Below are positions 1 through 64,000 of a stretch of 64,000 nucleotides of DNA, one piece after another. The notes beneath the pieces are model-generated. The model had not been told where the DNA came from. It ran no database searches and saw nothing but the letters and a program-made list of their open reading frames with translations. Location: contig NZ_RQZG01000001.1 of the NCBI RefSeq assembly GCF_003859805.1, positions 1 through 64,000 on the forward strand. The letters run 5' to 3'. The DNA comes from Arachnia propionica (lineage in GTDB: Bacteria; Actinomycetota; Actinomycetes; Propionibacteriales; Propionibacteriaceae). The position numbers and the translations under genes were made by a program. Position 1 is the stretch's first letter, and the number at the start of each line of letters is the position of its first letter.

Positions 1-2
1 CG

Positions 3-1763
3 GTGGCGGTGTCGGTTGATCCGGCGGCGGTCACCCCGAAGGCCGATTTCGACGGTGTGGCGAACACCACCCTGGTGACCGACCAGGCGATCAAGGCCGG
101 TGCCACCCACACCTTCACCGTCAAGGCGAAGGCCAAGGTGGCGCTGGATGCCACGGCCGAGGCCCGGGAGTGTGAGCTCCAGGCCGGCGAGACCGGGACG
201 GGTCTGCTCAACCAGGCCACCATGACCAGTGGCGGCAAGACCGTCGAGGCCCGCGCCTGTGAGCCGGTCAGGCTGCCTGCGGTCCAGCTGGTCAAGACCC
301 ACCGTGACTTCACCCAGGACAACGACAAGGTGTCCATCACCTACGACGTCAAGGTGACCAACACCGGGGATGTCGCCACCTCCTACTCCTTGACCGACAC
401 CCTCAGGTTCGGTCCGGGGATCACCGTCGACGGTGTCGAGGTGACTGCGGTCGATCCGGCCGATGTGAAGGCCGCAGCCGACTTCGACGGTCGGGACAGG
501 GTCACCCTGGTCACGGACCAGCGGATCGACGCCGGTGCCAGCCACACCTTCACCATCACGGTGACAGGTACCGTCGCCGAGACCATCTCGGCCGAGGCGA
601 CGAACTGTGAGCTCCGTTCCGGTGAGACCGGGACCGGGTTGCTCAACGGTGCCGTCCTCACCTGGGCCGGCGGTGAACTCGCCGACGAGGCCTGTGAACC
701 GGTCAAGATTCCCGGCAGGCCGCAGGTGAACAAGGTGGTCACGGACTTCGAGCAGCAGGGGCAGGACGCCTCGATCGCCTATGAGGTGACGGTGACCAAC
801 CCGAGTGAGTTCGATGCGACCTACTCGTTGAACGACGAGCTGAGGTTCGGTGAGGGCGTGACCGTGGTGCCGGGCTCGGTGACGGTGACGGCTGATCCTG
901 CCGACATCGTCCCGGCCGCCGACTTCGACGGTGTGGCGAACCCCACCCTGGTGACCGATCAGGAGATCAAGGCCGGGGCCACCCACACCTACACCGTCAA
1001 GGCGAAGGCCAAGATCAGGATCGGCTCCGCGGCAACGGCCCTGGAGTGCGAACTCCAGACCGGCGAGAACGGCACGGGTCTGCTCAACCGGGTGGAGATG
1101 GTGACAGGCGGCCAGTCGCAGACCGCACGGGCCTGTCGCCCCGTCGAGGTGCCTGACCTCCAGCTGAGCAAGATGCAGCGTGACGTCGCCCAGGACGGTG
1201 CATCGGTCGCCATCACCTACGACGTGCGGGTGACCAACACCGGTGGCATCGCCACCTCCTACTCCTTGGCCGACACCCTCGCCTACGGTGACGGGATCGA
1301 GGTCAGCACCGTCGAGGTGAGTGCGGTCGATCCGGCCGATGTGAAGGCCGCAGCCGACTTCGACGGTCAGGACAGGGTCACCCTGGTCACGGACCAGCGG
1401 ATCGACGCCGGTGCCAGCCACACCTTCACCATCACGGTGCGGGGCAGGGTCACCGAGAAGGTCACGGCTGCCACGGCCGACTGCGAGGTCCACGGGGCCG
1501 AGCGGGGCACGGGTCTGCTCAACATGGCCGACCTCACCTGGATCGGGGGCGAGCTGAGTGACCGTGCCTGTGAGCCGGTCACCCCGCTCCCGCCGAAGCC
1601 GGAACCGACGCCGTCGCCCAGCCCGGCCCCGTCACCGACACCGACGGTGACACCCAGCCCGGCCCCGTCGCCGACACCCAGTCCGGCTCCGAGCCCGAGG
1701 CCGACCCCGGCGAAGCCGGAGCCGCCGAAGGTCAGGCCGGGTCTGCCCAAGACCGGTCGCTGA
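3..1763 (+). CDS. Repeat-rich surface protein, C-terminal part (5' end outside window)
   Basis: The 586 visible residues are the end of a larger secreted protein, since the frame is open at the left edge. They consist of alternating beta-rich modules of about 145 residues in an A-B-A-B order, so one two-module unit is 292 residues. Each module has a conserved pair of cysteines (CEL ... ACEPV or CRPV) that could form a disulfide, and a VTNTGD/YSL.D.L core as in DUF11-type stalk repeats of Gram-positive surface proteins. Residues of about 530-580 are a Pro/Ser/Thr/Lys-rich wall-spanning stretch. The protein ends in LPKTGR and stops, so the sortase motif LPKTG is present but the hydrophobic helix and positive tail are missing. 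A terminator follows directly. The likely role is a cell-surface stalk or adhesin. Anchoring is uncertain. Confidence 0.8.
   Translation: MAVSVDPAAVTPKADFDGVANTTLVTDQAIKAGATHTFTVKAKAKVALDATAEARECELQAGETGTGLLNQATMTSGGKTVEARACEPVRLPAVQLVKTHRDFTQDNDKVSITYDVKVTNTGDVATSYSLTDTLRFGPGITVDGVEVTAVDPADVKAAADFDGRDRVTLVTDQRIDAGASHTFTITVTGTVAETISAEATNCELRSGETGTGLLNGAVLTWAGGELADEACEPVKIPGRPQVNKVVTDFEQQGQDASIAYEVTVTNPSEFDATYSLNDELRFGEGVTVVPGSVTVTADPADIVPAADFDGVANPTLVTDQEIKAGATHTYTVKAKAKIRIGSAATALECELQTGENGTGLLNRVEMVTGGQSQTARACRPVEVPDLQLSKMQRDVAQDGASVAITYDVRVTNTGGIATSYSLADTLAYGDGIEVSTVEVSAVDPADVKAAADFDGQDRVTLVTDQRIDAGASHTFTITVRGRVTEKVTAATADCEVHGAERGTGLLNMADLTWIGGELSDRACEPVTPLPPKPEPTPSPSPAPSPTPTVTPSPAPSPTPSPAPSPRPTPAKPEPPKVRPGLPKTGR
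447..563 (+). repeat. Long direct repeat, copy 1 (partner 1323-1439)
   Basis: These 117 bases match 1323-1439 with a single mismatch by eye, at a period of 876 bases (292 codons). The two copies lie in the two B-type modules of the surface protein. Surrounding module sequence is clearly less similar, which suggests recent gene conversion or duplication. Confidence 0.85.
1323..1439 (+). repeat. Long direct repeat, copy 2 (partner 447-563)
   Basis: Second copy of the 117-base repeat inside the surface protein gene, 116 of 117 bases identical by eye to the first. Such repeats can recombine and change the number of stalk modules. Confidence 0.85.
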
Positions 1764-1769
1764 CAGGAG

Positions 1770-1803
1770 AAACCCCGTGGGTCCCATCGGACCCACGGGG
1801 TTT
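1770..1803 (+). terminator. Hairpin terminator after surface protein
   Basis: A 15-bp perfect stem (AAACCCCGTGGGTCC / GGACCCACGGGGTTT) with loop CATC starts seven bases after the surface protein stop codon. Flanking A and T runs make it usable in both directions, and the tRNA gene on the other strand points towards it. Confidence 0.85.
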
Positions 1804-1826
1804 CCCGTCCCTCGTCATCGGTGAGG

Positions 1827-1900
1827 TGGGGCGTGCGGGGCTCGAACCCGCGACCCAAGGATTATGAGTCCTCTGCTCTGACCGGCTGAGCTAACGCCCC
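1827..1900 (-). tRNA. tRNA with CAT anticodon (Ile2 or elongator Met)
   Basis: The minus strand folds as a complete 74-nt tRNA. The acceptor is GGGGCGT/ACGCCCC, the D arm is TAGCTCAG...GAGC, the anticodon loop is CTCATAA (anticodon CAT), and the T arm is GCGGG TTCGAGC CCCGC. The discriminator is A and CCA is not encoded. A CAT anticodon can be elongator Met or lysidine-modified Ile2. The G27-T43 wobble in the anticodon stem resembles E. coli Ile2, so I lean slightly to Ile2, but this is not settled by eye. Confidence 0.93.
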
Positions 1901-1990
1901 TTGGAACGAGAACAGTCTAGAACAGGGCCTCATGCCCGGCTCGAAGGACGGTCACAGGGGGAGCACAGCGTCAGCCGTGACGGTTGACCC

Positions 1991-2962
1991 ATGACGAATT
2001 CCACAGCCATGAAGAAGATCTCCCGCCGTGCGGTCATCACCGGCAGCGTCGGGATGGTTGGTCTCACCGCTGCCGGAGGCACCGCGTGGGCCCTCGACCG
2101 ATTCCTCATCGAGCACGCCGATGTCACCTCGGCCTCCGACTACGAAGGGTTGCCCGGCACCCAGAGCGGTGGCACCACCGCGAACATCAGCAGTTCCGCC
2201 GACGACGGGGTGATCGACGGGTTGAGCTACACCTCGTCGGACAGGAGCATCACCATCACCGCGCACAGCTCGGGCAGTGGGGACTCGGCCCTGGCCTGGT
2301 ACGTCGCCGATGTGCGCCTCGGTGATGCCACGTTCCTGGCCAGCGCCTTCGCCAAGGACACCTTCGGCACCAACATCATCGACACTCCCTCCTCGATCCT
2401 CTCCCAGGTGGGTGGGCTGTTCGCCGTCAACGGGGACTACTACGGCTTCCGTGACACCGGCATCGTGATCAGAAACGGCGTCGCATTCCGGGATGAACCT
2501 GCTCGACAGGGTCTCGCGATCATGCGTGACGGATCGATGGTGAGCTACGACGAGACCGCCACCAGTGCTGCACGGCTCATCGCCGACGGCGCGTGGCACA
2601 CCCTGTCCTTCGGGCCCACGCTCGTCGACGGTGGCGTGGTGGTGCCCGGCATCGATGAGGTCGAGGTGGACACCAATTTCGGCAACCATTCCATCCAGGG
2701 CAGACAACCACGTACCGGGATCGGAATGATCGAACCCAATCACTTCCTCGTCATCGTGGCCGATGGACGCAGTCCTGGGTACAGCACAGGCACGACCATG
2801 ACGGACTTCGCCGGTCTGTTCACCGATCTCGGTGCGCAGGTGGCCTACAACCTCGACGGTGGTGGATCGTCGGCGATGGTCTTCAACGGTGCCCTGGTGA
2901 ACAACCCGCTCGGCCGCGGCAAGGAACGGGGCACCTCGGACATCCTGTGGATCGGGAGGTGA
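1991..2962 (+). CDS. Tat-exported phosphodiester glycosidase family protein (NAGPA/DUF2233)
   Basis: The 323-residue product starts with a twin-arginine signal (R12-R13 in KKISRRAVITGS) followed by a hydrophobic segment, so it should be exported folded. The mature part fits the NAGPA/DUF2233 phosphodiester glycosidase fold: a VNGDYYGFRDTG block in the middle and a C-terminal NLDGGGSSAM block followed by the ILWI end. Relatives remove GlcNAc-phosphodiester caps or act on exopolysaccharide and wall glycans. The substrate here is unknown. The stop codon lies beside the start of a glycosyltransferase, which suggests a joint job in surface glycan modification. Confidence 0.85.
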   Translation: MTNSTAMKKISRRAVITGSVGMVGLTAAGGTAWALDRFLIEHADVTSASDYEGLPGTQSGGTTANISSSADDGVIDGLSYTSSDRSITITAHSSGSGDSALAWYVADVRLGDATFLASAFAKDTFGTNIIDTPSSILSQVGGLFAVNGDYYGFRDTGIVIRNGVAFRDEPARQGLAIMRDGSMVSYDETATSAARLIADGAWHTLSFGPTLVDGGVVVPGIDEVEVDTNFGNHSIQGRQPRTGIGMIEPNHFLVIVADGRSPGYSTGTTMTDFAGLFTDLGAQVAYNLDGGGSSAMVFNGALVNNPLGRGKERGTSDILWIGR

Positions 2963-2964
2963 GC

Positions 2965-4011
2965 GTGGTGCTCGTCCTGATCCCTGCATTCGAACCCGGT
3001 GACTCGCTGATCCGACTCGTTCGGGACCTCCGTCGCCACCCCCGGCAACCGGAGATCCTCGTCATCGATGACGGATCCGGGCCGGACTTCGACGAGGTCT
3101 TCGCCCTGTCGCGTCTCCACGGTGCCGAGGTGCTCCGCCACCACGGCAACCGAGGCAAGGGCCATGCCTTGAAGACCGGTTTCGCCCACGCCCGCCGTGC
3201 CCATCCGGGTGAGGTCGTGGTGTGCGCCGACTCGGATGGCCAGCACGAGGTGGCCGACATCATCAAGGTGGCCGACGAGGTGGATCCGGGAGCGCATGAG
3301 ATGGTGCTGGGGGGACGCCGTTTCACCGGACGGGTGCCGCTGCGCTCCCGGATCGGCAACACCACCACCACATGGCTGTTCCAGGCCCTGACCGGCATCG
3401 GCATCGGTGACACCCAGACCGGACTGAGGGCCTACCCGCCATCGCTGCTGGAGTGGCTGCAATCCGTGCCGGGGGAGCGTTTCGAGTACGAATTGCGCCT
3501 GTTGCTCCAGGCCCGCGACGCCGGTGTCGGGATCCGTGAGGTGGGGATCGAGACCATCTACCTGGCAGGGAACGCAGGCTCCCACTTCCGTCCGGTCATC
3601 GACTCGTGGCGGGTCTACCGTCCTCTGCTCGCCTTCGCGGGGGCCTCGTTGGTGGGCTTCGTCACCGACACCCTGGTGCTGCTGGCGATGATGACCTTGA
3701 CCGGGCACCTGTTGCTGAGCGTGGTCACCGCACGAGTGCTGTCCGCGACGCTCAACTACCACCTGGGACGGCGGGTCGTGTTCCGGGCCGGGGACCGCAG
3801 TTCGGTGCTGCGTTACGGCGGACTCGCTGCCGGGTTGCTCGTGCTGAACTGTCTGCTCATCGCCGCTCTGGACGCGGTGATGCCGTTGGTGGTGGCCAAG
3901 GTGCTCACTGAGCTGAGCCTGTTCGCGGTGAGTTTCGTGGTCCAACGGGCCGTCGTCTTCACCGCTGAGCAACCGGTCGAGGTGGCGCCGGCTGGATCTG
4001 TCGGGCGGTGA
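2965..4011 (+). CDS. GT2 polyprenyl-phosphate glycosyltransferase fused to GtrA-like membrane domain
   Basis: The N-terminal ~225 residues form a family 2 glycosyltransferase of the DPM1/GtrB kind: VLIPAFEPG, VIDDGSG, HHGNRGKGHALKTGF, the CADSDGQ (DxD-like) motif and DTQTGLRAYP. The C-terminal ~120 residues are hydrophobic with about four helices, like the GtrA/DPMS flippase-type domain. The protein should load a sugar onto a polyprenyl phosphate and help move it across the membrane. The start is uncertain. GTG at 2965 has GGGAGG at a good distance; GTG at 2959 overlaps the upstream stop codon; GTG at 2947 gives the longest form. Coupling to the upstream glycosidase gene is likely. Confidence 0.85.
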   Translation: MVLVLIPAFEPGDSLIRLVRDLRRHPRQPEILVIDDGSGPDFDEVFALSRLHGAEVLRHHGNRGKGHALKTGFAHARRAHPGEVVVCADSDGQHEVADIIKVADEVDPGAHEMVLGGRRFTGRVPLRSRIGNTTTTWLFQALTGIGIGDTQTGLRAYPPSLLEWLQSVPGERFEYELRLLLQARDAGVGIREVGIETIYLAGNAGSHFRPVIDSWRVYRPLLAFAGASLVGFVTDTLVLLAMMTLTGHLLLSVVTARVLSATLNYHLGRRVVFRAGDRSSVLRYGGLAAGLLVLNCLLIAALDAVMPLVVAKVLTELSLFAVSFVVQRAVVFTAEQPVEVAPAGSVGR

Positions 4012-4029
4012 TGGCTCTATCCTTGGGCC

Positions 4030-5676
4030 ATGCGCAACCCCTCCGCCATCGATGCCATCGCTGAATCCCATGTCGACGCACTGGTCGCCCACAACCCGGA
4101 ACATGCCACCGACCTCGGTGTCCCGGGCCACGATGACAGACTCAGTGACCACGGTCCGCAGGTCGTGGAGCAGTGGGCTGAACACCTGCGGGATGTTCTG
4201 GGACAGCTGGAGGCGGCCGAGGCCGTCGATGACGTGGACCGGGCGACCAAGGCCGCCATGCAGGATCGCCTCGGGCTCGAGTTGGAGTGCATCGAGGCGG
4301 GTGACCACCTGTCAGCCGTCAACAACATCGACTGCCCACTGACCTGGACCCGCGACGTGTTCGACCTGATGGCCACGGACACCGACGAACACTGGGCCAC
4401 CATCGCGGCCCGCTTGAGGGCCGTCCCGGGGGCCTTCGCCAGTTGGACCGAGACCCTGCGTCGGGGCATCGCCGTCGGCAACGTGCCGGCCAGGCGGGCC
4501 GTGCTGGATGCAGTCGGCCAGGCACGTGACCTGTCCCGGGACACCGGGCGGTTCCAGCAACTGGTGGGGGAGTCCGGACGTGACGGAGCACTCCAGGACG
4601 AGATCGAGAAGGCGGCTCTCACCGCCCGGGAGGGGGCTGCCGTGCTGGCCGAGTTCCTCGCAGAGGAACTGGCCCCGGTGGCGCGGGAGGCCGACGGGGT
4701 GGGCCGGGAGCGTTACCAGCGGGCCTCGCGTGAGTTCCTGGGGGCGCGCATCGACCTGGACGAGACCTATGAGTGGGGGATCGAGTCCCTGGCCCGCATC
4801 ACCGCTGAGCAGGAGGAGGTGGCGAAGCAGATCTCCGGCGGCACCGTCGCCGAGACGATCGAGCAGCTCAACGCCGACCCCGCCAATGTCATCCACGGCA
4901 CCGAGGCCCTCAAGGCGTGGCTCCAGGCCACCGCGGACGAGGCCATCGAGGCCCTCGACGGCAAGTACTTCACCCTCGATCCTCGGGTGCGCACCGTCGA
5001 GGGGATGATCGCCCCCTCGGCCACCGGCGGGATCTACTACACCGGCCCGTCGTCGGACTTCTCCCGTCCGGGGCGGATGTGGTGGTCCGTGCCGGAGGGC
5101 GTGACCGAGTTCACCACCTGGCAGGAGAAGACCACCGTGTACCACGAAGGGGTTCCCGGGCATCACCTCCAGGTCGGCCAGGCCGTCGCCCAGGGGGAGA
5201 GGCTCAACCGGTGGCGTTCGCTGGCCTGCTGGGTCTCCGGGCACGGCGAGGGCTGGGCGCTGTACTCGGAGCGTCTCATGGACTCCTTCGGTTTCCTCAG
5301 CCCGGCGGAGCGACTCGGGATGCTCGATGGACAACGGTTGCGTGCCACCCGTGTGGTGCTGGATCTCGGGATCCATCTGGGCAAGCCCGCTCTCGGCCAG
5401 TACGGCGACGGTGTGTGGTCCTACGACAGTTGTCATCGCCTGTTGCGGGAGAACGTGGCGATGGAGGAGAACCAGCTGCGCTTCGAGCTGCACCGCTACC
5501 TGGGCTGGCCGGGTCAGGCACCCAGCTACCTCATCGGTCAGCGGATCTGGGAGCAGATCCGCGATGACGCGGCCCGGCGTGGCGGGGAGGGCTTCGACCT
5601 CAAGGACTTCCACGACCGTGCACTGGCGGTCGGTTCCCTCCCGCTCGACGTGCTCCGGGAGGTGCTGGCCGGGTAA
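4030..5676 (+). CDS. DUF885 family protein (putative metallopeptidase-like)
   Basis: The 548-residue product is full length for the DUF885 family. Its diagnostic motif YHEGVPGHHLQ lies near residue 370 and resembles a zinc-binding HExxH-type signature, with further conserved blocks GEGWALYSERL and the C-terminal LGWPGQAPSYLIG. No signal peptide is visible, so it is probably cytoplasmic. Some relatives are annotated as carboxypeptidases, but the true substrate is generally not established. It stands alone, 18 bases after the glycosyltransferase gene and 9 bases before the glycyl-tRNA synthetase start. Confidence 0.85.
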   Translation: MRNPSAIDAIAESHVDALVAHNPEHATDLGVPGHDDRLSDHGPQVVEQWAEHLRDVLGQLEAAEAVDDVDRATKAAMQDRLGLELECIEAGDHLSAVNNIDCPLTWTRDVFDLMATDTDEHWATIAARLRAVPGAFASWTETLRRGIAVGNVPARRAVLDAVGQARDLSRDTGRFQQLVGESGRDGALQDEIEKAALTAREGAAVLAEFLAEELAPVAREADGVGRERYQRASREFLGARIDLDETYEWGIESLARITAEQEEVAKQISGGTVAETIEQLNADPANVIHGTEALKAWLQATADEAIEALDGKYFTLDPRVRTVEGMIAPSATGGIYYTGPSSDFSRPGRMWWSVPEGVTEFTTWQEKTTVYHEGVPGHHLQVGQAVAQGERLNRWRSLACWVSGHGEGWALYSERLMDSFGFLSPAERLGMLDGQRLRATRVVLDLGIHLGKPALGQYGDGVWSYDSCHRLLRENVAMEENQLRFELHRYLGWPGQAPSYLIGQRIWEQIRDDAARRGGEGFDLKDFHDRALAVGSLPLDVLREVLAG

Positions 5677-5685
5677 CCTGTCCGC

Positions 5686-8739
<3,054 letters not shown>

Positions 8740-8759
8740 CGCAACGGTCAGGAGGGACC

Positions 8760-9182
8760 ATGGAAACGACACCCAGTCAGGCCGCTGTTGCTGCTCCGCT
8801 GGATGACGGTGAGCGCGTCTTCACCTGGGACGGGGTCGAGTTCCGGGTGGACGAGAAGCTCGCCCGAGAACTGGTCAGGGACAGAGCAGGGGCGAGGCTC
8901 TTCGACGAGATCGTCGGCGGCTACCTGGCAGCGATGCCCCAGGTGGCGGAGGCCATCCGTGCCGACCTGATGCAGTGGGGGGACTGGTTCGACCCGGCCG
9001 TCCTGGGAACCGGTCCACAGGAGATCGCGGCCTGCCTCGGCCCGGTGAGGGTGCACACCGTGTCCCGGAGGTGGGGAACCCGGTTGACCTACACGGAGCA
9101 CCGACTCGATGAGGACCACCTCCTGGACCTGGAGATCGCCGGTGCCTGGGAGTCCATCGACGAGGTGGTCCTCGACGGGTGA
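8760..9182 (+). CDS. Hypothetical protein, 140 residues
   Basis: I do not recognise this family. ATG 8760 is preceded by a strong AGGAGGGA ribosome site; an earlier in-frame GTG at 8736 would overlap the glyQS stop. The protein is acidic and soluble, with no signal peptide or membrane helix. It has a helical N-terminal half (KLARELVRDRAG...IVGGYLAAMPQVAEAI) and a C-terminal half with beta character (PVRVHTVSRRWGTRLTYTEH). It lies 20 bases after glyQS and is probably co-transcribed with it. Confidence 0.7.
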   Translation: METTPSQAAVAAPLDDGERVFTWDGVEFRVDEKLARELVRDRAGARLFDEIVGGYLAAMPQVAEAIRADLMQWGDWFDPAVLGTGPQEIAACLGPVRVHTVSRRWGTRLTYTEHRLDEDHLLDLEIAGAWESIDEVVLDG

Positions 9183-9297
9183 GCGCCACCCCTGGTCAGA
9201 AATGAGCAGAAAAAACGTTCACTGGCCGAAAGGTTGACAGAACCACGGGTTCATGCGGGTTTCGCGCCGAGGTGGCTGGCCGAAGGGTGGGGTGCAA

Positions 9298-9318
9298 GCC
9301 TCAACCTTTGGTTGAGGC
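9298..9318. repeat. Perfect inverted repeat upstream of Roadblock operon
   Basis: GCCTCAACC-TTT-GGTTGAGGC is a perfect 9-bp inverted repeat with a three-base centre. It sits two bases before a TTGACA (9321-9326) and about 90 bases before the Roadblock start. With no T run after it, an operator is more likely than a terminator. Confidence 0.6.
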
Positions 9319-9320
9319 TG

Positions 9321-9349
9321 TTGACAGGTTGGATAACTTTCGTCAAACT
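9321..9349 (+). promoter_or_regulatory. Possible promoter of the Roadblock operon
   Basis: TTGACA at 9321-9326 is an exact -35 consensus. The matching -10 position (about 9344-9349, CAAACT) is weak. A second TTGACA lies at 9234-9239 with no good -10. The region 9183-9409 is unusually AT-rich for this genome and holds no gene. Confidence 0.4.
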
Positions 9350-9409
9350 CAAACATGTCGATTAGCCAAAAAGATGGCATGATCGCGTACCGACAGACGA
9401 AGGAAGACC

Positions 9410-9778
9410 ATGTCCAGGATTGATCAGATCGAACAGTTGCTCAAGCGGCTCGTCGCTCTCACCCCGGATCTGGAGGGGGCAATCCTCGTCACCCTCGACG
9501 GCCTGCCGATTGCCTCGGCGCTGGCCGGAGGGACCGACGAGGACCGCGTCGCCGCCATGGGGGCCGCAGCACTCGCCACCGGATCACGCACGGTGAGCGA
9601 GCTCGCCCGCGGTGAGCTGGAGCAGGTGCTGGTCAAGGGCAGCGAGGGCTACATCGTGCACATCGCCGCCGGTCGAGAGGCCGTTCTCATGGGCATCTCC
9701 AACGGGCTGGCCAAGCTCGGGATGATCCTGTTCGAGATGAAGTCCACGGCCAAGGAACTGGCCCGCGAACTCGCATGA
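9410..9778 (+). CDS. Roadblock/LC7 domain protein
   Basis: The 122-residue protein is a single Roadblock/LC7 domain (MglB-like fold). It opens with an amphipathic helix, then LEGAILVTLDGLPIASAL, a long middle helix (AAMGAAALATGSRTVSELA) and the EQVLVKGSEGYIVHIAAG beta region. In bacteria such proteins form dimers that bind or regulate small GTPases or serve as signalling scaffolds. No MglA-like GTPase gene is in the window. ATG 9410 follows GAAGGAAG. The stop overlaps the next start (ATGA), so it is translationally coupled to the PAS gene. Confidence 0.88.
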   Translation: MSRIDQIEQLLKRLVALTPDLEGAILVTLDGLPIASALAGGTDEDRVAAMGAAALATGSRTVSELARGELEQVLVKGSEGYIVHIAAGREAVLMGISNGLAKLGMILFEMKSTAKELARELA

Positions 9779-10257
9779 TCCACATGGAGGACATGACCTG
9801 CGAGGGCGAAGCCCAGCAATGGACCTACCACGACGGCACGAGCCGTCGGGTGGTCGTGACCGATGTGGAGACCCTCTTCCCCTCAGGCGAACTGATCGTC
9901 TCCCAGACCGACCGTGACGGGATCATCACCACCTGCAACGACGCCTTCGTGCTCATGTCGGGTTTCGAGAAGCACCAGCTCATCGGTGCGCCGCACTCCA
10001 TCCTGCGCCACCCTGACATGCCGCGGGCTGCCTTCGCGGACCTGTGGAACACCGTGAACCAGGGCAAACGCTGGTCCGGATACGTGAAGAACCTCCGTGC
10101 CGACGGTGGGTTCTACTGGGTCTACGCCACGGTGATCCCGAAGATCCGTGGTGGCGAGATCGTCGGGCACACCTCGGTGCGACGTGAGCCGTCGCGTGAC
10201 AAGGTCGCCGAGATGTCAGCCATCTACCGGCAGATGATCCTGGACGAGGGGCGTTGA
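9775..10257 (+). CDS. Stand-alone Aer-like FAD-binding PAS protein
   Basis: The 160-residue protein is one PAS domain closely resembling the N-terminal sensor of the aerotaxis receptor Aer. The FAD-pocket signature RHPDMPRAAFADLW (R78, H79, D81, W91) and N55 correspond to the Aer residues RHPDMP...ADMW and N34. The WSGYVKN and YWVYATVIP strands also match. Unlike Aer it has no membrane anchor, HAMP or methyl-accepting domain, so its output must pass to another protein. The start overlaps the Roadblock stop codon, and the next gene begins three bases after its own stop. The expected role is a cytosolic redox sensor. Confidence 0.88.
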   Translation: MIHMEDMTCEGEAQQWTYHDGTSRRVVVTDVETLFPSGELIVSQTDRDGIITTCNDAFVLMSGFEKHQLIGAPHSILRHPDMPRAAFADLWNTVNQGKRWSGYVKNLRADGGFYWVYATVIPKIRGGEIVGHTSVRREPSRDKVAEMSAIYRQMILDEGR

Positions 10258-10258
10258 G

Positions 10259-11035
10259 ATGAGCATGCACTTCGCCATCAGTCCTGACGTGAACATCAAG
10301 AACGTCACCGACTGGTTCATCCTCAACACCAAGGTGCAGCGGATCACCGGACTGGCGTTCACCCCGACCGCCTACACCGACTTCGCGGATCTGCACGCCG
10401 CTTTCGAGGACGGTCGAGCGGACGTGGTCTACGCGAACGCGGCAGACACCGCATACCTCGTGCGTGACAAGGGCTATCTTCCGGTGGCCTGGGCGCGAGG
10501 GATGGCCAAGGAGGCCGTGGTCGCGGTCTCCGAGGAGAGTGACATCACCGATGTCGCGAGCCTCAAGGGCCCACTCACCGTGGCGGCGACAGATGCCCCG
10601 GACGTGGAACGGGTGTGCCGCATCATGCTCGAACCGGCCGACATCGGCTACCGGGACCTGGAGATGACCATCCGCCCGAATCCGGTGCTCGTGGCGAAGG
10701 CCCTCATCCAGGGGCACGCCCAGGTCGGTTTCTTCCCGCAGGACGCCTACGACGAGCTCTCGTCGATGGTCCGGATGCAGCTGCGTGAGCTGGTGCGCAG
10801 CCGGATCTACGTGGTGCGCAGCAGCCTGCTCGCCAGCCCGCAGCTGGCCGACCACGTCGAGACCCTCTGGCGAGGACTCGACGACCTGGCCAAGGGAGGC
10901 ACCAACGATGACCTGCTCGCCGCTCTGGGCGCCCCCAACGGGTGGGAACGGCTGGAGCAGGAGGACACCGAGTTCATGATCGACCTCATGGACGCACTGT
11001 CCCAGGACGGTGAGGAACCCCGCCGCCGAGCCTGA
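10259..11035 (+). CDS. Cytosolic PhnD-like periplasmic-binding-fold protein
   Basis: The 258-residue protein has the type 2 periplasmic-binding fold of the phosphate/phosphonate (PhnD) group: YTDFADLHAAFEDGRADVVYANAADTAYL, then DVASLKG and a C-terminal lobe with ALIQGHAQVGFF. It has no signal peptide or lipobox at all; the first strand begins at residue 3. It therefore probably acts in the cytoplasm as a small-ligand receptor and not in transport, and no permease or ATPase gene is nearby. It is the last gene of the Roadblock-PAS operon. The ligand cannot be told from the sequence. Confidence 0.8.
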   Translation: MSMHFAISPDVNIKNVTDWFILNTKVQRITGLAFTPTAYTDFADLHAAFEDGRADVVYANAADTAYLVRDKGYLPVAWARGMAKEAVVAVSEESDITDVASLKGPLTVAATDAPDVERVCRIMLEPADIGYRDLEMTIRPNPVLVAKALIQGHAQVGFFPQDAYDELSSMVRMQLRELVRSRIYVVRSSLLASPQLADHVETLWRGLDDLAKGGTNDDLLAALGAPNGWERLEQEDTEFMIDLMDALSQDGEEPRRRA

Positions 11036-11045
11036 GACCGGATGT

Positions 11046-11085
11046 GACGTGTCGTCACCACCGCGCACGGTGGTGACGACACGTC
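11046..11085. terminator. Bidirectional terminator
   Basis: A perfect 18-bp stem, GACGTGTCGTCACCACCG with its complement, around loop CGCA, lies between two convergent operons. It closes the Roadblock-PAS-PhnD operon on one side and the DUF4956-VTC-DUF4353 operon on the other. Confidence 0.8.
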
Positions 11086-11096
11086 GCGTTCCAGCA

Positions 11097-12575
11097 TCAG
11101 GGACGATCCCCACCGGGTCCTCCGGGCCCTCCGCCGGGGCCCTGCATCCCACTGCGGTACTGGTTGGCCGCCACACTGCCCACCACGGTGCCGTCGAGGC
11201 TGACCCGGTAGGTGCCGTCCGGGCTGATTCCCGGACCGGAGTAGAGGACCGACGCGTACTGCTTGAGTGATGACTCCGTGGCGATGACGGTGCCCTGGGA
11301 GTCCAGGATCGAGACCTCACCCGTGGTGCTGCCTGCCAGCTCCGTGAACACGAATCCCTGGGTGGACTCCTTCGTGGGGGTCTCCGCCATCCCGGCGGAA
11401 CCGAGAGCCCACAGTTCACCGCCGGTCATGACCAGTCCCTCCTGCACGTCGATCGCCGCATTGCCGTCGTCGACCGGTCCGTGGACCACGACGGAGCCCC
11501 CGGAGATGGTGGCCGTGGCGTTGGAGTCGATGCCGTCACCCGCGGCGTCGATGGTCAGTGAACCGCCGGTGACGAACAGGCCGGTCGGGGCGTCGCCGGA
11601 GATGTTGACCCCGTCATCGGAGCTGGTCAGAGCGATCTCACCTCCTGCGATGACGATGGTCTGGGCCTCCATCGCCTCCACCGAACCGGTGACCGTGACG
11701 GTGGCGTCGGAGATGGCGACATCGGTGAAACCCTTGATCCCGTCGTCACCGGCGTTCACGGTGAGCTCACCACCCGAGAGGAGGACGAAACCACGTTCCG
11801 TGTCGGTGTCGTTGTCGGCCTTCACCCCGTCCCCTGCGGCTTCGACGACCACCGTGCCGCCCTCGATGACGACGTAGTCCTTGCCACGGATCCCGTCATC
11901 GACAGCGGTGACCTCGATGGTGCCGCCAGCGATCACCAGGCCGTCAGCGGAGTTGATGGCGTCATTGTGGTTGCCGACCACCTTCAAGGTTCCGGAGCCC
12001 GTGATGGTCAGGTCACTGGCGGAGTCGATGGCTGATGACGGTGCGGTCTCGGAGGTGTCGGTGTACCCGGTGGCGTCACCCACGGTGTTGGTGGAGCCCG
12101 CTGCCAGGATCACGGTCACCTCATCCGCGGTGCTGACCACCAGAGGAGAACCCTCGGGGTTGTCGAGGTCCACACCGTCCAGGATCAGCTGGACGTCCTG
12201 ACCGTCGGCCGCCACGGTGATCTGGCCCGAGAACGAGCCGGTGAGTCGGTAGGTACCGCCCGTGGTGATGGTCACGTCCGACTCCGCGATCTCCACACCC
12301 GAGCCGGATGTGGTGGCCGTGGTGCCGTCGAGGGTGACCTCCACCACTGATGCCTCATCCCAGGTGGCGTCCTGGGCGGTGTGGTGGGACTCCTGGTTGG
12401 CGGCGAGCAGGGAGGTCAACTGATCGTTCCCGCTCGTGGTGGAATCGGTCTGCACGATGCTTCGTCCTGCACCGGAGGTGGACGCTGTCGTGGTGTCCGA
12501 CGTCGAGGCCTGACAGCCGACGAGACCGGCTGCCAGGGCGAGGGAGGCGAGTCCGAGGCGGAGTGTGGTGTTCAT
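11097..12575 (-). CDS. Lipoprotein with DUF4353 (Cthe_2159-like) carbohydrate-binding beta-helix
   Basis: The 492-residue product starts at ATG 12575, preceded by AAAGGAC. It has a lipoprotein signal (LVGC, Cys21) and then a Thr/Ser-rich stretch. The body is a ladder of short repeats such as GGTIEVTAVDDGIRGKD and GGSLTIDAAGDGIDSNA, the aspartate-rich parallel beta-helix of the DUF4353/Cthe_2159 family. One founding member binds acidic polysaccharide and calcium. The C-terminus is glycine/proline rich. It is the third gene of an operon with a VTC-domain gene, 10 bases downstream of it. The role is probably polymer or calcium binding at the cell surface. Confidence 0.87.
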   Translation of the reverse strand: MNTTLRLGLASLALAAGLVGCQASTSDTTTASTSGAGRSIVQTDSTTSGNDQLTSLLAANQESHHTAQDATWDEASVVEVTLDGTTATTSGSGVEIAESDVTITTGGTYRLTGSFSGQITVAADGQDVQLILDGVDLDNPEGSPLVVSTADEVTVILAAGSTNTVGDATGYTDTSETAPSSAIDSASDLTITGSGTLKVVGNHNDAINSADGLVIAGGTIEVTAVDDGIRGKDYVVIEGGTVVVEAAGDGVKADNDTDTERGFVLLSGGELTVNAGDDGIKGFTDVAISDATVTVTGSVEAMEAQTIVIAGGEIALTSSDDGVNISGDAPTGLFVTGGSLTIDAAGDGIDSNATATISGGSVVVHGPVDDGNAAIDVQEGLVMTGGELWALGSAGMAETPTKESTQGFVFTELAGSTTGEVSILDSQGTVIATESSLKQYASVLYSGPGISPDGTYRVSLDGTVVGSVAANQYRSGMQGPGGGPGGPGGDRP

Positions 12576-12585
12576 TGTCGTCCTT

Positions 12586-13323
12586 TCAGAAGTGACGGGT
12601 GAGGGTGGAGTGCCAACGATTGGTCGGCAGTTCAGGGTGGAGCGCGGCCAGCCCGGTCGCGTACTTCGAGATGCGACCTTGACGGTGCCCGGCGCGCCAG
12701 AGGAGCCGGTCCATCGCACCGGGGGAGGAGGCGGACTTCGTCTCGATGATGCTCAGTTCCGGTCGGTGCAGGACCTGTCCTGCACCGACCCAGGTCAGGT
12801 CCTGGTCCAGGGTGATCCGGGTGGCGCCGTCAGGGCTGAGCAGTGTGGTGCGGGTGTAGCTCGTCCCCAGACTGGGCCGCAACCATGACGGACGAATTCC
12901 GTGGACCCCGCCGGCGGTCAGGCATGAGCTGATGAAGTCGAACTGGCCGGGGGCAAGGGAGTGCAGGGAGTCACCGACGTGGGGGAGACGTCGCTTGATG
13001 GTCCTTCCCCGATGGCTGGTCTTGACCTCGAGGAAGACCTCACCCGAGTCGCAGTAGTGTCGAAGACGCACCTTGAACCGGGTGGGGCGACCACGAGCGG
13101 CCAGCAGGTAGGAGTCCCGTGCCGGGGTGTCGAAATAGACGGTGCTGTAGTGGAAGCTCTGTCTGCCATCGATCTCCAGCACCCGGGTCCTCGCTGGGAG
13201 CAGCTCGATGAGGGGGTGGACGGCACTCAGCGCGAGCGGGTACTTACGGTCCACACGGTCGAGCAGCTGAGAGGTGGAGTTCAGCTCGGTGAGGCTGACC
13301 GGGGCCAGGGCATCGAGGCGCAT
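12586..13323 (-). CDS. VTC domain protein (polyphosphate polymerase-like)
   Basis: The 245-residue protein is a stand-alone VTC domain. Eukaryotic relatives make polyphosphate from ATP in a basic tunnel. The family residues are visible in order: DRKYPL near residue 25, FHYSTVYFDTP, RFKVRLRHY, EVFLEVKTSHRGRTIKRRLP, ITLDQDL and the terminal IIETKS. Many Arg/Lys and the E/D metal ligands are intact. It starts inside the stop of the DUF4956 gene (TGATG), so the two are coupled. Known bacterial neighbourhoods pair this domain with DUF4956, CotH kinase or DUF4353 proteins, as here. Whether it polymerises phosphate in this setting is not shown. Confidence 0.88.
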   Translation of the reverse strand: MRLDALAPVSLTELNSTSQLLDRVDRKYPLALSAVHPLIELLPARTRVLEIDGRQSFHYSTVYFDTPARDSYLLAARGRPTRFKVRLRHYCDSGEVFLEVKTSHRGRTIKRRLPHVGDSLHSLAPGQFDFISSCLTAGGVHGIRPSWLRPSLGTSYTRTTLLSPDGATRITLDQDLTWVGAGQVLHRPELSIIETKSASSPGAMDRLLWRAGHRQGRISKYATGLAALHPELPTNRWHSTLTRHF

Positions 13324-13892
13324 CAGAGGACCTCCACCCCGGGACGGGCGGTGAGGTGGGCACCGGGTCGATGGCGCACCTCGGCGAGTGTCGAGTCATT
13401 GACGAAGTCCACCCGTTGCACGTTCACCCCGAGGATCCGCCCACCGAGTCGGTTCGCCAGTTCGTGACGCAGCTCCTGGTCATCGGTGATGGCTCGGTCG
13501 AGATGGATGATCTCCCGGCGGGTCGCGGTGCGGAACGAGGGGCGATCCACGACCGCCAGCACTGCGACGATGACGCCCATGAGGATGTAACTGAGCACGG
13601 AGTTGGACAGGCCGCCGATCAATCCGAGGGCCAGGGCGCTGAAGTAGTAGGCGACCTCGTGCTGGGCGAGCTCGTCGGAGCGCAACCGGATGATCGACAA
13701 CACCCCGAACAGGCCGAGTCCCAGTCCGGCTGCGACCTCACTGCCCGACAGCACGATGGACACGGCCATCACCCCGATGTTGACCCCGAGGTAGGCCACC
13801 GCGAGGTCGCGACGGTGGTGTCTGGGAAGGTAGACGGCGAAGACGAGAACTGAGATGGCGATGACGTTGGCGAGATGGGGCAGGTGTTCCAT
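13323..13892 (-). CDS. DUF4956 membrane protein
   Basis: The 189-residue protein has an N-terminal membrane region of about four helices and a soluble C-terminal tail of roughly 70 residues. The LGLFGVLSIIRLRSDEL segment at the membrane edge is typical of DUF4956. ATG 13892 is chosen because it begins directly before the first helix; a GTG at 13937 would add 15 polar residues. It is the first gene of the operon with the VTC and DUF4353 genes. It probably provides the membrane platform for the VTC protein. The biochemical function is unknown. Confidence 0.82.
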   Translation of the reverse strand: MEHLPHLANVIAISVLVFAVYLPRHHRRDLAVAYLGVNIGVMAVSIVLSGSEVAAGLGLGLFGVLSIIRLRSDELAQHEVAYYFSALALGLIGGLSNSVLSYILMGVIVAVLAVVDRPSFRTATRREIIHLDRAITDDQELRHELANRLGGRILGVNVQRVDFVNDSTLAEVRHRPGAHLTARPGVEVL

Positions 13893-14001
13893 GACCGGGC
13901 CTTCGGTGATCGGGCGAGGGCACTTCCCTCGGTTCACACACCATCTCGCCAGCCCGATCTGTGTGGTTCCTGTGAGGCCAGGATGACTCAGGTGTGAGTC
14001 G

Positions 14002-14856
14002 TCACAGCTTTCGTTCCGGTGTCGGGCTGCCGGGACCGGACTCGTCGCCGGAGGGCTCCGTCATCGACGGGGTGTCCGAGCGTGACGGTGTGCCCTCATC
14101 GGGTCCGGAGCTGCTCTCCTCGGGGCTGCCGGGGCTGCTCCCGGACGGGCTGCCGGAACCACCACCGGATCCCTCACCCGAGGAGGGGATCGGCGGGGGA
14201 GGGGAGACCTTGGGCTGGTTCTGGAACACCAGGATCGCGAGCAGGATCGCCACCGCGGTCAGCAGCAGCATGAGCAGGAAACTGACCAGGATCGAGATCC
14301 AGCCCGCGCGGTCCTTCCTGCCCGGCCAGGGCAGTGGCCACAGCCGTGTCGTGCCACCCGCGGGGTTGCTCCACCAGTGGAGCAGGAAGTCCGGCCCCTT
14401 CGGGGTGCCGAGCTGCGGGGTGTGGACCAGGTCGACGGCTGCCAGGACCCGACCGGCCTCCGCCACGGCCCTGAGTGAACCGTCGAAGGCGAGGGCCACC
14501 CACGGGGCCAACGGTGCGTGCGAGGCGACGATCGGATCGTCGTTCTCGTCACGGAACCGAACCGCCAGGCGACCCTCGTCCTGACCCTGACCACCTCGGG
14601 CCACGACCGTGTCGATGTGCATGGCGTCCACCTCGCCCGCGAACCTGGCACGGGCTGCGGAGTCCTGGGCGGCGCCGTCGCCGAGCAGGATGAGCATCAC
14701 GGCGTCCGAGTCGTCCGCGTGGGCACAGTACGCCACGCCGGCAGGAGTGGCGTGGAGTCTGGAGTCGAGCCAGAAATCACCCACCTTCACGGGATCGTGG
14801 TCCTGCAGCGGGTGGTGGTCGGCCAGCGCCTGGTGCGGATCGGGAGAGTCAGTCAT
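14002..14856 (-). CDS. Hypothetical single-span membrane protein
   Basis: I do not recognise the family. The 284-residue protein has a soluble N-terminal part of about 180 residues, one membrane helix at residues 186-211, and a Ser/Gly/Pro-rich tail of about 70 residues with many acidic positions, probably outside the cell. The N-terminal part contains VGDFWLDSRLHATPAGVAYC and a WVALAFDGSLRAVAEAGRVL helix. It is divergently oriented to the MoxR-DUF58-VWA operon, with about 110 bases between the starts, so the two may share regulation. Confidence 0.75.
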   Translation of the reverse strand: MTDSPDPHQALADHHPLQDHDPVKVGDFWLDSRLHATPAGVAYCAHADDSDAVMLILLGDGAAQDSAARARFAGEVDAMHIDTVVARGGQGQDEGRLAVRFRDENDDPIVASHAPLAPWVALAFDGSLRAVAEAGRVLAAVDLVHTPQLGTPKGPDFLLHWWSNPAGGTTRLWPLPWPGRKDRAGWISILVSFLLMLLLTAVAILLAILVFQNQPKVSPPPPIPSSGEGSGGGSGSPSGSSPGSPEESSSGPDEGTPSRSDTPSMTEPSGDESGPGSPTPERKL

Positions 14857-14968
14857 CAGGGACTATGACACCACATCCGGTGAGCAGGTGGGGGCCGGGG
14901 ACGGCTCTGGACGGAAATGCTCGCCCATGGCGGTATCGTGGGGGGCGATCGTGACAAGGAGCCATTGA

Positions 14969-16045
14969 GTGAACAGTCCCCATGCGCAGCCCGGGCTGCC
15001 CACCACCATCGCTGAAGCGGCCCATCTGCTCGGCACCGCCATCAGTCAGGTGCAGCGAGTCATCGTCGGTCAGGAACACATGGTCCAGCAGTTGATGGTG
15101 GCCCTCCTCGCGAAGGGGCACTGTCTGCTGGAGGGCGTGCCCGGTGTCGCCAAGACCTTGGCGGTGCGGTCGTTCGCCACTGTCGTGGGTGGTGACTTCG
15201 CACGTGTGCAGTTCACCCCTGACCTGGTTCCCTCGGACATCGTGGGCACCCGTATCTACTCGGCGACGGCGGAGAGCTTCGAGATCGAACTCGGCCCCGT
15301 CTTCGTGAACTTCGTCCTGGCCGACGAGATCAACCGGGCCCCTGCCAAGGTCCAGTCGGCCATGCTCGAGCTGATGGCGGAGAAACAGGTCTCCATCGGC
15401 GGCCGGACCTATCCCGCGCCGGACCCCTTCATCGTCATCGCCACCCAGAACCCCGTGGAGTCCGAGGGCGTCTATCCGTTGCCCGAGGCACAGCGGGACC
15501 GCTTCCTGGTCAAGGTGGACGTGCCGTACCCGAAGGGCAACGAGGAGTTCGAGATCCTGAGGCGGATGAGTGTCAAACCCCCGATCGCGGAACGGGTGCT
15601 GAACCCGGAGCTGGTCCGTCACCTCCAGGACATGGCCGCCAGGGTCTTCGTCCACAACCTCGTCAGTGAGTACATCGTCCGGTTGGTCCTGGCGACCCGG
15701 ACCCCGTCGGAGTTCGGGATGCCGGATCTGGAACCGGTGATCCAGATCGGTTGTTCCCCGCGTGCCACGCTCGGTCTCGTCGCCGCCGCCCGTGCGTTGG
15801 CGCTGATCAACGGACGGGACTACGTGCTGCCCACCGATGTCCAGGCCGTCGCCCGGGACGTGATGGCGCACCGGATCGTGCTCGGTTTCGATGCCGTGGC
15901 TGACAACGTCAACACCGCGGAGGTCGTGGACCGGATCCTCGCCATGGTGCCTGCCCCGACCCCGGTGTGGAACGACCAGTCCAGGCAGCAGCGCCACCAG
16001 CAGCACGGCTACCAGTCGACGGCACCGTACCCGGGACAGGGCTGA
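14969..16045 (+). CDS. MoxR-family AAA+ ATPase
   Basis: The 358-residue ATPase carries Walker A GVPGVAKTLA, the QFTPDLVPSD block, Walker B LADEINRAPAK, sensor ATQNPVESEGVYPLPEAQ, and the C-terminal MoxR lid domain. GTG 14969 follows AAGGAGCC. MoxR proteins act as chaperone-like remodelers of VWA-domain partners, and two such partners lie downstream in the same operon. The order MoxR-DUF58-VWA matches the mycobacterial Rv1479-Rv1481 region. Confidence 0.93.
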   Translation: MNSPHAQPGLPTTIAEAAHLLGTAISQVQRVIVGQEHMVQQLMVALLAKGHCLLEGVPGVAKTLAVRSFATVVGGDFARVQFTPDLVPSDIVGTRIYSATAESFEIELGPVFVNFVLADEINRAPAKVQSAMLELMAEKQVSIGGRTYPAPDPFIVIATQNPVESEGVYPLPEAQRDRFLVKVDVPYPKGNEEFEILRRMSVKPPIAERVLNPELVRHLQDMAARVFVHNLVSEYIVRLVLATRTPSEFGMPDLEPVIQIGCSPRATLGLVAAARALALINGRDYVLPTDVQAVARDVMAHRIVLGFDAVADNVNTAEVVDRILAMVPAPTPVWNDQSRQQRHQQHGYQSTAPYPGQG

Positions 16046-16052
16046 GGCCGTC

Positions 16053-17108
16053 TTGGCGATCCCCGCATTCCACCCCGCTGCCCCGCCCCGACGAGACGTC
16101 GGGGCGGCGACGACGGTGCTGCGTGCCCCCAGCGGCCCCACCATCCCCTTGTCGAAGCTGGCGCCGGAGGCGGCACTGCGACGGCTCGAGCTCACTGTCG
16201 TCAGACGCCTCGAGGGTTTCCTCCACGGTGACCACATGGGGTTGCTTCCCGGTCCCGGGTCGGACACCAACGACGCCCGGCCGTACCAGCCGGGGCAGGA
16301 TGACGTGCGCAAGATGGACTGGGCGGTGACGGCACGCACCACCATCCCGCACGTGCGTGACACCATCGCCGACCGGGAACTGGAGGTCTGGGGGCTGCTG
16401 GACGTCACCCCGTCGATGAACTGGGGGACCGAGGGGATCACCAAACGAGATCTGGGCATCGCCGCGATCGCCACGATCGGGTTCCTCAGCCAGCGGATGG
16501 GGGACCGGTTCGGCGGCATGCTCCTGCTGCCCGACCGGGTCAGGAGGCTTCCGGCGCGTTCGGGGCGAACCGCTTTGTACGGGCTGTTGCGGCAGATGCT
16601 GACCACCCCGATCGTGCCCGACCAGGCACCCGGTGAGCTTGACCTGGCAGAGGGAGTGGAACAGCTGACCCGCAGCCAGCGACGGCGGGGCATGCGGGTC
16701 ATCGTCTCGGACTTCCTCACCGCGGGGGAGGCGGAACTCGACCCGGACCGGCCACCACCATGGGAACGGGCCATCCGACGGTTGGCGGTCAAGAACCAGG
16801 TGCTCTGCGTCGAGGTGCTGGACCGTCACGAGCTGGAGTTCCCGGATGTCGGGGAGATGCTGATCCGTGATCCGGAGACCCAGTTCCTGCGTTACGTCAA
16901 CACGGCGGACCCCGTGGCGCGGCGACGGATGGACGAGGCCTCGCGGGCCCAACGGGAGCGGGTACGCATCGCACTGCGTCGTGCCGGTGCCGGACACATC
17001 CAGCTGCGGACGGACCGGGACTGGGTGGCGGACATCGCGCGCTTCGTGCTCAACTACCGGCGGGTGGCGAGTGTGCTGCATGCGCCGCCCCAGGGGGTGA
17101 GTCGATGA
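16053..17108 (+). CDS. DUF58 domain protein
   Basis: The 351-residue product belongs to DUF58. The signature GPGSDTNDARPYQPGQDDVRKMDW lies near residue 65 (read GxD...RxYxxGDxxRxIDW), followed by a degenerate VWA-like domain (LLDVTPSM, MRVIVSDFL). No ATG or GTG fits the beginning of homology; TTG 16053, with GAGG just upstream, is my choice and leaves 7 bases after the moxR stop. The stop overlaps the next start by four bases. It is part of a membrane-associated MoxR/VWA complex of unclear role, possibly in envelope or metal-related maturation. Confidence 0.88.
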   Translation: MAIPAFHPAAPPRRDVGAATTVLRAPSGPTIPLSKLAPEAALRRLELTVVRRLEGFLHGDHMGLLPGPGSDTNDARPYQPGQDDVRKMDWAVTARTTIPHVRDTIADRELEVWGLLDVTPSMNWGTEGITKRDLGIAAIATIGFLSQRMGDRFGGMLLLPDRVRRLPARSGRTALYGLLRQMLTTPIVPDQAPGELDLAEGVEQLTRSQRRRGMRVIVSDFLTAGEAELDPDRPPPWERAIRRLAVKNQVLCVEVLDRHELEFPDVGEMLIRDPETQFLRYVNTADPVARRRMDEASRAQRERVRIALRRAGAGHIQLRTDRDWVADIARFVLNYRRVASVLHAPPQGVSR

Positions 17109-18064
17109 CCTGGATCGAGTTCAAGACCCCGGAGCGGTTGTGGGTCCTGCTGGTGCTTCCCGCACTCATCATCCTGTACCTCGTGTTGATGAGGCTCAAG
17201 GGGCGCACCTCGATGCGCTTCACCAACACGGGTGTGCTCGGCCGGGTCATCGGGTCCCAGCGACGCTGGACCCGGCACCTGGCGGTGGCGATGTCGTTGT
17301 GTTCCCTCATCGCACTGGGCCTGGCCTGGGCACAGCCCCTGGGGACCGAGAAGGTGCCACGGGAACGGGCCACCGTCGTGGTCGTGGTGGACACGTCGTT
17401 GTCCATGGAGGCCACTGATGTGTCACCGAACCGCTTGGAGGCGGCGAAGGCGGCGGCATCGGACTTCGTCAGCGGCCTTCCTGCGACCTACAACGTGGCT
17501 CTGGTGGCCTTGGACGGCTCCCCCTCGATCGTGGTCCCCGCGACAACGGATCGCGGGCCGCTGGAGCGTGTCCTCCAAGGTCTGGAACTGGGCGAGGGGA
17601 CTGCCATCGGGGACGCGTTGACCGTCTCGCTCGAGGCGATCCAGGCGGCCCCACCCGCAGAGGGTGGGGAACCCCCGCCGGCGATGATCGTGATGCTGAG
17701 CGACGGGACCAACACCGACGGGACCGATCCGAGTGAGGGCACCCGGCAGGCGAAACAGGCCGGGGTCCCGGTGTACACGATCGCCTACGGTACCGAGAAC
17801 GGTTACGTCGACCTTGACGGCAAGCGTCACAACGTGGCCCCGGACAAGGATGCGTTGCGGACGATCTCGCAGACCACCGAGGGGGAGGCGGTCACCGCGG
17901 ACAGCGTGGCGAGTCTCCAGGACGCCTACAAGAGGATCGGCTCCGCCGTGGGGCTGGAGGAAGTGAAGAAACCCGTGACGGCGCAGTACGCGCTCGGAGC
18001 GCTCGGGTTCGCCGTCATCGCGGCGCTCGGGGCCGTCATGATGGCAGCGAGGTGGCCACGATGA
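17105..18064 (+). CDS. VWA-domain membrane protein (BatA-like), first copy
   Basis: The 319-residue protein has two N-terminal helices (about 12-30 and 58-76), a VWA domain with MIDAS motif DTSLS at D96, and a C-terminal helix near residue 300. The VWA domain should face outside. It contains PNRLEAAK, then LSDGTNTDG and VPVYTIAYGTENG. The start overlaps the DUF58 stop and its own stop overlaps the next gene (ATGA), so all four genes are coupled. The next gene is a clear tandem paralogue. Confidence 0.9.
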   Translation: MTWIEFKTPERLWVLLVLPALIILYLVLMRLKGRTSMRFTNTGVLGRVIGSQRRWTRHLAVAMSLCSLIALGLAWAQPLGTEKVPRERATVVVVVDTSLSMEATDVSPNRLEAAKAAASDFVSGLPATYNVALVALDGSPSIVVPATTDRGPLERVLQGLELGEGTAIGDALTVSLEAIQAAPPAEGGEPPPAMIVMLSDGTNTDGTDPSEGTRQAKQAGVPVYTIAYGTENGYVDLDGKRHNVAPDKDALRTISQTTEGEAVTADSVASLQDAYKRIGSAVGLEEVKKPVTAQYALGALGFAVIAALGAVMMAARWPR

Positions 18065-19020
18065 CCGTGATTCTGGCACTGGAGTTCATGCGCCCCGCCC
18101 GTCTCTGGGCCATGGTCATCGTGGCCGGAATCGCCGGGCTCTACGTGCTGCTGGTGAGCCGGCGGCCACGTCCGGGACGCCGCAGCCGGATCCACCTGGT
18201 GATCCCGAAGGATGCAGCCTGGAAACGCCATGGTGCGGTGCTGCTGGCCCTGCTCAGCCTGGCCTCCCTCGTGGTGGCCTGGGCGATGCCCACGGACTTC
18301 GGCAAGCAGCCCCGTGACCGGGCGACGGTGGTGGTGACCATCGACGTGTCCTGGTCCATGGAGGCCGAGGATGTCAAACCGAACCGTCTGGAGGCCGCGA
18401 AGGAATCCGCGAAGGAGTTCGTGCTGAGCCTTCCCGAGAGGTTCAACGTGGCACTGGTCACCTTCGCGGGGACGGCGAACATCGCGGTGCCTCCCACTGT
18501 CGACCGAGGTGCCCTCACCCGTGCCATCGACGGCCTGAGCATGGCACCGTCGACGGCGACCGGGGAGGCCGTCTACACCAGCCTGGACGCGCTGCAACTG
18601 GTGCCGCCGAATCCCGACGATCCCGAGGACGTGGCACCCGCGGCGATCGTCCTGCTCTCCGACGGGGCCAGCAACATCGGACGGTCCTCCGCCGATGCCG
18701 CGAAGGTGTCCCGCGAGATGGGTGTGCCGATCTACACCATCGCCTATGGCACCCAGGACGGATACGTCATCTCCAACGGCCAGCGGCAGCGGGTGGCGGT
18801 CAACCACCACGAGCTGTACGTGATCGCCGACAACTCGGGTGGGAAGAAGTTCTCCGCCGAGTCGGCAGGTCAGCTCGGTGAGGTCTACGACGCGATCTCC
18901 ACCGACATCGGCTATGAGCGGGTCCCCATGGAGGTCACGGAACGCTACGCGGGCTACAGCCTCATCTTCGCCATCCTGGCAGCGCTCGGGGTGATCTCCC
19001 TGGGGGCCCGCTGGCCGTGA
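18061..19020 (+). CDS. VWA-domain membrane protein, tandem paralogue
   Basis: This 319-residue protein has the same layout as its upstream neighbour: two N-terminal helices, a VWA domain with MIDAS motif DVSWS, LSDGASNIG, VPIYTIAYGTQDGYV, and one C-terminal helix. Shared blocks such as RATVVV, PNRLEAAK and YTIAYGT show an old tandem duplication. ATG 18061 overlaps the upstream stop. It is the last gene of the MoxR operon and ends two bases before the convergent oxidoreductase fragment. Confidence 0.9.
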   Translation: MTVILALEFMRPARLWAMVIVAGIAGLYVLLVSRRPRPGRRSRIHLVIPKDAAWKRHGAVLLALLSLASLVVAWAMPTDFGKQPRDRATVVVTIDVSWSMEAEDVKPNRLEAAKESAKEFVLSLPERFNVALVTFAGTANIAVPPTVDRGALTRAIDGLSMAPSTATGEAVYTSLDALQLVPPNPDDPEDVAPAAIVLLSDGASNIGRSSADAAKVSREMGVPIYTIAYGTQDGYVISNGQRQRVAVNHHELYVIADNSGGKKFSAESAGQLGEVYDAISTDIGYERVPMEVTERYAGYSLIFAILAALGVISLGARWP

Positions 19021-19021
19021 C

Positions 19022-19801
19022 TCAGCGCCAGCCCAGTCCCGGTGCGACCTCCTTGACCACCGTCTCCAGCAGACGGGTGTTGTAGTCAACCCCCAACTGG
19101 TTCGGGATGGTCAGCAGCACGGTGTCGGCCGCGGCGATGGCCTCGTCCTCGGCGAGCTGACGCACCAGCACATCGGGCTCGGCCGCGTAGCTCCTGCCGA
19201 ACACGGCGCGAAGCCCCGGCTCGATGTAGCCGACGTGGTCCCTGCTGCCTCCTTCGTCGCCGAAGTAGAACCGGTCGATGTCCGTGGTGATCGGCATGAT
19301 CGAGCGGCTCACCGAGACGCGCGGTTCCCAGTCGTGACCCGCGTCACGCCAGGTCTGGCGGAACAGCTCGATCTGCTTGCGCTGCTGGACGTGCAACGGC
19401 TCACCGGATTCATCGGCCTTGAGGGTGGAACTCATCAGGTGCATGCCACGCTCGGCGGCCCAGACGGCCGTGGCATCCGTGCCCGCACCCCACCAGATTC
19501 GCTGCCGCAACCCCTCGGAGTGTGGCTCGATGCGCAGGAGCCCAGGCGGGTTGGGGAACATCGGCCGTGGGTTCGGTTCGGCGAAGCCCTCGCCACGCAA
19601 CACCTCGAGGAACTCCTCGGCCCGGCGACGTGCCATGTCCGACTCGGTCTCGCCGTCCTCGGGGCGGTACCCGAAGTGACGCCAACCGTCGATCACCTGT
19701 TCCGGGGATCCCCGGCTGATGCCGAGTTGCAGTCTGCCGCCGGAGATGAGATCGGCGGCCCCGGCATCCTCGGCCATGTACATGGGGTTCTCGTAGCGCA
19801 T
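19022..19801 (-). pseudogene. LLM-class flavin oxidoreductase, C-terminal part, split by mobile element
   Basis: This is the C-terminal ~258 residues of a luciferase-like FMN-dependent monooxygenase: YENPMYMAEDAGAADLISGG, LQLGISRGSPEQV, IWWGAGTD, and the end NQLGVDYNTRLLETVV. The N-terminal 83 residues lie at 28437-28688 on the same strand. Joining them gives ...GTGVIDMRYENPMYM..., an uninterrupted protein of about 340 residues. The open frame runs on to an ATG at 19825 inside the element, so a truncated product is possible, but it would lack the first strands of the barrel and is probably inactive. Confidence 0.9.
19797..19801. other. Left attachment site core
   Basis: CGCAT is shared with 28441-28445. 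To its left the host reads TTCTCGTAG, to its right the element reads ATAGCGGCTGC. Strand exchange by the serine recombinase took place within these five bases. Of the four possible two-base cores only CA is non-palindromic, so it is the likeliest overlap. Confidence 0.8.
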
Positions 19802-19839
19802 ATAGCGGCTGCAACACCCGTTCACGTAAGCTTGGTTGC

Positions 19840-21276
19840 ATGGTCGAACTGGTATCGCTGAGGAAGACGAACGAGGTTGCGGCGTACGTCCGCGCCTCGA
19901 TGGACCGCAAGGGCGACCGATGGACCGTCGAGACCCAGCTGAGAAAGATCAGGGCGCTGGCCGAGGCCAAGGACTGGAAGGTCGTCGAGGTCTACGACGA
20001 CAACGCGGTGTCCGCGACGAAGAAGCGCCGTGCTGGCACTCGGTGGGCCGAGATGCTGGAGGACGCCCGTGCGGGCAAGTTCTCGATGGTGGTCGCCGTG
20101 GACATGGACCGGCTCCTGCGTAGCACGAAGGACCTGAACACACTGATCGATCTCGGCCTGCGTGTCGTCACCGTTGACGGCGAGATCGACCTCTCGACGG
20201 CGGACGGGGAGTTCCGGGCGACGATGCTCGCCGCTCTCGCCCGGTTCGAGGCACGACGCAAGGCCGAGCGACAAATCAGGTCGAACGAGCGCCGACGCGC
20301 CGAGGGCATCCCCACGTCCGCCTGGAAGGCGTTCGGCTGGACGAGGGACGGCGAGTTGATCGAGGAGGAGGCCGCCGCCGTACGGCGGGCCTTCGATGCG
20401 TTCCTCGGCGAGCCGTCCCTGTCGATCCGGCGAATCCGCGAGGACCTGAACAGCGCCGGTCACTTCACCGCGCGTGGGTCGGAGTTCTCCGTCGATGCTG
20501 TGCGCTACCTGCTCGCGAACCCGCTTTACTGTGGCTACATCAAGCACTACGCGTCGGGCGAGCTGTACCCGGTTCAGGGCGAGGCGTTCCCGCCCATCGT
20601 CGGCGAGCAGACGTGGCGGGCCGCGGTGGCGAAGCTGGAGGACAACGTGCGGAGGTCGGCGAGGCAGGGGAACCACCCGAAGTATCTCCTGTCCACGATC
20701 GGGCTGTGCGGGAAGTGCGGCGCGACGCTCGTCTCGGGGACGAACAGCCGCAAGCAGCCGACGTACCGCTGCGGCGAGCAGTTCCATCTCACCCGCCAGC
20801 GCGAGCCCGTCGATGCGATGGTCACCGAGGCGGTGCTCACGCGTCTGTCCTCGGTGGACGTGCACGACCTCGTGATGCCACAGGAGGACGATGGGCCGGA
20901 TCGCGAGGAGCTGCTGACGGAGCGGAACGCCCTGGTCGATCGGGTGAAGGAGCTGAGCCCGCTGCTGCGCGACATCCATCAGCCGGTCCTGGAGATAACG
21001 GCAGCGATCAACGACGTGAAGGCCCGCATCGACGAGATCGACGCGGAGCTGCTCGACCGTTCGGTGTCGGCGGCGGCGAAGCTGCTCGCGGACGTCGAGG
21101 AGCCGGTCGGCACCGCGGAGCGCCGCGAGGTGGTCGAGGCGAAGTGGAAGGTGTTGGACGTGGACCGCCGCCGGATGCTCGTGGACGAGCTGGTGACGGT
21201 GACCATCGAGCCCATCACGCCCGGTCACGTGAAATTCGACCCCGACCTGATTCGGATAGAGCCGCGTCGCGACTGA
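19840..21276 (+). CDS. Large serine recombinase (integrase)
   Basis: The 478-residue protein should catalyse integration of the element. It has the resolvase domain with YVRAS (catalytic Ser20, Arg18), the VAVDMDRLLRS block and ALARFEARRKAERQ; the recombinase domain (FGWTRDGELIEEEA, LANPLYCGYI); a zinc ribbon (CGKCG ... YRCG); and a coiled-coil region toward the C-terminus. Length and order fit Bxb1-type integrases. ATG 19840 is only 39 bases from the left att core, as is usual for such genes. No ribosome site is visible upstream, so translation may be leaderless. Confidence 0.95.
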   Translation: MVELVSLRKTNEVAAYVRASMDRKGDRWTVETQLRKIRALAEAKDWKVVEVYDDNAVSATKKRRAGTRWAEMLEDARAGKFSMVVAVDMDRLLRSTKDLNTLIDLGLRVVTVDGEIDLSTADGEFRATMLAALARFEARRKAERQIRSNERRRAEGIPTSAWKAFGWTRDGELIEEEAAAVRRAFDAFLGEPSLSIRRIREDLNSAGHFTARGSEFSVDAVRYLLANPLYCGYIKHYASGELYPVQGEAFPPIVGEQTWRAAVAKLEDNVRRSARQGNHPKYLLSTIGLCGKCGATLVSGTNSRKQPTYRCGEQFHLTRQREPVDAMVTEAVLTRLSSVDVHDLVMPQEDDGPDREELLTERNALVDRVKELSPLLRDIHQPVLEITAAINDVKARIDEIDAELLDRSVSAAAKLLADVEEPVGTAERREVVEAKWKVLDVDRRRMLVDELVTVTIEPITPGHVKFDPDLIRIEPRRD

Positions 21277-21317
21277 CTCATGAGTCGACTCGTCATTGCA
21301 ATGGTGAGTCGACTCGT
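21275..21317. repeat. Palindromic direct repeats after the recombinase gene
   Basis: TGAGTCGACTCGT occurs at 21281-21293 and 21305-21317, 24 bases apart. Each contains the palindrome GAGTCGACTC, they are separated by the palindrome CATTGCAATG (21294-21303), and GACTCATGAGTC overlaps the left end. This looks like a protein-binding array, either an operator or part of a replication or excision control site. The stretch 21318-21457 holds no recognised gene. Confidence 0.7.
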
Positions 21318-21457
21318 GGGAGAATGGTTGCAGACAAGAAGATCCCACCGGGGCCGCGACTTAGAAGCGCGGGGTTCTGCTCCCGGATGAGTAGCCGGTC
21401 AAACAGCCCAATTACCGTGGCGGGGAACCGGAAGATACTCATGTCTGAGGACTTCCG

Positions 21458-21670
21458 ATGTCTGTCGTTATCGACGTTCCCCGCGCATCCGCGCTCGACC
21501 GCCCTGGCCTCGATCAGGGCTCCACTCCTTCTCCGCAGGCAGACGGCCTCGATCCCGTCATCGCCGCCGCTCGTGCTGCTGGTCGTCTGGCCGGTGAACG
21601 CCTGGCTCGCACGCCCCTGACCCCGCGACAGCGCGCCGCGGTCGCCGCCGTGATGGGCGGTGGTCACTGA
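21458..21670 (+). CDS. Small element protein, 70 residues
   Basis: I do not recognise this family. The protein is alanine/arginine rich: a disordered start (PRASALDRPGLDQG) and a helical end with AAARAAGRLAGERLA and TPRQRAAVAAVMGG. The start has GAGGA upstream. Its stop overlaps the ATG of the next small gene (TGATG), so the two are coupled. Its place upstream of rep suggests a regulatory or copy-control role, which is inference. Confidence 0.6.
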   Translation: MSVVIDVPRASALDRPGLDQGSTPSPQADGLDPVIAAARAAGRLAGERLARTPLTPRQRAAVAAVMGGGH

Positions 21671-21918
21671 TGAGCGCCAACTCCGCCGCCTTCGACCACG
21701 TGAACGGCTTCCGCTGGCGACAGGGCGACCCCTCCCTCGCCGAGTCCGAGGCACGTCTCTACGACCTCGGCGTGCTCCGCTCCGTGCTGGAGGAGTCCGT
21801 CGAGATCGCCGTCGCCGACGCCCGCGCCGATGGGGTGACCTGGGCGAAGATCGGCGACGCCCTCGGCGTCACGCACCAGGCTGTCATCAAGCGCTACGGC
21901 CGGGGCGGTGGTCGCTGA
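21670..21918 (+). CDS. Small helix-turn-helix protein of the element
   Basis: The 82-residue protein ends in a helix-turn-helix of the sigma-70 region 4 or AsnC kind (VTWAKIGDALGVTHQAVIKRYG, residues about 55-76). The upstream part is helical (LRSVLEESVEIAVADAR). It is probably a small DNA-binding regulator for the rep/mob region. It is coupled to the preceding gene by an overlapping TGATG. Confidence 0.7.
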   Translation: MSANSAAFDHVNGFRWRQGDPSLAESEARLYDLGVLRSVLEESVEIAVADARADGVTWAKIGDALGVTHQAVIKRYGRGGGR

Positions 21919-22079
21919 TGCGCGCCGACGCACGCAACCTCAGCACCGCTCCCGCCGACCTGACCCCGCCCGGAGGGCCTGGCCTGGCACCCGCCGAAGG
22001 CAGGCTGCCCGTCGTCGTGATGACGGTCCGCAGCCGTGCTTCGCACTCTAAGAGTTTCGGGAGCCTCATTCGTTCCTAC

Positions 22080-22112
22080 GGGCGCGGCAAGGGCTTGTCG
22101 ATTGCCGCGCCC
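22080..22112. repeat. Stem-loop upstream of rep, candidate replication origin
   Basis: GGGCGCGGCAA and its complement form a perfect 11-bp stem around the 11-base loop GGGCTTGTCGA. Rolling-circle origins of HUH-type Reps are nicked in such loops. The loop contains CTTG, as in some rolling-circle nick sites, but no known nick sequence matches in full. Confidence 0.55.
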
Positions 22113-22170
22113 TGCAACAACGTGCCTGGTCAGCGGTCGGTTCCGCCCGCGCTCCGTCGCGTGGCCTCGT

Positions 22171-22215
22171 GGGATCATTTTGGGTCTCATTTGGGGGTCA
22201 ATAGGGGGTCATTTA
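22171..22215. repeat. Iteron-like repeats upstream of rep
   Basis: Four imperfect copies of a GGG-TCATTT unit follow each other (GGGATCATTT, GGGTCTCATTT, GGGGGTCAATA, GGGGGTCATTT) about 55 bases before the rep start. Their spacing of roughly 10-12 bases fits a Rep-binding array next to the stem-loop at 22080-22112. Confidence 0.55.
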
Positions 22216-22269
22216 GGCGCCGCACTCTCTCTGAGGCCCTCCGCGCTGTCCGCGGCGGGGGTGGTCGCC

Positions 22270-23682
22270 GTGGCTAAGCAGGAGAACAACCCGACGAGCA
22301 TCGGGGCCACGCAGTACCTCGATCCGTCGTACTGGACCTGGGCTGCCGAGGACCCGAACGGGGCCGCGCTGCTCCAGCAGGGAGCCGAGGCGATCCTCGC
22401 CTACGTGGTGCAGCGGCTCGAGGCCACCGGCTGCGAGGTCGTCGAGGCCTACGGCATCGTGCATGACAAGGACGAGCGCGAGGTCTGGAGCGACACGGAG
22501 AAGGCTCTGGTGATCGAGCCGAAGCCCGATCACCTGCACGCGGTCATCAAGTTCGCCAGCCGTGCGAAGAGCGCACCGCTGGATCGGCTCGCGTTCGGCA
22601 TCGGCGTCGAGCCCCAGTACGTCGAGAAGCCGGGCCGCGGGCGGTACGCCTACGACAACATGCTGTCGTATCTGACGCACGTGAAGTACGCGGACAAGCA
22701 CCAATACGCGCCTTCGGAGGTCGCTACGGTGCGTGGGCCTGACTACCTCGGGATCGACGCCCAGCGTCGGGAGACCTGGCTCAAGGGGCGCGCGCACGTG
22801 AAGAAGAAGGTCGTCGCCGAGAACTTCGAGGACATGCGCGAGCGCGTGCTCCAGGGCGAGTTCACGCGGGATCAGATCATGCTCACGGACGAGCTGTTCG
22901 ACATCTACTCGCGGCATCAGCGGGAGATCGACGACGCGCTGTCGGCCTACGGCCAGCGCCGCGCATACCGGGCGGCGGCGAAGCTCCGCGCCGGTGAGTT
23001 CTCGACGCACGTGGTGTTCGTCCATGGGGATGCCGGGATCGGCAAGACCCGGTTCGCCACGGACTTCATCACCGAGGCGATCAACGCGGCGAACGCGCAC
23101 GGCGAGCGGTGGCAGGTCTACCGGGCCGCGACGGGGAACCCGCTTGATGACTGGCGAGGCGAGGAGGTGCTGCTGCTGGACGATCTGCGGGCCTCGGCGA
23201 TGGATGCGAACGACTGGCTGCTGCTGCTTGATCCGTACAACGCCTCGCCTGCGAAGGCTCGGTACAAGAACAAGGGCGAGGTGGCCCCGCGCCTTATCGT
23301 CATCACGGCGACGATCGAGCCTGTCGAGTTCTTCTACTACGCCCGCCAGAAGGGCAACGTGGACGAGGCGTTGGACCAGTTCATCCGCCGCTTGGCCTCG
23401 GTCGTGAAGGTCTATCGTGCCGACGACATCAATCGTTACCTCGTGCAGCACATTGGGAAGATCGAGCCCTACGAGTGGCACCAGTGCAGCATCCCGACCG
23501 CCGCACACACGCCCGGCATGTACGGCAACGCGTATCACCAGAACGTCGGGTCGCGGGAACTGACCTACGGTCCGGAGACCTCGGCGGAACATGACGCTGA
23601 GGGCGCGGTTGCTGAGCTGCTGGGCGGGCTCGCGGTGCGGAGCCCTGACGTGCCGCTGGCGCTGATCGGAGGTGCCGCATGA
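22270..23682 (+). CDS. CRESS-like rolling-circle Rep: HUH endonuclease plus SF3-type helicase
   Basis: The 470-residue initiator starts at GTG 22270; GTG 22261 is an alternative. The nuclease domain shows HDKDE at 65-69, the metal-binding HUH motif HLH at 88-90 and YLTHVK at 134-139 holding the likely nicking tyrosine, as in Rep_2 plasmid Reps. A helicase domain follows with Walker A GDAGIGKT (253-260), Walker B LLLDD (301-305) and motif C-like LIVITAT near 345. This two-domain plan is that of CRESS-DNA virus Reps and of the bacterial plasmids related to them. It should replicate the excised circle. It overlaps the start of the mob gene by four bases. Confidence 0.87.
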   Translation: MAKQENNPTSIGATQYLDPSYWTWAAEDPNGAALLQQGAEAILAYVVQRLEATGCEVVEAYGIVHDKDEREVWSDTEKALVIEPKPDHLHAVIKFASRAKSAPLDRLAFGIGVEPQYVEKPGRGRYAYDNMLSYLTHVKYADKHQYAPSEVATVRGPDYLGIDAQRRETWLKGRAHVKKKVVAENFEDMRERVLQGEFTRDQIMLTDELFDIYSRHQREIDDALSAYGQRRAYRAAAKLRAGEFSTHVVFVHGDAGIGKTRFATDFITEAINAANAHGERWQVYRAATGNPLDDWRGEEVLLLDDLRASAMDANDWLLLLDPYNASPAKARYKNKGEVAPRLIVITATIEPVEFFYYARQKGNVDEALDQFIRRLASVVKVYRADDINRYLVQHIGKIEPYEWHQCSIPTAAHTPGMYGNAYHQNVGSRELTYGPETSAEHDAEGAVAELLGGLAVRSPDVPLALIGGAA

Positions 23683-24269
23683 GCACCGAACGCGATGCGC
23701 TCTTCCAGGGGGTCGAGGGGGCCGGAGGCCCCTCGCAAGCAGCCGGGGAGGACATGAGCGCCAGCGAAATGTCCGACACGGCTACTGCTTGCCACTCTGG
23801 CGTACAGGTGGAGCAGCAGACCGACTCCCAGGTGAACACCGGTCGGGCTGATGCGGAGGCTGTGCGTCAGAGTCACGGCGGCGCGAAGCGTCGTCGTGGG
23901 GGCCGCGCGAAGCTCGATACCGACTTCGGAGAGGAGACGCTCGCGGCGCTTCGCACTCGTGCGAAGCGGCTCGGGCTGGCTCCGAGCACGTGGGTGCGGA
24001 CCGTCGTCCGGGATGCCCTCCACGCCTCTCGGAGCGAGGAGTTGGACGCCGCCGTGGCCGCGCACCTGCTCGGGGTCGAGGCGCGGGTGCAGGCGTCGGC
24101 GGATGCTCGCGAGCTGGCCGCGCAGATTCGCCCGCTGGCGATCAACGTCAACGACCTCGACCGCCGGGCGCGGGCTGGTGAGTCAGTGGCGCTGTCGGCG
24201 GAGGTGCCCGAGCTGATCGAGTTGCTGCGCGAGGTCCGCGCCCTGCTCGGGGATCGGGCGGCCTCATGA
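23679..24269 (+). CDS. mobC: MobC-like relaxosome accessory protein
   Basis: The 196-residue protein has a disordered N-terminal ~65 residues, a basic stretch (KRRRGGRAK), and a ribbon-helix-helix-like region (LDTDFGEETLAALRTRAKRLG, then PSTWVRTVVRDAL). A helical tail includes IRPLAINVNDLDRRARAGE, a block seen in MobC proteins. It should bind oriT and help the relaxase nick it. It overlaps rep at the start and the relaxase gene at the stop, each by four bases. Confidence 0.78.
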   Translation: MSTERDALFQGVEGAGGPSQAAGEDMSASEMSDTATACHSGVQVEQQTDSQVNTGRADAEAVRQSHGGAKRRRGGRAKLDTDFGEETLAALRTRAKRLGLAPSTWVRTVVRDALHASRSEELDAAVAAHLLGVEARVQASADARELAAQIRPLAINVNDLDRRARAGESVALSAEVPELIELLREVRALLGDRAAS

Positions 24270-25552
24270 GCACTACGCACTACAGCCCGAGCGCCAGCGC
24301 CGCCGACACGGAGCGCTATATCCGTGGCAAGGAGGACGAGCGGGGCATCGCGATCACGTGCGATGTGCCGGGAGGCCCCGGCGCGTTCTCGGCGCGCGCT
24401 CGGTCGCTCACGCAGAACACGACGCGCGAGGTCGAGGCGGTGCATTACCGCCAGTCGTTCAGCGACGAGGAGTTCGACCCGAAGAGTCCGGAGGACGTGC
24501 AGCGGGTGAACGATCTCGGTTATCAGCTCGCGAAGAAGATGCACCCGGATTCCGACTGCCTCGTAGTCAGTCATGTGGATGGGCGGGGCAAGAAGCCGCA
24601 CAACCACATCTTGGTCATCAACCACAACAACCGGACGGGGAAGGCGCTCTCGGACTATCGCACGTTCCACGACCGCAAGGCCGGGAATCAGCGGGGCGTC
24701 CAGTCGGCGAACGACCAGCTGATGCGAGAACACGGGCTCTCGGTCGTGAAGCGGCTGGAGCACGCACCGAAGGACTGGGAGCTGCGCCGCGAGGACTTCG
24801 CCGAGGGATCGCTCGACCGCGAGATGGGCGACCGGATGAGCGCGGCGCTGGCCGATCCCCGGGCGGTGGACAAGGCCGGTCTGGTCTCGGTGATCGAGGA
24901 GCAGAACCAGCGGCTCGGCGATGACGGGGAGCGGGTGCCGCGGATGCGGTTGCACAGCCCCGTCAGCAAGAAGGGCAAGCGCGCCGGGCAAGAGACCTGG
25001 ACGCTCTACATCGAGGATCGCCGCGGCGAGTCCGGCCGCGCCGAGCGCCGCAAGCGCGCGAGCGCCCTCTCGGCGGACTTCACCCCGGAGGGCGCGCAGG
25101 CGTTCTTCGACTACCACCAGCAGCAGAAGGAGAAGGAACATGAGCGCAGCGCTCGACAGGCTGAAGCAGCAGAACGAGCCCGAGCAGTCGCAGCAGCAGC
25201 TCGGCAGTCCGGAGACGATGGAGCTGTTGACCTCGATCCTCGCCGCCGTCGAGGCGCAGAACACGAGGATCGCCACGCTGACCGAACAGCAGAAGAAGCT
25301 CGCGGGGTTCGTGAAGGTCATGGACGAGGAGACGACGAGGCGGCTGGAGCGGATCACGGCCCCGGCGTCGACCTCCTCGCCCTCCAGCGACGTGTCCGCG
25401 AGGATCGCGAGTATCGAGAGCAGGCAGAACGAGATCGCGAGCACGCTCGGCGAGTTCGCGCAGAGTCTCAACGGCGAGAGCTTGAACGCCGCTTCGCGGA
25501 GCTTGGTCGCGGAGGCGCAGAAGAATCGCGCGGCTACGGCCTCGGCGATTGA
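24266..25552 (+). CDS. Relaxase / mobilization nuclease
   Basis: The 428-residue protein is a relaxase of the VirD2-like (PF03432) group. The metal-binding histidines H103, H112 and H114 lie in VSHVDGRGKKPHNHILVINH, and N-terminal tyrosines (Y6, Y18) are candidates for the nicking residue. The C-terminal ~150 residues are low-complexity, Arg/Glu/Ala-rich helix. It should nick oriT and lead the DNA strand into a donor cell's transfer channel, which must be supplied in trans. The last 413 bases overlap the next gene in another frame. Confidence 0.85.
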   Translation: MSTTHYSPSASAADTERYIRGKEDERGIAITCDVPGGPGAFSARARSLTQNTTREVEAVHYRQSFSDEEFDPKSPEDVQRVNDLGYQLAKKMHPDSDCLVVSHVDGRGKKPHNHILVINHNNRTGKALSDYRTFHDRKAGNQRGVQSANDQLMREHGLSVVKRLEHAPKDWELRREDFAEGSLDREMGDRMSAALADPRAVDKAGLVSVIEEQNQRLGDDGERVPRMRLHSPVSKKGKRAGQETWTLYIEDRRGESGRAERRKRASALSADFTPEGAQAFFDYHQQQKEKEHERSARQAEAAERARAVAAAARQSGDDGAVDLDPRRRRGAEHEDRHADRTAEEARGVREGHGRGDDEAAGADHGPGVDLLALQRRVREDREYREQAERDREHARRVRAESQRRELERRFAELGRGGAEESRGYGLGD

Positions 25553-26045
25553 GGGTCTGAAGGCGCAGGTCACAGCGAACCAGAAGCTCGTGAGCCAGGT
25601 CGGCGGCGCGGTCCAGCGGATCGAGAAGCGCACCGAGGAACGGGTCGAGAAGGCTGTCGAGCAGGTCGCCGGGGAGGCTTCGGCCACGATGACCGCGAGC
25701 CTCGACGCCTCGAACGCGCGGGCGGAGCGGATCATCGCCGCGACGGCGAAGCTGGAGGCGCGACAGCTCTGGTCCGCCGCCGCCGCGATGTGCCTCGTTC
25801 TCCTGCCGGTGGCCGTGGTCGTCGCCGGTCTCTGGATGGGCATCGCCGGGCTCATCACGGGTGTTCAGTGGGCGCTGGACGTGGACGGGAGCGTGTGGCT
25901 CGGCATCGGCCGGTGGCTCGTGGTCGGCGCTGGCCTCGCCGGGGCCGGCTACGGGCTCTTCGCGTCCGTCAGCTGGGTTGCGGGTCTCGTGGAGACCTGG
26001 AAGGGCCGCGGGATGCCGAAGTGGCCCCGCTGGCGCAAGAGGTGA
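25140..26045 (+). CDS. Coiled-coil membrane protein overlapping the relaxase gene (MobB-like position)
   Basis: The 301-residue protein starts at ATG 25140 behind AAGGAGAAGG, inside the relaxase gene in another frame, and overlaps it by 413 bases. It has a long predicted coiled coil (residues about 30-190, heptads such as LLTSILAAVEAQNTRIATL and IEKRTEERVEKAVEQV) and two C-terminal membrane spans (LLPVAVVVAGLWMGIAGLI; WLVVGAGLAGAGYGLF). Nested mob genes of this kind are known from ColE1 and RSF1010 plasmids, where MobB-type membrane proteins aid transfer. I see no sequence identity that proves homology. Confidence 0.75.
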   Translation: MSAALDRLKQQNEPEQSQQQLGSPETMELLTSILAAVEAQNTRIATLTEQQKKLAGFVKVMDEETTRRLERITAPASTSSPSSDVSARIASIESRQNEIASTLGEFAQSLNGESLNAASRSLVAEAQKNRAATASAIEGLKAQVTANQKLVSQVGGAVQRIEKRTEERVEKAVEQVAGEASATMTASLDASNARAERIIAATAKLEARQLWSAAAAMCLVLLPVAVVVAGLWMGIAGLITGVQWALDVDGSVWLGIGRWLVVGAGLAGAGYGLFASVSWVAGLVETWKGRGMPKWPRWRKR

Positions 26046-26096
26046 TCACGCCTCACGAGGGCAAGCGCGCGCAGCGCGTGCGGCAGCCGCGACAAC

Positions 26097-26126
26097 TGGA
26101 CATTAGGTCAGCGGCTGCTGTATAGT
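26097..26126 (+). promoter_or_regulatory. Promoter and operator of the metal-resistance pair
   Basis: TGGACA (26097-26102) and TATAGT (26121-26126) are separated by 18 bases. The ATG of the repressor is seven bases after the -10 box, so the mRNA is probably leaderless. GCAGCCGC at 26083-26090 and its complement GCGGCTGC at 26111-26118 bracket the -35 region and may form the repressor site. Confidence 0.75.
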
Positions 26127-26133
26127 TCAGTGC

Positions 26134-26502
26134 ATGCTGACCATTGCTTCGCGTCTTGACGTCATGAACCGGCTCGGCCGGGCCATGGCCGACCCGACGC
26201 GCTCCCGCATCCTGATGTCCCTGCTCGACAGCCCGAGCCACCCCGCGGTGCTCTCGCGCGAGCTGGGGCTGACCCGCTCGAACGTGTCCAACCACCTGAC
26301 CTGCCTGCGCGACTGCGGGATCGTGGTCGCCGAGCCCGAGGGCCGCCAGACTCGCTACGAGATCGCCGACCCGCACCTGGCCGCGGCGCTGACGGCACTG
26401 GTCGATGTGACCCTCGCCGTGGACGAGAGCGCGCCGTGCATCGACCCGGCCTGCTCGGTGCCGGGCTGCTGCGCCGCGAGCAGTTCGGGGGACGCCTCGT
26501 GA
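26134..26502 (+). CDS. CmtR-like ArsR/SmtB metal-sensing repressor
   Basis: The 122-residue winged-helix repressor closely resembles mycobacterial CmtR: LGRAMADPTRSRILMSLLD, LTRSNVSNHLTCLRDCG and VVAEPEGRQTRYEIAD. The two cysteines of the CLRDC motif in the recognition helix match the Cd/Pb ligands of CmtR. The C-terminus adds CIDPACSVPGCC, more cysteines than CmtR has. It should bind the promoter at 26083-26126 and release it on Cd(II) or Pb(II). The stop overlaps the ATPase start (GTGA). Confidence 0.9.
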   Translation: MLTIASRLDVMNRLGRAMADPTRSRILMSLLDSPSHPAVLSRELGLTRSNVSNHLTCLRDCGIVVAEPEGRQTRYEIADPHLAAALTALVDVTLAVDESAPCIDPACSVPGCCAASSSGDAS

Positions 26503-28403
26503 GCGCCGCCTGCGGCTGCGACGAGCCGACGACCAGCCCCGCGGACGAGGCAGAGGAGGCAGAGCGCCCGTGGTGGCGTGATCCCGGCCTGGTCGTGCCG
26601 ATCCTCTCCGGCGTCGCGTTCGGCACCGGCCTGGCGCTGGAGTGGTCGGGGCTGCACATCGCGGCGCTGGTCGCGTTCTGGGCGGGCCTGCTGCTGGGCG
26701 CGTACACGTTCGTGCCCGGTGCGATCCGGAATCTCGTTGTGAAGCGCAAGCTCGGGATCGCGCTGCTGATGACGATCAGCGCCGTGGGCGCGGTGATCCT
26801 CGGCTACGTCGAGGAGGCGGCCGCGCTGGCGTTCCTCTACTCGATCGCCGAGGCCCTGGAGGACAAGGCGATGGACCGCGCCCGCGGCGGGCTGCGCGCG
26901 CTGCTGAAGCTCGTGCCGGAGACCGCGACCGTGCTGCGCGACGGGACCTCCGCCTCGGTCCCGGCCAGGGAGATCGCTGTCGGCGACGTGCTGCTGGTCC
27001 GCCCTGGCGAGCGGGTCGCGACCGATGGGCTGGTCCGCTCGGGCCGGTCGAGCCTGGACACTTCGGCGATCACCGGTGAATCGATCCCGGTCGAGGTCGC
27101 GCCCGGAGAAGCGGTGTTGGCGGGCGCGATCAACAGCGCCGGCGTGCTGGAGGTCGAGGCGACCGCCGCGGGCACCGACAACTCGCTGACCACGATCGTG
27201 GAGCTGGTAGAGCAGGCCCAGGCCGAGAAGGGCGACCGAGCCCGGATCGCTGACCGGATCGCCCGCCCGCTGGTGCCCGGCGTGATGGTCCTCGCCGTCC
27301 TCGTCGGCGTGCTCGGGTCCCTGCTCGGCGACCCGGAGACCTGGATCACCCGCGCCCTGGTCGTCCTCGTCGCGGCCAGCCCCTGCGCGCTGGCGATCGC
27401 GGTGCCCGTCACCGTGGTCTCCGCGATCGGCGCGGCGACCAAGTTCGGCGTCGTCATCAAGAGCGGGGCCGCCTTCGAGCGCCTCGGCGGCATCCGGCAC
27501 CTGGCCGTGGACAAGACCGGCACTCTGACCCGCAACCGGCCCGAGGTAACCGCCATCGTCGCCGCCCATGGGTTCGACGATGCGCAGGTGCTTGCTTGGG
27601 CTGCCGCCGTGGAGCAGCACTCGACGCACCCACTCGCCGCCGCCATCGCCGCCGCGGGCCGGGGAACCCCCGCCGCGCAGGACGTGGCCGAGGAGGCCGG
27701 GCACGGCATCGGTGGCCTGGTCGACGGCCGCAGGGTGGCGGTGGGCAGTCCGCGCTGGATCGACGCCGGTCCGCTCAAGGCCCGGGTCGAGGACCTGGAG
27801 GCCGAGGGGCAGACCTGCGTGCTCGTCACCGTCGACGGCTTCCTGGCCGGGGCGATCGGCGTCCGCGACGAGCTGCGCCCCGAGGTCCCCGAGGTCGTGC
27901 GGACCCTGCGCGACCAGGGCGTCGAGGTGAGCATGCTCACTGGCGACAACTCCCGCACCGCTGCTGCGCTGGCGAAGCTGGCCGGGATCGGCGACGTGCA
28001 CGCCGAGCTGCGTCCCGAGGACAAGGCTCGCATCGTCGCCGGGTTCTCGGAGACGTCGCCGACCGCGATGATCGGCGACGGCATCAACGACGCGCCCGCC
28101 CTGGCCGGGGCGACCGTGGGCATCGCGATGGGCGCGACCGGCTCCGACGCCGCGATCGAGTCCGCCGACGTCGCCTTCACCGGCCACGACCTCGGCCTCA
28201 TCCCGCAGGCTCTGCGCCACGCCCGCCGCGGCGGCAGGATCATCAACCAGAACATCGTGCTGTCCTTGGCGATCATCACTGTGCTGCTGCCGCTGGCGAT
28301 CACCGGCGTGCTCGGCCTGGCAGCGGTCGTCCTCGTGCACGAGGTCGCCGAAGTCGTCGTCATCGCCAACGGACTGCGGGCTGCGCGTGCCCGCAAGCAA
28401 TAG
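26499..28403 (+). CDS. P1B-type heavy-metal ATPase (CtpG-like, SPC motif)
   Basis: The 634-residue pump starts at GTG 26499, overlapping the repressor stop. It shows about six membrane helices, the actuator TGES, the transmembrane metal motif SPC (ASPCALAIAVP), phosphorylation site DKTGTLTRN, the HP motif in EQHSTHPLAAA, and GDGINDAPA. SPC in place of CPC puts it in the P1B-4-like group with CtpG/CtpD types, which export Cd, Co or related ions. The short N-terminus has CGCDEP, not a full metal-binding domain. Pairing with a CmtR-like sensor mirrors the mycobacterial cmtR-ctpG locus, so cadmium efflux is likeliest. Confidence 0.9.
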   Translation: MSAACGCDEPTTSPADEAEEAERPWWRDPGLVVPILSGVAFGTGLALEWSGLHIAALVAFWAGLLLGAYTFVPGAIRNLVVKRKLGIALLMTISAVGAVILGYVEEAAALAFLYSIAEALEDKAMDRARGGLRALLKLVPETATVLRDGTSASVPAREIAVGDVLLVRPGERVATDGLVRSGRSSLDTSAITGESIPVEVAPGEAVLAGAINSAGVLEVEATAAGTDNSLTTIVELVEQAQAEKGDRARIADRIARPLVPGVMVLAVLVGVLGSLLGDPETWITRALVVLVAASPCALAIAVPVTVVSAIGAATKFGVVIKSGAAFERLGGIRHLAVDKTGTLTRNRPEVTAIVAAHGFDDAQVLAWAAAVEQHSTHPLAAAIAAAGRGTPAAQDVAEEAGHGIGGLVDGRRVAVGSPRWIDAGPLKARVEDLEAEGQTCVLVTVDGFLAGAIGVRDELRPEVPEVVRTLRDQGVEVSMLTGDNSRTAAALAKLAGIGDVHAELRPEDKARIVAGFSETSPTAMIGDGINDAPALAGATVGIAMGATGSDAAIESADVAFTGHDLGLIPQALRHARRGGRIINQNIVLSLAIITVLLPLAITGVLGLAAVVLVHEVAEVVVIANGLRAARARKQ

Positions 28404-28436
28404 GTGTTCCGTCCAACGCCATAACTCAGACATGCG

Positions 28437-28688
28437 CTAACGCATGTCGATCACCCCGGTGCCGATCTCGATGCTGGAGGTCCGTGCCCCGACGGCGGCC
28501 AACAGCGGGAAGGGGGAACCCAACTGCTGCGCGAAATGGTGCACCCGGAAGTAGGCACCGTCGATGCCCACCTCCTCGGCGGCCACCGCCAACTCGATGG
28601 ACTGCAGCAGCGTGTCGGCCCCGGTGCGCACGGCGGAGTGTGGCGAATCGGTCCAGTGACCGAAGTTCAGGAAGCCAATCTTCTTCAT
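28437..28688 (-). pseudogene. LLM-class flavin oxidoreductase, N-terminal part, split by mobile element
   Basis: These 83 codons start at ATG 28688 and encode the first strands of a luciferase-like barrel: MKKIGFLNFGHW, AVAAEEVGIDGAYFRVHHFA and SSIEIGTGVIDMR, then a stop (TAG) supplied by the element. The rest of the gene is at 19022-19801. The region 28689-28715 before the next gene is AT-rich and may hold the promoter of this gene. Confidence 0.9.
28441..28445. other. Right attachment site core
   Basis: CGCAT is shared with the left end. On the element side lies GACATGCGCTA (28429-28439), an exact inverted copy of the host target sequence TAGCGCATGTC. The attP half-site is therefore itself a near-mirror of the host site. 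Confidence 0.8.
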
Positions 28689-28715
28689 ACCCGGTAAACA
28701 AGTTGAATATTGAAT

Positions 28716-30578
28716 TTATTCCATGGGGGTGCCGCCACTCGAGAGGTTCTCGATGGTGAGCCTGGGAACGTCATCGCTGGGTGTCAGGTCGAGCACCTGC
28801 TCCAGGAAGGAGACCTTCGACTCGAGAGCGCTGCGACGAGCCGCCAGGGAACGGAAGCCGTGGCCCTCGTCCTCGAAGGTGACCAGGGCCACGGGGAGAC
28901 CCTGGGAGCGCACCGCGTCGGCCAGTGAGAAGGCCTGGTCCGGTGGGACGACCTTGTCCTGCAGACCCTGGAGGATCAGCATCGGGGTGTTGAGGCGGTC
29001 CAGGTGGTTGATGGGGGAGCGGTCCCGATAGAGCTGTTCCGCCTCCGGCCACGGCCCCACCAGGCTGAAGGTGTAGTGGGACTCGGCCTTGTGGGTGCTG
29101 CTGACCAGCGTGGTGAGGTCGCCGATCCCGTAGGAGCTCATGCCTGCAGCGAAGATGTCGCTGCTGACCAGGGCCTGCAGCGTCGTGTAGCCCCCCGCCG
29201 AACCACCCGCGATGACCACCTTGCCCGGATCGGCCAGCCCGGCCCGGCAGACCTCCTGGACGGCGGCCTCGACATCGGCGACCTCCAGGACGCCCCATCG
29301 GCCCTTCAGCCGCTCCCGGTAGGCGCGTCCGAACCCGGTGGAGCCCGAGTAGTTGACATCCAGCACCGCCACCCCGCGGGAGGCCCAGAACTGCACCGAA
29401 CGATCGAAACTCGGGTGGTGCACCGAGGTCGGTCCACCGTGGGTGAGAACCAGCAACGGGGTGGGTGCGGTGGCACCCGGCACCGGGTAGAACCAGGACT
29501 GGACCGGGCCGACCGGACCCTCGCACCACCGGGCCACGGGCTTCGAGGCGCCCTCCCAGCGCTGTGACGTGACGATCTCGTGGCGCACCCCCGTCGGTGA
29601 GATCTGGACCAGCGAGGCAGGCCGGTCCGGCCACTCTGCGATGACGAACAGCTCCTCGCCACGGGCAGCCACGGACTCGATCATCGCGGTTCCGGGCAGC
29701 GGGTAGGTGACCCCGCCATCGCTCGGTCTCACCAGGGCGAGGGCACCACGGCCACCGGCGATCTCGACGGTGGCCAGGAGGTCCTCCCCAACCGCCGCTG
29801 CAGGTGGTGCATCCAGTACCCAGGTGGGGATGCTGCAGTCATGGGGGACGAGCCACTGGTGGCGGAAGTCACCGTCACGCACCGTCCAGTTCCAGTACCC
29901 CGACTCGTCCGAGACCCAGGCAAGCGCCCCGTTGCCCAACCACAGTGGGTGCTGGGCGCTCACCCCATCGGTCACGGCCACCGCGACCAGTGCCGTCGGG
30001 TCGTCCAGAGGACAGGTGAACACCCCGGCGGTGTCCCAGCTCATGTCCGGGTGCATCCACTGGAACCAGGCGACCTGGTCGCCGTGCACGGTCACCCCGG
30101 CGTAGAAATCGGCTCCGGTGACGAGCACCCGGCCACCCTCGGTGTTGTCCCCGGTCAGGTCCAGGGCGACGATCTCCGTGCGCTCCTCGGGGGCTACCGC
30201 GTGGTCCTCCCGGACGCAGACGATCAGATCGTGCTCCGGGGCCAGCGCGAGGCCACCGTAGCGGAACCTCTCCGAGGTCGGGGTCACGGCACGGACCAGG
30301 CCGTCACGGGCGACCCAGACCTGCTGGGTGCGGTCGTCGCACCAGGCGACCACGCCGTCCGCCACGGCGTAGGCACCGCCGCCGTACTCCATGACGCGGG
30401 TGCGCACCTCGGATTCGGGGGTGAGGTCCTCGACGTGCTGACCATCCCACCGTCGGATGGTGGTGCGGCCATCCTCGGCTGCGATGCTGGCCAGCCAGAA
30501 CACCCCGTCCCGGCTTGCCCGCACCTGACGAATCGAATCGGTCCCGAGCAGGGCTTCATCCAGAGTCATTCGGCGCAT
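28716..30578 (-). CDS. S9 family prolyl oligopeptidase-like peptidase
   Basis: The product of about 620 residues has an N-terminal beta-propeller region and a C-terminal alpha/beta hydrolase domain. The triad is visible: Ser in GGSAGGYT, Asp in LQGLQDKVVPPDQ and His in FEDEGHGF; the oxyanion block LTHGGPTSVHH precedes them. No signal peptide is present, so it acts inside the cell on short peptides, possibly as acylaminoacyl peptidase. The start is uncertain: ATG 30587, 30578 or 30569, with GGAGGA between the first two. Confidence 0.9.
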   Translation of the reverse strand: MRRMTLDEALLGTDSIRQVRASRDGVFWLASIAAEDGRTTIRRWDGQHVEDLTPESEVRTRVMEYGGGAYAVADGVVAWCDDRTQQVWVARDGLVRAVTPTSERFRYGGLALAPEHDLIVCVREDHAVAPEERTEIVALDLTGDNTEGGRVLVTGADFYAGVTVHGDQVAWFQWMHPDMSWDTAGVFTCPLDDPTALVAVAVTDGVSAQHPLWLGNGALAWVSDESGYWNWTVRDGDFRHQWLVPHDCSIPTWVLDAPPAAAVGEDLLATVEIAGGRGALALVRPSDGGVTYPLPGTAMIESVAARGEELFVIAEWPDRPASLVQISPTGVRHEIVTSQRWEGASKPVARWCEGPVGPVQSWFYPVPGATAPTPLLVLTHGGPTSVHHPSFDRSVQFWASRGVAVLDVNYSGSTGFGRAYRERLKGRWGVLEVADVEAAVQEVCRAGLADPGKVVIAGGSAGGYTTLQALVSSDIFAAGMSSYGIGDLTTLVSSTHKAESHYTFSLVGPWPEAEQLYRDRSPINHLDRLNTPMLILQGLQDKVVPPDQAFSLADAVRSQGLPVALVTFEDEGHGFRSLAARRSALESKVSFLEQVLDLTPSDDVPRLTIENLSSGGTPME

Positions 30579-30707
30579 GTCCTCCATTAAACCCCAGACA
30601 CTCCTGTTGTGCGGGGCTCTCCACTGATGCAGAATGGAGCCGTCCGCACTGTGTGGAGACGCCGATCGCAGGGGAAGGCAATCAGGCCGAACCCCACAGG
30701 AGGACAC

Positions 30708-31232
30708 ATGAATGCACACCAGGCCGCGACCGGCCTGCCCAGGGCGCGAGGGATGATCTTCATCCACTCGACGCCCGCCGCGCTGTGCCCTCATCTCGAG
30801 TGGGCAGCGGCATCCGTGCTCGGACCGGGGGCGGCATGGCACTGGACCGATCAACCCGTCGAACCCGGCACGCGTCGCACCGAGATCTCGTGGACCGCCA
30901 CGACGGGCACGGGGTCGCGGCTGGCCTCAGCCCTGGGCGAGTTCGCGCGGATCCGGTTCGAGGTCACCGAGGACGCCACCCCCGGGTGCGAGGGAACCCG
31001 GTTCTGCTACACCCCCACGCTCGGCAGGTTCGCTGCGACGGTCGGGGTCCACGGGGACGTGTTGGTCCCGGAGGACAGGATCAGGCACGCCATGGCCCAG
31101 ACGGCAGGGGACCCGCATCTGCTGAGGGATGCCCTCGACGGCCTCATCGGCACCGCCTGGGACGAGGAGCTGGAGGTGTTCCGCTACGGCTCGGAGGACG
31201 CCCCGATCCGTTGGTTGCACCACGTGGTGTGA
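30708..31232 (+). CDS. DUF3145 family protein
   Basis: The 174-residue protein begins at ATG 30708 after a strong AGGAGGA site. It matches the actinobacterial DUF3145 family: GMIFIHSTPAALCPHLEWA, WTDQPVEPGTRRTEISW, FEVTEDATPGCEGTRF and the WDEELEVFRYG end. The function is unknown. In streptomycetes this gene also lies next to the fabD-fabH-acpP-fabF cluster, and here it converges on fabF. A link to lipid metabolism is suggested by position only. Confidence 0.87.
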   Translation: MNAHQAATGLPRARGMIFIHSTPAALCPHLEWAAASVLGPGAAWHWTDQPVEPGTRRTEISWTATTGTGSRLASALGEFARIRFEVTEDATPGCEGTRFCYTPTLGRFAATVGVHGDVLVPEDRIRHAMAQTAGDPHLLRDALDGLIGTAWDEELEVFRYGSEDAPIRWLHHVV

Positions 31233-31243
31233 CCCGGGACGGG

Positions 31244-31291
31244 GAGACGACTTGGGGAGCCCGTCGATCGACGGGCTCCCCAAGTCGTCTC
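31244..31291. terminator. Long perfect palindrome, bidirectional terminator
   Basis: These 48 bases are a perfect palindrome centred on TCGATCGA, giving a stem of about 22 bp. It separates the convergent DUF3145 gene and fabF. Confidence 0.85.
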
Positions 31292-31298
31292 GGAGAAC

Positions 31299-32555
31299 TC
31301 AGCGCGTGATGTTGGAGTTCGTGACGACCACGGCCACGTTGGCCCCGCCGAAACCGAACGAGTTGTTCACCGCCGCAAGGTCGCCCCCGGGCAGGTCCCG
31401 GGGGGCGTTCACCGCGATGTCGATGGGCAGACCCGGCTCCAAGTTCTCGATGTTGATCGTCGGTGGCACGGTCCGCTCCTTGAGGGCCATGACGGTGGCG
31501 AAGGTCTCCAGTGCTCCCGCGCCCCCGAGCAGGTGGCCGGTCATGGACTTCGTCGAGGTGACGATGCAGCTCTCGACCGCGTCCCCAAGAGCAGCTGCGA
31601 TGGAATTGGCCTCGGTGACGTCACCGGGCGGGGTCGAGGTGCCGTGGGCATTGACGTGGACGATGTCGCGTGGTGTCAGCCCAGACGACTCCAGGGCCTT
31701 GCGCATCGCAGCCGCCTGACCACGACCCGTCGGCTCCGGCAGCACCATGTCGTGGTTGTCGTTCGAGATGCCCGCCCCGGCGAGGGTGCCGTGGATCCGG
31801 GCACCACGGGCCTTCGCGTGTTCCAAGGTCTCGATCACCATGATGACCGATCCCTCTCCGAGCACGAAGCCATCACGTCCGGTGTCCCAGGGGCGTGAGG
31901 CGTGCTCCGGGTCGTCGTTGCGGCGGGAGAGTGCCTGCATCTGGGCGAAGGCGTTGAGGGGCAGCGGGTGCACCACTCCCTCCGAGCCACCGACGACGGC
32001 GATGTCGCAGCGCCCCAGCCGGATCTGGTCGAGGCCGAGCGAGATCGCCTCATTGGAGGAGGCACAGGCACTCACCGGTGCATGGACCGCGGCAGCGGCT
32101 CCGAAGGCGAGACCGAGGTTCGCCGCTGGCGCATTGGCCATGAGCATGGGAATGGTGAAGGGGGAGACCCGTCGGGGGCCCTTCTCCTTCTGGACGTCCC
32201 AGTTGGCGATGATGGTGTGGAGACCACCGATGCCGGTGCCGACACACACCGACAGGCGTTCGGGGTCGATGGGGTTCTCCTCGCCCAGTCCGAGCCCGGC
32301 GTCGGCCCAGGCCTCCAGGCCTGCGGCCATCGCCAGCTGGGATGCTCGGTCCAGACGTCGGGCCGCGACCCGGTCCAACCGCTCGGTGGGATCACCGAGC
32401 ACCTCTGCGGCGAAGGTCACCGGGAGGCTCTGCGCCCATTCGTAGGGCAGGGTGTGGGCACCGGAACGGCCTGCGAGCATCGCCTCCCAGGTGCTGGGGG
32501 CGTCCGTCCCGAGCGGGGTGATGGCCCCGAAACCGGTGATGACAACCTCGGTCAT
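31299..32555 (-). CDS. fabF: 3-oxoacyl-ACP synthase II
   Basis: The 418-residue enzyme elongates acyl-ACP with malonyl-ACP. The catalytic Cys164 lies in VSACASSNEA, His304 in NAHGTSTPPGD, Lys336 and His341 in STKSMTGHLLGGAGALE, followed by the NSFGFGGANVAVV end. The start ATG 32555 has CAGGAG upstream. It is the last gene of the fatty-acid operon. Confidence 0.96.
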   Translation of the reverse strand: MTEVVITGFGAITPLGTDAPSTWEAMLAGRSGAHTLPYEWAQSLPVTFAAEVLGDPTERLDRVAARRLDRASQLAMAAGLEAWADAGLGLGEENPIDPERLSVCVGTGIGGLHTIIANWDVQKEKGPRRVSPFTIPMLMANAPAANLGLAFGAAAAVHAPVSACASSNEAISLGLDQIRLGRCDIAVVGGSEGVVHPLPLNAFAQMQALSRRNDDPEHASRPWDTGRDGFVLGEGSVIMVIETLEHAKARGARIHGTLAGAGISNDNHDMVLPEPTGRGQAAAMRKALESSGLTPRDIVHVNAHGTSTPPGDVTEANSIAAALGDAVESCIVTSTKSMTGHLLGGAGALETFATVMALKERTVPPTINIENLEPGLPIDIAVNAPRDLPGGDLAAVNNSFGFGGANVAVVVTNSNITR

Positions 32556-32631
32556 GAAAACTCCTGGGAATGCGGTGGAGGATGAGGGGTGGCAGGGCCG
32601 GGTGACCTGACGGGTCACCCGGCATCGGGCC

Positions 32632-32877
32632 TCAGGCCTGGGCCCGCTCGATGTAGGCGACGGCGTCGCCGACGGTCTTGAGGTTCTTGGAGTCCTCGTC
32701 AGGGATGCTGACCCCGAACTTGTCCTCGCAGGCGTAGATGATCTCCACCATCGACAGCGAGTCCACGCCCAGGTCGTCGACGAAGGACTTGTCGAGCTGC
32801 ACGTCCTCTGCGGCGACCCCTGCCACGTCGTTGACGATCTCGGCGAGGTCGGTACGGATCTCTTCAGTGCTGGCCAT
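32632..32877 (-). CDS. acpP: Acyl carrier protein
   Basis: The 81-residue acidic protein carries the phosphopantetheine attachment serine S40 in LGVDSLSMVEI. It shuttles the growing acyl chain between FabD, FabH and FabF, whose genes flank it. Confidence 0.97.
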   Translation of the reverse strand: MASTEEIRTDLAEIVNDVAGVAAEDVQLDKSFVDDLGVDSLSMVEIIYACEDKFGVSIPDEDSKNLKTVGDAVAYIERAQA

Positions 32878-32910
32878 GTTCTTCTCCTAGATGGTTGTCG
32901 GCCGATTGGG

Positions 32911-33906
32911 TCACGGCAGGACGACGACCTGGCCCGCGTACACGAGCCCGGCGCCGAAGCCGATGATGAGGGCGGTCTGCCCGGAGGTGGCCTCGCCCGA
33001 CTCGAGCAGGGCCTCCATCGCCAGCGGAACCGAGGCCGCCGACGAGTTGCCCATGTGGACGATGTCGCGGGACACGGTCACGTTCTCGGGCAGCTTGAGG
33101 TGGCGCAACATCGAATCGGTGATCCGGTTGTTGGCCTGGTGGGGGATGAAGACGTCGAGCTGGTCCGGGGTGAGCCCGGCGGCCTCGAGGGTCTGCTTGG
33201 TCTTCTCGGCGATGAAGGTGGTCGCCCAGCGGAAGACGGCCTTGCCGTCCATCGAGATGTGGGGGAGCCGGTGGTCGGCCGCCTCGACATCGGACCAGTC
33301 CTCGATCTGGATCGCCTGCGCCTGGGCACCGTCGGATCCCCACACCAGCGGCCCCATCCCGGGGGTCTCACTCGGCCCGATGACGACGGCACCGGCGCCG
33401 TCGGAGAACAGGAACGCCGTGCTGCGATCGGTGATGTCCACCATCCGACTGAGTGTCTCCACGCCGATGACCAGCACATGGGTGGCAGCACCGGAACGTA
33501 CCAGGGACTCCGCCATGCCGGTGCCGTGACAGAACCCGGCGCAGGCGGCTGAGATGTCGAATGCCGCAGGGCCTGCGGACAGGCCGAGCTCGTGGGCGAC
33601 GTACGCGGCCAGCGCAGGGGACTGCTGGAAGTGGGAGACGGTCGAGCAGATGACCGCATCGATTCGTCCCGGCTCGAGCCCGGAGCGTTCGATCGCCTTG
33701 CGGGCCGCCTGGACCGCCATGAACAACGGGGTCTCCTCGTCGGTCGCCCAGCGACGCTCCGTGATCCCGGTGCGCTGCTCGATCCACTCCGGTGTCGAGT
33801 CGATCATCGTGCACATCTCATCGTTGTCCACCACGCGGGATCCGCGGTGACCACCGACGGCGAGGATGCAGGCGTGGGGGGCGCCGATGGAGGGGGTGAT
33901 GCTCAT
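32911..33906 (-). CDS. fabH: 3-oxoacyl-ACP synthase III
   Basis: The 331-residue enzyme starts fatty-acid synthesis from an acyl-CoA primer. The triad is Cys122 (SAACAGF), His256 (PHQANNR) and Asn287 (GNSSAAS). The C-terminus ends in [17 protein letters not shown] 33906 lies 12 bases after the fabD stop. In actinobacteria this enzyme often takes branched primers; the sequence alone does not decide it. Confidence 0.96.
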
Positions 33907-33917
33907 CAGGGGGCCTT

Positions 33918-34871
33918 TCAGGCGTGCTCGGGGGCGGGGTGCGGGTCTGCCTCGGCATGGGCTCGGCAGAAGGCGCGCGCCTCGTCCAGCTGGTCGGGGG
34001 CATTGAGGTTGAACACCTCGACACCCTTGAGGTTGCGCTTGGCGATACCGGTGAGCGTACCTGCAGGTGGCAGCTCCAGCAGTCCGGTGACACCGAGTTC
34101 CGCCATCGTCGCCATGCACTGGTCCCACCTGACCGGGTTGGCGACCTGGTTCACGAGCCGGTCCAGGTACTCGCGGCCGGAGCTGACCACCCGACCGTCG
34201 GCATTGCTCAGCAGGCGGGTGTGGGGCTCACCCGTCGGGACGGCCCGGGCCAGGGAGGCCAGGCGTTCGACCGCGGGGGTCATGTGATGGGTGTGGAAGG
34301 CCCCGGCCACACTCAGCGGGATCAGGCGGGCGCGGCGCGGTGCGGCCTCCGAGAGAGCGGCCAACTGTTCCACGGTCCCGGCGGCAACGATCTGTCCGGT
34401 GCCGTTGTTGTTGGCCGGGGTGAGCCCTGCGGTCTCGATGGCAGCGAGCACCTCGTCACGGTCCCCACCGATGACCGCCGTCATGGAGGTCGGGGTGACC
34501 GCGGACGCAGCGGCCATGCCTCGACCACGTTCCCGCACCAGCACCATTGCGGACTCGTCCGAGACCACCCCGGCCAGGGCGGCTGCGGCCAGTTCCCCGA
34601 CGGAGTGTCCCGCGACCACATCGGCCGACACCTCCTGTGCGGCCGACATCAACTGTCGTGCCGCAGCAAGGGCAGAGGCGACCAGCAGGGGTTGGGCCAC
34701 GGAGGTGTCCCGGATGGTCTCGGCGTCGGAGACGGTCCCGTGGGCCACCAGGTCGACGTCCGCGGCCGCGGACAACCATTCGAGGTGGGAGGAGAAGGAC
34801 GGGTCCTCGAGCCACGGTGTGAGGAATCCAGGGGTCTGGGCGCCCTGGCCCGGCGCGACGATAGCTAGCAC
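33918..34871 (-). CDS. fabD: Malonyl-CoA:ACP transacylase
   Basis: The 317-residue enzyme loads malonate onto ACP. Ser90 lies in GHSVGE and His193 in AGAFHTHHM; the N-terminal GQGAQ motif is present. The C-terminal tail is rich in Ala/His/Pro. It is the first gene of the fabD-fabH-acpP-fabF operon, about 110 bases after the regulator gene. Confidence 0.96.
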
Positions 34872-34939
34872 GGGATCAACTCTGCCCCGAGGATCAGGTT
34901 TTCGCCGTCATGAATGAAACGAAAATGCTGGGAACGACT

Positions 34940-34956
34940 TTGTGGGGTTCCCACAA
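34940..34956. promoter_or_regulatory. Operator-like palindrome between fasR and fabD
   Basis: TTGTGGG-GTT-CCCACAA is a perfect 7-bp inverted repeat with a three-base centre, in the gap upstream of fabD. GGGAAC/GTTCCC arms overlap it at 34930-34951. It is a candidate binding site for the FasR-like regulator. Confidence 0.5.
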
Positions 34957-34985
34957 CAGCCCCCGTGGTGGTCTCCTCCCCGCAG

Positions 34986-36176
34986 TCAGACCTGAAGCCT
35001 GCCCAGCGTGACCGCGAGGCGCAACACGTAGGCCTCACGCGCATCGGTCGGGTTGTAACCTGTCAACTCCTGGATGCGTTTCAGCCGGTACCTCACGGTG
35101 TTGGGATGGATGTACATCGCCCTCGCGGTCGCCTCGGTGGAGGAGCCGGCGTCGAGGAAACCGACACAGGTCTCCAGCAGCTCCTTCGAGGAACGCAGTG
35201 CCTCGAAGACCCCACGGGCCAGGGCACGGCGGGCGTGACCGTCACCGGCCAGGGCACGCTCGGGAAGCAGGTCGGACGACAGGAGGGTGCGGGGTCCCTC
35301 CGGCCAGGCCTTGGCCGCACGGAAGCCGTAGGCGGCCTCGCGGGCCGAGGTGGGGGCACCACCGAGCCCTGCCATGAGTGGCCCGACCACCACCGGCCCG
35401 TCGGCGAAGCAGTACTCGAGCTGTCGCACGAGCGCGCAGGCGGTCTCGGCATCGGTGAGGGGGGCGCCTGCCAGGATGCACACCAGACGTTCCCCCTGGG
35501 TCGCGGCCAGGACGTCCAGCCCCAGTCTCGAGGCCGCCCGGCGCAGGTCCTCCACACGAGGTTCCTCGGGGGCCGAGGCGAGCACGACGACGGTGGGGGC
35601 CTCGGAGTTCCATCCCAGGGTCGAGGCCCGGGAGAACACCGACTCGTCGGCCTCGTCGCGGACGACGGCGTCGATGACGGTGGCCTCGATCCGTGAGTCC
35701 CAGGCTCCTCGGGCCTCCGCGGCCCGGGCGTAGACGGCTGCTGCTGCGAAGGCGATCTCGCGGGAGAAGATGACGATCCCGATCTGGAGCGGCTGTCGGT
35801 CCGCGCGTGGCAGGAGCAACTGGATCTGCTCCTCGACGACATCGGTGGTGGTGCGCACCAGGTCCACCGTCTGCTGGAGCGAGATCCGGCCCGCCATGGC
35901 ACGGGGCGCAGCATCGAAGACCCGCTCCGGGACGAAGTCCTCACCCGAGACCCAGTCGACGAAGCCGTCGATGCCCCCTCTGGCCAGGATGCTGATCCAG
36001 GAGCGGGACTCGGCGTCCAGCTCGGCGAACCAGGCGTGACGGGTCTCGAGGGCGGCGAGCGTGGCGGTGTTCATGGTGGATCGCGCAGCACGCAGGCGTT
36101 TCAGGATTCCGGCCCGGGTGCGGGTCGAGGCGACGGTGGCCGGCAGGGTTCCGGCGCGAGCAGGTGAAACGGACAT
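34986..36176 (-). CDS. fasR: FasR-like PucR-family regulator of fatty-acid synthesis
   Basis: The 396-residue regulator has an N-terminal helical part, a GGDEF-like PucR middle domain (LVCILAGAPLTDAETACALV, VGPLMAGLGGAPTSAREA) and a C-terminal PucR helix-turn-helix (ARAMYIHPNTVRYRLKRIQELTG, about residues 350-375). The position directly before fabD is that of Streptomyces FasR, which activates the fab operon and thereby membrane and secondary lipid synthesis. The same role is likely here. Confidence 0.9.
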   Translation of the reverse strand: MSVSPARAGTLPATVASTRTRAGILKRLRAARSTMNTATLAALETRHAWFAELDAESRSWISILARGGIDGFVDWVSGEDFVPERVFDAAPRAMAGRISLQQTVDLVRTTTDVVEEQIQLLLPRADRQPLQIGIVIFSREIAFAAAAVYARAAEARGAWDSRIEATVIDAVVRDEADESVFSRASTLGWNSEAPTVVVLASAPEEPRVEDLRRAASRLGLDVLAATQGERLVCILAGAPLTDAETACALVRQLEYCFADGPVVVGPLMAGLGGAPTSAREAAYGFRAAKAWPEGPRTLLSSDLLPERALAGDGHARRALARGVFEALRSSKELLETCVGFLDAGSSTEATARAMYIHPNTVRYRLKRIQELTGYNPTDAREAYVLRLAVTLGRLQV

Positions 36177-36210
36177 GGCACCTCTCAGGGTACCGGGGGT
36201 GATCCCGGCG

Positions 36211-37593
36211 TCAGCCGGTCCTCGGCCAACTGGCCTCGATCTCGGCCAGGACCTCGACGCTGGACCGGTCGAGGGCGATCCAGTTGCTCATCCCCTTCGG
36301 GAAGGTCCCGGCCCCGACGGTACTGGGCATCAGGTCCGAGCCGTCGAAGCGGATGACGGTGTTCTCATCGGTCAGCAGCTCGAAGGCCAGCCGGTCGATG
36401 GGGGAGGACAGGTTCTCCGGGTCCAGGTGACGATTGGTCGACACCCATCCGGCCGGTGTGACCCTGGCCTTCTCGTTGCTCCACTCCGGGGAGGTGAGAT
36501 AGGTCTGGAAAGCCCTGACCTCCTCGCGGTCCGAGAAGGCGGCCGCGAACTCCCCGCCGCTGAGCACCGGTCCGGGCTCGACGTCCTGGCCCGGAAGTCG
36601 GAACGCGAAGACGTCGCCGTCCTCGGCGATCCGGGTCCCGCTCGGCCAGTTCGCCTGGTAGAAGGACGCCTGCCGGTGCATGAAGCAGGTTCCCTCCAGG
36701 ACGGGCAACCCCGCGTCCACGAATGGGACGTCAGCCGCGGACTTGACGTTGCCGTGTCCTCCGTTGACGTGGGCCGGGTTCTTGAGGATGGTTGCCACGC
36801 GGTCAAGGGCAGCCACGACCCGGGGGTCGTCGAAGGGCATCTCGTGCGCCACCCAGCTGTCGTACTCCGCCGGGGTGACCGTCCGCAGCATCATGTCCTC
36901 GAGCCAGTCCGTCGCGGGCCAGCCGGTGCTTCCGCCGGACTCCAGACCGACGCACCACGGCTTGGCCTCCGGGTGCTCGGCGGCGATCCGTTCGGTCAGG
37001 GACACCAACTCGTCCCAGGTGGCGGGGACCTCGTAGCCGTTCGCGGTGAACTGTCGCGGGGAGTACCACACCAGGGACTTGGCGCTGGCACCCACCGGCA
37101 CCGCGTAGAGCCTGCCGTCCACCGAGCCGTGCTCCAGCCAGGTGGCGGTGTAGTTCTGCTCCACGTTGACCAGCGCAGGACCCGTGACCTCCATCACCTT
37201 TCCGGGGAAACGCCTGACCAGGGTGTTCAGGAGACCGGGTTGGGGAAGGTAGGCGATGTCCGGGGGGGAACCGGCCTCGATCTTGACGGGAAGCTGTGTC
37301 TCGAACTCCCGGGAACCCTCGTAGTTGATCTTCGCCCCCGTGCATTTCTCGAAGGTGGTGAACGAGTCGATGTGAGGTTGGTCCTCCGGGGCGACGATGG
37401 GGGTGTAGACGGTGACGGCCTTGCCCGTGAGATCACCGTACTCCTCGTAGCCGAGGCACTCGACAGGGGTGGAGGTCGTCGTCGAACCGGGTGAGGGGGC
37501 CGGTCCGTCGTTGCCGGGCACGCAGGCCGACATGGTCGTCAGGCACGCAGCGACCAGGGCGATGGCCACCATTCGTCCGCTGCCACCCGACAT
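36211..37593 (-). CDS. ABC-type sugar-binding lipoprotein (orphan)
   Basis: The 460-residue lipoprotein has a lipobox TMSAC with Cys24, a Thr/Pro/Ser-rich linker, and a type 1 extracellular solute-binding fold (family 1 SBP): EFETQLPVKIEAGSPPDIAYLPQPG, YAVPVGASAKSLVWYSPRQF, PATWDELVSLTERI. The best match by eye is the alpha-glucoside/sugar group. No permease or ATPase gene lies beside it, so it must serve a transporter encoded elsewhere or act as a sensor. About 220 bases with no gene separate it from aceE. Confidence 0.85.
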   Translation of the reverse strand: MSGGSGRMVAIALVAACLTTMSACVPGNDGPAPSPGSTTTSTPVECLGYEEYGDLTGKAVTVYTPIVAPEDQPHIDSFTTFEKCTGAKINYEGSREFETQLPVKIEAGSPPDIAYLPQPGLLNTLVRRFPGKVMEVTGPALVNVEQNYTATWLEHGSVDGRLYAVPVGASAKSLVWYSPRQFTANGYEVPATWDELVSLTERIAAEHPEAKPWCVGLESGGSTGWPATDWLEDMMLRTVTPAEYDSWVAHEMPFDDPRVVAALDRVATILKNPAHVNGGHGNVKSAADVPFVDAGLPVLEGTCFMHRQASFYQANWPSGTRIAEDGDVFAFRLPGQDVEPGPVLSGGEFAAAFSDREEVRAFQTYLTSPEWSNEKARVTPAGWVSTNRHLDPENLSSPIDRLAFELLTDENTVIRFDGSDLMPSTVGAGTFPKGMSNWIALDRSSVEVLAEIEASWPRTG

Positions 37594-37676
37594 CAGTCAC
37601 CTCATCCCTTATCCCTTGAGCCGGAACCCGCATCGTCACCGTTCATCACACCCGAGACGGATCGGGCCCGGCAAGC

Positions 37677-37696
37677 CGATCCGGTCACGATCCGGT
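37677..37696. repeat. Tandem CGATCCGGT repeats upstream of aceE
   Basis: CGATCCGGT occurs at 37677-37685 and 37688-37696, 11 bases apart, with a related CATCCGGTG at about 37710. The spacing of one helical turn suggests a regulator site. The rest of 37594-37814 holds no gene. Confidence 0.45.
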
Positions 37697-37814
37697 AACG
37701 ATTCGTCCCCATCCGGTGGCGAGGATTCGGGAACCAGGTGCCGGACAGTGTTGCCGAGGGCGTGTGCAGGGTATGTTTGATCCACCTGTGCTCAACTTCG
37801 ACGAGAGGACTCAT

Positions 37815-40577
37815 GTGAGCATCAACGACGAGGCGGGGCCCATCCTCAACGGGCTGCCGACGAACCTCCCCGACACGGACCCGGGCGAGACCGCGGAGTG
37901 GCTCGAATCTCTCGATGGGGTCATCGAGCACGGTGGACGCAACCGGGCCCGTTACGTCATGCTGAAGCTCTTGGAGCGTGCCCGCGAACTCCATGTCGGT
38001 GTGCCGTCGCTGACCGGTACCGACTACGTCAACACGATCCCCGCCGACAAGGAACCCGAGTATCCCGGTGACGAGGATCTCGAGCGACAGGTCCGCCGTC
38101 TCCTGCGCTGGAACGCCGCCGTCACGGTGCACCGTGCGCAACGACCGGGGATCGGTGTCGGCGGGCACATCTCGTCCTACGCCTCCTCGGCGACGCTCTA
38201 CGAGGTCGGGTTCAACCACTTCTTCCGGGGCAAGGACCATCCGGGAGGTGGAGATCAGATCTTCTTCCAGGGGCACGCCTCACCCGGCATGTACGCCCGG
38301 GCCTTCCTCGAGGGTCGGCTGCAGGAGGTGGACCTGGACGGCTTCCGTCAGGAACACAGCCACATCGTCGACGGCAGGGTCCGTGCGCTGCCGTCCTACC
38401 CGCACCCGCACCAGATGCCGGACTTCTGGGAGTTCCCGACCGTGTCGATGGGGATCGGCCCCATGAACGCGATCTACCAGGCGCAGTTCAACCGCTACCT
38501 GCACAACCGCGGCATCAAGGACACCTCCGACCAGCGGGTGTGGGCCTTCCTCGGCGACGGTGAGATGGACGAGCCCGAGTCCCGAGGTCTGCTGCAGCTG
38601 GCCGCGAACGAGGAACTGGACAACCTCACCTTCGTGGTCAACTGCAACCTCCAACGTCTCGACGGCCCGGTGCGCGGCAACGGCAAGATCGTCCAGGAGC
38701 TGGAGGCGTTCTTCCGGGGGGCCGGGTGGAACGTCATCAAGGTGATCTGGGGACGTGGCTGGGACCCGCTGCTCGCCGACGACAGCGACGGTGCGCTCGT
38801 GAACCTCATGAACACCACCACGGACGGGGACTACCAGACCTTCAAGGCCAACGACGGGGCCTACGTGCGGCAGCACTTCTTCGGACGTGACCCGCGCACG
38901 GCCGCGATGGTCAAGGACTGGAGTGACGACCAGATCTGGGCACTGACCCGTGGCGGTCACGACTTCCACAAGGTCTACGCCGCCTACAAGGCCGCCACCG
39001 AGTTCACCGGTGCCCCCACCGTGATCCTCGCCCACACCATCAAGGGCTACTTCCTGGGGCGCCACTTCGCGGGACGCAATGCCACGCACCAGATGAAGAA
39101 GATGGCGTTGGAGGACCTCAAGTCGCTGCGGGACCGCGTCCACCTGCCGATCTCGGATGAGGTCCTCGAGGCTGATCCGTACCGCCCGCCCTACTTCCGG
39201 CCCGCCGAGGACGACCCACGTATGCAGTACCTGCAGTCGCGTCGTCGTGAACTGGGGGGCTACCTGCCGGAACGTCGGGGCGACCGGAAGTTCATCTCCC
39301 TGCCGGGGGACAAGGCCTACGAGTCGATCCGGAAGGGTTCCGGCAAGCAGGCCGTGGCCACGACCATGGCCTTCGTCCGGTTGCTCAAGGACCTGATGCG
39401 GGACAAGGAGTTCGCGCCGCGGGTGGTCCCGATCATCCCGGACGAGGCCCGGACCTTCGGCATGGACGCCTTCTTCCCGACCATCAAGATCTACAACCCC
39501 CACGGTCAGAACTACACCCCGGTGGACGCGGACCTGTTCCTCAGCTACCGCGAGGCGGTCAAGGGACAGATCCTTCACACCGGTATCAACGAGGCCGGGT
39601 CGGTCGCGGCCTTCACCGCTGCCGGGAGCTCCTACGCCACCCACGGCGAACCGATGGTGCCGATCTACGTCTTCTACTCGATGTTCGGTTTCCAGCGCAC
39701 GGGTGACTCCATCTGGGCGGCGGCCGACCAGCTGACCCGTGGTTTCATCATCGGGGCCACGGCGGGACGCACCACCCTGACCGGTGAGGGCACCCAGCAC
39801 ATGGACGGCCACTCGCCGATCCTGGCCTCCACCAACTCCGCCGTGGTCACCTACGACCCCGCCTACGGGTACGAGATGGCGCACATCGTGCGGGAGGGAC
39901 TGCGCCGGATGTACGGCGAGAAGCCCGAGAACGTCATGTACTACCTGACGGTCTACAACGAGCCCTATCCGCAACCCGCAGAGCCCGAGGGAGTCGACGT
40001 CGAGGGCATCCTGAAGGGCATGTACCTGCTTCGTCCCGGCTCCACCGAGGGTGTGGGTGAGGATGCGCGTCGAGCCCAGATCCTGGCCTCCGGGGTCGGG
40101 GTGAACTGGGCCTTGGAGGCCCAGGAGTTGCTCAAGCGTGATCACGGCGTGGTCGCCGACGTGTGGTCGGTGACCTCATGGGGTGAGATGGCGCGGGAGG
40201 GACGCCTCAAGGACCGGGCCCGGTTCGACGACCCGTTCGGTGAACACGAGCCCACCTGGGTGGAGCGGAAGCTCTCGGACACCCGCGGCCCCATCGTTGC
40301 CGTGAGTGACTACATGCACGCCGTTCCCGACCAGATCCGCCCCTGGGTGCCGCGCGGGTACACCACGCTCGGTGCCGACGGGTTCGGATTCTCCGACACA
40401 CGGGCCGCGGCCCGTCGCCACTACAGGATTGATGGCCCGTCGATCGCGGTCGCCGTGCTGCAGCGTCTCGCCCACGACGGTGAGGTGCCGCAGGAGTGGG
40501 CCACCGAGGCGGCAGCCAGCTATCGGCTCGACGACGTCACAGCCGGGACCTCCGGCAAGGCCGGCGACGACGAGTGA
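37815..40577 (+). CDS. aceE: Pyruvate dehydrogenase E1 component, homodimeric type
   Basis: The 920-residue thiamine diphosphate enzyme decarboxylates pyruvate and passes the acetyl group to E2. The ThDP motif [10 protein letters not shown]...VNCN is intact, and conserved [25 protein letters not shown] and [11 protein letters not shown] blocks are present. GTG 37815, with GAGAGGA upstream, is chosen as start; longer forms run back to 37716 without homology. It is monocistronic or followed weakly by the DUF3052 gene, since a hairpin lies between them. Confidence 0.96.
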
Positions 40578-40601
40578 TCGGGAGCGGTCCGCTGTGAAAA
40601 G

Positions 40602-40632
40602 GATCACCCGGGTGCACAGCACCCGGGTGATC
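40602..40632 (+). terminator. Terminator after aceE
   Basis: GATCACCCGGGTGC-ACA-GCACCCGGGTGATC is a perfect 14-bp stem, 25 bases after the aceE stop. There is no long T run. Confidence 0.7.
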
Positions 40633-40676
40633 TGGCACTCTAGGAGCGTGGCACCGATGATGCAAAGGGAAGTCCC

Positions 40677-41084
40677 GTGAGCGCCGCGAGTGAAGCCGAC
40701 GTGCTCGGACTTCGTCCGGGAATGCTCGTCCAGGAGCTGGGCTGGGATGAGGACACCGACGCGACGCTGCGTGAGACGATCATGGACGCGATCGACGCGG
40801 ACATGGTCGAGGAGGCGATCGAGGCCGTCGACGTGGTGATCCTGTGGTGGCGTGAGGACGACGGCGACGTCGCGGACGGACTCGTGGACGCGATGACCGA
40901 TCTGACCGGCACCGGATGGATCTGGCTGCTCACCCCGAAGGTGGGACGGCCCGGTTACGTCGGGCCCAGTGACATCTCCGAAGGCGTCACCACGGCAGGT
41001 CTGGCCCTCACCAGTCAGGCCAATGTCAGCACCCAGTGGCAGGCCCACAAGGTGGTGCGCCCCAAGGCGGGAACCCGCCGCTGA
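40677..41084 (+). CDS. DUF3052 family protein
   Basis: The 135-residue acidic protein matches actinobacterial DUF3052: LGLRPGMLVQELGWDEDTD, VDVVILWWREDDGDV and GRPGYVGPSDISEGVTTAGL. The same family is next to aceE in mycobacteria (Rv2239c beside Rv2241), so the linkage is conserved. The function is unknown. GTG 40677 has AAAGGGA upstream. Confidence 0.87.
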   Translation: MSAASEADVLGLRPGMLVQELGWDEDTDATLRETIMDAIDADMVEEAIEAVDVVILWWREDDGDVADGLVDAMTDLTGTGWIWLLTPKVGRPGYVGPSDISEGVTTAGLALTSQANVSTQWQAHKVVRPKAGTRR

Positions 41085-41109
41085 GACCACGAGCATGAGG
41101 GAGGACCCC

Positions 41110-43323
41110 ATGACCATGACCACACGTATCGGCGTCCTCACCTCGGGGGGTGACGCCCAGGGCATGAATGCGGCGGTGCGTGCCATCGTGCGTGCCGCGA
41201 TCAAGCAGGGCGCAGAGGTGTTCGCCATCCGGGAGGGATGGCAGGGTGCGGTCCTCGGTGGGGAGCACATCCGACAGCTCGGGTGGAAGGACGTCTCCGG
41301 GATCCTCAACAAGGGAGGCACCGTCATCGGGACCGCCCGGTGCCTGGAGTTCCGGGAGCGTGACGGCCGCAGGCAGGCGGTCCGCAACCTGGTGGAGGCC
41401 GGGATCGACCGACTCATCGTCATCGGTGGTGACGGTTCACTGAGCGGCACCAGACAGCTCCGGCTGGAATGGGCGGAACTGCTGGACGAGCTGGTCGAAC
41501 GCGGTGAGGTCCCACGTGAGGTCGCCGACCGACATCCCGTGCTGAACATCGCAGGGTTGGTCGGCTCCATCGACAACGACATGATCGGTACCGACATGAC
41601 GATCGGAACCGACAGTGCCCTGCACCGCATCACGGAGGCCATCGATGCGATCAGCGCCACCGCGGAGTCCCACCAGCGGACCTTCATCATCGAGGTGATG
41701 GGGCGCAACTGCGGCTATCTCGCCCTGATGAGTGCCATCGCGGGAGGGGCCGACTACACCTTCCTGCCGGAGTCGCCGCCACGTGACGGCTGGGAGGACC
41801 GGATGGCCGAGGTGCTCGAACGAGGTCGTGAGGCCGGCCGTCGGGACTCGATCATCATCGTGGCGGAGGGTGCCGCGGATCGTCAGGGCGAACCCATCAC
41901 CGTCCACAGGGTGCAGCAGGCCCTCAAGGACCGCACGGGTGAGGAGGCCCGGATCACGATCCTCGGACACGTGCAGCGCGGCGGGACACCATCAGCCTAT
42001 GACAGGTGGATGGCCACCGCATGTGGGGTGCGGGCGGTCGACGAGGTGCTCAGGGCGGACGCCGACTCGGAGCCGGTGCTCGTCGGCATGAAGGAGGACG
42101 CCCTCCACACGGTCCCCCTGCTCGAGGCGGTGGAGGCGACCCGGGAGATCGCGGAGCACATCGAGCAGGGCGACTACCAGGCGGCGATCGAGGCCCGAGG
42201 GGCCGGTTTCATGATGATGATCGACATCTACCGGACCCTCACGGAGGCCCGCCCGGTGGATGCGGACCCATCGGGCAAACGGATCGCGATCATGTACTCC
42301 GGTGCGTTGGCACCGGGAATGAACCAACTGGCGCGGGTCGCCGTGCGGACCGGCCTGCACCGGGGGCATCACATGCTCGCGGTGCGTGGTGGTGTCCCCG
42401 GTCTGATCGAGGGGCAGTTCGAGGAGATCCACTGGGCCGATGTGGAGGGCATGGCGAACACGGGTGGAGCGAATTTCGGCACCCGACGCTACGTGCCGAG
42501 TGAGACGGAGCTCTACTCGATGGCCCGCCAGCTGGAGGACCACCGGATCGATGCCCTCGTGGTGATGGGCGGCTTCCACGCCTACGCGACGGTCGACCTG
42601 ATGGAGCGGGAGCGTCGCCGCTATCCCGCGTTCAACATCCCGATCGCGTTGGTGCCCGCCAGCATCGACAACAACCTGCCGGGCTGGATGATGGCGGTGG
42701 GGGCCGACACCGCGCTGGGCACGATCGTCGACAGCATCGACATGGTGCGGATGTCCGCCTCCGCGAGCGAACGGGCCTTCATCGTGGAGACGATGGGACG
42801 TGACTGCGGCTTCCTGCCGCTGGTGGGTGGCCTGGCCGGTGGGGCCGAGAAGGCCTACCTGCCCGAGACCGGCATCACGCTGGCCGAACTCGAGGAGGAC
42901 ATCGCGGCCCTCAACGACGCCTTCGACACGGGACGCAGCTTCTACCTCGCGGTCACCGGCGAGGAGGCGAGCAGTCACTACACCTCGGACGTGCTGGCGA
43001 AGTTGTACGAGGCGGAGGGGCAGGACCGGTTCTCCGTGCGCAAGTTCGTGGTCGGGCACATCCAGCAGGGGGGGACCCCCTCCCCGTTCGATCGGATCAA
43101 CGCGACCCGGCTCGCCTGGAACGCTGTTGCGAACCTGGAGCAACAACTGTCGGACGGGCGAGCCGAGTACGTGGCGGCCGATGCCTTGACGGAGGGATTC
43201 TTCGCCCCACTGCGGGACGTGATCATCGACATGGACTGGGACAACAAGCGCCCCAGGACCCAGTGGTGGCGTCGACTCCGCGAGCCCTTCGACATCCTCA
43301 GTCGTCGTCCCGGGCAGGAGTGA
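41110..43323 (+). CDS. Two-domain (eukaryote-like) 6-phosphofructokinase
   Basis: The 737-residue protein is two phosphofructokinase domains in tandem. The N-terminal half keeps the catalytic set: GGDAQGMN, GGDGS at 106-110 and SIDND at 153-157. Gly in GGDG and before SIDND point to ATP, not pyrophosphate. The C-terminal half has GGFHA in place of GGDGS and SIDNN in place of SIDND, so it has probably turned regulatory, as in eukaryotic enzymes. It phosphorylates fructose 6-phosphate in glycolysis. ATG 41110 follows GGGAGGA. Confidence 0.92.
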   Translation: MTMTTRIGVLTSGGDAQGMNAAVRAIVRAAIKQGAEVFAIREGWQGAVLGGEHIRQLGWKDVSGILNKGGTVIGTARCLEFRERDGRRQAVRNLVEAGIDRLIVIGGDGSLSGTRQLRLEWAELLDELVERGEVPREVADRHPVLNIAGLVGSIDNDMIGTDMTIGTDSALHRITEAIDAISATAESHQRTFIIEVMGRNCGYLALMSAIAGGADYTFLPESPPRDGWEDRMAEVLERGREAGRRDSIIIVAEGAADRQGEPITVHRVQQALKDRTGEEARITILGHVQRGGTPSAYDRWMATACGVRAVDEVLRADADSEPVLVGMKEDALHTVPLLEAVEATREIAEHIEQGDYQAAIEARGAGFMMMIDIYRTLTEARPVDADPSGKRIAIMYSGALAPGMNQLARVAVRTGLHRGHHMLAVRGGVPGLIEGQFEEIHWADVEGMANTGGANFGTRRYVPSETELYSMARQLEDHRIDALVVMGGFHAYATVDLMERERRRYPAFNIPIALVPASIDNNLPGWMMAVGADTALGTIVDSIDMVRMSASASERAFIVETMGRDCGFLPLVGGLAGGAEKAYLPETGITLAELEEDIAALNDAFDTGRSFYLAVTGEEASSHYTSDVLAKLYEAEGQDRFSVRKFVVGHIQQGGTPSPFDRINATRLAWNAVANLEQQLSDGRAEYVAADALTEGFFAPLRDVIIDMDWDNKRPRTQWWRRLREPFDILSRRPGQE

Positions 43324-43329
43324 GGCCGC

Positions 43330-44259
43330 TCAGCACAGTGGCAGGGTGACCTGGAAGTTGCGTCCTGCGGCGCAGTTCATCGCAGCCAGGTCACCACGGG
43401 CCCTCTCGCTCTCCGGGCTGTGCTCGAGGGAGTCCGGGATCATGCTGCGCAGTGACAGCAGGTGGCCGTCGCTGATCCGCAGCACCACGGTGAAGGTGAC
43501 CGTGACGGCCACCCCGTCCCCGGCGCGGGTCCCGTGGAAGCCACAGGTGATCCCGGAACCCTGGGCAGGATCGATGCCGATCCCGAGTGTCGGAGTCGAG
43601 GTGACATCCGTGAATGACTCCTGCTGGGCGGTCGACAGTGTTTCGCAGGCCTCCGCGACATCGCCCTGGACCTCGGCGATGGTGGCCACCTGCAGCCGCA
43701 CGTCCGTCTCGGCGTGGCTGAGCCGGATCACACGGCGGTCGTTCTCGATGGACTCGTCGCCGTAGAGCCGCCAGCCCGGTGGCGCTGTGAGACTGGTGTC
43801 GTTGACCTGGAGTTCACCGATGGCCTCCGGGGCACCCTCGGTGTTCTCCGGGTCGGGTGAAGGGGTCGGGGAGGTCGGCTCACCGAGTGTGCCGGTGGCC
43901 TCGTCGGTCGTCAGGATGGGGGAGGGAACGGCACGGTGCCTGATGACGAGGAACCAGCTCGCCACGCCGACGGCGATCACCAGCAGACCGGCCGCCAGGA
44001 TCAGCAGCCATCGGCGATGAGGGTGGCTGCCGCTCGGTGCTGACGGTGGGTCCGTGACCGGTGTGGGTCGGCTGGTGGGCCGTGGGACGGGGTCCTCCTC
44101 GGCAGGAGCGAACCGTCGCCCTGCCCGATTGGGTGGCTGCTCCTCCTCGGGCTCGGGAAGTGCCCGCCGTCCGCTGTGTGCCGGGGGGACGGGGAGCTGA
44201 TCCTCCGACGCAGGGGCTGCACCACGTCGGGGAACCGCATGCGACCACTCGTCGGCCAT
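43330..44259 (-). CDS. Hypothetical single-span membrane protein with exported domain
   Basis: I do not recognise the family. The 309-residue protein has a Pro/Arg-rich disordered N-terminus of 80 residues, one helix at 83-106, a Thr/Pro-rich linker and a C-terminal domain of about 160 residues outside the cell. That domain has four cysteines (EACETLS, ITCGFHG, MNCAAG, LPLC), enough for two disulfides, and an amphipathic start APPGWRLYGD. ATG 44259 has AAAGGAG upstream. It converges on the phosphofructokinase gene with only six bases between the stops. Confidence 0.75.
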   Translation of the reverse strand: MADEWSHAVPRRGAAPASEDQLPVPPAHSGRRALPEPEEEQPPNRAGRRFAPAEEDPVPRPTSRPTPVTDPPSAPSGSHPHRRWLLILAAGLLVIAVGVASWFLVIRHRAVPSPILTTDEATGTLGEPTSPTPSPDPENTEGAPEAIGELQVNDTSLTAPPGWRLYGDESIENDRRVIRLSHAETDVRLQVATIAEVQGDVAEACETLSTAQQESFTDVTSTPTLGIGIDPAQGSGITCGFHGTRAGDGVAVTVTFTVVLRISDGHLLSLRSMIPDSLEHSPESERARGDLAAMNCAAGRNFQVTLPLC

Positions 44260-44328
44260 CAAGCTCCTTTCCACCGCTCTTCGGCGCACAAGTCTAGGGC
44301 GTGTCGGGCCGAAGTCATGCCGGATCGA

Positions 44329-45180
44329 TCACAGCAGTTCGCACAGGACGTGCCCGGCCCGCTGCTCGGTGAGGAAACCGGTGACCGCGCTCCGGAAGGC
44401 CGAGGGTTGCTCCACCCAGGGGTAGTGCCCGGACTCGTCGATGACGACGACCTCGGCCCGTGGCAGCACGGCGGCAAGCGACCGGGCGGCGGAGGGGGTG
44501 AGGGTCGGATCCTTCTCCCCGGCGAGGATGAGGGTGGGGGCTGGCAGGTTCTGCAGGGCCTCCCGGAGGTCGACGGGGCCGGGAGCGAAGAACTGGGCGG
44601 CGGCCTCAGGGTTCCATTGGCCGATCCGGGAGTGCGCCGAGGTGGTGTCGTCCCAGCGTGCGTAGAAGGCCGGGGCCACGGCGTGCTGCCACGCGTGGTG
44701 GGCAGTCGCGTCGTGCAGGTCCGGGGGGTGTTCGAGGGTCCGCAGGGCTTCTCGGAACGCCTCGTCGTCCCGTTCGGCGATGATCGCCTCGATGTCGGTG
44801 TCGATCTCCAGCATCGGGGGAGGGGTGATGAGCACCAGCTGCTCCACGAGTCCCGGGTGCCCGCTGGCCAGTGCGACGGCGATGCGGCATCCGGCGGAAT
44901 GTGCGATCACCGTGACGGGGGTGTCCAGGGTGCTGGCGAGTTCCGCCATGTCCTCGGCCTGGGCCCACCATGTGGCGCGGGACGAGTCGACCGGCTGCGG
45001 GGTGTCACCGACCCCACGCAGTTCGGGCACCACCAGGTGGAGGTCCTGGGTGAGGCCGGCCAGGTCCTGGAGGTAGGACGGGTGCCGCGCTGGGCCACCG
45101 GCGATCACCAGGGCAGGAGGCCCTGCGCCCATGACATGGTGGGCCAAGGGCAGGGAATCACTCAGCACGATGGCAGGCAT
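44329..45180 (-). CDS. Alpha/beta hydrolase
   Basis: The 283-residue hydrolase has the fold's order: ALVIAGGPARHPSY, VVPELRGVGDTP, nucleophile Ser95 in IAHSAGCR, acid in AGEKDPTLT and His in ESGHYPWVEQP. The pattern resembles proline iminopeptidase and related small-molecule hydrolases; the substrate is unknown. It lies between a tRNA-Val gene and the exported-domain protein, on the same strand as both. Confidence 0.88.
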   Translation of the reverse strand: MPAIVLSDSLPLAHHVMGAGPPALVIAGGPARHPSYLQDLAGLTQDLHLVVPELRGVGDTPQPVDSSRATWWAQAEDMAELASTLDTPVTVIAHSAGCRIAVALASGHPGLVEQLVLITPPPMLEIDTDIEAIIAERDDEAFREALRTLEHPPDLHDATAHHAWQHAVAPAFYARWDDTTSAHSRIGQWNPEAAAQFFAPGPVDLREALQNLPAPTLILAGEKDPTLTPSAARSLAAVLPRAEVVVIDESGHYPWVEQPSAFRSAVTGFLTEQRAGHVLCELL

Positions 45181-45205
45181 GTCTCCACCATACGCCGTCC
45201 CCGGG

Positions 45206-45279
45206 TGGGCGCAGAGGGACTTGAACCCCCGACTCCCTGCTTGTAAGGCAGGTGCTCTGACCACCTGAGCTATGCGCCC
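45206..45279 (-). tRNA. tRNA-Val (TAC)
   Basis: The minus strand gives acceptor GGGCGCA/TGCGCCC, D arm TAGCTCAGG...GAGC, anticodon stem CCTGC/GCAGG with loop CTTACAA (anticodon TAC, reading GTA), and T arm GGGGG TTCAAGT CCCTC with one weak pair. The discriminator is A and CCA is not encoded. Confidence 0.95.
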
Positions 45280-45281
45280 TC

Positions 45282-45327
45282 GGGTTCACCGACCCGGCCA
45301 CTGTAGCGGCCCCGGGTCGGTGAGCCC
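45282..45327 (-). terminator. Terminator between YqeY-like gene and tRNA-Val
   Basis: A 16-bp stem with one G-T pair (GGGTTCACCGACCCGG and its complement) surrounds a 14-base loop, nine bases after the stop of the GatB/YqeY-like gene. Confidence 0.7.
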
Positions 45328-45336
45328 AGTCGAGGG

Positions 45337-45789
45337 TCAGGCCAGGGCGTCCTTCACCAGGGTGGCGACGGTCCTGCCCTCGGCCCGGCCTGCCACCCGA
45401 GCGTTGACGGCCTTGATGATCGCCCCCATCTGTTTCATCCCGGCTTCCGGGACCGCGGCCACCTCCTCGGCGACGATGGCCCTCACCTCGTCGTCGGTGA
45501 GTGGGGCGGGCAGGTAGGCGGCCATGAACTCGGCCTCCTGCTCCTCCTTCGCGGCCAGTTCGAGGCGCCCCGCCTCGGCGTAGGTGGCCGCGGAGTCACG
45601 ACGCTTGCGCTGCTCCTTCGTGATGACCGCGATCTCCTCCTCGTCGCTCAGCTCCCGGGCGACGTCACCGGCCACCTCCTCCACGGTGATCGCCGCCATC
45701 ATCATGCGGATGACGGATTTGGTGAACTCGTCCTTCGCGCGGAGGGCATCCGCGAGATCCTTCTTCAGGCGGGTCTTCGTCGCAGCCAT
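45337..45789 (-). CDS. GatB/YqeY domain protein
   Basis: The 150-residue protein is a stand-alone YqeY domain like the tail of Gat[51 protein letters not shown] and the C-terminal [21 protein letters not shown]. It may bind tRNA, but the function is not firmly known. ATG 45789 has AAAGGAAG upstream. Divergent to prfB, about 70 bases apart. Confidence 0.92.
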
Positions 45790-45861
45790 GTGCTTCCTTT
45801 CTCTTGGCACCCAATTCAACCAGCCCGGCGGGGAGGGCTCTTGCAGGTAGAATGGCGCATC

Positions 45862-46977
45862 GTGGCTGAAGCAGACCTCTCCCTCGTGATCGACCAGTTG
45901 TCCAAGTCCCTCACCTCCATCGAGGCGGTGGCGGACCTGCCGAGGCTGCGCGCGGAGATCGCGCAACTCTCCGAGGAGGTCGCGGCCCCGAACCTGTGGG
46001 ACGACCAGGACAACGCCCAGCGTGTGACATCGACGCTGTCGGCCCGGCAGGCGGAGGTGGAACGGCTGGAGTCACTGCGGAGCCGACTCGACGACGCCGG
46101 GGTGATGCTGGAGCTCGCCGCGGAGGAGGACGACGCCGAGACCCGCGGCGAGGTGGAACGTGAACTGGCGAGACTCACCGAGGAGGTCGAGGCCCTGGAG
46201 GTCCGCACACTGCTCTCCGGTGAGTACGACTCGCGTGAGGCGCTGGTGACGATCCGCGCCGAGGCTGGCGGGGTGGATGCGGCCGATTTCGCCGAGAAGC
46301 TCATGCGGATGTACCTGCGCTGGGCCGAACGGCACGGTTATCCCGTCGAGGTCTACGACACCTCCTACGCGGAGGAGGCAGGCCTGAAGTCGGCCACCTT
46401 CGCGGTCAAGGCCCCCTTCGCCTACGGCACCCTCTCGGTGGAGCAGGGCACCCATCGGTTGGTGCGCATCTCCCCGTTCGACAACCAGGGTCGCAGGCAG
46501 ACCTCCTTCGCCGGTGTCGAGGTGCTGCCGGTGACGGAGGAGACCGACTCCATCGACATCCCGGAGGGGGACATCCGGGTGGACGTCTTCCGTTCCTCGG
46601 GGCCGGGTGGCCAGTCCGTCAACACCACCGACTCGGCGGTGCGGATCACGCACCTGCCCACGGGGCTGGTGGTCAGCTGCCAGAACGAGAAGTCGCAGCT
46701 CCAGAACAAGGCGGCCGCGTTGCGCGTGCTCCAGTCCCGGCTCCTGGAACTGGCCCGGGCGGAGCGTGAGAAGGAGATGAACGCGCTCAAGGGCGATGGC
46801 GGCAACTCCTGGGGGGCCCAGATGCGTTCCTACGTGATGAATCCCTACCAGATGGTCAAGGACCTGCGCACCGAACACGAGGTGGGCAATCCGGACGCCG
46901 TCTTCGACGGTGACATCGACGGATTCATCGATGCAGGAATTCGCTGGCGGAAGCGGACGGAGGCTGCTGCCAGTTGA
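45862..46977 (+). CDS. prfB: Peptide chain release factor 2
   Basis: The 371-residue factor ends translation at UGA and UAA. GGQ is at 249-251 ([10 protein letters not shown]), and the RF2-type [10 protein letters not shown] block and C-terminal [14 protein letters not shown] are present. The gene is in one frame, without the programmed frameshift of E. coli prfB. GTG 45862 is the likely start; a longer open frame upstream has no homology. It is the first of a run with ftsE, ftsX, an M23 hydrolase and smpB, an order typical of actinobacteria. Confidence 0.95.
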
Positions 46978-47048
46978 CAGGTGTGCCGCAGCGGCGTGTT
47001 GCTGTCGGAGGCATCTCGGTCGGTGTGCTTGACTTCATACTGACCGTG

Positions 47049-47067
47049 TCCTGGAAGAGTTCCAGGA
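47049..47067. repeat. Inverted repeat upstream of ftsE
   Basis: TCCTGGAA-GAG-TTCCAGGA is a perfect 8-bp inverted repeat about 30 bases before the ftsE start, downstream of TTGACT (47029-47034). It could be a leader hairpin or an operator. Confidence 0.5.
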
Positions 47068-47095
47068 TCTTCCCCTAGTCGGTCGGAGAAACACA

Positions 47096-47782
47096 GTGAT
47101 CACGTTCGAGGACGTCACGAAGTTCTATCCCGGGCAGGACCGCCCGGCGCTTCGGAACATCAACCTTGAGATCGGCAAGGGTGAGTTCGTCTTCCTCGTC
47201 GGCCAGTCAGGGTCCGGCAAGTCGACCTTCCTGCGGCTGATCCTGCGCGAGTACCGCCCCTCCCAGGGCACGCTCTACGTCGCGGGGAAGAACCTCAGCA
47301 CCTTGAACCAGTGGAAGGTGCCTGCCCTGCGTCGTCAGATCGGCACCGTCTTCCAGGACTTCCGGCTGCTTCCCGGCAAGACGGTCTACGAGAACGTCGC
47401 CTTCGCGCTCCAGGTGATCGGCAAACCGAATCGGGTCATCAAGCAGCTGGTTCCCGACACCTTGAGGCTGGTCGGTCTGGAGGGCAAGGAGAACCGGCTC
47501 AACGAGGAACTCTCGGGTGGTGAGCAGCAGCGTGTCGCGATCGCACGGGCCTTCGTGAACCGGCCGAAGATCCTCATCGCGGACGAGCCCACCGGAAACC
47601 TCGATCCCGAGACGAGTGTCGGCATCATGAAGCTCCTCGACCGGATCAACCGCAGCGACACCACCGTCATCATGGCCACCCATGACTCCACGATCGTCGA
47701 CCAGATGCGCCGTCGCGTGCTCGAGCTCCGCCAGGGGGAACTCGTGCGTGACCAGGCCAAGGGTGTCTACGGCAGCAACTGA
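47096..47782 (+). CDS. ftsE: Cell-division ATP-binding protein FtsE
   Basis: The 228-residue ATPase has Walker [10 protein letters not shown] (36-44), signature [14 protein letters not shown] and Walker [13 protein letters not shown]. With FtsX it forms an ABC-type complex that activates cell-wall hydrolases at the septum. GTG 47096 is the start. Confidence 0.97.
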
Positions 47783-47796
47783 GAACGAGGATTTCA

Positions 47797-48699
47797 ATGA
47801 GGCATTCACTTCGCGAGACCTGGTCCGGGCTCAAACGCAATCTCGCCATGACGATCGCCGTGATCGTCACGACATCGGTGTCGCTCACGCTGTTCGGACT
47901 GGGCCTGCTGACCTCCCAGGAGGTCGAGCTCGTCAAGTCCCGCTGGTACGACAAGATCGAGATCTCGGTCTTCCTCTGCACCGAACGGACCACCGGTGGT
48001 ACCTGTGAGGACGGCAAGGAGACCACCGACGCCCAACGGGAGGCGATCAGGACCGCCCTCGAGGCGAACCCGGAGGTCAAGGAGGTCTTCTACGAGACCA
48101 AGGCCGAGGCCTTCGCCGAGTTCCAGCGCGTGTTCAAGGACTCCCCGGTGCTGGCCTCGCGCACCGAGGAACAGATGCAGGACTCGTTCCGGATCAAGCT
48201 CGTCAACCCCGAGAACTACAGGGGGGTGGTCAGCGAGGCCCAAGGGCTGCAGGGCGTGCAGAACGTCCAGGACCTGAAGGGGGTCCTCGACCCTGTCTTC
48301 AGGGCGCTCAACATGCTCCAGTGGGCCACGCTCGGGATGAGCGTCCTGCTGCTGGTGGCGGCTGCCCTCCAGATCTCCACCACGATCCGTATGGCTGCCT
48401 TCACCAGGCGTCGCGAGATCGGCATCATGCGGCTGGTGGGCGCCTCCAATTTCTACATCCTGCTGCCCTTCCTGCTGGAGAGTCTCGTCGCGGCCCTCCT
48501 CGGCGTTCTGCTGGCGAGTGCCGCGCTCGGGACCACCTATGTCCTGGTCATCGACAACTACCTGCGCCAGAAGGTGCTCGCCCTGCCCTGGATCGGCCAG
48601 TCCCACCTGATGGTGACCCTCGGTGCCATCGCGGCCGTGGGCATCGCCCTGTCCATCATTCCCACACTTCTGGCTGCCCGGAAGTACCTGAGAATCTGA
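47797..48699 (+). CDS. ftsX: Cell-division membrane protein FtsX
   Basis: The 300-residue protein has one N-terminal helix (about 22-45), a large outside loop of about 130 residues with two cysteines (FLCTERTTGGTCED), and three C-terminal helices. TRRREIGIMRLVGASN is the typical coupling segment. It works with FtsE, 14 bases upstream. The outside loop should bind the hydrolase encoded next. Confidence 0.96.
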   Translation: MRHSLRETWSGLKRNLAMTIAVIVTTSVSLTLFGLGLLTSQEVELVKSRWYDKIEISVFLCTERTTGGTCEDGKETTDAQREAIRTALEANPEVKEVFYETKAEAFAEFQRVFKDSPVLASRTEEQMQDSFRIKLVNPENYRGVVSEAQGLQGVQNVQDLKGVLDPVFRALNMLQWATLGMSVLLLVAAALQISTTIRMAAFTRRREIGIMRLVGASNFYILLPFLLESLVAALLGVLLASAALGTTYVLVIDNYLRQKVLALPWIGQSHLMVTLGAIAAVGIALSIIPTLLAARKYLRI

Positions 48700-48716
48700 C
48701 ATGTGAGGAGACCAAG

Positions 48717-50129
48717 GTGAATCGGGATCTTCCCCCTCTGCCCGAGAACCGTAAGCTCACCCGAGTGATGCGTGGCGTCGTGACCCTTGCGGTCGGCATC
48801 GCGTTGACCTGCGCCCCGGTCCACGTGGCGGGTGCCGATGAACTCGATGATCGTCGGGACCAGCTGGACGAAGAGCTGAAGGAGCAGCAGGAATCCGTCG
48901 AGGGTGCCTCCAACGAGCTGACCGAGGCGGTCAAGGCCTACGAGAGCGCGAAGGGTGAGCTCAGCACCGCGGAGAAGGAACTGGACGAGGCTGAGGCCGC
49001 GCGCAGCAAGGCCCAGGAACTTGACGCCCAGCGTGCCGAGGAGTTGAAGGCAGCCGAGGTCCGGCTCGAGAAGGCCAAGGCGGATGTCGACTTCACCAGG
49101 GCCTCCTACGATGTCGTCGACCGCCGCACGAGTGAGGAGGTCAACGTCATCGCCCAGCAGAACGGTGGGCTCCTCCAACTCTCATTGTTCCTCAGTGATG
49201 CGGAGGCCAGCGAGTTGAACCAGCGTGCCCAGCTCTCCGACACCCTCTTCTCCTCCTCGGCCCTCGAACTCGACGAGTTGACCGAACGGCGCTTCGCGAT
49301 GGAGTCCGCCGAGACCGAGGCGGCCGAGGCCGAGCAGGCGGCCGAGGAGGCGCGTCAGGCCGCTGCCGAGCAGCTCGAGGTGACCAAGCAGAAGGAGAAG
49401 GCCGCGGAGGACAAGAAGGCCGAGGTGGCGAAGAAGGTCGAGGAGAAGGACGCCGCCAAGAAGGCCGCCGACGATCAGTTGGCCGCGGAGAAACAGCGCC
49501 AGAGTGAACTGGAGAACGAGTCCGCTGACCTCGACCGTCGCATCAAGCAACGGATCGAGGAGCAGAAGCGGCAGGAGGAGGAACGCCGACGGGCCGAGGA
49601 GAGGGCCGCTGCCGAGAAGAAGGCCGCGGACGAGAAGAAGGCCGCGGAGCAGGAGGCCCAGTCGAGGAAGAAGTCCTCGGAGTCGTCGAACACCTCCGGT
49701 GGGGGTTCAGGGAACGGGACCGGGGGCGGCACCGGATTCATGCGTCCCGTGAACGGTCGGCTCAGTTCGCCCTACGGGATGAGACTGCATCCGGTGCTGG
49801 GGTACTGGAAACTGCACGACGGAACGGACTTCGCCGCCTCCTGCGGTGCCGAGATCCGGGCGGCCGCCGACGGCAAGGTGGTGGAGAAGTACTTCAACTC
49901 CGGCTACGGCAACCGCCTCATGATCGATCATGGTCGGGTGGGTGGCTCGTACGTCACCACCGGATACAACCACGCCACCCATTACGTGGTCTCCGTGGGG
50001 GAGCAGGTCTCCAAGGGAGAGGTCATCGGATACGTCGGCTCGACCGGGTACTCCACCGGGTGCCATCTCCATCTCATGGTCTGGGAGAACGGCTCCAGGG
50101 TGAATCCCATGAGTCGTTGGTTCAGCTAG
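48717..50129 (+). CDS. Exported coiled-coil M23 peptidase, probable FtsEX partner
   Basis: The 470-residue protein has a signal peptide ending near VAGA/DE (residue 40), a long coiled-coil region (about 42-320, Glu/Lys/Ala-rich), a Ser/Gly linker and a C-terminal M23 LytM domain. Zinc ligands are visible in HDGTDFAASCG and GCHLHLMVW, so the peptidase should be active. Layout and position after ftsEX resemble EnvC of proteobacteria, although EnvC has lost its zinc ligands. GTG 48717 has GAGGAG upstream. It should cut peptidoglycan cross-links during division on FtsEX command. Confidence 0.92.
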   Translation: MNRDLPPLPENRKLTRVMRGVVTLAVGIALTCAPVHVAGADELDDRRDQLDEELKEQQESVEGASNELTEAVKAYESAKGELSTAEKELDEAEAARSKAQELDAQRAEELKAAEVRLEKAKADVDFTRASYDVVDRRTSEEVNVIAQQNGGLLQLSLFLSDAEASELNQRAQLSDTLFSSSALELDELTERRFAMESAETEAAEAEQAAEEARQAAAEQLEVTKQKEKAAEDKKAEVAKKVEEKDAAKKAADDQLAAEKQRQSELENESADLDRRIKQRIEEQKRQEEERRRAEERAAAEKKAADEKKAAEQEAQSRKKSSESSNTSGGGSGNGTGGGTGFMRPVNGRLSSPYGMRLHPVLGYWKLHDGTDFAASCGAEIRAAADGKVVEKYFNSGYGNRLMIDHGRVGGSYVTTGYNHATHYVVSVGEQVSKGEVIGYVGSTGYSTGCHLHLMVWENGSRVNPMSRWFS

Positions 50130-50138
50130 GATTGACCG

Positions 50139-50627
50139 ATGCCCAGAGAGACCGGACGCAAACTGGTTGCCCAGAACAAGAAGGCCCGTCACGACTACCA
50201 GATCGGGGAGTCGTTCGAGGCCGGTCTGGTGCTGACCGGGACCGAGGTCAAGACCCTTCGTCTCGGCCGGGTGAGCCTGGCGGAGGCCTACGCGACCGTG
50301 GACGACGGTGAGGTCTGGCTGCGCAACGTCAACATTCCCGAGTACGAGTTCGGTACCTGGCGCAACCATGCGGCCACGCGGTCCCGCAAGCTGTTGCTCA
50401 ACAAACGGGAGATCGCGCGGCTGGCCCGGGAGACCGAGGCGAGCGGCCGGACCATCGTCCCGCTGTCGATCTACTTCAAGGACGGTTACGCCAAGGTGGA
50501 GATCGCGGTGGCCACGGGCAAACGTGACTGGGACAAGAGGCAGTCCATCGCGGAGCGGGACGCCAACCGGGAGGCACAGCGAGCACTGCGTGCCCGCAAC
50601 CGGTTGGGGAGCAGCCGTCGACGGTGA
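50139..50627 (+). CDS. smpB: SsrA-binding protein SmpB
   Basis: The 162-residue protein delivers tmRNA to stalled ribosomes. [38 protein letters not shown] and the basic C-terminal tail ([19 protein letters not shown]) are typical. The ssrA gene lies about 690 bases downstream. Confidence 0.97.
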
Positions 50628-50698
50628 CCTGGGTCACTGCTGGCTGAGGGTTCGCTCAGGGCAATCCCCAATGGAAGCTGGACCGTGGACAGGGCACC

Positions 50699-51292
50699 AT
50701 GGTCACCATGACCGATCCGATCCTCTCCGCCCCCGTCACCGATGTGCAACGGGACAGAGCGGTGGAGTACCTGCAGCGCGCCTATGCGGCGTCAGAGATC
50801 TCCGACGAGATGTTCGAACAGCGCCTGGGGCTCGCGCTGACGGCGACGACCCGTGCCGAGCTCAACGCCTCACTGCGAGGCCTGGCGCGGGTGGCGCCGT
50901 CGATGCTGGTCGGCCAACCAACGGCACCCCCGCAGCCGGTCAACGGGATGAACAACGTCCTGGCGGGGATCATCCATCTGGGCACTCTGCCCAGCATGTT
51001 CGTCCTGCCGGCCATCGCCAAGGGGGCGGCCTCACCGCAGTCCCGGATCTCGCTGGAGGCCTCCCGCGCGATGTGTTTCCAGTTCAGCGCCCTGATCTAC
51101 GGGGCGATCGCGATCTTCCTGACGGCGATGGGGATCACCCCCGCGTCGTTGCTGTTCGTGGGGTTCGTGTCCTGGGCGCTGATGACGCTGTGGTTGGCGA
51201 TCCGTGCCTTCAACGGGGATCACAGCACCAAGGCGATCGAGAAGTTGATGCTGATGCGTCCCGTGGAGGACCAGCAGCCACGAGTGCGCTAG
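50699..51292 (+). CDS. DUF1707 domain membrane protein
   Basis: The 197-residue protein begins with a DUF1707 domain (VQRDRAVEYLQRAYAASEISDEMFEQRLG), found in many actinobacterial regulators and envelope proteins, followed by two to three membrane helices (SALIYGAIAIFLTAMGITPASLLFVGFVSWALMTL region). The function is unknown. It lies between smpB and tmRNA. ATG 50699 or 50708 is the start; no clear ribosome site is seen. Confidence 0.8.
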   Translation: MVTMTDPILSAPVTDVQRDRAVEYLQRAYAASEISDEMFEQRLGLALTATTRAELNASLRGLARVAPSMLVGQPTAPPQPVNGMNNVLAGIIHLGTLPSMFVLPAIAKGAASPQSRISLEASRAMCFQFSALIYGAIAIFLTAMGITPASLLFVGFVSWALMTLWLAIRAFNGDHSTKAIEKLMLMRPVEDQQPRVR

Positions 51293-51314
51293 ACTGGTGC
51301 AGCACAACTCAAGA

Positions 51315-51683
51315 GGGGATGACTGGTTTCGACTTGGACGGTTGTTCGAGGAGAAGCGGGCCGAGGACCCACACTCATCTCGTGAACGATGTGTGGAAAC
51401 CAACAAGTGCCAAGAACAATCGCACTGACTTCGCTCTCGCTGCCTGATCAGCGATCGAAGGGTCACGCCCGGGTTTGCCTTCGACCCGGTGCCTGGCCTC
51501 ATTCCAGAAGGCTTGCTGGACGACCTGCGTCGCAGGGGTCGTTCGGGACTTCACTGCGACTGGGCCCGGCTGCAACTTGCTGACGTGAGTGCAGGGGCTG
51601 AGTGGACCGACTAGTCAGCTGCGCCCGGAGAAGCCCTGGTTCGCCTTTCAAGGACGCGGGTTCAATTCCCGCCATCTCCACCC
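51315..51683 (+). ncRNA. ssrA: Transfer-messenger RNA
   Basis: The 5' end GGGGATGACTGGTTTCGAC and the 3' end (GGGTTCAATTCCC T arm, CATCTCC acceptor strand) form the tRNA-like domain. The tag frame at 51409-51447 reads AKNNRTDFALAA and stops at TGA. The ALAA ending is the usual degradation signal. CCA is not encoded. It rescues stalled ribosomes together with SmpB. Confidence 0.96.
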
Positions 51684-51684
51684 C

Positions 51685-51714
51685 GGATGCCCCGGCCACC
51701 TGGCCGGGGCATCC
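51685..51714 (+). terminator. Terminator after tmRNA
   Basis: GGATGCCCCGGCCA-CC-TGGCCGGGGCATCC forms a perfect 14-bp stem directly after the tmRNA and also faces the end of the convergent GH13 gene. Confidence 0.85.
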
Positions 51715-51720
51715 GTGCGT

Positions 51721-52959
51721 TCAGCGGGTGCTCCACAGGGTCTCACCGGAGGAACCACGGATCCACGCCTGTGGGCTGTCGTTGACGTCCAGCTCGATCT
51801 CCAGGTGCTGCCCTTCGTCGGCCGAGACCCGGTACCGGTACCGGGTGTTGTCCAGGTGCAGCGTCGTGGTCCGGGCACGCACCAGCCACGGGTGCCTGCG
51901 CCTGAGCCCGATGAGGTCCTGGTGGGCCCGCAGCACGTGGGCACCGAGTGGGGACAGCTCCGCCGGAGAGCCCGGGAAGGCCGGACGGATCTCGTCGTCC
52001 CCACCGAGGCGGTCCTCCTTGATCCCGGCGAAGGCCTGTTCGTCCCCGTAGTAGATCGACGGTACCCCGCCGAGTGTCATGAGCAGGGTCAGGGCGCACA
52101 CCGCTGCCTCGTTGCCGATGCGGGAGGCGATCCGGGTGACGTCGTGGTTCCCGATGAAGGTCTGTGGGATGAAGTGCGCCAGGAAACCGTTGTGGCGCTG
52201 GAGGGCCCAGTCCAGCTCGAAGAAGTTCCGGTCGTCGAGGGAGGACCAGATGGCCTTCCACAACTCGTACTGGGTGACCGAGTCGATCCGGGAGCGGGCC
52301 ACGAAATCGACGTAGTCGCCGTGCAGCACCTCGCCGAGGAACCAGGCGTCAGGGTGCCGGTTCCTGGCCGCCGGGATCACCTCGGCCCAGAACTCGGGGG
52401 CGACGGAGTAGGCCGCGTCCAGCCGCCACCCGTCGATGCCGCGCTCCAGCCAGTGGTTCAGCACGTGCGTCACGTGCCGCACGGTCGCGGGGGAGGAGTG
52501 GTTGAACCGCACCAGTGAGGAGTGTCCCTCGAACACCCGGGGGACCGGGCCGCCGTCGGCTTCCCAGTCGATGTCGAACAGCTGGGCGGAGGGATGCCCG
52601 GGGCCTTCGGCCAGCGCGGCGCGGACGTCCGCGTGTTTGGCGCCGACGTGACTGAACACGCCGTCGAGGAGGATGCGCAGTCCGCGCTCCTTGCAGGCGA
52701 CGACCAGGGCGTCGAAGTCCGCATCATCGCCCAGGCGGGGATCGATGCGCAACAGGTCCGTCGAGTCGTAGCCGTGGGTCTCGGAGGCGAAGATCGGGCC
52801 GAGCAGCATCCCGGAGCAGCCGAGCTCGACGGCGTAGTCGAGCCAGTCGATGAGGTGTCTCAACCGAGGACTGGGTGCGCCGTGTGCCTCACGGATCGGG
52901 GCTCCGGTGAATCCCAAGGGGTAGACGTGCCACCAGATGGCGTGATCGATCCAGGTCAT
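51721..52959 (-). CDS. GH13 family alpha-glucan hydrolase or transferase
   Basis: The 412-residue enzyme has the GH13 barrel motifs: region I DGVFSHVG, region II GWRLDAAYS with the catalytic Asp, region III FLGEVLHGD with the acid Glu, and region IV FIGNHDVTR with the third Asp. It has no signal peptide, so it works in the cytoplasm, perhaps on maltodextrins or glycogen. ATG 52959 is preceded by AGGAG. A TetR-type regulator gene is transcribed away from it 71 bases upstream. Confidence 0.92.
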   Translation of the reverse strand: MTWIDHAIWWHVYPLGFTGAPIREAHGAPSPRLRHLIDWLDYAVELGCSGMLLGPIFASETHGYDSTDLLRIDPRLGDDADFDALVVACKERGLRILLDGVFSHVGAKHADVRAALAEGPGHPSAQLFDIDWEADGGPVPRVFEGHSSLVRFNHSSPATVRHVTHVLNHWLERGIDGWRLDAAYSVAPEFWAEVIPAARNRHPDAWFLGEVLHGDYVDFVARSRIDSVTQYELWKAIWSSLDDRNFFELDWALQRHNGFLAHFIPQTFIGNHDVTRIASRIGNEAAVCALTLLMTLGGVPSIYYGDEQAFAGIKEDRLGGDDEIRPAFPGSPAELSPLGAHVLRAHQDLIGLRRRHPWLVRARTTTLHLDNTRYRYRVSADEGQHLEIELDVNDSPQAWIRGSSGETLWSTR

Positions 52960-52970
52960 GTCGACTCCTA

Positions 52971-53015
52971 TTAGTGAACAAGATTCAGTAGTTGCTAGTG
53001 ATCGTAGTTCAGTAA
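52971..53015. promoter_or_regulatory. Shared operator region of GH13 and TetR genes
   Basis: The AT-rich gap has near-inverted arms TTAGTGAAC (52971-52979) and GTTCAGTAA (53007-53015), and TTCAGTA repeated at 52984-52990 and 53008-53014. It is the likely site for the TetR regulator, controlling both genes. Confidence 0.55.
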
Positions 53016-53030
53016 AGCTATGATGGCAAC

Positions 53031-53642
53031 GTGGCCCGCACCGACAAGAAGCAACGTCTCCGCCTCGACCCCGGGTCCCGGCGGACAGCGATCCTCGACG
53101 CGGCCGGGAAGTTGTTCGCTTCACGGCCCTACCCGGAGGTGACGGTGGCGGCGATCGCTGAGGCGGCCGGGGGCTCCGGTGCGCTGGTGTACCGCTACTT
53201 CGACGGCAAGGAGGGGCTCTACGCCGAGCTGGTCCACAGGGCCATCGCAGGACTGATGGAACGTCAGGAAGAGGCGATCAGGACACTGGGGGAGCACACC
53301 TGTGCCAGGGACCGGGTCCGGGCGGCGCTCATCGTGCTCCTCGACCACATCGCCTCCCAACCCAGGGCCTGGGCCTTTCCCTTCCGTGAACCCGGCGGAG
53401 AACCGGCAGCGGTCCTGGAGCTGAGGGTGGATGCCAGGAAACGATACGTCGCCGAACTCGGGGCCCTCCTCAGTCCCAGTGAGCAGTGGCGGCACGACTA
53501 CGCGTTGTGGGGATGGCTCGGTCACGTCGACGCGGCCTGCCTGCGCTGGGTGGACCAGGGCTGTCCTGCGGACCATAGATGGGCACTACTCGACAGCCTG
53601 CTCGGTGCACTCGAGGGAGCACTCGGGGACTGGGCTGCGTGA
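53031..53642 (+). CDS. TetR family transcriptional regulator
   Basis: The 203-residue protein has an N-terminal TetR DNA-binding domain (RRTAILDAAGKLFASRPYPEVTVAAIAEAAGGSGALVYRYF region, residues about 17-57) and a C-terminal ligand domain. GTG 53031 is the start. The divergent GH13 gene is its probable target; the inducer is unknown. Confidence 0.92.
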   Translation: MARTDKKQRLRLDPGSRRTAILDAAGKLFASRPYPEVTVAAIAEAAGGSGALVYRYFDGKEGLYAELVHRAIAGLMERQEEAIRTLGEHTCARDRVRAALIVLLDHIASQPRAWAFPFREPGGEPAAVLELRVDARKRYVAELGALLSPSEQWRHDYALWGWLGHVDAACLRWVDQGCPADHRWALLDSLLGALEGALGDWAA

Positions 53643-53660
53643 TGTTGGCACAATGGCGAC

Positions 53661-54221
53661 ATGATTCCGGGTGAACCACGAGCAGGACAGCTGTTGATCG
53701 CGCGTGATCCCGGGGACGGGAGCTACTTCGACCGCAGCGTGGTTCTCCTCCTCGACCACGACGACGAGGGTTCGGTCGGGGTGTGCCTGCACCAACCCGG
53801 CGCCCAGCCGCTGCCGCCACCGCTGATGGAGCTGCGGCCGCTGCTCACCCCGCCGGCCGAGATCTTCGAAGGAGGGCCGGTCAACGAGCACGCCGTCATC
53901 GGGCTGGCCCAGCTGCGTCGTCCGGGAAGCCACCCCAAGGGCTGGCAGCCGCTGTTCCAGGATGTCGGGTCACTGGCCCTGGACACCCCGTACGAGGAGC
54001 TGGACGGCCACTTCTCCCACCTCAGGATCTTCATGGGACTCGCAGGATGGGGACCGGGGCAGCTCATCGGGGAACTGCTCCGGGGCTCCTGGTTCCGTAC
54101 CCCCGCCACGCCGGAGGAGATCTTCGCGACCCCGGAGCGACTCTGGCAGCGGATCCTCAGACGGTGCGGTGGTCAGTGCGGGCTCTGGTCCACCTGGACC
54201 GACACTCCGTCCTGGAACTGA
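53661..54221 (+). CDS. YqgE/AlgH family protein (UPF0301)
   Basis: The 186-residue protein has the family marks AGQLLIARDPGDGSYFDRSVVLLLDHD, GSVGVCLHQP, FEGGPV and FMGLAGWGPGQLIGEL. The function is not established. It lies just upstream of mtrA, with which it may be co-transcribed. Confidence 0.92.
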   Translation: MIPGEPRAGQLLIARDPGDGSYFDRSVVLLLDHDDEGSVGVCLHQPGAQPLPPPLMELRPLLTPPAEIFEGGPVNEHAVIGLAQLRRPGSHPKGWQPLFQDVGSLALDTPYEELDGHFSHLRIFMGLAGWGPGQLIGELLRGSWFRTPATPEEIFATPERLWQRILRRCGGQCGLWSTWTDTPSWN

Positions 54222-54278
54222 AAACCCGATCGGGACGACCGGATAGCATGGTGGGCAGGTCCGAGCAGGAGGTGGACG

Positions 54279-54983
54279 TTGGCAGAGGCACGCAGTCGCA
54301 GCCTCATCCTCATCGTCGATGACGACGCGGCGCTGTCCGAGATGTTGCAGATCGTGTTGCGTCAGGAGGGGTTCGACACGGTGCACTGCGGGACCGGGAC
54401 CGGAGCCCTGTCCGCGATGCGGGAGTCGCGTCCCGACCTGGTGCTGCTCGACCTGATGCTCCCAGGACGTGACGGGGTCAGCATCTGTCGCGACATGCGG
54501 GCCGAGTCGGGGGTCCCCATCGTGATGCTCACCGCCAAGTCCGAGACCGACGACGTCGTGGCCGGACTGCAGGCAGGAGCTGACGACTACGTCGCCAAGC
54601 CCTTCAAGGCGAAGGAACTGCTCGCCCGGATCCGCACCAGGCTGCGGCGGGTCAGCACGGATCCCGGCACTGATCAGTACACCATCGGGGATCTCGTCAT
54701 CTCGACGGCGGCCCACACGGTCAAGCGTGGTTCGACGGCGCTGTCGTTGACACCGCTGGAGTTCGACCTCTTGCTGGCCCTGGCCAAGCGTCCCACCCAG
54801 GTCTTCACCCGGGAAGCGCTCCTCGACGAGGTCTGGGGGTACCGCAATGCCACCGACACCCGGCTGGTCAACGTCCACGTCCAGAGATTGCGTTCCAAGG
54901 TCGAACAGGACCCCGAGCACCCGAAGATCGTGGTGACGGTGCGTGGCATCGGATACCGGGCCGGTGAGTCGCAGCAGTGGTGA
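54279..54983 (+). CDS. mtrA: Response regulator MtrA
   Basis: The 234-residue OmpR-type regulator has the phospho-accepting Asp58 (LVLLDLMLPG), Lys107 (YVAKPFK) and a winged-helix DNA-binding domain (GYRNATDTRLVNVHVQRLRSKVE). It starts at TTG 54279, six bases after AGGAGGT. MtrA controls cell-wall and division genes in actinobacteria. The next genes encode its kinase and the accessory lipoprotein. Confidence 0.96.
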   Translation: MAEARSRSLILIVDDDAALSEMLQIVLRQEGFDTVHCGTGTGALSAMRESRPDLVLLDLMLPGRDGVSICRDMRAESGVPIVMLTAKSETDDVVAGLQAGADDYVAKPFKAKELLARIRTRLRRVSTDPGTDQYTIGDLVISTAAHTVKRGSTALSLTPLEFDLLLALAKRPTQVFTREALLDEVWGYRNATDTRLVNVHVQRLRSKVEQDPEHPKIVVTVRGIGYRAGESQQW

Positions 54984-56526
54984 GCGGGGAATCCGCCGCC
55001 TGATCCAGCTGTGGTGGAGTTCACTGCCGCTGCGGGTGCTGGCCAGCACCTTCGTGACCTCCTGCGTGATCCTGGTTCTTGCCGGTGTGTTCCTGATGCA
55101 GCAGACGGCCGATGGGATCGTCGACGCCAAACGGGCCTCGGCGGTGCGGGAGGCCGCTGGCATGCAGCGCTTCATGCAGGAGCAGCTGCTGTTGCCGGAG
55201 CTGAGGGGCGTGGCGACCTACGAGCAACTCAGCCGTCTCGCAGAGCTGGCAGGAGCCCAGGCCGGACAGTTCCAGGTGATCATCCAGGGCCCGGCATCCC
55301 GTGTCTACTCGGCCACTGACATCCTGTACGAGTCGATCCCCGATGAGCTGATCACCCAGGTCGACGACAGCGACGGGATGTTCATCGTGCCGACCAGGCT
55401 CTCCGCCTCGGCCACGGTGCTCAACCGGCAGCCGGGTCTGGTCGTCGGGTCCACGCTGGTCTCGCCGCTCGGCGAACGGTTCCCCGTCTTCTACGTGTTC
55501 CCGATGACCAGTGAGGTGGCGACACTCGGCAACGTGCAACGGGCCGTCTACTCCACCGGAGCCGTGCTCCTGGTCGGGCTGACCGCCATCGCCTACCTGG
55601 TGACCCTGCAGGTGGTCAGACCGGTCCGCAAGGCCAGTCGCACCGCGCTGCGGCTGGCCTCCGGGCGGCTGGATGAACGCATGACGGTGCGTGGCAGCGA
55701 TGACCTCGCCTCCCTGGCGGTCTCCATGAACACCATGGCCTCGGACCTGCAACAACGCATCCGGGAACTGGAGGAGCTCTCCGCCGTGCAGCGCCGCTTC
55801 GTCAGTGATGTCAGCCATGAACTGCGGACCCCGTTGACGACCATCAAGATGGCGGCCGATCTGCTCTACGAGGGACGCGATGAGCTCCAACCCCAGGATC
55901 GGCGCACCGTGGAGCTCATGGACTCGGAACTCGAACGGTTCTCGGCGATGCTCGCAGACCTGCTGGAGATCTCACGCTTCGATGCCGGGGCGGCCGTGTT
56001 GGCCCTTGAGGAGGGCGACCTGATCGGACTCGTGGCCACGGAGATGGAGGCACAACGCAGCTTCGCTGCCAGCCAGGGCAGTGAACTGCGGCTGCACGTC
56101 GACGGTGAGGCCACCGCCGAGATGGACACACGTCGGATCAGTCGGATCCTGCGCAATCTGCTGACCAATGCCATCGACCACGGTGAGGGCCGTCCCATCG
56201 ATGTCACCGTCGCGGGGGATGACGACGCCGTCGCGGTGACCGTACGGGACCACGGGGTCGGCTTCGACGCCGACCAGTCGGCCCGCGTCTTCGACCGGTT
56301 CTGGCGGGCCGACCCGTCCCGGACCCGGCATGCCGGGGGAACCGGACTCGGCCTGGCGATCGCCCTCGAGGACGCGCGGCTCCACGCGGGCTGGCTGTCG
56401 GCATGGGGACGCCCCGGCCGTGGGGCACAGTTCCGGCTGACCCTGCCGAGACGACCGGGGATCGTGCTGAACAGCTCCCCGTTGCCCATCATCCCCGTCG
56501 ACATCATTGCGCGGAAGGAGTTGTGA
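54964..56526 (+). CDS. mtrB: Sensor histidine kinase MtrB
   Basis: The 520-residue kinase has two membrane helices around an outside sensor domain of about 150 residues, a HAMP domain, the dimerisation box DVSHELRTPLTTIK with His285, and a catalytic ATP-binding domain (NLLTNAIDHGEG, DHGVGFDADQ, GTGLGLAIA). GTG 54964 overlaps mtrA by 20 bases; GTG 54943 is possible. The stop overlaps the start of lpqB. Confidence 0.96.
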   Translation: MSRSSGERGIRRLIQLWWSSLPLRVLASTFVTSCVILVLAGVFLMQQTADGIVDAKRASAVREAAGMQRFMQEQLLLPELRGVATYEQLSRLAELAGAQAGQFQVIIQGPASRVYSATDILYESIPDELITQVDDSDGMFIVPTRLSASATVLNRQPGLVVGSTLVSPLGERFPVFYVFPMTSEVATLGNVQRAVYSTGAVLLVGLTAIAYLVTLQVVRPVRKASRTALRLASGRLDERMTVRGSDDLASLAVSMNTMASDLQQRIRELEELSAVQRRFVSDVSHELRTPLTTIKMAADLLYEGRDELQPQDRRTVELMDSELERFSAMLADLLEISRFDAGAAVLALEEGDLIGLVATEMEAQRSFAASQGSELRLHVDGEATAEMDTRRISRILRNLLTNAIDHGEGRPIDVTVAGDDDAVAVTVRDHGVGFDADQSARVFDRFWRADPSRTRHAGGTGLGLAIALEDARLHAGWLSAWGRPGRGAQFRLTLPRRPGIVLNSSPLPIIPVDIIARKEL

Positions 56527-58214
56527 TGCGTCACCCGGGACTGCTGGTGGGACTCCTGGTGGTGCTGCTGTCAGGCTGCACGCCACTGCCGACCTCGGGG
56601 CCTGTGGTCGAGGTCTCGGTGAACACACAGGGCCGAGGGGTCCAGATCGCCCCGGAACCACCCGCCGAGGGCATGACACCGGTTCGCGTCGTGGAGGGGT
56701 TCCTCCAGGCGATGTCCGACCCGACCGGGAACTACGCGGTGGCTCGGCAGTACCTGGCGGCCCCGGCGGCGACGACCTGGGACCCCGGGGCCCGAACGGT
56801 GATCTACGACGGAGGGCTGACCGAGACGGACGGAGTCGTGACCCTCCAGGGGAGGGAGCGCGGACTGCTGGATCACGATGGTCGCTTCCGGGTGCTCAGT
56901 GGCGAGCTGGGGCACGACTTCGAACTGGTCGAGGAGGACGGTGAATGGCGGATCGGGGCGGCACCGGAGGGGGTCCTGCTCTCCGGCTACATCTTCAACC
57001 GCTCCTACGCGATGGTGAGGTCCTATTTCATGCTCCGTGGCGGCCAGGCCGTCATCGCGGACGTCGTGCACACCCCGGCGGTGGATCTCACCCCGGAACG
57101 GGTGCTGCGGGCGCAGCTCGCCGGACCCTCGCCAGAACTGGCACATGCCGCCCGCAACGCCATCCCGCACGGGGTCGCCCTCGGCCCGGGTGGGGCCGCC
57201 GTCGATTCCGAGGGCATCGTCTCCGTGGACCTGATCGGTCTGCCGGACAACCTCCCGGATGAGGCCCGTCGTGCTCTCGGGGCCCAACTGTTGTGGTCGT
57301 TGGCCTCCATCCCCCGCGTGACCGGGTTGCGGGTGAACGCAGACGGGGTGCCGTGGGCGATTCCCGGGCAGAACGCCGATCGGGTTCTGGAACTGACCTC
57401 CCAACAGGGGTACCGGTCGTTGTCGAGGGCCACCGCCGTCGACCTGTACGGGGTGCGGGACTCCAGGCTCGGCAGGCTCAGCCCGGAGGGCAACTTCATC
57501 CCCATGGGAGGGGACGGCGAGCCCCTCGACATGGCGGCGATCTCCCTCGACGGCGCCACCATCGCCCAGGTCGCAGCCGAACCCGGACAGGTGCGGATCG
57601 GTCCTGCCGCCGGGGCATTGACCTCGTTCGACAGCACCGTGCGACAGGTCAGATCGGCCCAGTTCGCCGCGGGGCTGCTGTGGCTGCTGGGAACCGACGA
57701 GACGGGAGACCAGCGTCTGGTGACCCTGTCGCCGCAGGGAGAGGTGGGAGTGATCGACACCTCGACGCTGCCCGGTGGGATCGTCGACATCGCAGTCGAC
57801 CCGACAGGCACCCGCATCGGAGTGCTGCTCGAGGTGGAGGGACAGGTTCAGTTCGGTCTGGTCATGATGGATGACGCACGGCAACTCTCGCCGTGGCGGG
57901 CACTCACCGTGGCTGCGGACTCCGGCGAGGTGTTGTCAGGGTTCACCGCCCTCGACTGGACCAGCGAGATCGATCTCGCGGTGATCGCGAGGGATGGGGC
58001 GGGGGGCTCGGTGTTCCTCGTTCGCATCGATGGTTCCCGGGTCCAGGACATCGGCCCAGTGATCGGGGAGCCGGTCCAGGTGACCGCCCTGCCCCGGCCG
58101 AGTGGGGACTCCGTTGCGATCCGGCACCCTGACGGCCAGGTCGTGGTCTACAGTGCACATCGCACCTGGCAGACCGCCACGGCGCACTTCGACTGGATCA
58201 GCTATCCCGGATGA
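56526..58214 (+). CDS. lpqB: Lipoprotein LpqB
   Basis: The 562-residue lipoprotein has lipobox LLSGC (Cys18), an N-terminal GerMN-type domain and a C-terminal beta-propeller region. In mycobacteria and streptomycetes LpqB interacts with MtrB's outside domain and tunes MtrA phosphorylation. The start overlaps the mtrB stop (TGATG). Confidence 0.94.
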   Translation: MRHPGLLVGLLVVLLSGCTPLPTSGPVVEVSVNTQGRGVQIAPEPPAEGMTPVRVVEGFLQAMSDPTGNYAVARQYLAAPAATTWDPGARTVIYDGGLTETDGVVTLQGRERGLLDHDGRFRVLSGELGHDFELVEEDGEWRIGAAPEGVLLSGYIFNRSYAMVRSYFMLRGGQAVIADVVHTPAVDLTPERVLRAQLAGPSPELAHAARNAIPHGVALGPGGAAVDSEGIVSVDLIGLPDNLPDEARRALGAQLLWSLASIPRVTGLRVNADGVPWAIPGQNADRVLELTSQQGYRSLSRATAVDLYGVRDSRLGRLSPEGNFIPMGGDGEPLDMAAISLDGATIAQVAAEPGQVRIGPAAGALTSFDSTVRQVRSAQFAAGLLWLLGTDETGDQRLVTLSPQGEVGVIDTSTLPGGIVDIAVDPTGTRIGVLLEVEGQVQFGLVMMDDARQLSPWRALTVAADSGEVLSGFTALDWTSEIDLAVIARDGAGGSVFLVRIDGSRVQDIGPVIGEPVQVTALPRPSGDSVAIRHPDGQVVVYSAHRTWQTATAHFDWISYPG

Positions 58215-58261
58215 CCTGTGGACAAGCGTCCTGAGCGGGAGCAGGTGCCCATGATGGGGAC

Positions 58262-58897
58262 ATGAGGTTCCTCGACGCAGCCGCTGACCTTCTCCTCGGG
58301 GCGAGCTGTCCTGGCTGCCGCATCCCCTCCCTGGGGGTGTGCGCGAGTTGCGCCGGGCAGCTCCGGCAGCACCCGACACATGTGGTCAGACGCCCCGGAC
58401 TCGACACGACGGTCTTCGCGGCGGCACCGTACCGTCCCCTGCTGGACCGGATCATCCCGACGTTCAAGGACGACGGGGCATGGGGTTGTGCCGGTTTCCT
58501 GGCAGGACTGCTGGCCCGCAGCCTCCAGCACCATGACCTGCGGCAGGGAGTGCTGCTGGTGCCTGTCGCCTCCCGTCCCGACGCGGTGCGACGTCGAGGT
58601 CTCGACCACGGCCGGGTGCTGGCCAGAGGTGCGGCGCGTCGGCTCGGGGTCGGGTGGGCGGCCCTGCTCAACCGGCCCAGTGGTGGAGCCGCCCAGCGAG
58701 GCCTCGACCGCCGCGGCAGACTTGAACTGTCCGCGTCGAGGTTCAGCGTCAGACGAACCGGGCGGCCTGTCATCCTCGTGGATGACGTGGTCACGACGGG
58801 GGCGACACTGCGCTCAGCCATCGGTGCGCTGCGTGACGCGGGTGTGCAGGTGGCGGGTGCAGCTGTCATCGCGGATGCGAACACGTTCCCCATCTGA
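58262..58897 (+). CDS. ComF-like phosphoribosyltransferase-fold protein
   Basis: The 211-residue protein has a zinc-finger-like start (Cys16, Cys19, Cys27, Cys30) and a phosphoribosyltransferase domain with VILVDDVVTTGATL near residue 175. Relatives (ComF/GntX) aid DNA uptake in some bacteria, but the role in actinobacteria is unclear. It follows lpqB by about 45 bases. Confidence 0.92.
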   Translation: MRFLDAAADLLLGASCPGCRIPSLGVCASCAGQLRQHPTHVVRRPGLDTTVFAAAPYRPLLDRIIPTFKDDGAWGCAGFLAGLLARSLQHHDLRQGVLLVPVASRPDAVRRRGLDHGRVLARGAARRLGVGWAALLNRPSGGAAQRGLDRRGRLELSASRFSVRRTGRPVILVDDVVTTGATLRSAIGALRDAGVQVAGAAVIADANTFPI

Positions 58898-58907
58898 CGA
58901 AATTGCC

Positions 58908-58935
58908 TTGCCATCGGCCCACGGGGGAGTAATCT
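58908..58935 (+). promoter_or_regulatory. Promoter upstream of hpf
   Basis: TTGCCA (58908-58913) and TAATCT (58930-58935) are 16 bases apart. The predicted start of transcription falls at about 58942, which is the A of an ATG. A 22-codon open frame (58942-59010, MEDASTSRPKG...) follows, which would be leaderless. Confidence 0.6.
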
Positions 58936-58947
58936 CGAGGAATGGAG

Positions 58948-58991
58948 GACGCCAGCACCAGCCGACCGAAAGGTCGGTACGGGCTGGCGTC
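58948..58991 (+). promoter_or_regulatory. Structured leader of hpf
   Basis: GACGCCAGC pairs with GCTGGCGTC, and inside it CCGACC pairs with GGTCGG around a GAAA tetraloop, with a small internal loop between. No T run follows, so this is a stable leader element in the 5' region of hpf and not a plain terminator. Confidence 0.65.
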
Positions 58992-59036
58992 AGGCTTTGA
59001 GGTCCCTTGATCTCTCACTGCACATCAGGAGGAAGC

Positions 59037-59639
59037 ATGGACATCGTCGTCACCGGTAGGCACTGCACTGTTGGTCCTGACCTGAAGGAACTCGTGCACG
59101 AGCGCATCGCAACGGTCGAGCGACTCCGGGATCGGGTGATCCGGGTGGAGGTCGAGTTCTCCGCATCCGAGGCACGCAACCCCTCCGACGCCATCGAGGT
59201 GCAGATCACGCTCCGGAGCAGGGGCCCGGTGGTGCGTGCCGAGTCCCGCGCCCACGACAAGACCCTCGCCTTCGAGCAGGCCTTCGACCGGTTGAAGGTC
59301 CAGCTGCGCAAGGCCGCTGATCGGCGCAAGACCCATCGTGGCCTGCGCACCGCCGTCATCGTCGAGCCGGCTCCCGCCACCGAGGTGGTGGAGGCGCCGG
59401 AGCCCGAGGTGTCCCGTCGGGAGGTGGCCGGACTCGTGGTCGACGGTGACGGTCCACTGGTGGTCAGGGAGAAGGAGTTCGACTCCGCCCCGCTGACCCT
59501 GGCCCAGGCCCTCGACGAGATGGAACTCGTCGGTCACGACTTCTTCCTCTACCAGGATGCAGAGACGGGGCGCCCATCCGTGGTCTACCGCAGGAAGGCC
59601 TACAACTACGGTGTGATCCATCTCAACGTGAACCAGTGA
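59037..59639 (+). CDS. hpf: Ribosome hibernation promoting factor, long form
   Basis: The 200-residue protein has the RaiA/HPF domain (MDIVVTGRHCTVGPDLKELV, residues 1-105), an acidic linker and the C-terminal dimerisation domain (PLTLAQALDEMELVGHDFFLYQ, then RRKAYNYGVIHL). The long form pairs 70S ribosomes into inactive 100S dimers in stationary phase or stress. ATG 59037 has AGGAGGAAGC upstream. Confidence 0.95.
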   Translation: MDIVVTGRHCTVGPDLKELVHERIATVERLRDRVIRVEVEFSASEARNPSDAIEVQITLRSRGPVVRAESRAHDKTLAFEQAFDRLKVQLRKAADRRKTHRGLRTAVIVEPAPATEVVEAPEPEVSRREVAGLVVDGDGPLVVREKEFDSAPLTLAQALDEMELVGHDFFLYQDAETGRPSVVYRRKAYNYGVIHLNVNQ

Positions 59640-59646
59640 CGTCATG

Positions 59647-59685
59647 AACAACGGCGGACCGGGTCTCTCCCGGCCCGCCGTTGTT
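59647..59685 (+). terminator. Terminator after hpf
   Basis: A stem of AACAACGGCGG and CCGGG blocks with their complements surrounds loop TCTCT; the descending arm ends in TTGTTT. It separates hpf from secA. Confidence 0.85.
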
Positions 59686-59762
59686 TGTGGTGACGGTCAG
59701 GCTGGCTAGGATTGCAGGCGGTGCGCCGTTGGCCACACTCGTCAACCCGAAGGAACACAGCT

Positions 59763-62504
<2,742 letters not shown>

Positions 62505-62510
62505 ACGAGA

Positions 62511-62828
62511 TCACCCGGCGCCGACGAGGGCCAGGTCAGAACAGTTCCACGTCTCGGCCAGTTCCAGTCTGAGACACAGGGCGAGCCATCGCTCGCCACT
62601 CTGGATCGTGCCCGTGGCCTCGGCGACGCCGGGGCTCGGGCACTGCACGTGCATCCGGCCCAGACGTCCCGGGCGAAGATCCAAGGTGTCGACGTAGACG
62701 ACCAACCGGTTGAATGCCTCCGGAGCGAGCCAGGGCCGGATCTGGTGCAGTGCGCGGGACCCGACGAGTGCCTCGCGGATGCAACGGGCGACGATGAACG
62801 CCGCCTGGGTGAGCTGGGGATGGGTCAT
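62511..62828 (-). CDS. Rv3235-like small protein
   Basis: The 105-residue protein resembles the actinobacterial Rv3235 family found beside secA: LHQIRPWLAPEAFNRLVVYVD, VAEATGTIQSGERWLALCLRLE and the terminal WNCSDLALVG. The fold looks small alpha/beta; the function is unknown. It converges on secA with six bases between the stops. Confidence 0.75.
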   Translation of the reverse strand: MTHPQLTQAAFIVARCIREALVGSRALHQIRPWLAPEAFNRLVVYVDTLDLRPGRLGRMHVQCPSPGVAEATGTIQSGERWLALCLRLELAETWNCSDLALVGAG

Positions 62829-62879
62829 GGGGTCACGTTAGACACGTTGGTGTCACCCCGGCCGGGGTTCGGCATCAGG

Positions 62880-62911
62880 TGACAACACCTCGGCCCGGAT
62901 TGACAACACCT
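62880..62911. repeat. Direct repeats TGACAACACCT
   Basis: TGACAACACCT lies at 62880-62890 and 62901-62911, 21 bases apart (two helical turns), in the divergent gap between the Rv3235-like gene and the next gene. The first copy is also palindromic with its flank (AGGTG-ACAA-CACCT), and GACAC-GTTG-GTGTC lies at 62841-62854. Confidence 0.55.
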
Positions 62912-62958
62912 GACCGCGGTGGCGGCATCGGTGCCGCGGCAGGGCGTAGGGTGGTCGC

Positions 62959-63429
62959 GTGGTTGGAGAATTGGTGTTCATCCCCATCGCACGGGAGGAA
63001 CTGGGAGCGATCGACGGCTCGGTGACCTTGCGCGACCGTGAGGCCCACCGCGTCACCCCTGAGCTGCTGGAGGCCCTGGGCTACACCACGGAGCAGCGCG
63101 AGGACGCGGAGTACGCAGCACTCGTGCTGGCCTCGGTGGCCGCATTGGCGAGGCATGGCGAGCGGCTGGTGCTCGTGGCGGACGTGGCCCCGGCCCTGGT
63201 CTCCCAGGGCCGGGACCTGGACAATGGCGGATGTGTGCTCTCAGAGGTCCCACAACGGTCGCTGACCTGCTGGTTCAGTGAAGCGCCGGGCGTCGACTGG
63301 ACAGCCGCAGCCGTTGCTGCGAAAGGCCTCGACATCGACACTGCGTGGGGATTCGATGAGGTTCAGGAACTGCTCGCCAGTTCCGACCTGCTGTGGAACG
63401 ACGTCGAGGAGTACCGTCGGGGGCTGTGA
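62959..63429 (+). CDS. Conserved actinobacterial protein, unknown function
   Basis: The 156-residue protein is soluble. It begins with a beta strand (GELVFIPIAREEL) and has HRVTPELLEALGY, an alanine-rich helix (AALVLASVAALARHGERLVLVADV) and an acidic C-terminal end (LLWNDVEEYRRGL). The pattern recalls small actinobacterial families annotated near secA (DUF6912-like), but I am not sure of that assignment. GTG 62959 is the start. Confidence 0.68.
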   Translation: MVGELVFIPIAREELGAIDGSVTLRDREAHRVTPELLEALGYTTEQREDAEYAALVLASVAALARHGERLVLVADVAPALVSQGRDLDNGGCVLSEVPQRSLTCWFSEAPGVDWTAAAVAAKGLDIDTAWGFDEVQELLASSDLLWNDVEEYRRGL

Positions 63430-63440
63430 GCGAGGGCAGG

Positions 63441-63917
63441 TCAGGACTTGCTCAGCCAGGCCCGGGCACGACGCTCGATGCCCGCGAAGGCGGACTTGAT
63501 CATCGGTTCGACCATGCCTTCCACCTTCTTCCCGACGAGTGGGATCTTCACCTCCAGTTCGCCGTCGTACTGGGCCACCGAGGCGTTCTCCCCGGCGGGG
63601 GAGAGCAGGGCGTTGGCCTCCACGGCCACGGGAGCGCCTGCGATGTCCACGGTGAAGATGCCCTGCCGGTTGCCGGCCTCGTCGGGCTGGCTCCAGGCGA
63701 AGGACTGGGCGATCTTGATGCCCTTTCCGAAGAACTTCGAGATGGATTCGGGGGCGGGCAGGGACAGCTTGAGGTGGGTGGTCTCCCCGTCGATGTCGAC
63801 GGTGTGCTCGAGTGCACCGGCATGCCTGGCGATGTCGTCGATGAACTCGGGGTTGCGGAAGAGGGCGACGACCTCGTCGGTGGTGCCGTTGAACTCGTGG
63901 CGGTAGTTGAGTTTCAT
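63441..63917 (-). CDS. DUF2505 (START-like) protein
   Basis: The 158-residue protein starts at ATG 63917 (MKLNYRHEFNGTTDEVVALF) and fits DUF2505, an actinobacterial branch of the START/SRPBCC fold: a curved sheet around a hydrophobic cavity, then a long C-terminal helix (EGMVEPMIKSAFAGIERRARAWL). It may bind a lipid or other hydrophobic ligand. Confidence 0.87.
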   Translation of the reverse strand: MKLNYRHEFNGTTDEVVALFRNPEFIDDIARHAGALEHTVDIDGETTHLKLSLPAPESISKFFGKGIKIAQSFAWSQPDEAGNRQGIFTVDIAGAPVAVEANALLSPAGENASVAQYDGELEVKIPLVGKKVEGMVEPMIKSAFAGIERRARAWLSKS

Positions 63918-63977
63918 GGCGGACAATCTAGCGCTCATCCACCGACGCCACGAGCCGGGTTCACTACGATGGCGTCA

Positions 63978-64000
63978 TGAGGATCGACCTGCACACCCAC
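63978..64000 (+). CDS. PHP-domain protein, first codons only
   Basis: The last 23 bases of the window encode MRIDLHT(H), the hallmark start of PHP-domain phosphoesterases such as RNase AM/YciV. The rest lies beyond the window. Confidence 0.6.

Follow-up and report, generated by a model that had tools for sequence, protein, structure and literature searches.

A Roadblock, Aer-like PAS and cytosolic PhnD-like gene module in Arachnia propionica, with relatives in Group 3 GTPase operons of Gammaproteobacteria

Gene order and flanking features

The window, by which we mean the whole stretch of 64,000 nt analysed here, covers positions 1 to 64,000 of the forward strand of contig NZ_RQZG01000001.1 of Arachnia propionica (GCF_003859805.1), from a genome of 3.4 Mb in 77 contigs. 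Three genes follow one another on its plus strand: an MglB-like Roadblock/LC7 protein of 122 aa (9410..9778; PF03259, 2.1e-16), an Aer-like PAS protein of 160 aa with no output domain (9775..10257; PF08447, 3.7e-12), and a cytosolic PhnD-like binding protein of 258 aa (10259..11035; PF12974, 4e-21). The Roadblock and PAS genes overlap by 4 bases (ATGA) and a single base separates PAS from PhnD, bearing out the tight three-gene operon proposed in a preliminary description of this DNA. PAS homologues outside Propionibacteriaceae start at the residue equivalent to M4 of the window protein (base 9784). The ATG at 9775 may therefore not be the true start, which may instead be 9784.

Upstream of the trio lie an ORF without a Pfam match and a fused gene that, from our own reading of its frame, we take to be of the glyQS type. 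The frame (5686-8739) is 1017 aa long and looks by eye like a fused alpha and beta glycyl-tRNA synthetase, an unusual arrangement. Of 13 other loci tested, some of them on short contigs, 3 have this neighbour. Downstream, on the opposite strand, comes a Cthe_2159 family gene, then two ORFs that by eye resemble a VTC-type and a DUF4956-type protein (11097-13937, minus strand).

A perfect 18-bp inverted repeat with a 4-base loop (11046-11063/11068-11085) sits between the convergent genes, and the stretch that carries it folds at -46.6 kcal/mol versus a shuffle mean of -23.6. The preliminary description had called it a terminator closing the operon. The perfect repeat and the strong fold fit that view, but there is no T run and the repeat is absent from the list of a consensus terminator scanner; given these points and its position between convergent genes, it is only a likely terminator. 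At the other end of the operon, upstream of the Roadblock gene, a perfect 10-bp palindrome with a 3-base loop, AGCCTCAACC-TTT-GGTTGAGGCT (9297..9319), directly precedes a TTGACA that is a possible -35 box, and may serve as an operator. It has one match in the window versus 0.03 expected; it is almost intact in one related locus (L022) and decayed in two others (L023, L024).

Properties of the three proteins

The best PDB match of the PAS protein is the Aer PAS domain (8dik, 2.3e-33). Aer Arg57, His58 and Asp60 are stated to be needed for FAD (PMC2628428), and Aer His53, Asn85 and Arg115 contact the flavin (PMC9668731). In sequence order, Aer His53, Arg57, His58, Asp60, Asn85 and Arg115 correspond to window H74, R78, H79, D81, N106 and R136, at an offset of 21. 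Among 81 PAS proteins these residues are conserved in 80, 81, 81, 77, 81 and 81, respectively, D81 being changed in 4 of the 81, and W91 and W100 are invariant. The earlier statement that the protein keeps the FAD-pocket residues of Aer (R78, H79, D81 and W91) and has no output domain is thus upheld. Since all six checked flavin-site residues are kept, the window PAS protein likely binds FAD. CetB sets a precedent for a stand-alone protein of this kind, being itself an isolated Aer-like PAS protein that acts in trans (PMC2628428). The CetA/CetB system of Campylobacter jejuni likewise joins such a PAS protein to a partner, as described in that source, but the window PAS gene has no adjacent chemoreceptor gene and has Roadblock and PhnD-like partners instead.

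The AlphaFold model of the PhnD-like protein has a mean pLDDT of 92, and both Foldseek and VIA-align group it with PtxB, XAC2383, ArrX and PhnD; the predicted structure shows a type II periplasmic-binding-protein fold. The protein has no signal peptide and begins at the first strand of its fold. No ABC transporter gene adjoins the trio, whose adjacent genes encode the glyQS-type protein, the ORF without a Pfam match and the Cthe_2159 protein. These results agree with the earlier claim of a cytosolic protein with neither signal peptide nor transporter beside it. PtxB, PhnD, ArrX and XAC2383 are periplasmic, and the window protein differs from them in being cytosolic, in having no adjacent transporter gene and in lacking the oxyanion motif of PtxB.

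That motif, STS-H, holds the oxyanion in PtxB (PMC5700983). We tested for it as S124, T125, S126 and H155 of P. stutzeri PtxB and found it absent: a weak profile alignment (1.8e-4) sets the loop TDAPDV of the window protein against it, and where PtxB has its His the window protein has Pro, with His in 6 of 81 relatives. The 'anion-like' ligand of the preliminary description is left unsupported because this motif is missing. An oxyanion is weakened as a candidate, and the ligand is probably of another kind. The pocket itself seems to have been kept, as suggested by the conserved polar or acidic residues D10, N60, D63 and D115, the last of which lies in the TDAPDV loop and is kept in 76 of 81 PhnD proteins. 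Invariant in 81/81 are S8, P9, D10, W19, N23, T24, Q27, N60, L67, V68, R69, E85, E125, S168, S181 and I183, although all 80 loci used were found via two PhnD peptide patterns, EFMIDLM and a DWF..NT stretch, so that the conservation of those letters is partly selection.

The Roadblock protein scores 59.9 bits with Robl_LC7, versus a Pfam cut-off of 23, and belongs to that superfamily. The cvnB5 structure matches it at 1.4e-9. In having an MglB-like Roadblock in an actinobacterium the trio resembles the conservons (CvnA-D), but it has no adjacent kinase (CvnA), CvnC or CvnD gene. The genome also carries a second Roadblock gene (G000:C20:2701-2940; L113, L118), beside what by eye is an OmpA-like ORF.

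Spread of the trio and the gammaproteobacterial operon

The PhnD family was scanned for in one genome per species across 84,980 species. The scan returned 415 stretches and 363 relatives, of which the best 80 by PhnD similarity were kept as loci. Alignments used 44 of 81 rows for PhnD, 42 of 81 for PAS, 42 of 75 for Roadblock, 20 of 55 for the GTPase and 23 of 57 for the receiver-like protein described below; the tree used 45 of 81. In HMM searches of these best 80 of 363 loci, the PAS gene adjoins PhnD in all 80 and stands directly before it, with gaps of at most 56 bases; one locus (L084) has a second PAS gene after PhnD. A Roadblock gene lies upstream in 74, and in the remaining six (L050, L051, L065, L087, L098 and L107) the HMM search found none near the PAS-PhnD pair. 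Within this best-80 set the PAS-PhnD pair is thus near-obligate, and a strain-specific oddity is ruled out. The preliminary description had proposed searching genomes for co-occurrence, and the trio proves to occur far beyond this strain, in very different bacteria.

Closer to the window, we searched 41 genomes: its own, 24 others of the genus and 16 from elsewhere in the order. All 9 with a PhnD gene belong to the genus (9 of its 25 genomes), and each of these 9 carriers has the three genes side by side. Contiguity in every carrier despite differing flanks argues for more than chance. Three weaker PAS matches fall in longer proteins (G006, G018, G017). In two genus genomes an Aer-like PAS domain was seen within a frame of ~470 to 500 aa (L020 493-1908, from G006:C101, and G018:C172). 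Some genomes are incomplete (G006, 87%; G008 and G014, 60%), and the first pass of the genome searches scores a limited candidate set, so misses are possible. The trio's nearest named relative is that of Arachnia propionica OH2822_COT-296. Codon differences to L025 fall mostly at third positions (Roadblock 58/71, PAS 65/112, PhnD 125/204).

Of 396 genomes sampled from Actinomycetota at large, the window's own is the only one in which the PhnD family was found, so the family is not widespread in that phylum. In a concatenated tree of 45 rows, 12 come from the window's clade and form a single group (SH-aLRT 100). The single genome and the single clade suggest patchy gain or loss of the trio in this phylum. 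None of the three proteins had a match in PADLOC at E <= 0.01, which speaks against a role in anti-phage defence. On a Chthoniobacterales contig (L045 421-2966), a response regulator, a ParA-type ATPase and an ORF without a Pfam match precede the trio.

Most gammaproteobacterial loci hold a larger operon. Neighbour clustering identified four extra genes before the Roadblock gene, F6, F5, F4 and F3, which HMM searches found in 53, 57, 55 and 58 of the 80 loci, respectively. F6 (~244 aa) has no Pfam match over cut-off. F5 (~404 aa), which has no Pfam match, is receiver-like, with conserved D52, K90 and P91; its model (mean pLDDT 81.5) has a receiver-like fold, with a best E of 7.2e-3 at probability 1.00 and none under 0.001. 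F4 is a small GTPase of ~178 aa (PF03029 8.7e-13, Ras 7.5e-6) that carries GTPGQ and DAR motifs, the latter being DGR in 1 of 20 aligned sequences. It is upstream in 54 of 55 loci and downstream in L091, among the best 80 of 363. F3 (~216 aa) has a Roadblock domain; the single representative that was scanned scores 24.7 bits versus a cut-off of 23.

Wuichet and Sogaard-Andersen (2014, PMC4316618) describe Group 3 MglA systems as having a conserved receiver-like/winged-helix-like protein, an MglA homologue and either a single MglB homologue or a pair of them. The gammaproteobacterial loci match this description, sharing with it the GTPGQ/DAR GTPase, the receiver-like protein without a Pfam match and the second Roadblock. 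The main text of that source contains neither 'PAS' nor 'phosphonate'. As the loci match Group 3 operons and this main text is silent on both words, PAS and PhnD appear to form an input branch of Group 3 systems that had gone undescribed.

Co-occurrence was counted across the class that contains Methylomonas sp. LW13, in a sample of 321 genomes to which G041 belongs on account of its carrying the module. Of these, 17 have a PhnD match at E <= 1e-20, and 14 of the 17 are in the family proper (E <= 1e-78); the other three (G075, G221 and G328) have remote matches only (2.1e-57 and weaker), with no PAS or Roadblock gene within the 1.5 kb fetched around them. In G221, a 463-aa frame with a PhnD-like stretch (L136 1414-2802) was seen beside a frame at 986-1543 with a weak Roadblock match (9.5e-7). 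The PAS subfamily (E <= 1e-78) is present in 13 of the 321, each PAS gene being at most 150 bases from a PhnD gene (13/13), and the next-best PAS matches, at 4.5e-53, are in long proteins. The Group 3 GTPase is present in 59 of the 321 genomes: 13 of 14 with the PhnD family versus 46 of 307 others (Fisher p 1e-9, uncorrected for kinship). In all 13 the GTPase and PhnD genes lie within 2.8 kb on the same contig. The PhnD-family exception without the GTPase, G195, has a second PhnD-like gene in its operon, as does L055. The only PhnD-family genome without a PAS match, G365, has internal stops in its PhnD and GTPase stretches. The second PhnD-like genes lie at L055 6349-7080 and G195:C67:35519-36208, and the GTPase was not found in either genome.

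The Roadblock subfamily profile matches 46 of the 321 genomes versus 13 for PAS. This wider range indicates that the Roadblock is the common part and PAS-PhnD the add-on. In 5 of the 80 loci a protoglobin-like gene was also seen in the operon beside the Roadblock gene (L063 6418-6978, L069 2569-3180, L072 2231-2791, L090 7084-7428, L110 6734-7288). All three tested (L063, L072, L110) match PF11563, at 3e-23 to 5e-27 or 7e-21, and the L110 protein matches globins of globin-coupled sensors. A protoglobin beside the Roadblock fits an oxygen or redox theme. A comparable case is HGbRL of Methylacidiphilum, a globin-Roadblock fusion (PMC4476040). Both join a gas-binding sensor domain to a Roadblock; HGbRL differs in having a globin in place of PAS and in being fused, and in the part of that source drawn on here no PhnD-like protein is mentioned.

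The window's genus differs from the Group 3 systems in having the trio without such a GTPase. The Group 3 GTPase profile found nothing in 25 genus genomes at E <= 1e-3, so the MglA-family GTPase with GTPGQ and DAR that marks Group 3 was not found in the genus, and a single-protein GTPase search at E <= 10 found nothing in the window's own genome. One of the 16 order genomes matches the profile at 7e-31, so the search is able to detect such GTPases. No receiver-like protein match lies beside the window trio. The MglA-like GTPase partner guessed at in the preliminary description is therefore found in Gammaproteobacteria but not in the window's own genus. PilT (TIGR01420), the one pilus component searched for, is present in 0 of 9 trio carriers and 1 of 16 other genus genomes, weakening the case for type IV pilus control in the genus.

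A model for the module and its rivals

We have high confidence that the three-gene module is real and serves in signalling. The explanation that we prefer, at a probability of roughly 0.6, is that it is a cytosolic input module for redox state and a ligand that acts on an MglB-like Roadblock, with a Group 3 GTPase as output in Gammaproteobacteria. We infer FAD binding, ligand binding, docking on the Roadblock and an effect on the GTPase. The PAS protein would bind FAD and report the cellular redox state. The PhnD-like protein would close around a small molecule inside the cell, one that is probably no oxyanion. The two proteins would dock on the MglB-type Roadblock dimer and alter its handling of its partner. 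In Gammaproteobacteria, the dimer would hand this state to the Group 3 MglA-type GTPase and the receiver-like protein. Because both come from the operon that encodes the module, redox and metabolite would determine the state of the GTPase through it. In the window's genus, where the GTPase is absent, the Roadblock would act on some other partner. Several observations count against this explanation: the trio without the GTPase (in the genus, in L055 and in G195), the six loci without a Roadblock, the Roadblock subfamily without PAS-PhnD, and the change of D81 in some PAS proteins.

A bolder version holds that Propionibacteriaceae have a GTPase-free Roadblock device, in which an MglB-like dimer takes its input from a flavin PAS and a ligand receptor of the cytosol and has been re-wired to a different effector. 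In Gammaproteobacteria that oxidise methane or sulfur, the same module would drive the Group 3 MglA GTPase, in some of them alongside a haem globin. We put this version forward tentatively, with somewhat more doubt than belief.

Instead of re-wiring, the genus might have a diverged or other-family small GTPase encoded elsewhere, and the trio would then be part of a conventional Roadblock-GTPase system with genes that have become separated. Most Roadblock proteins regulate GTPases and many MglB homologues are uncoupled from MglA (PMC4316618), and the second Roadblock gene in the window's genome points the same way. However, the profile that detected a GTPase in the order found none in the genus, Rup and the like lying outside that profile, and the permissive single-protein search was empty, leaving this reading unlikely.

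It is more doubtful still that PAS and PhnD are the true signalling pair and the Roadblock a mere neighbour or scaffold. The constancy of the pair in the best 80 of 363 loci, six of which lack the Roadblock, and the close tracking of PAS with PhnD in the 321 genomes, where the Roadblock subfamily is broader, are what such a pair would leave. Yet 74 of the same 80 loci have the Roadblock gene upstream, in the window it shares bases with PAS, and in five loci the protoglobin gene likewise lies beside the Roadblock. Finally, a trio with no signalling function, for example in the cytosolic handling or storage of a cofactor or metabolite, would suit the lack of an output domain or known partner in the window's genus, but is highly improbable with an Aer-type PAS, a Roadblock, a receiver-like protein and a GTPase, all signalling parts, in one operon.

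Under the preferred reading of an input module acting on a Roadblock, the parts are of known kinds; what appears to be new is how they are combined and how the set is linked to Group 3 systems. We found no paper on the trio among openly licensed PMC papers, in line with the preliminary remark that no described system has this exact set. What feeds into bacterial MglA-type GTPases outside Myxococcus and the conservons is a long-standing question. A flavin PAS and a cytosolic binding protein, joined in some genomes by a protoglobin, are the candidate inputs that the operon offers for Group 3 systems. The window's genus, which naturally has the input side and the Roadblock without the Group 3 GTPase, would serve to test whether a Roadblock can signal another way. 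As a lead only, the orphan mglB-3 of Snodgrassella, whose genome also has a Group 3 mgl operon, encodes a 121-aa Roadblock away from mglA, and mutation of mglB-3 affected colonisation (PMC11112851).
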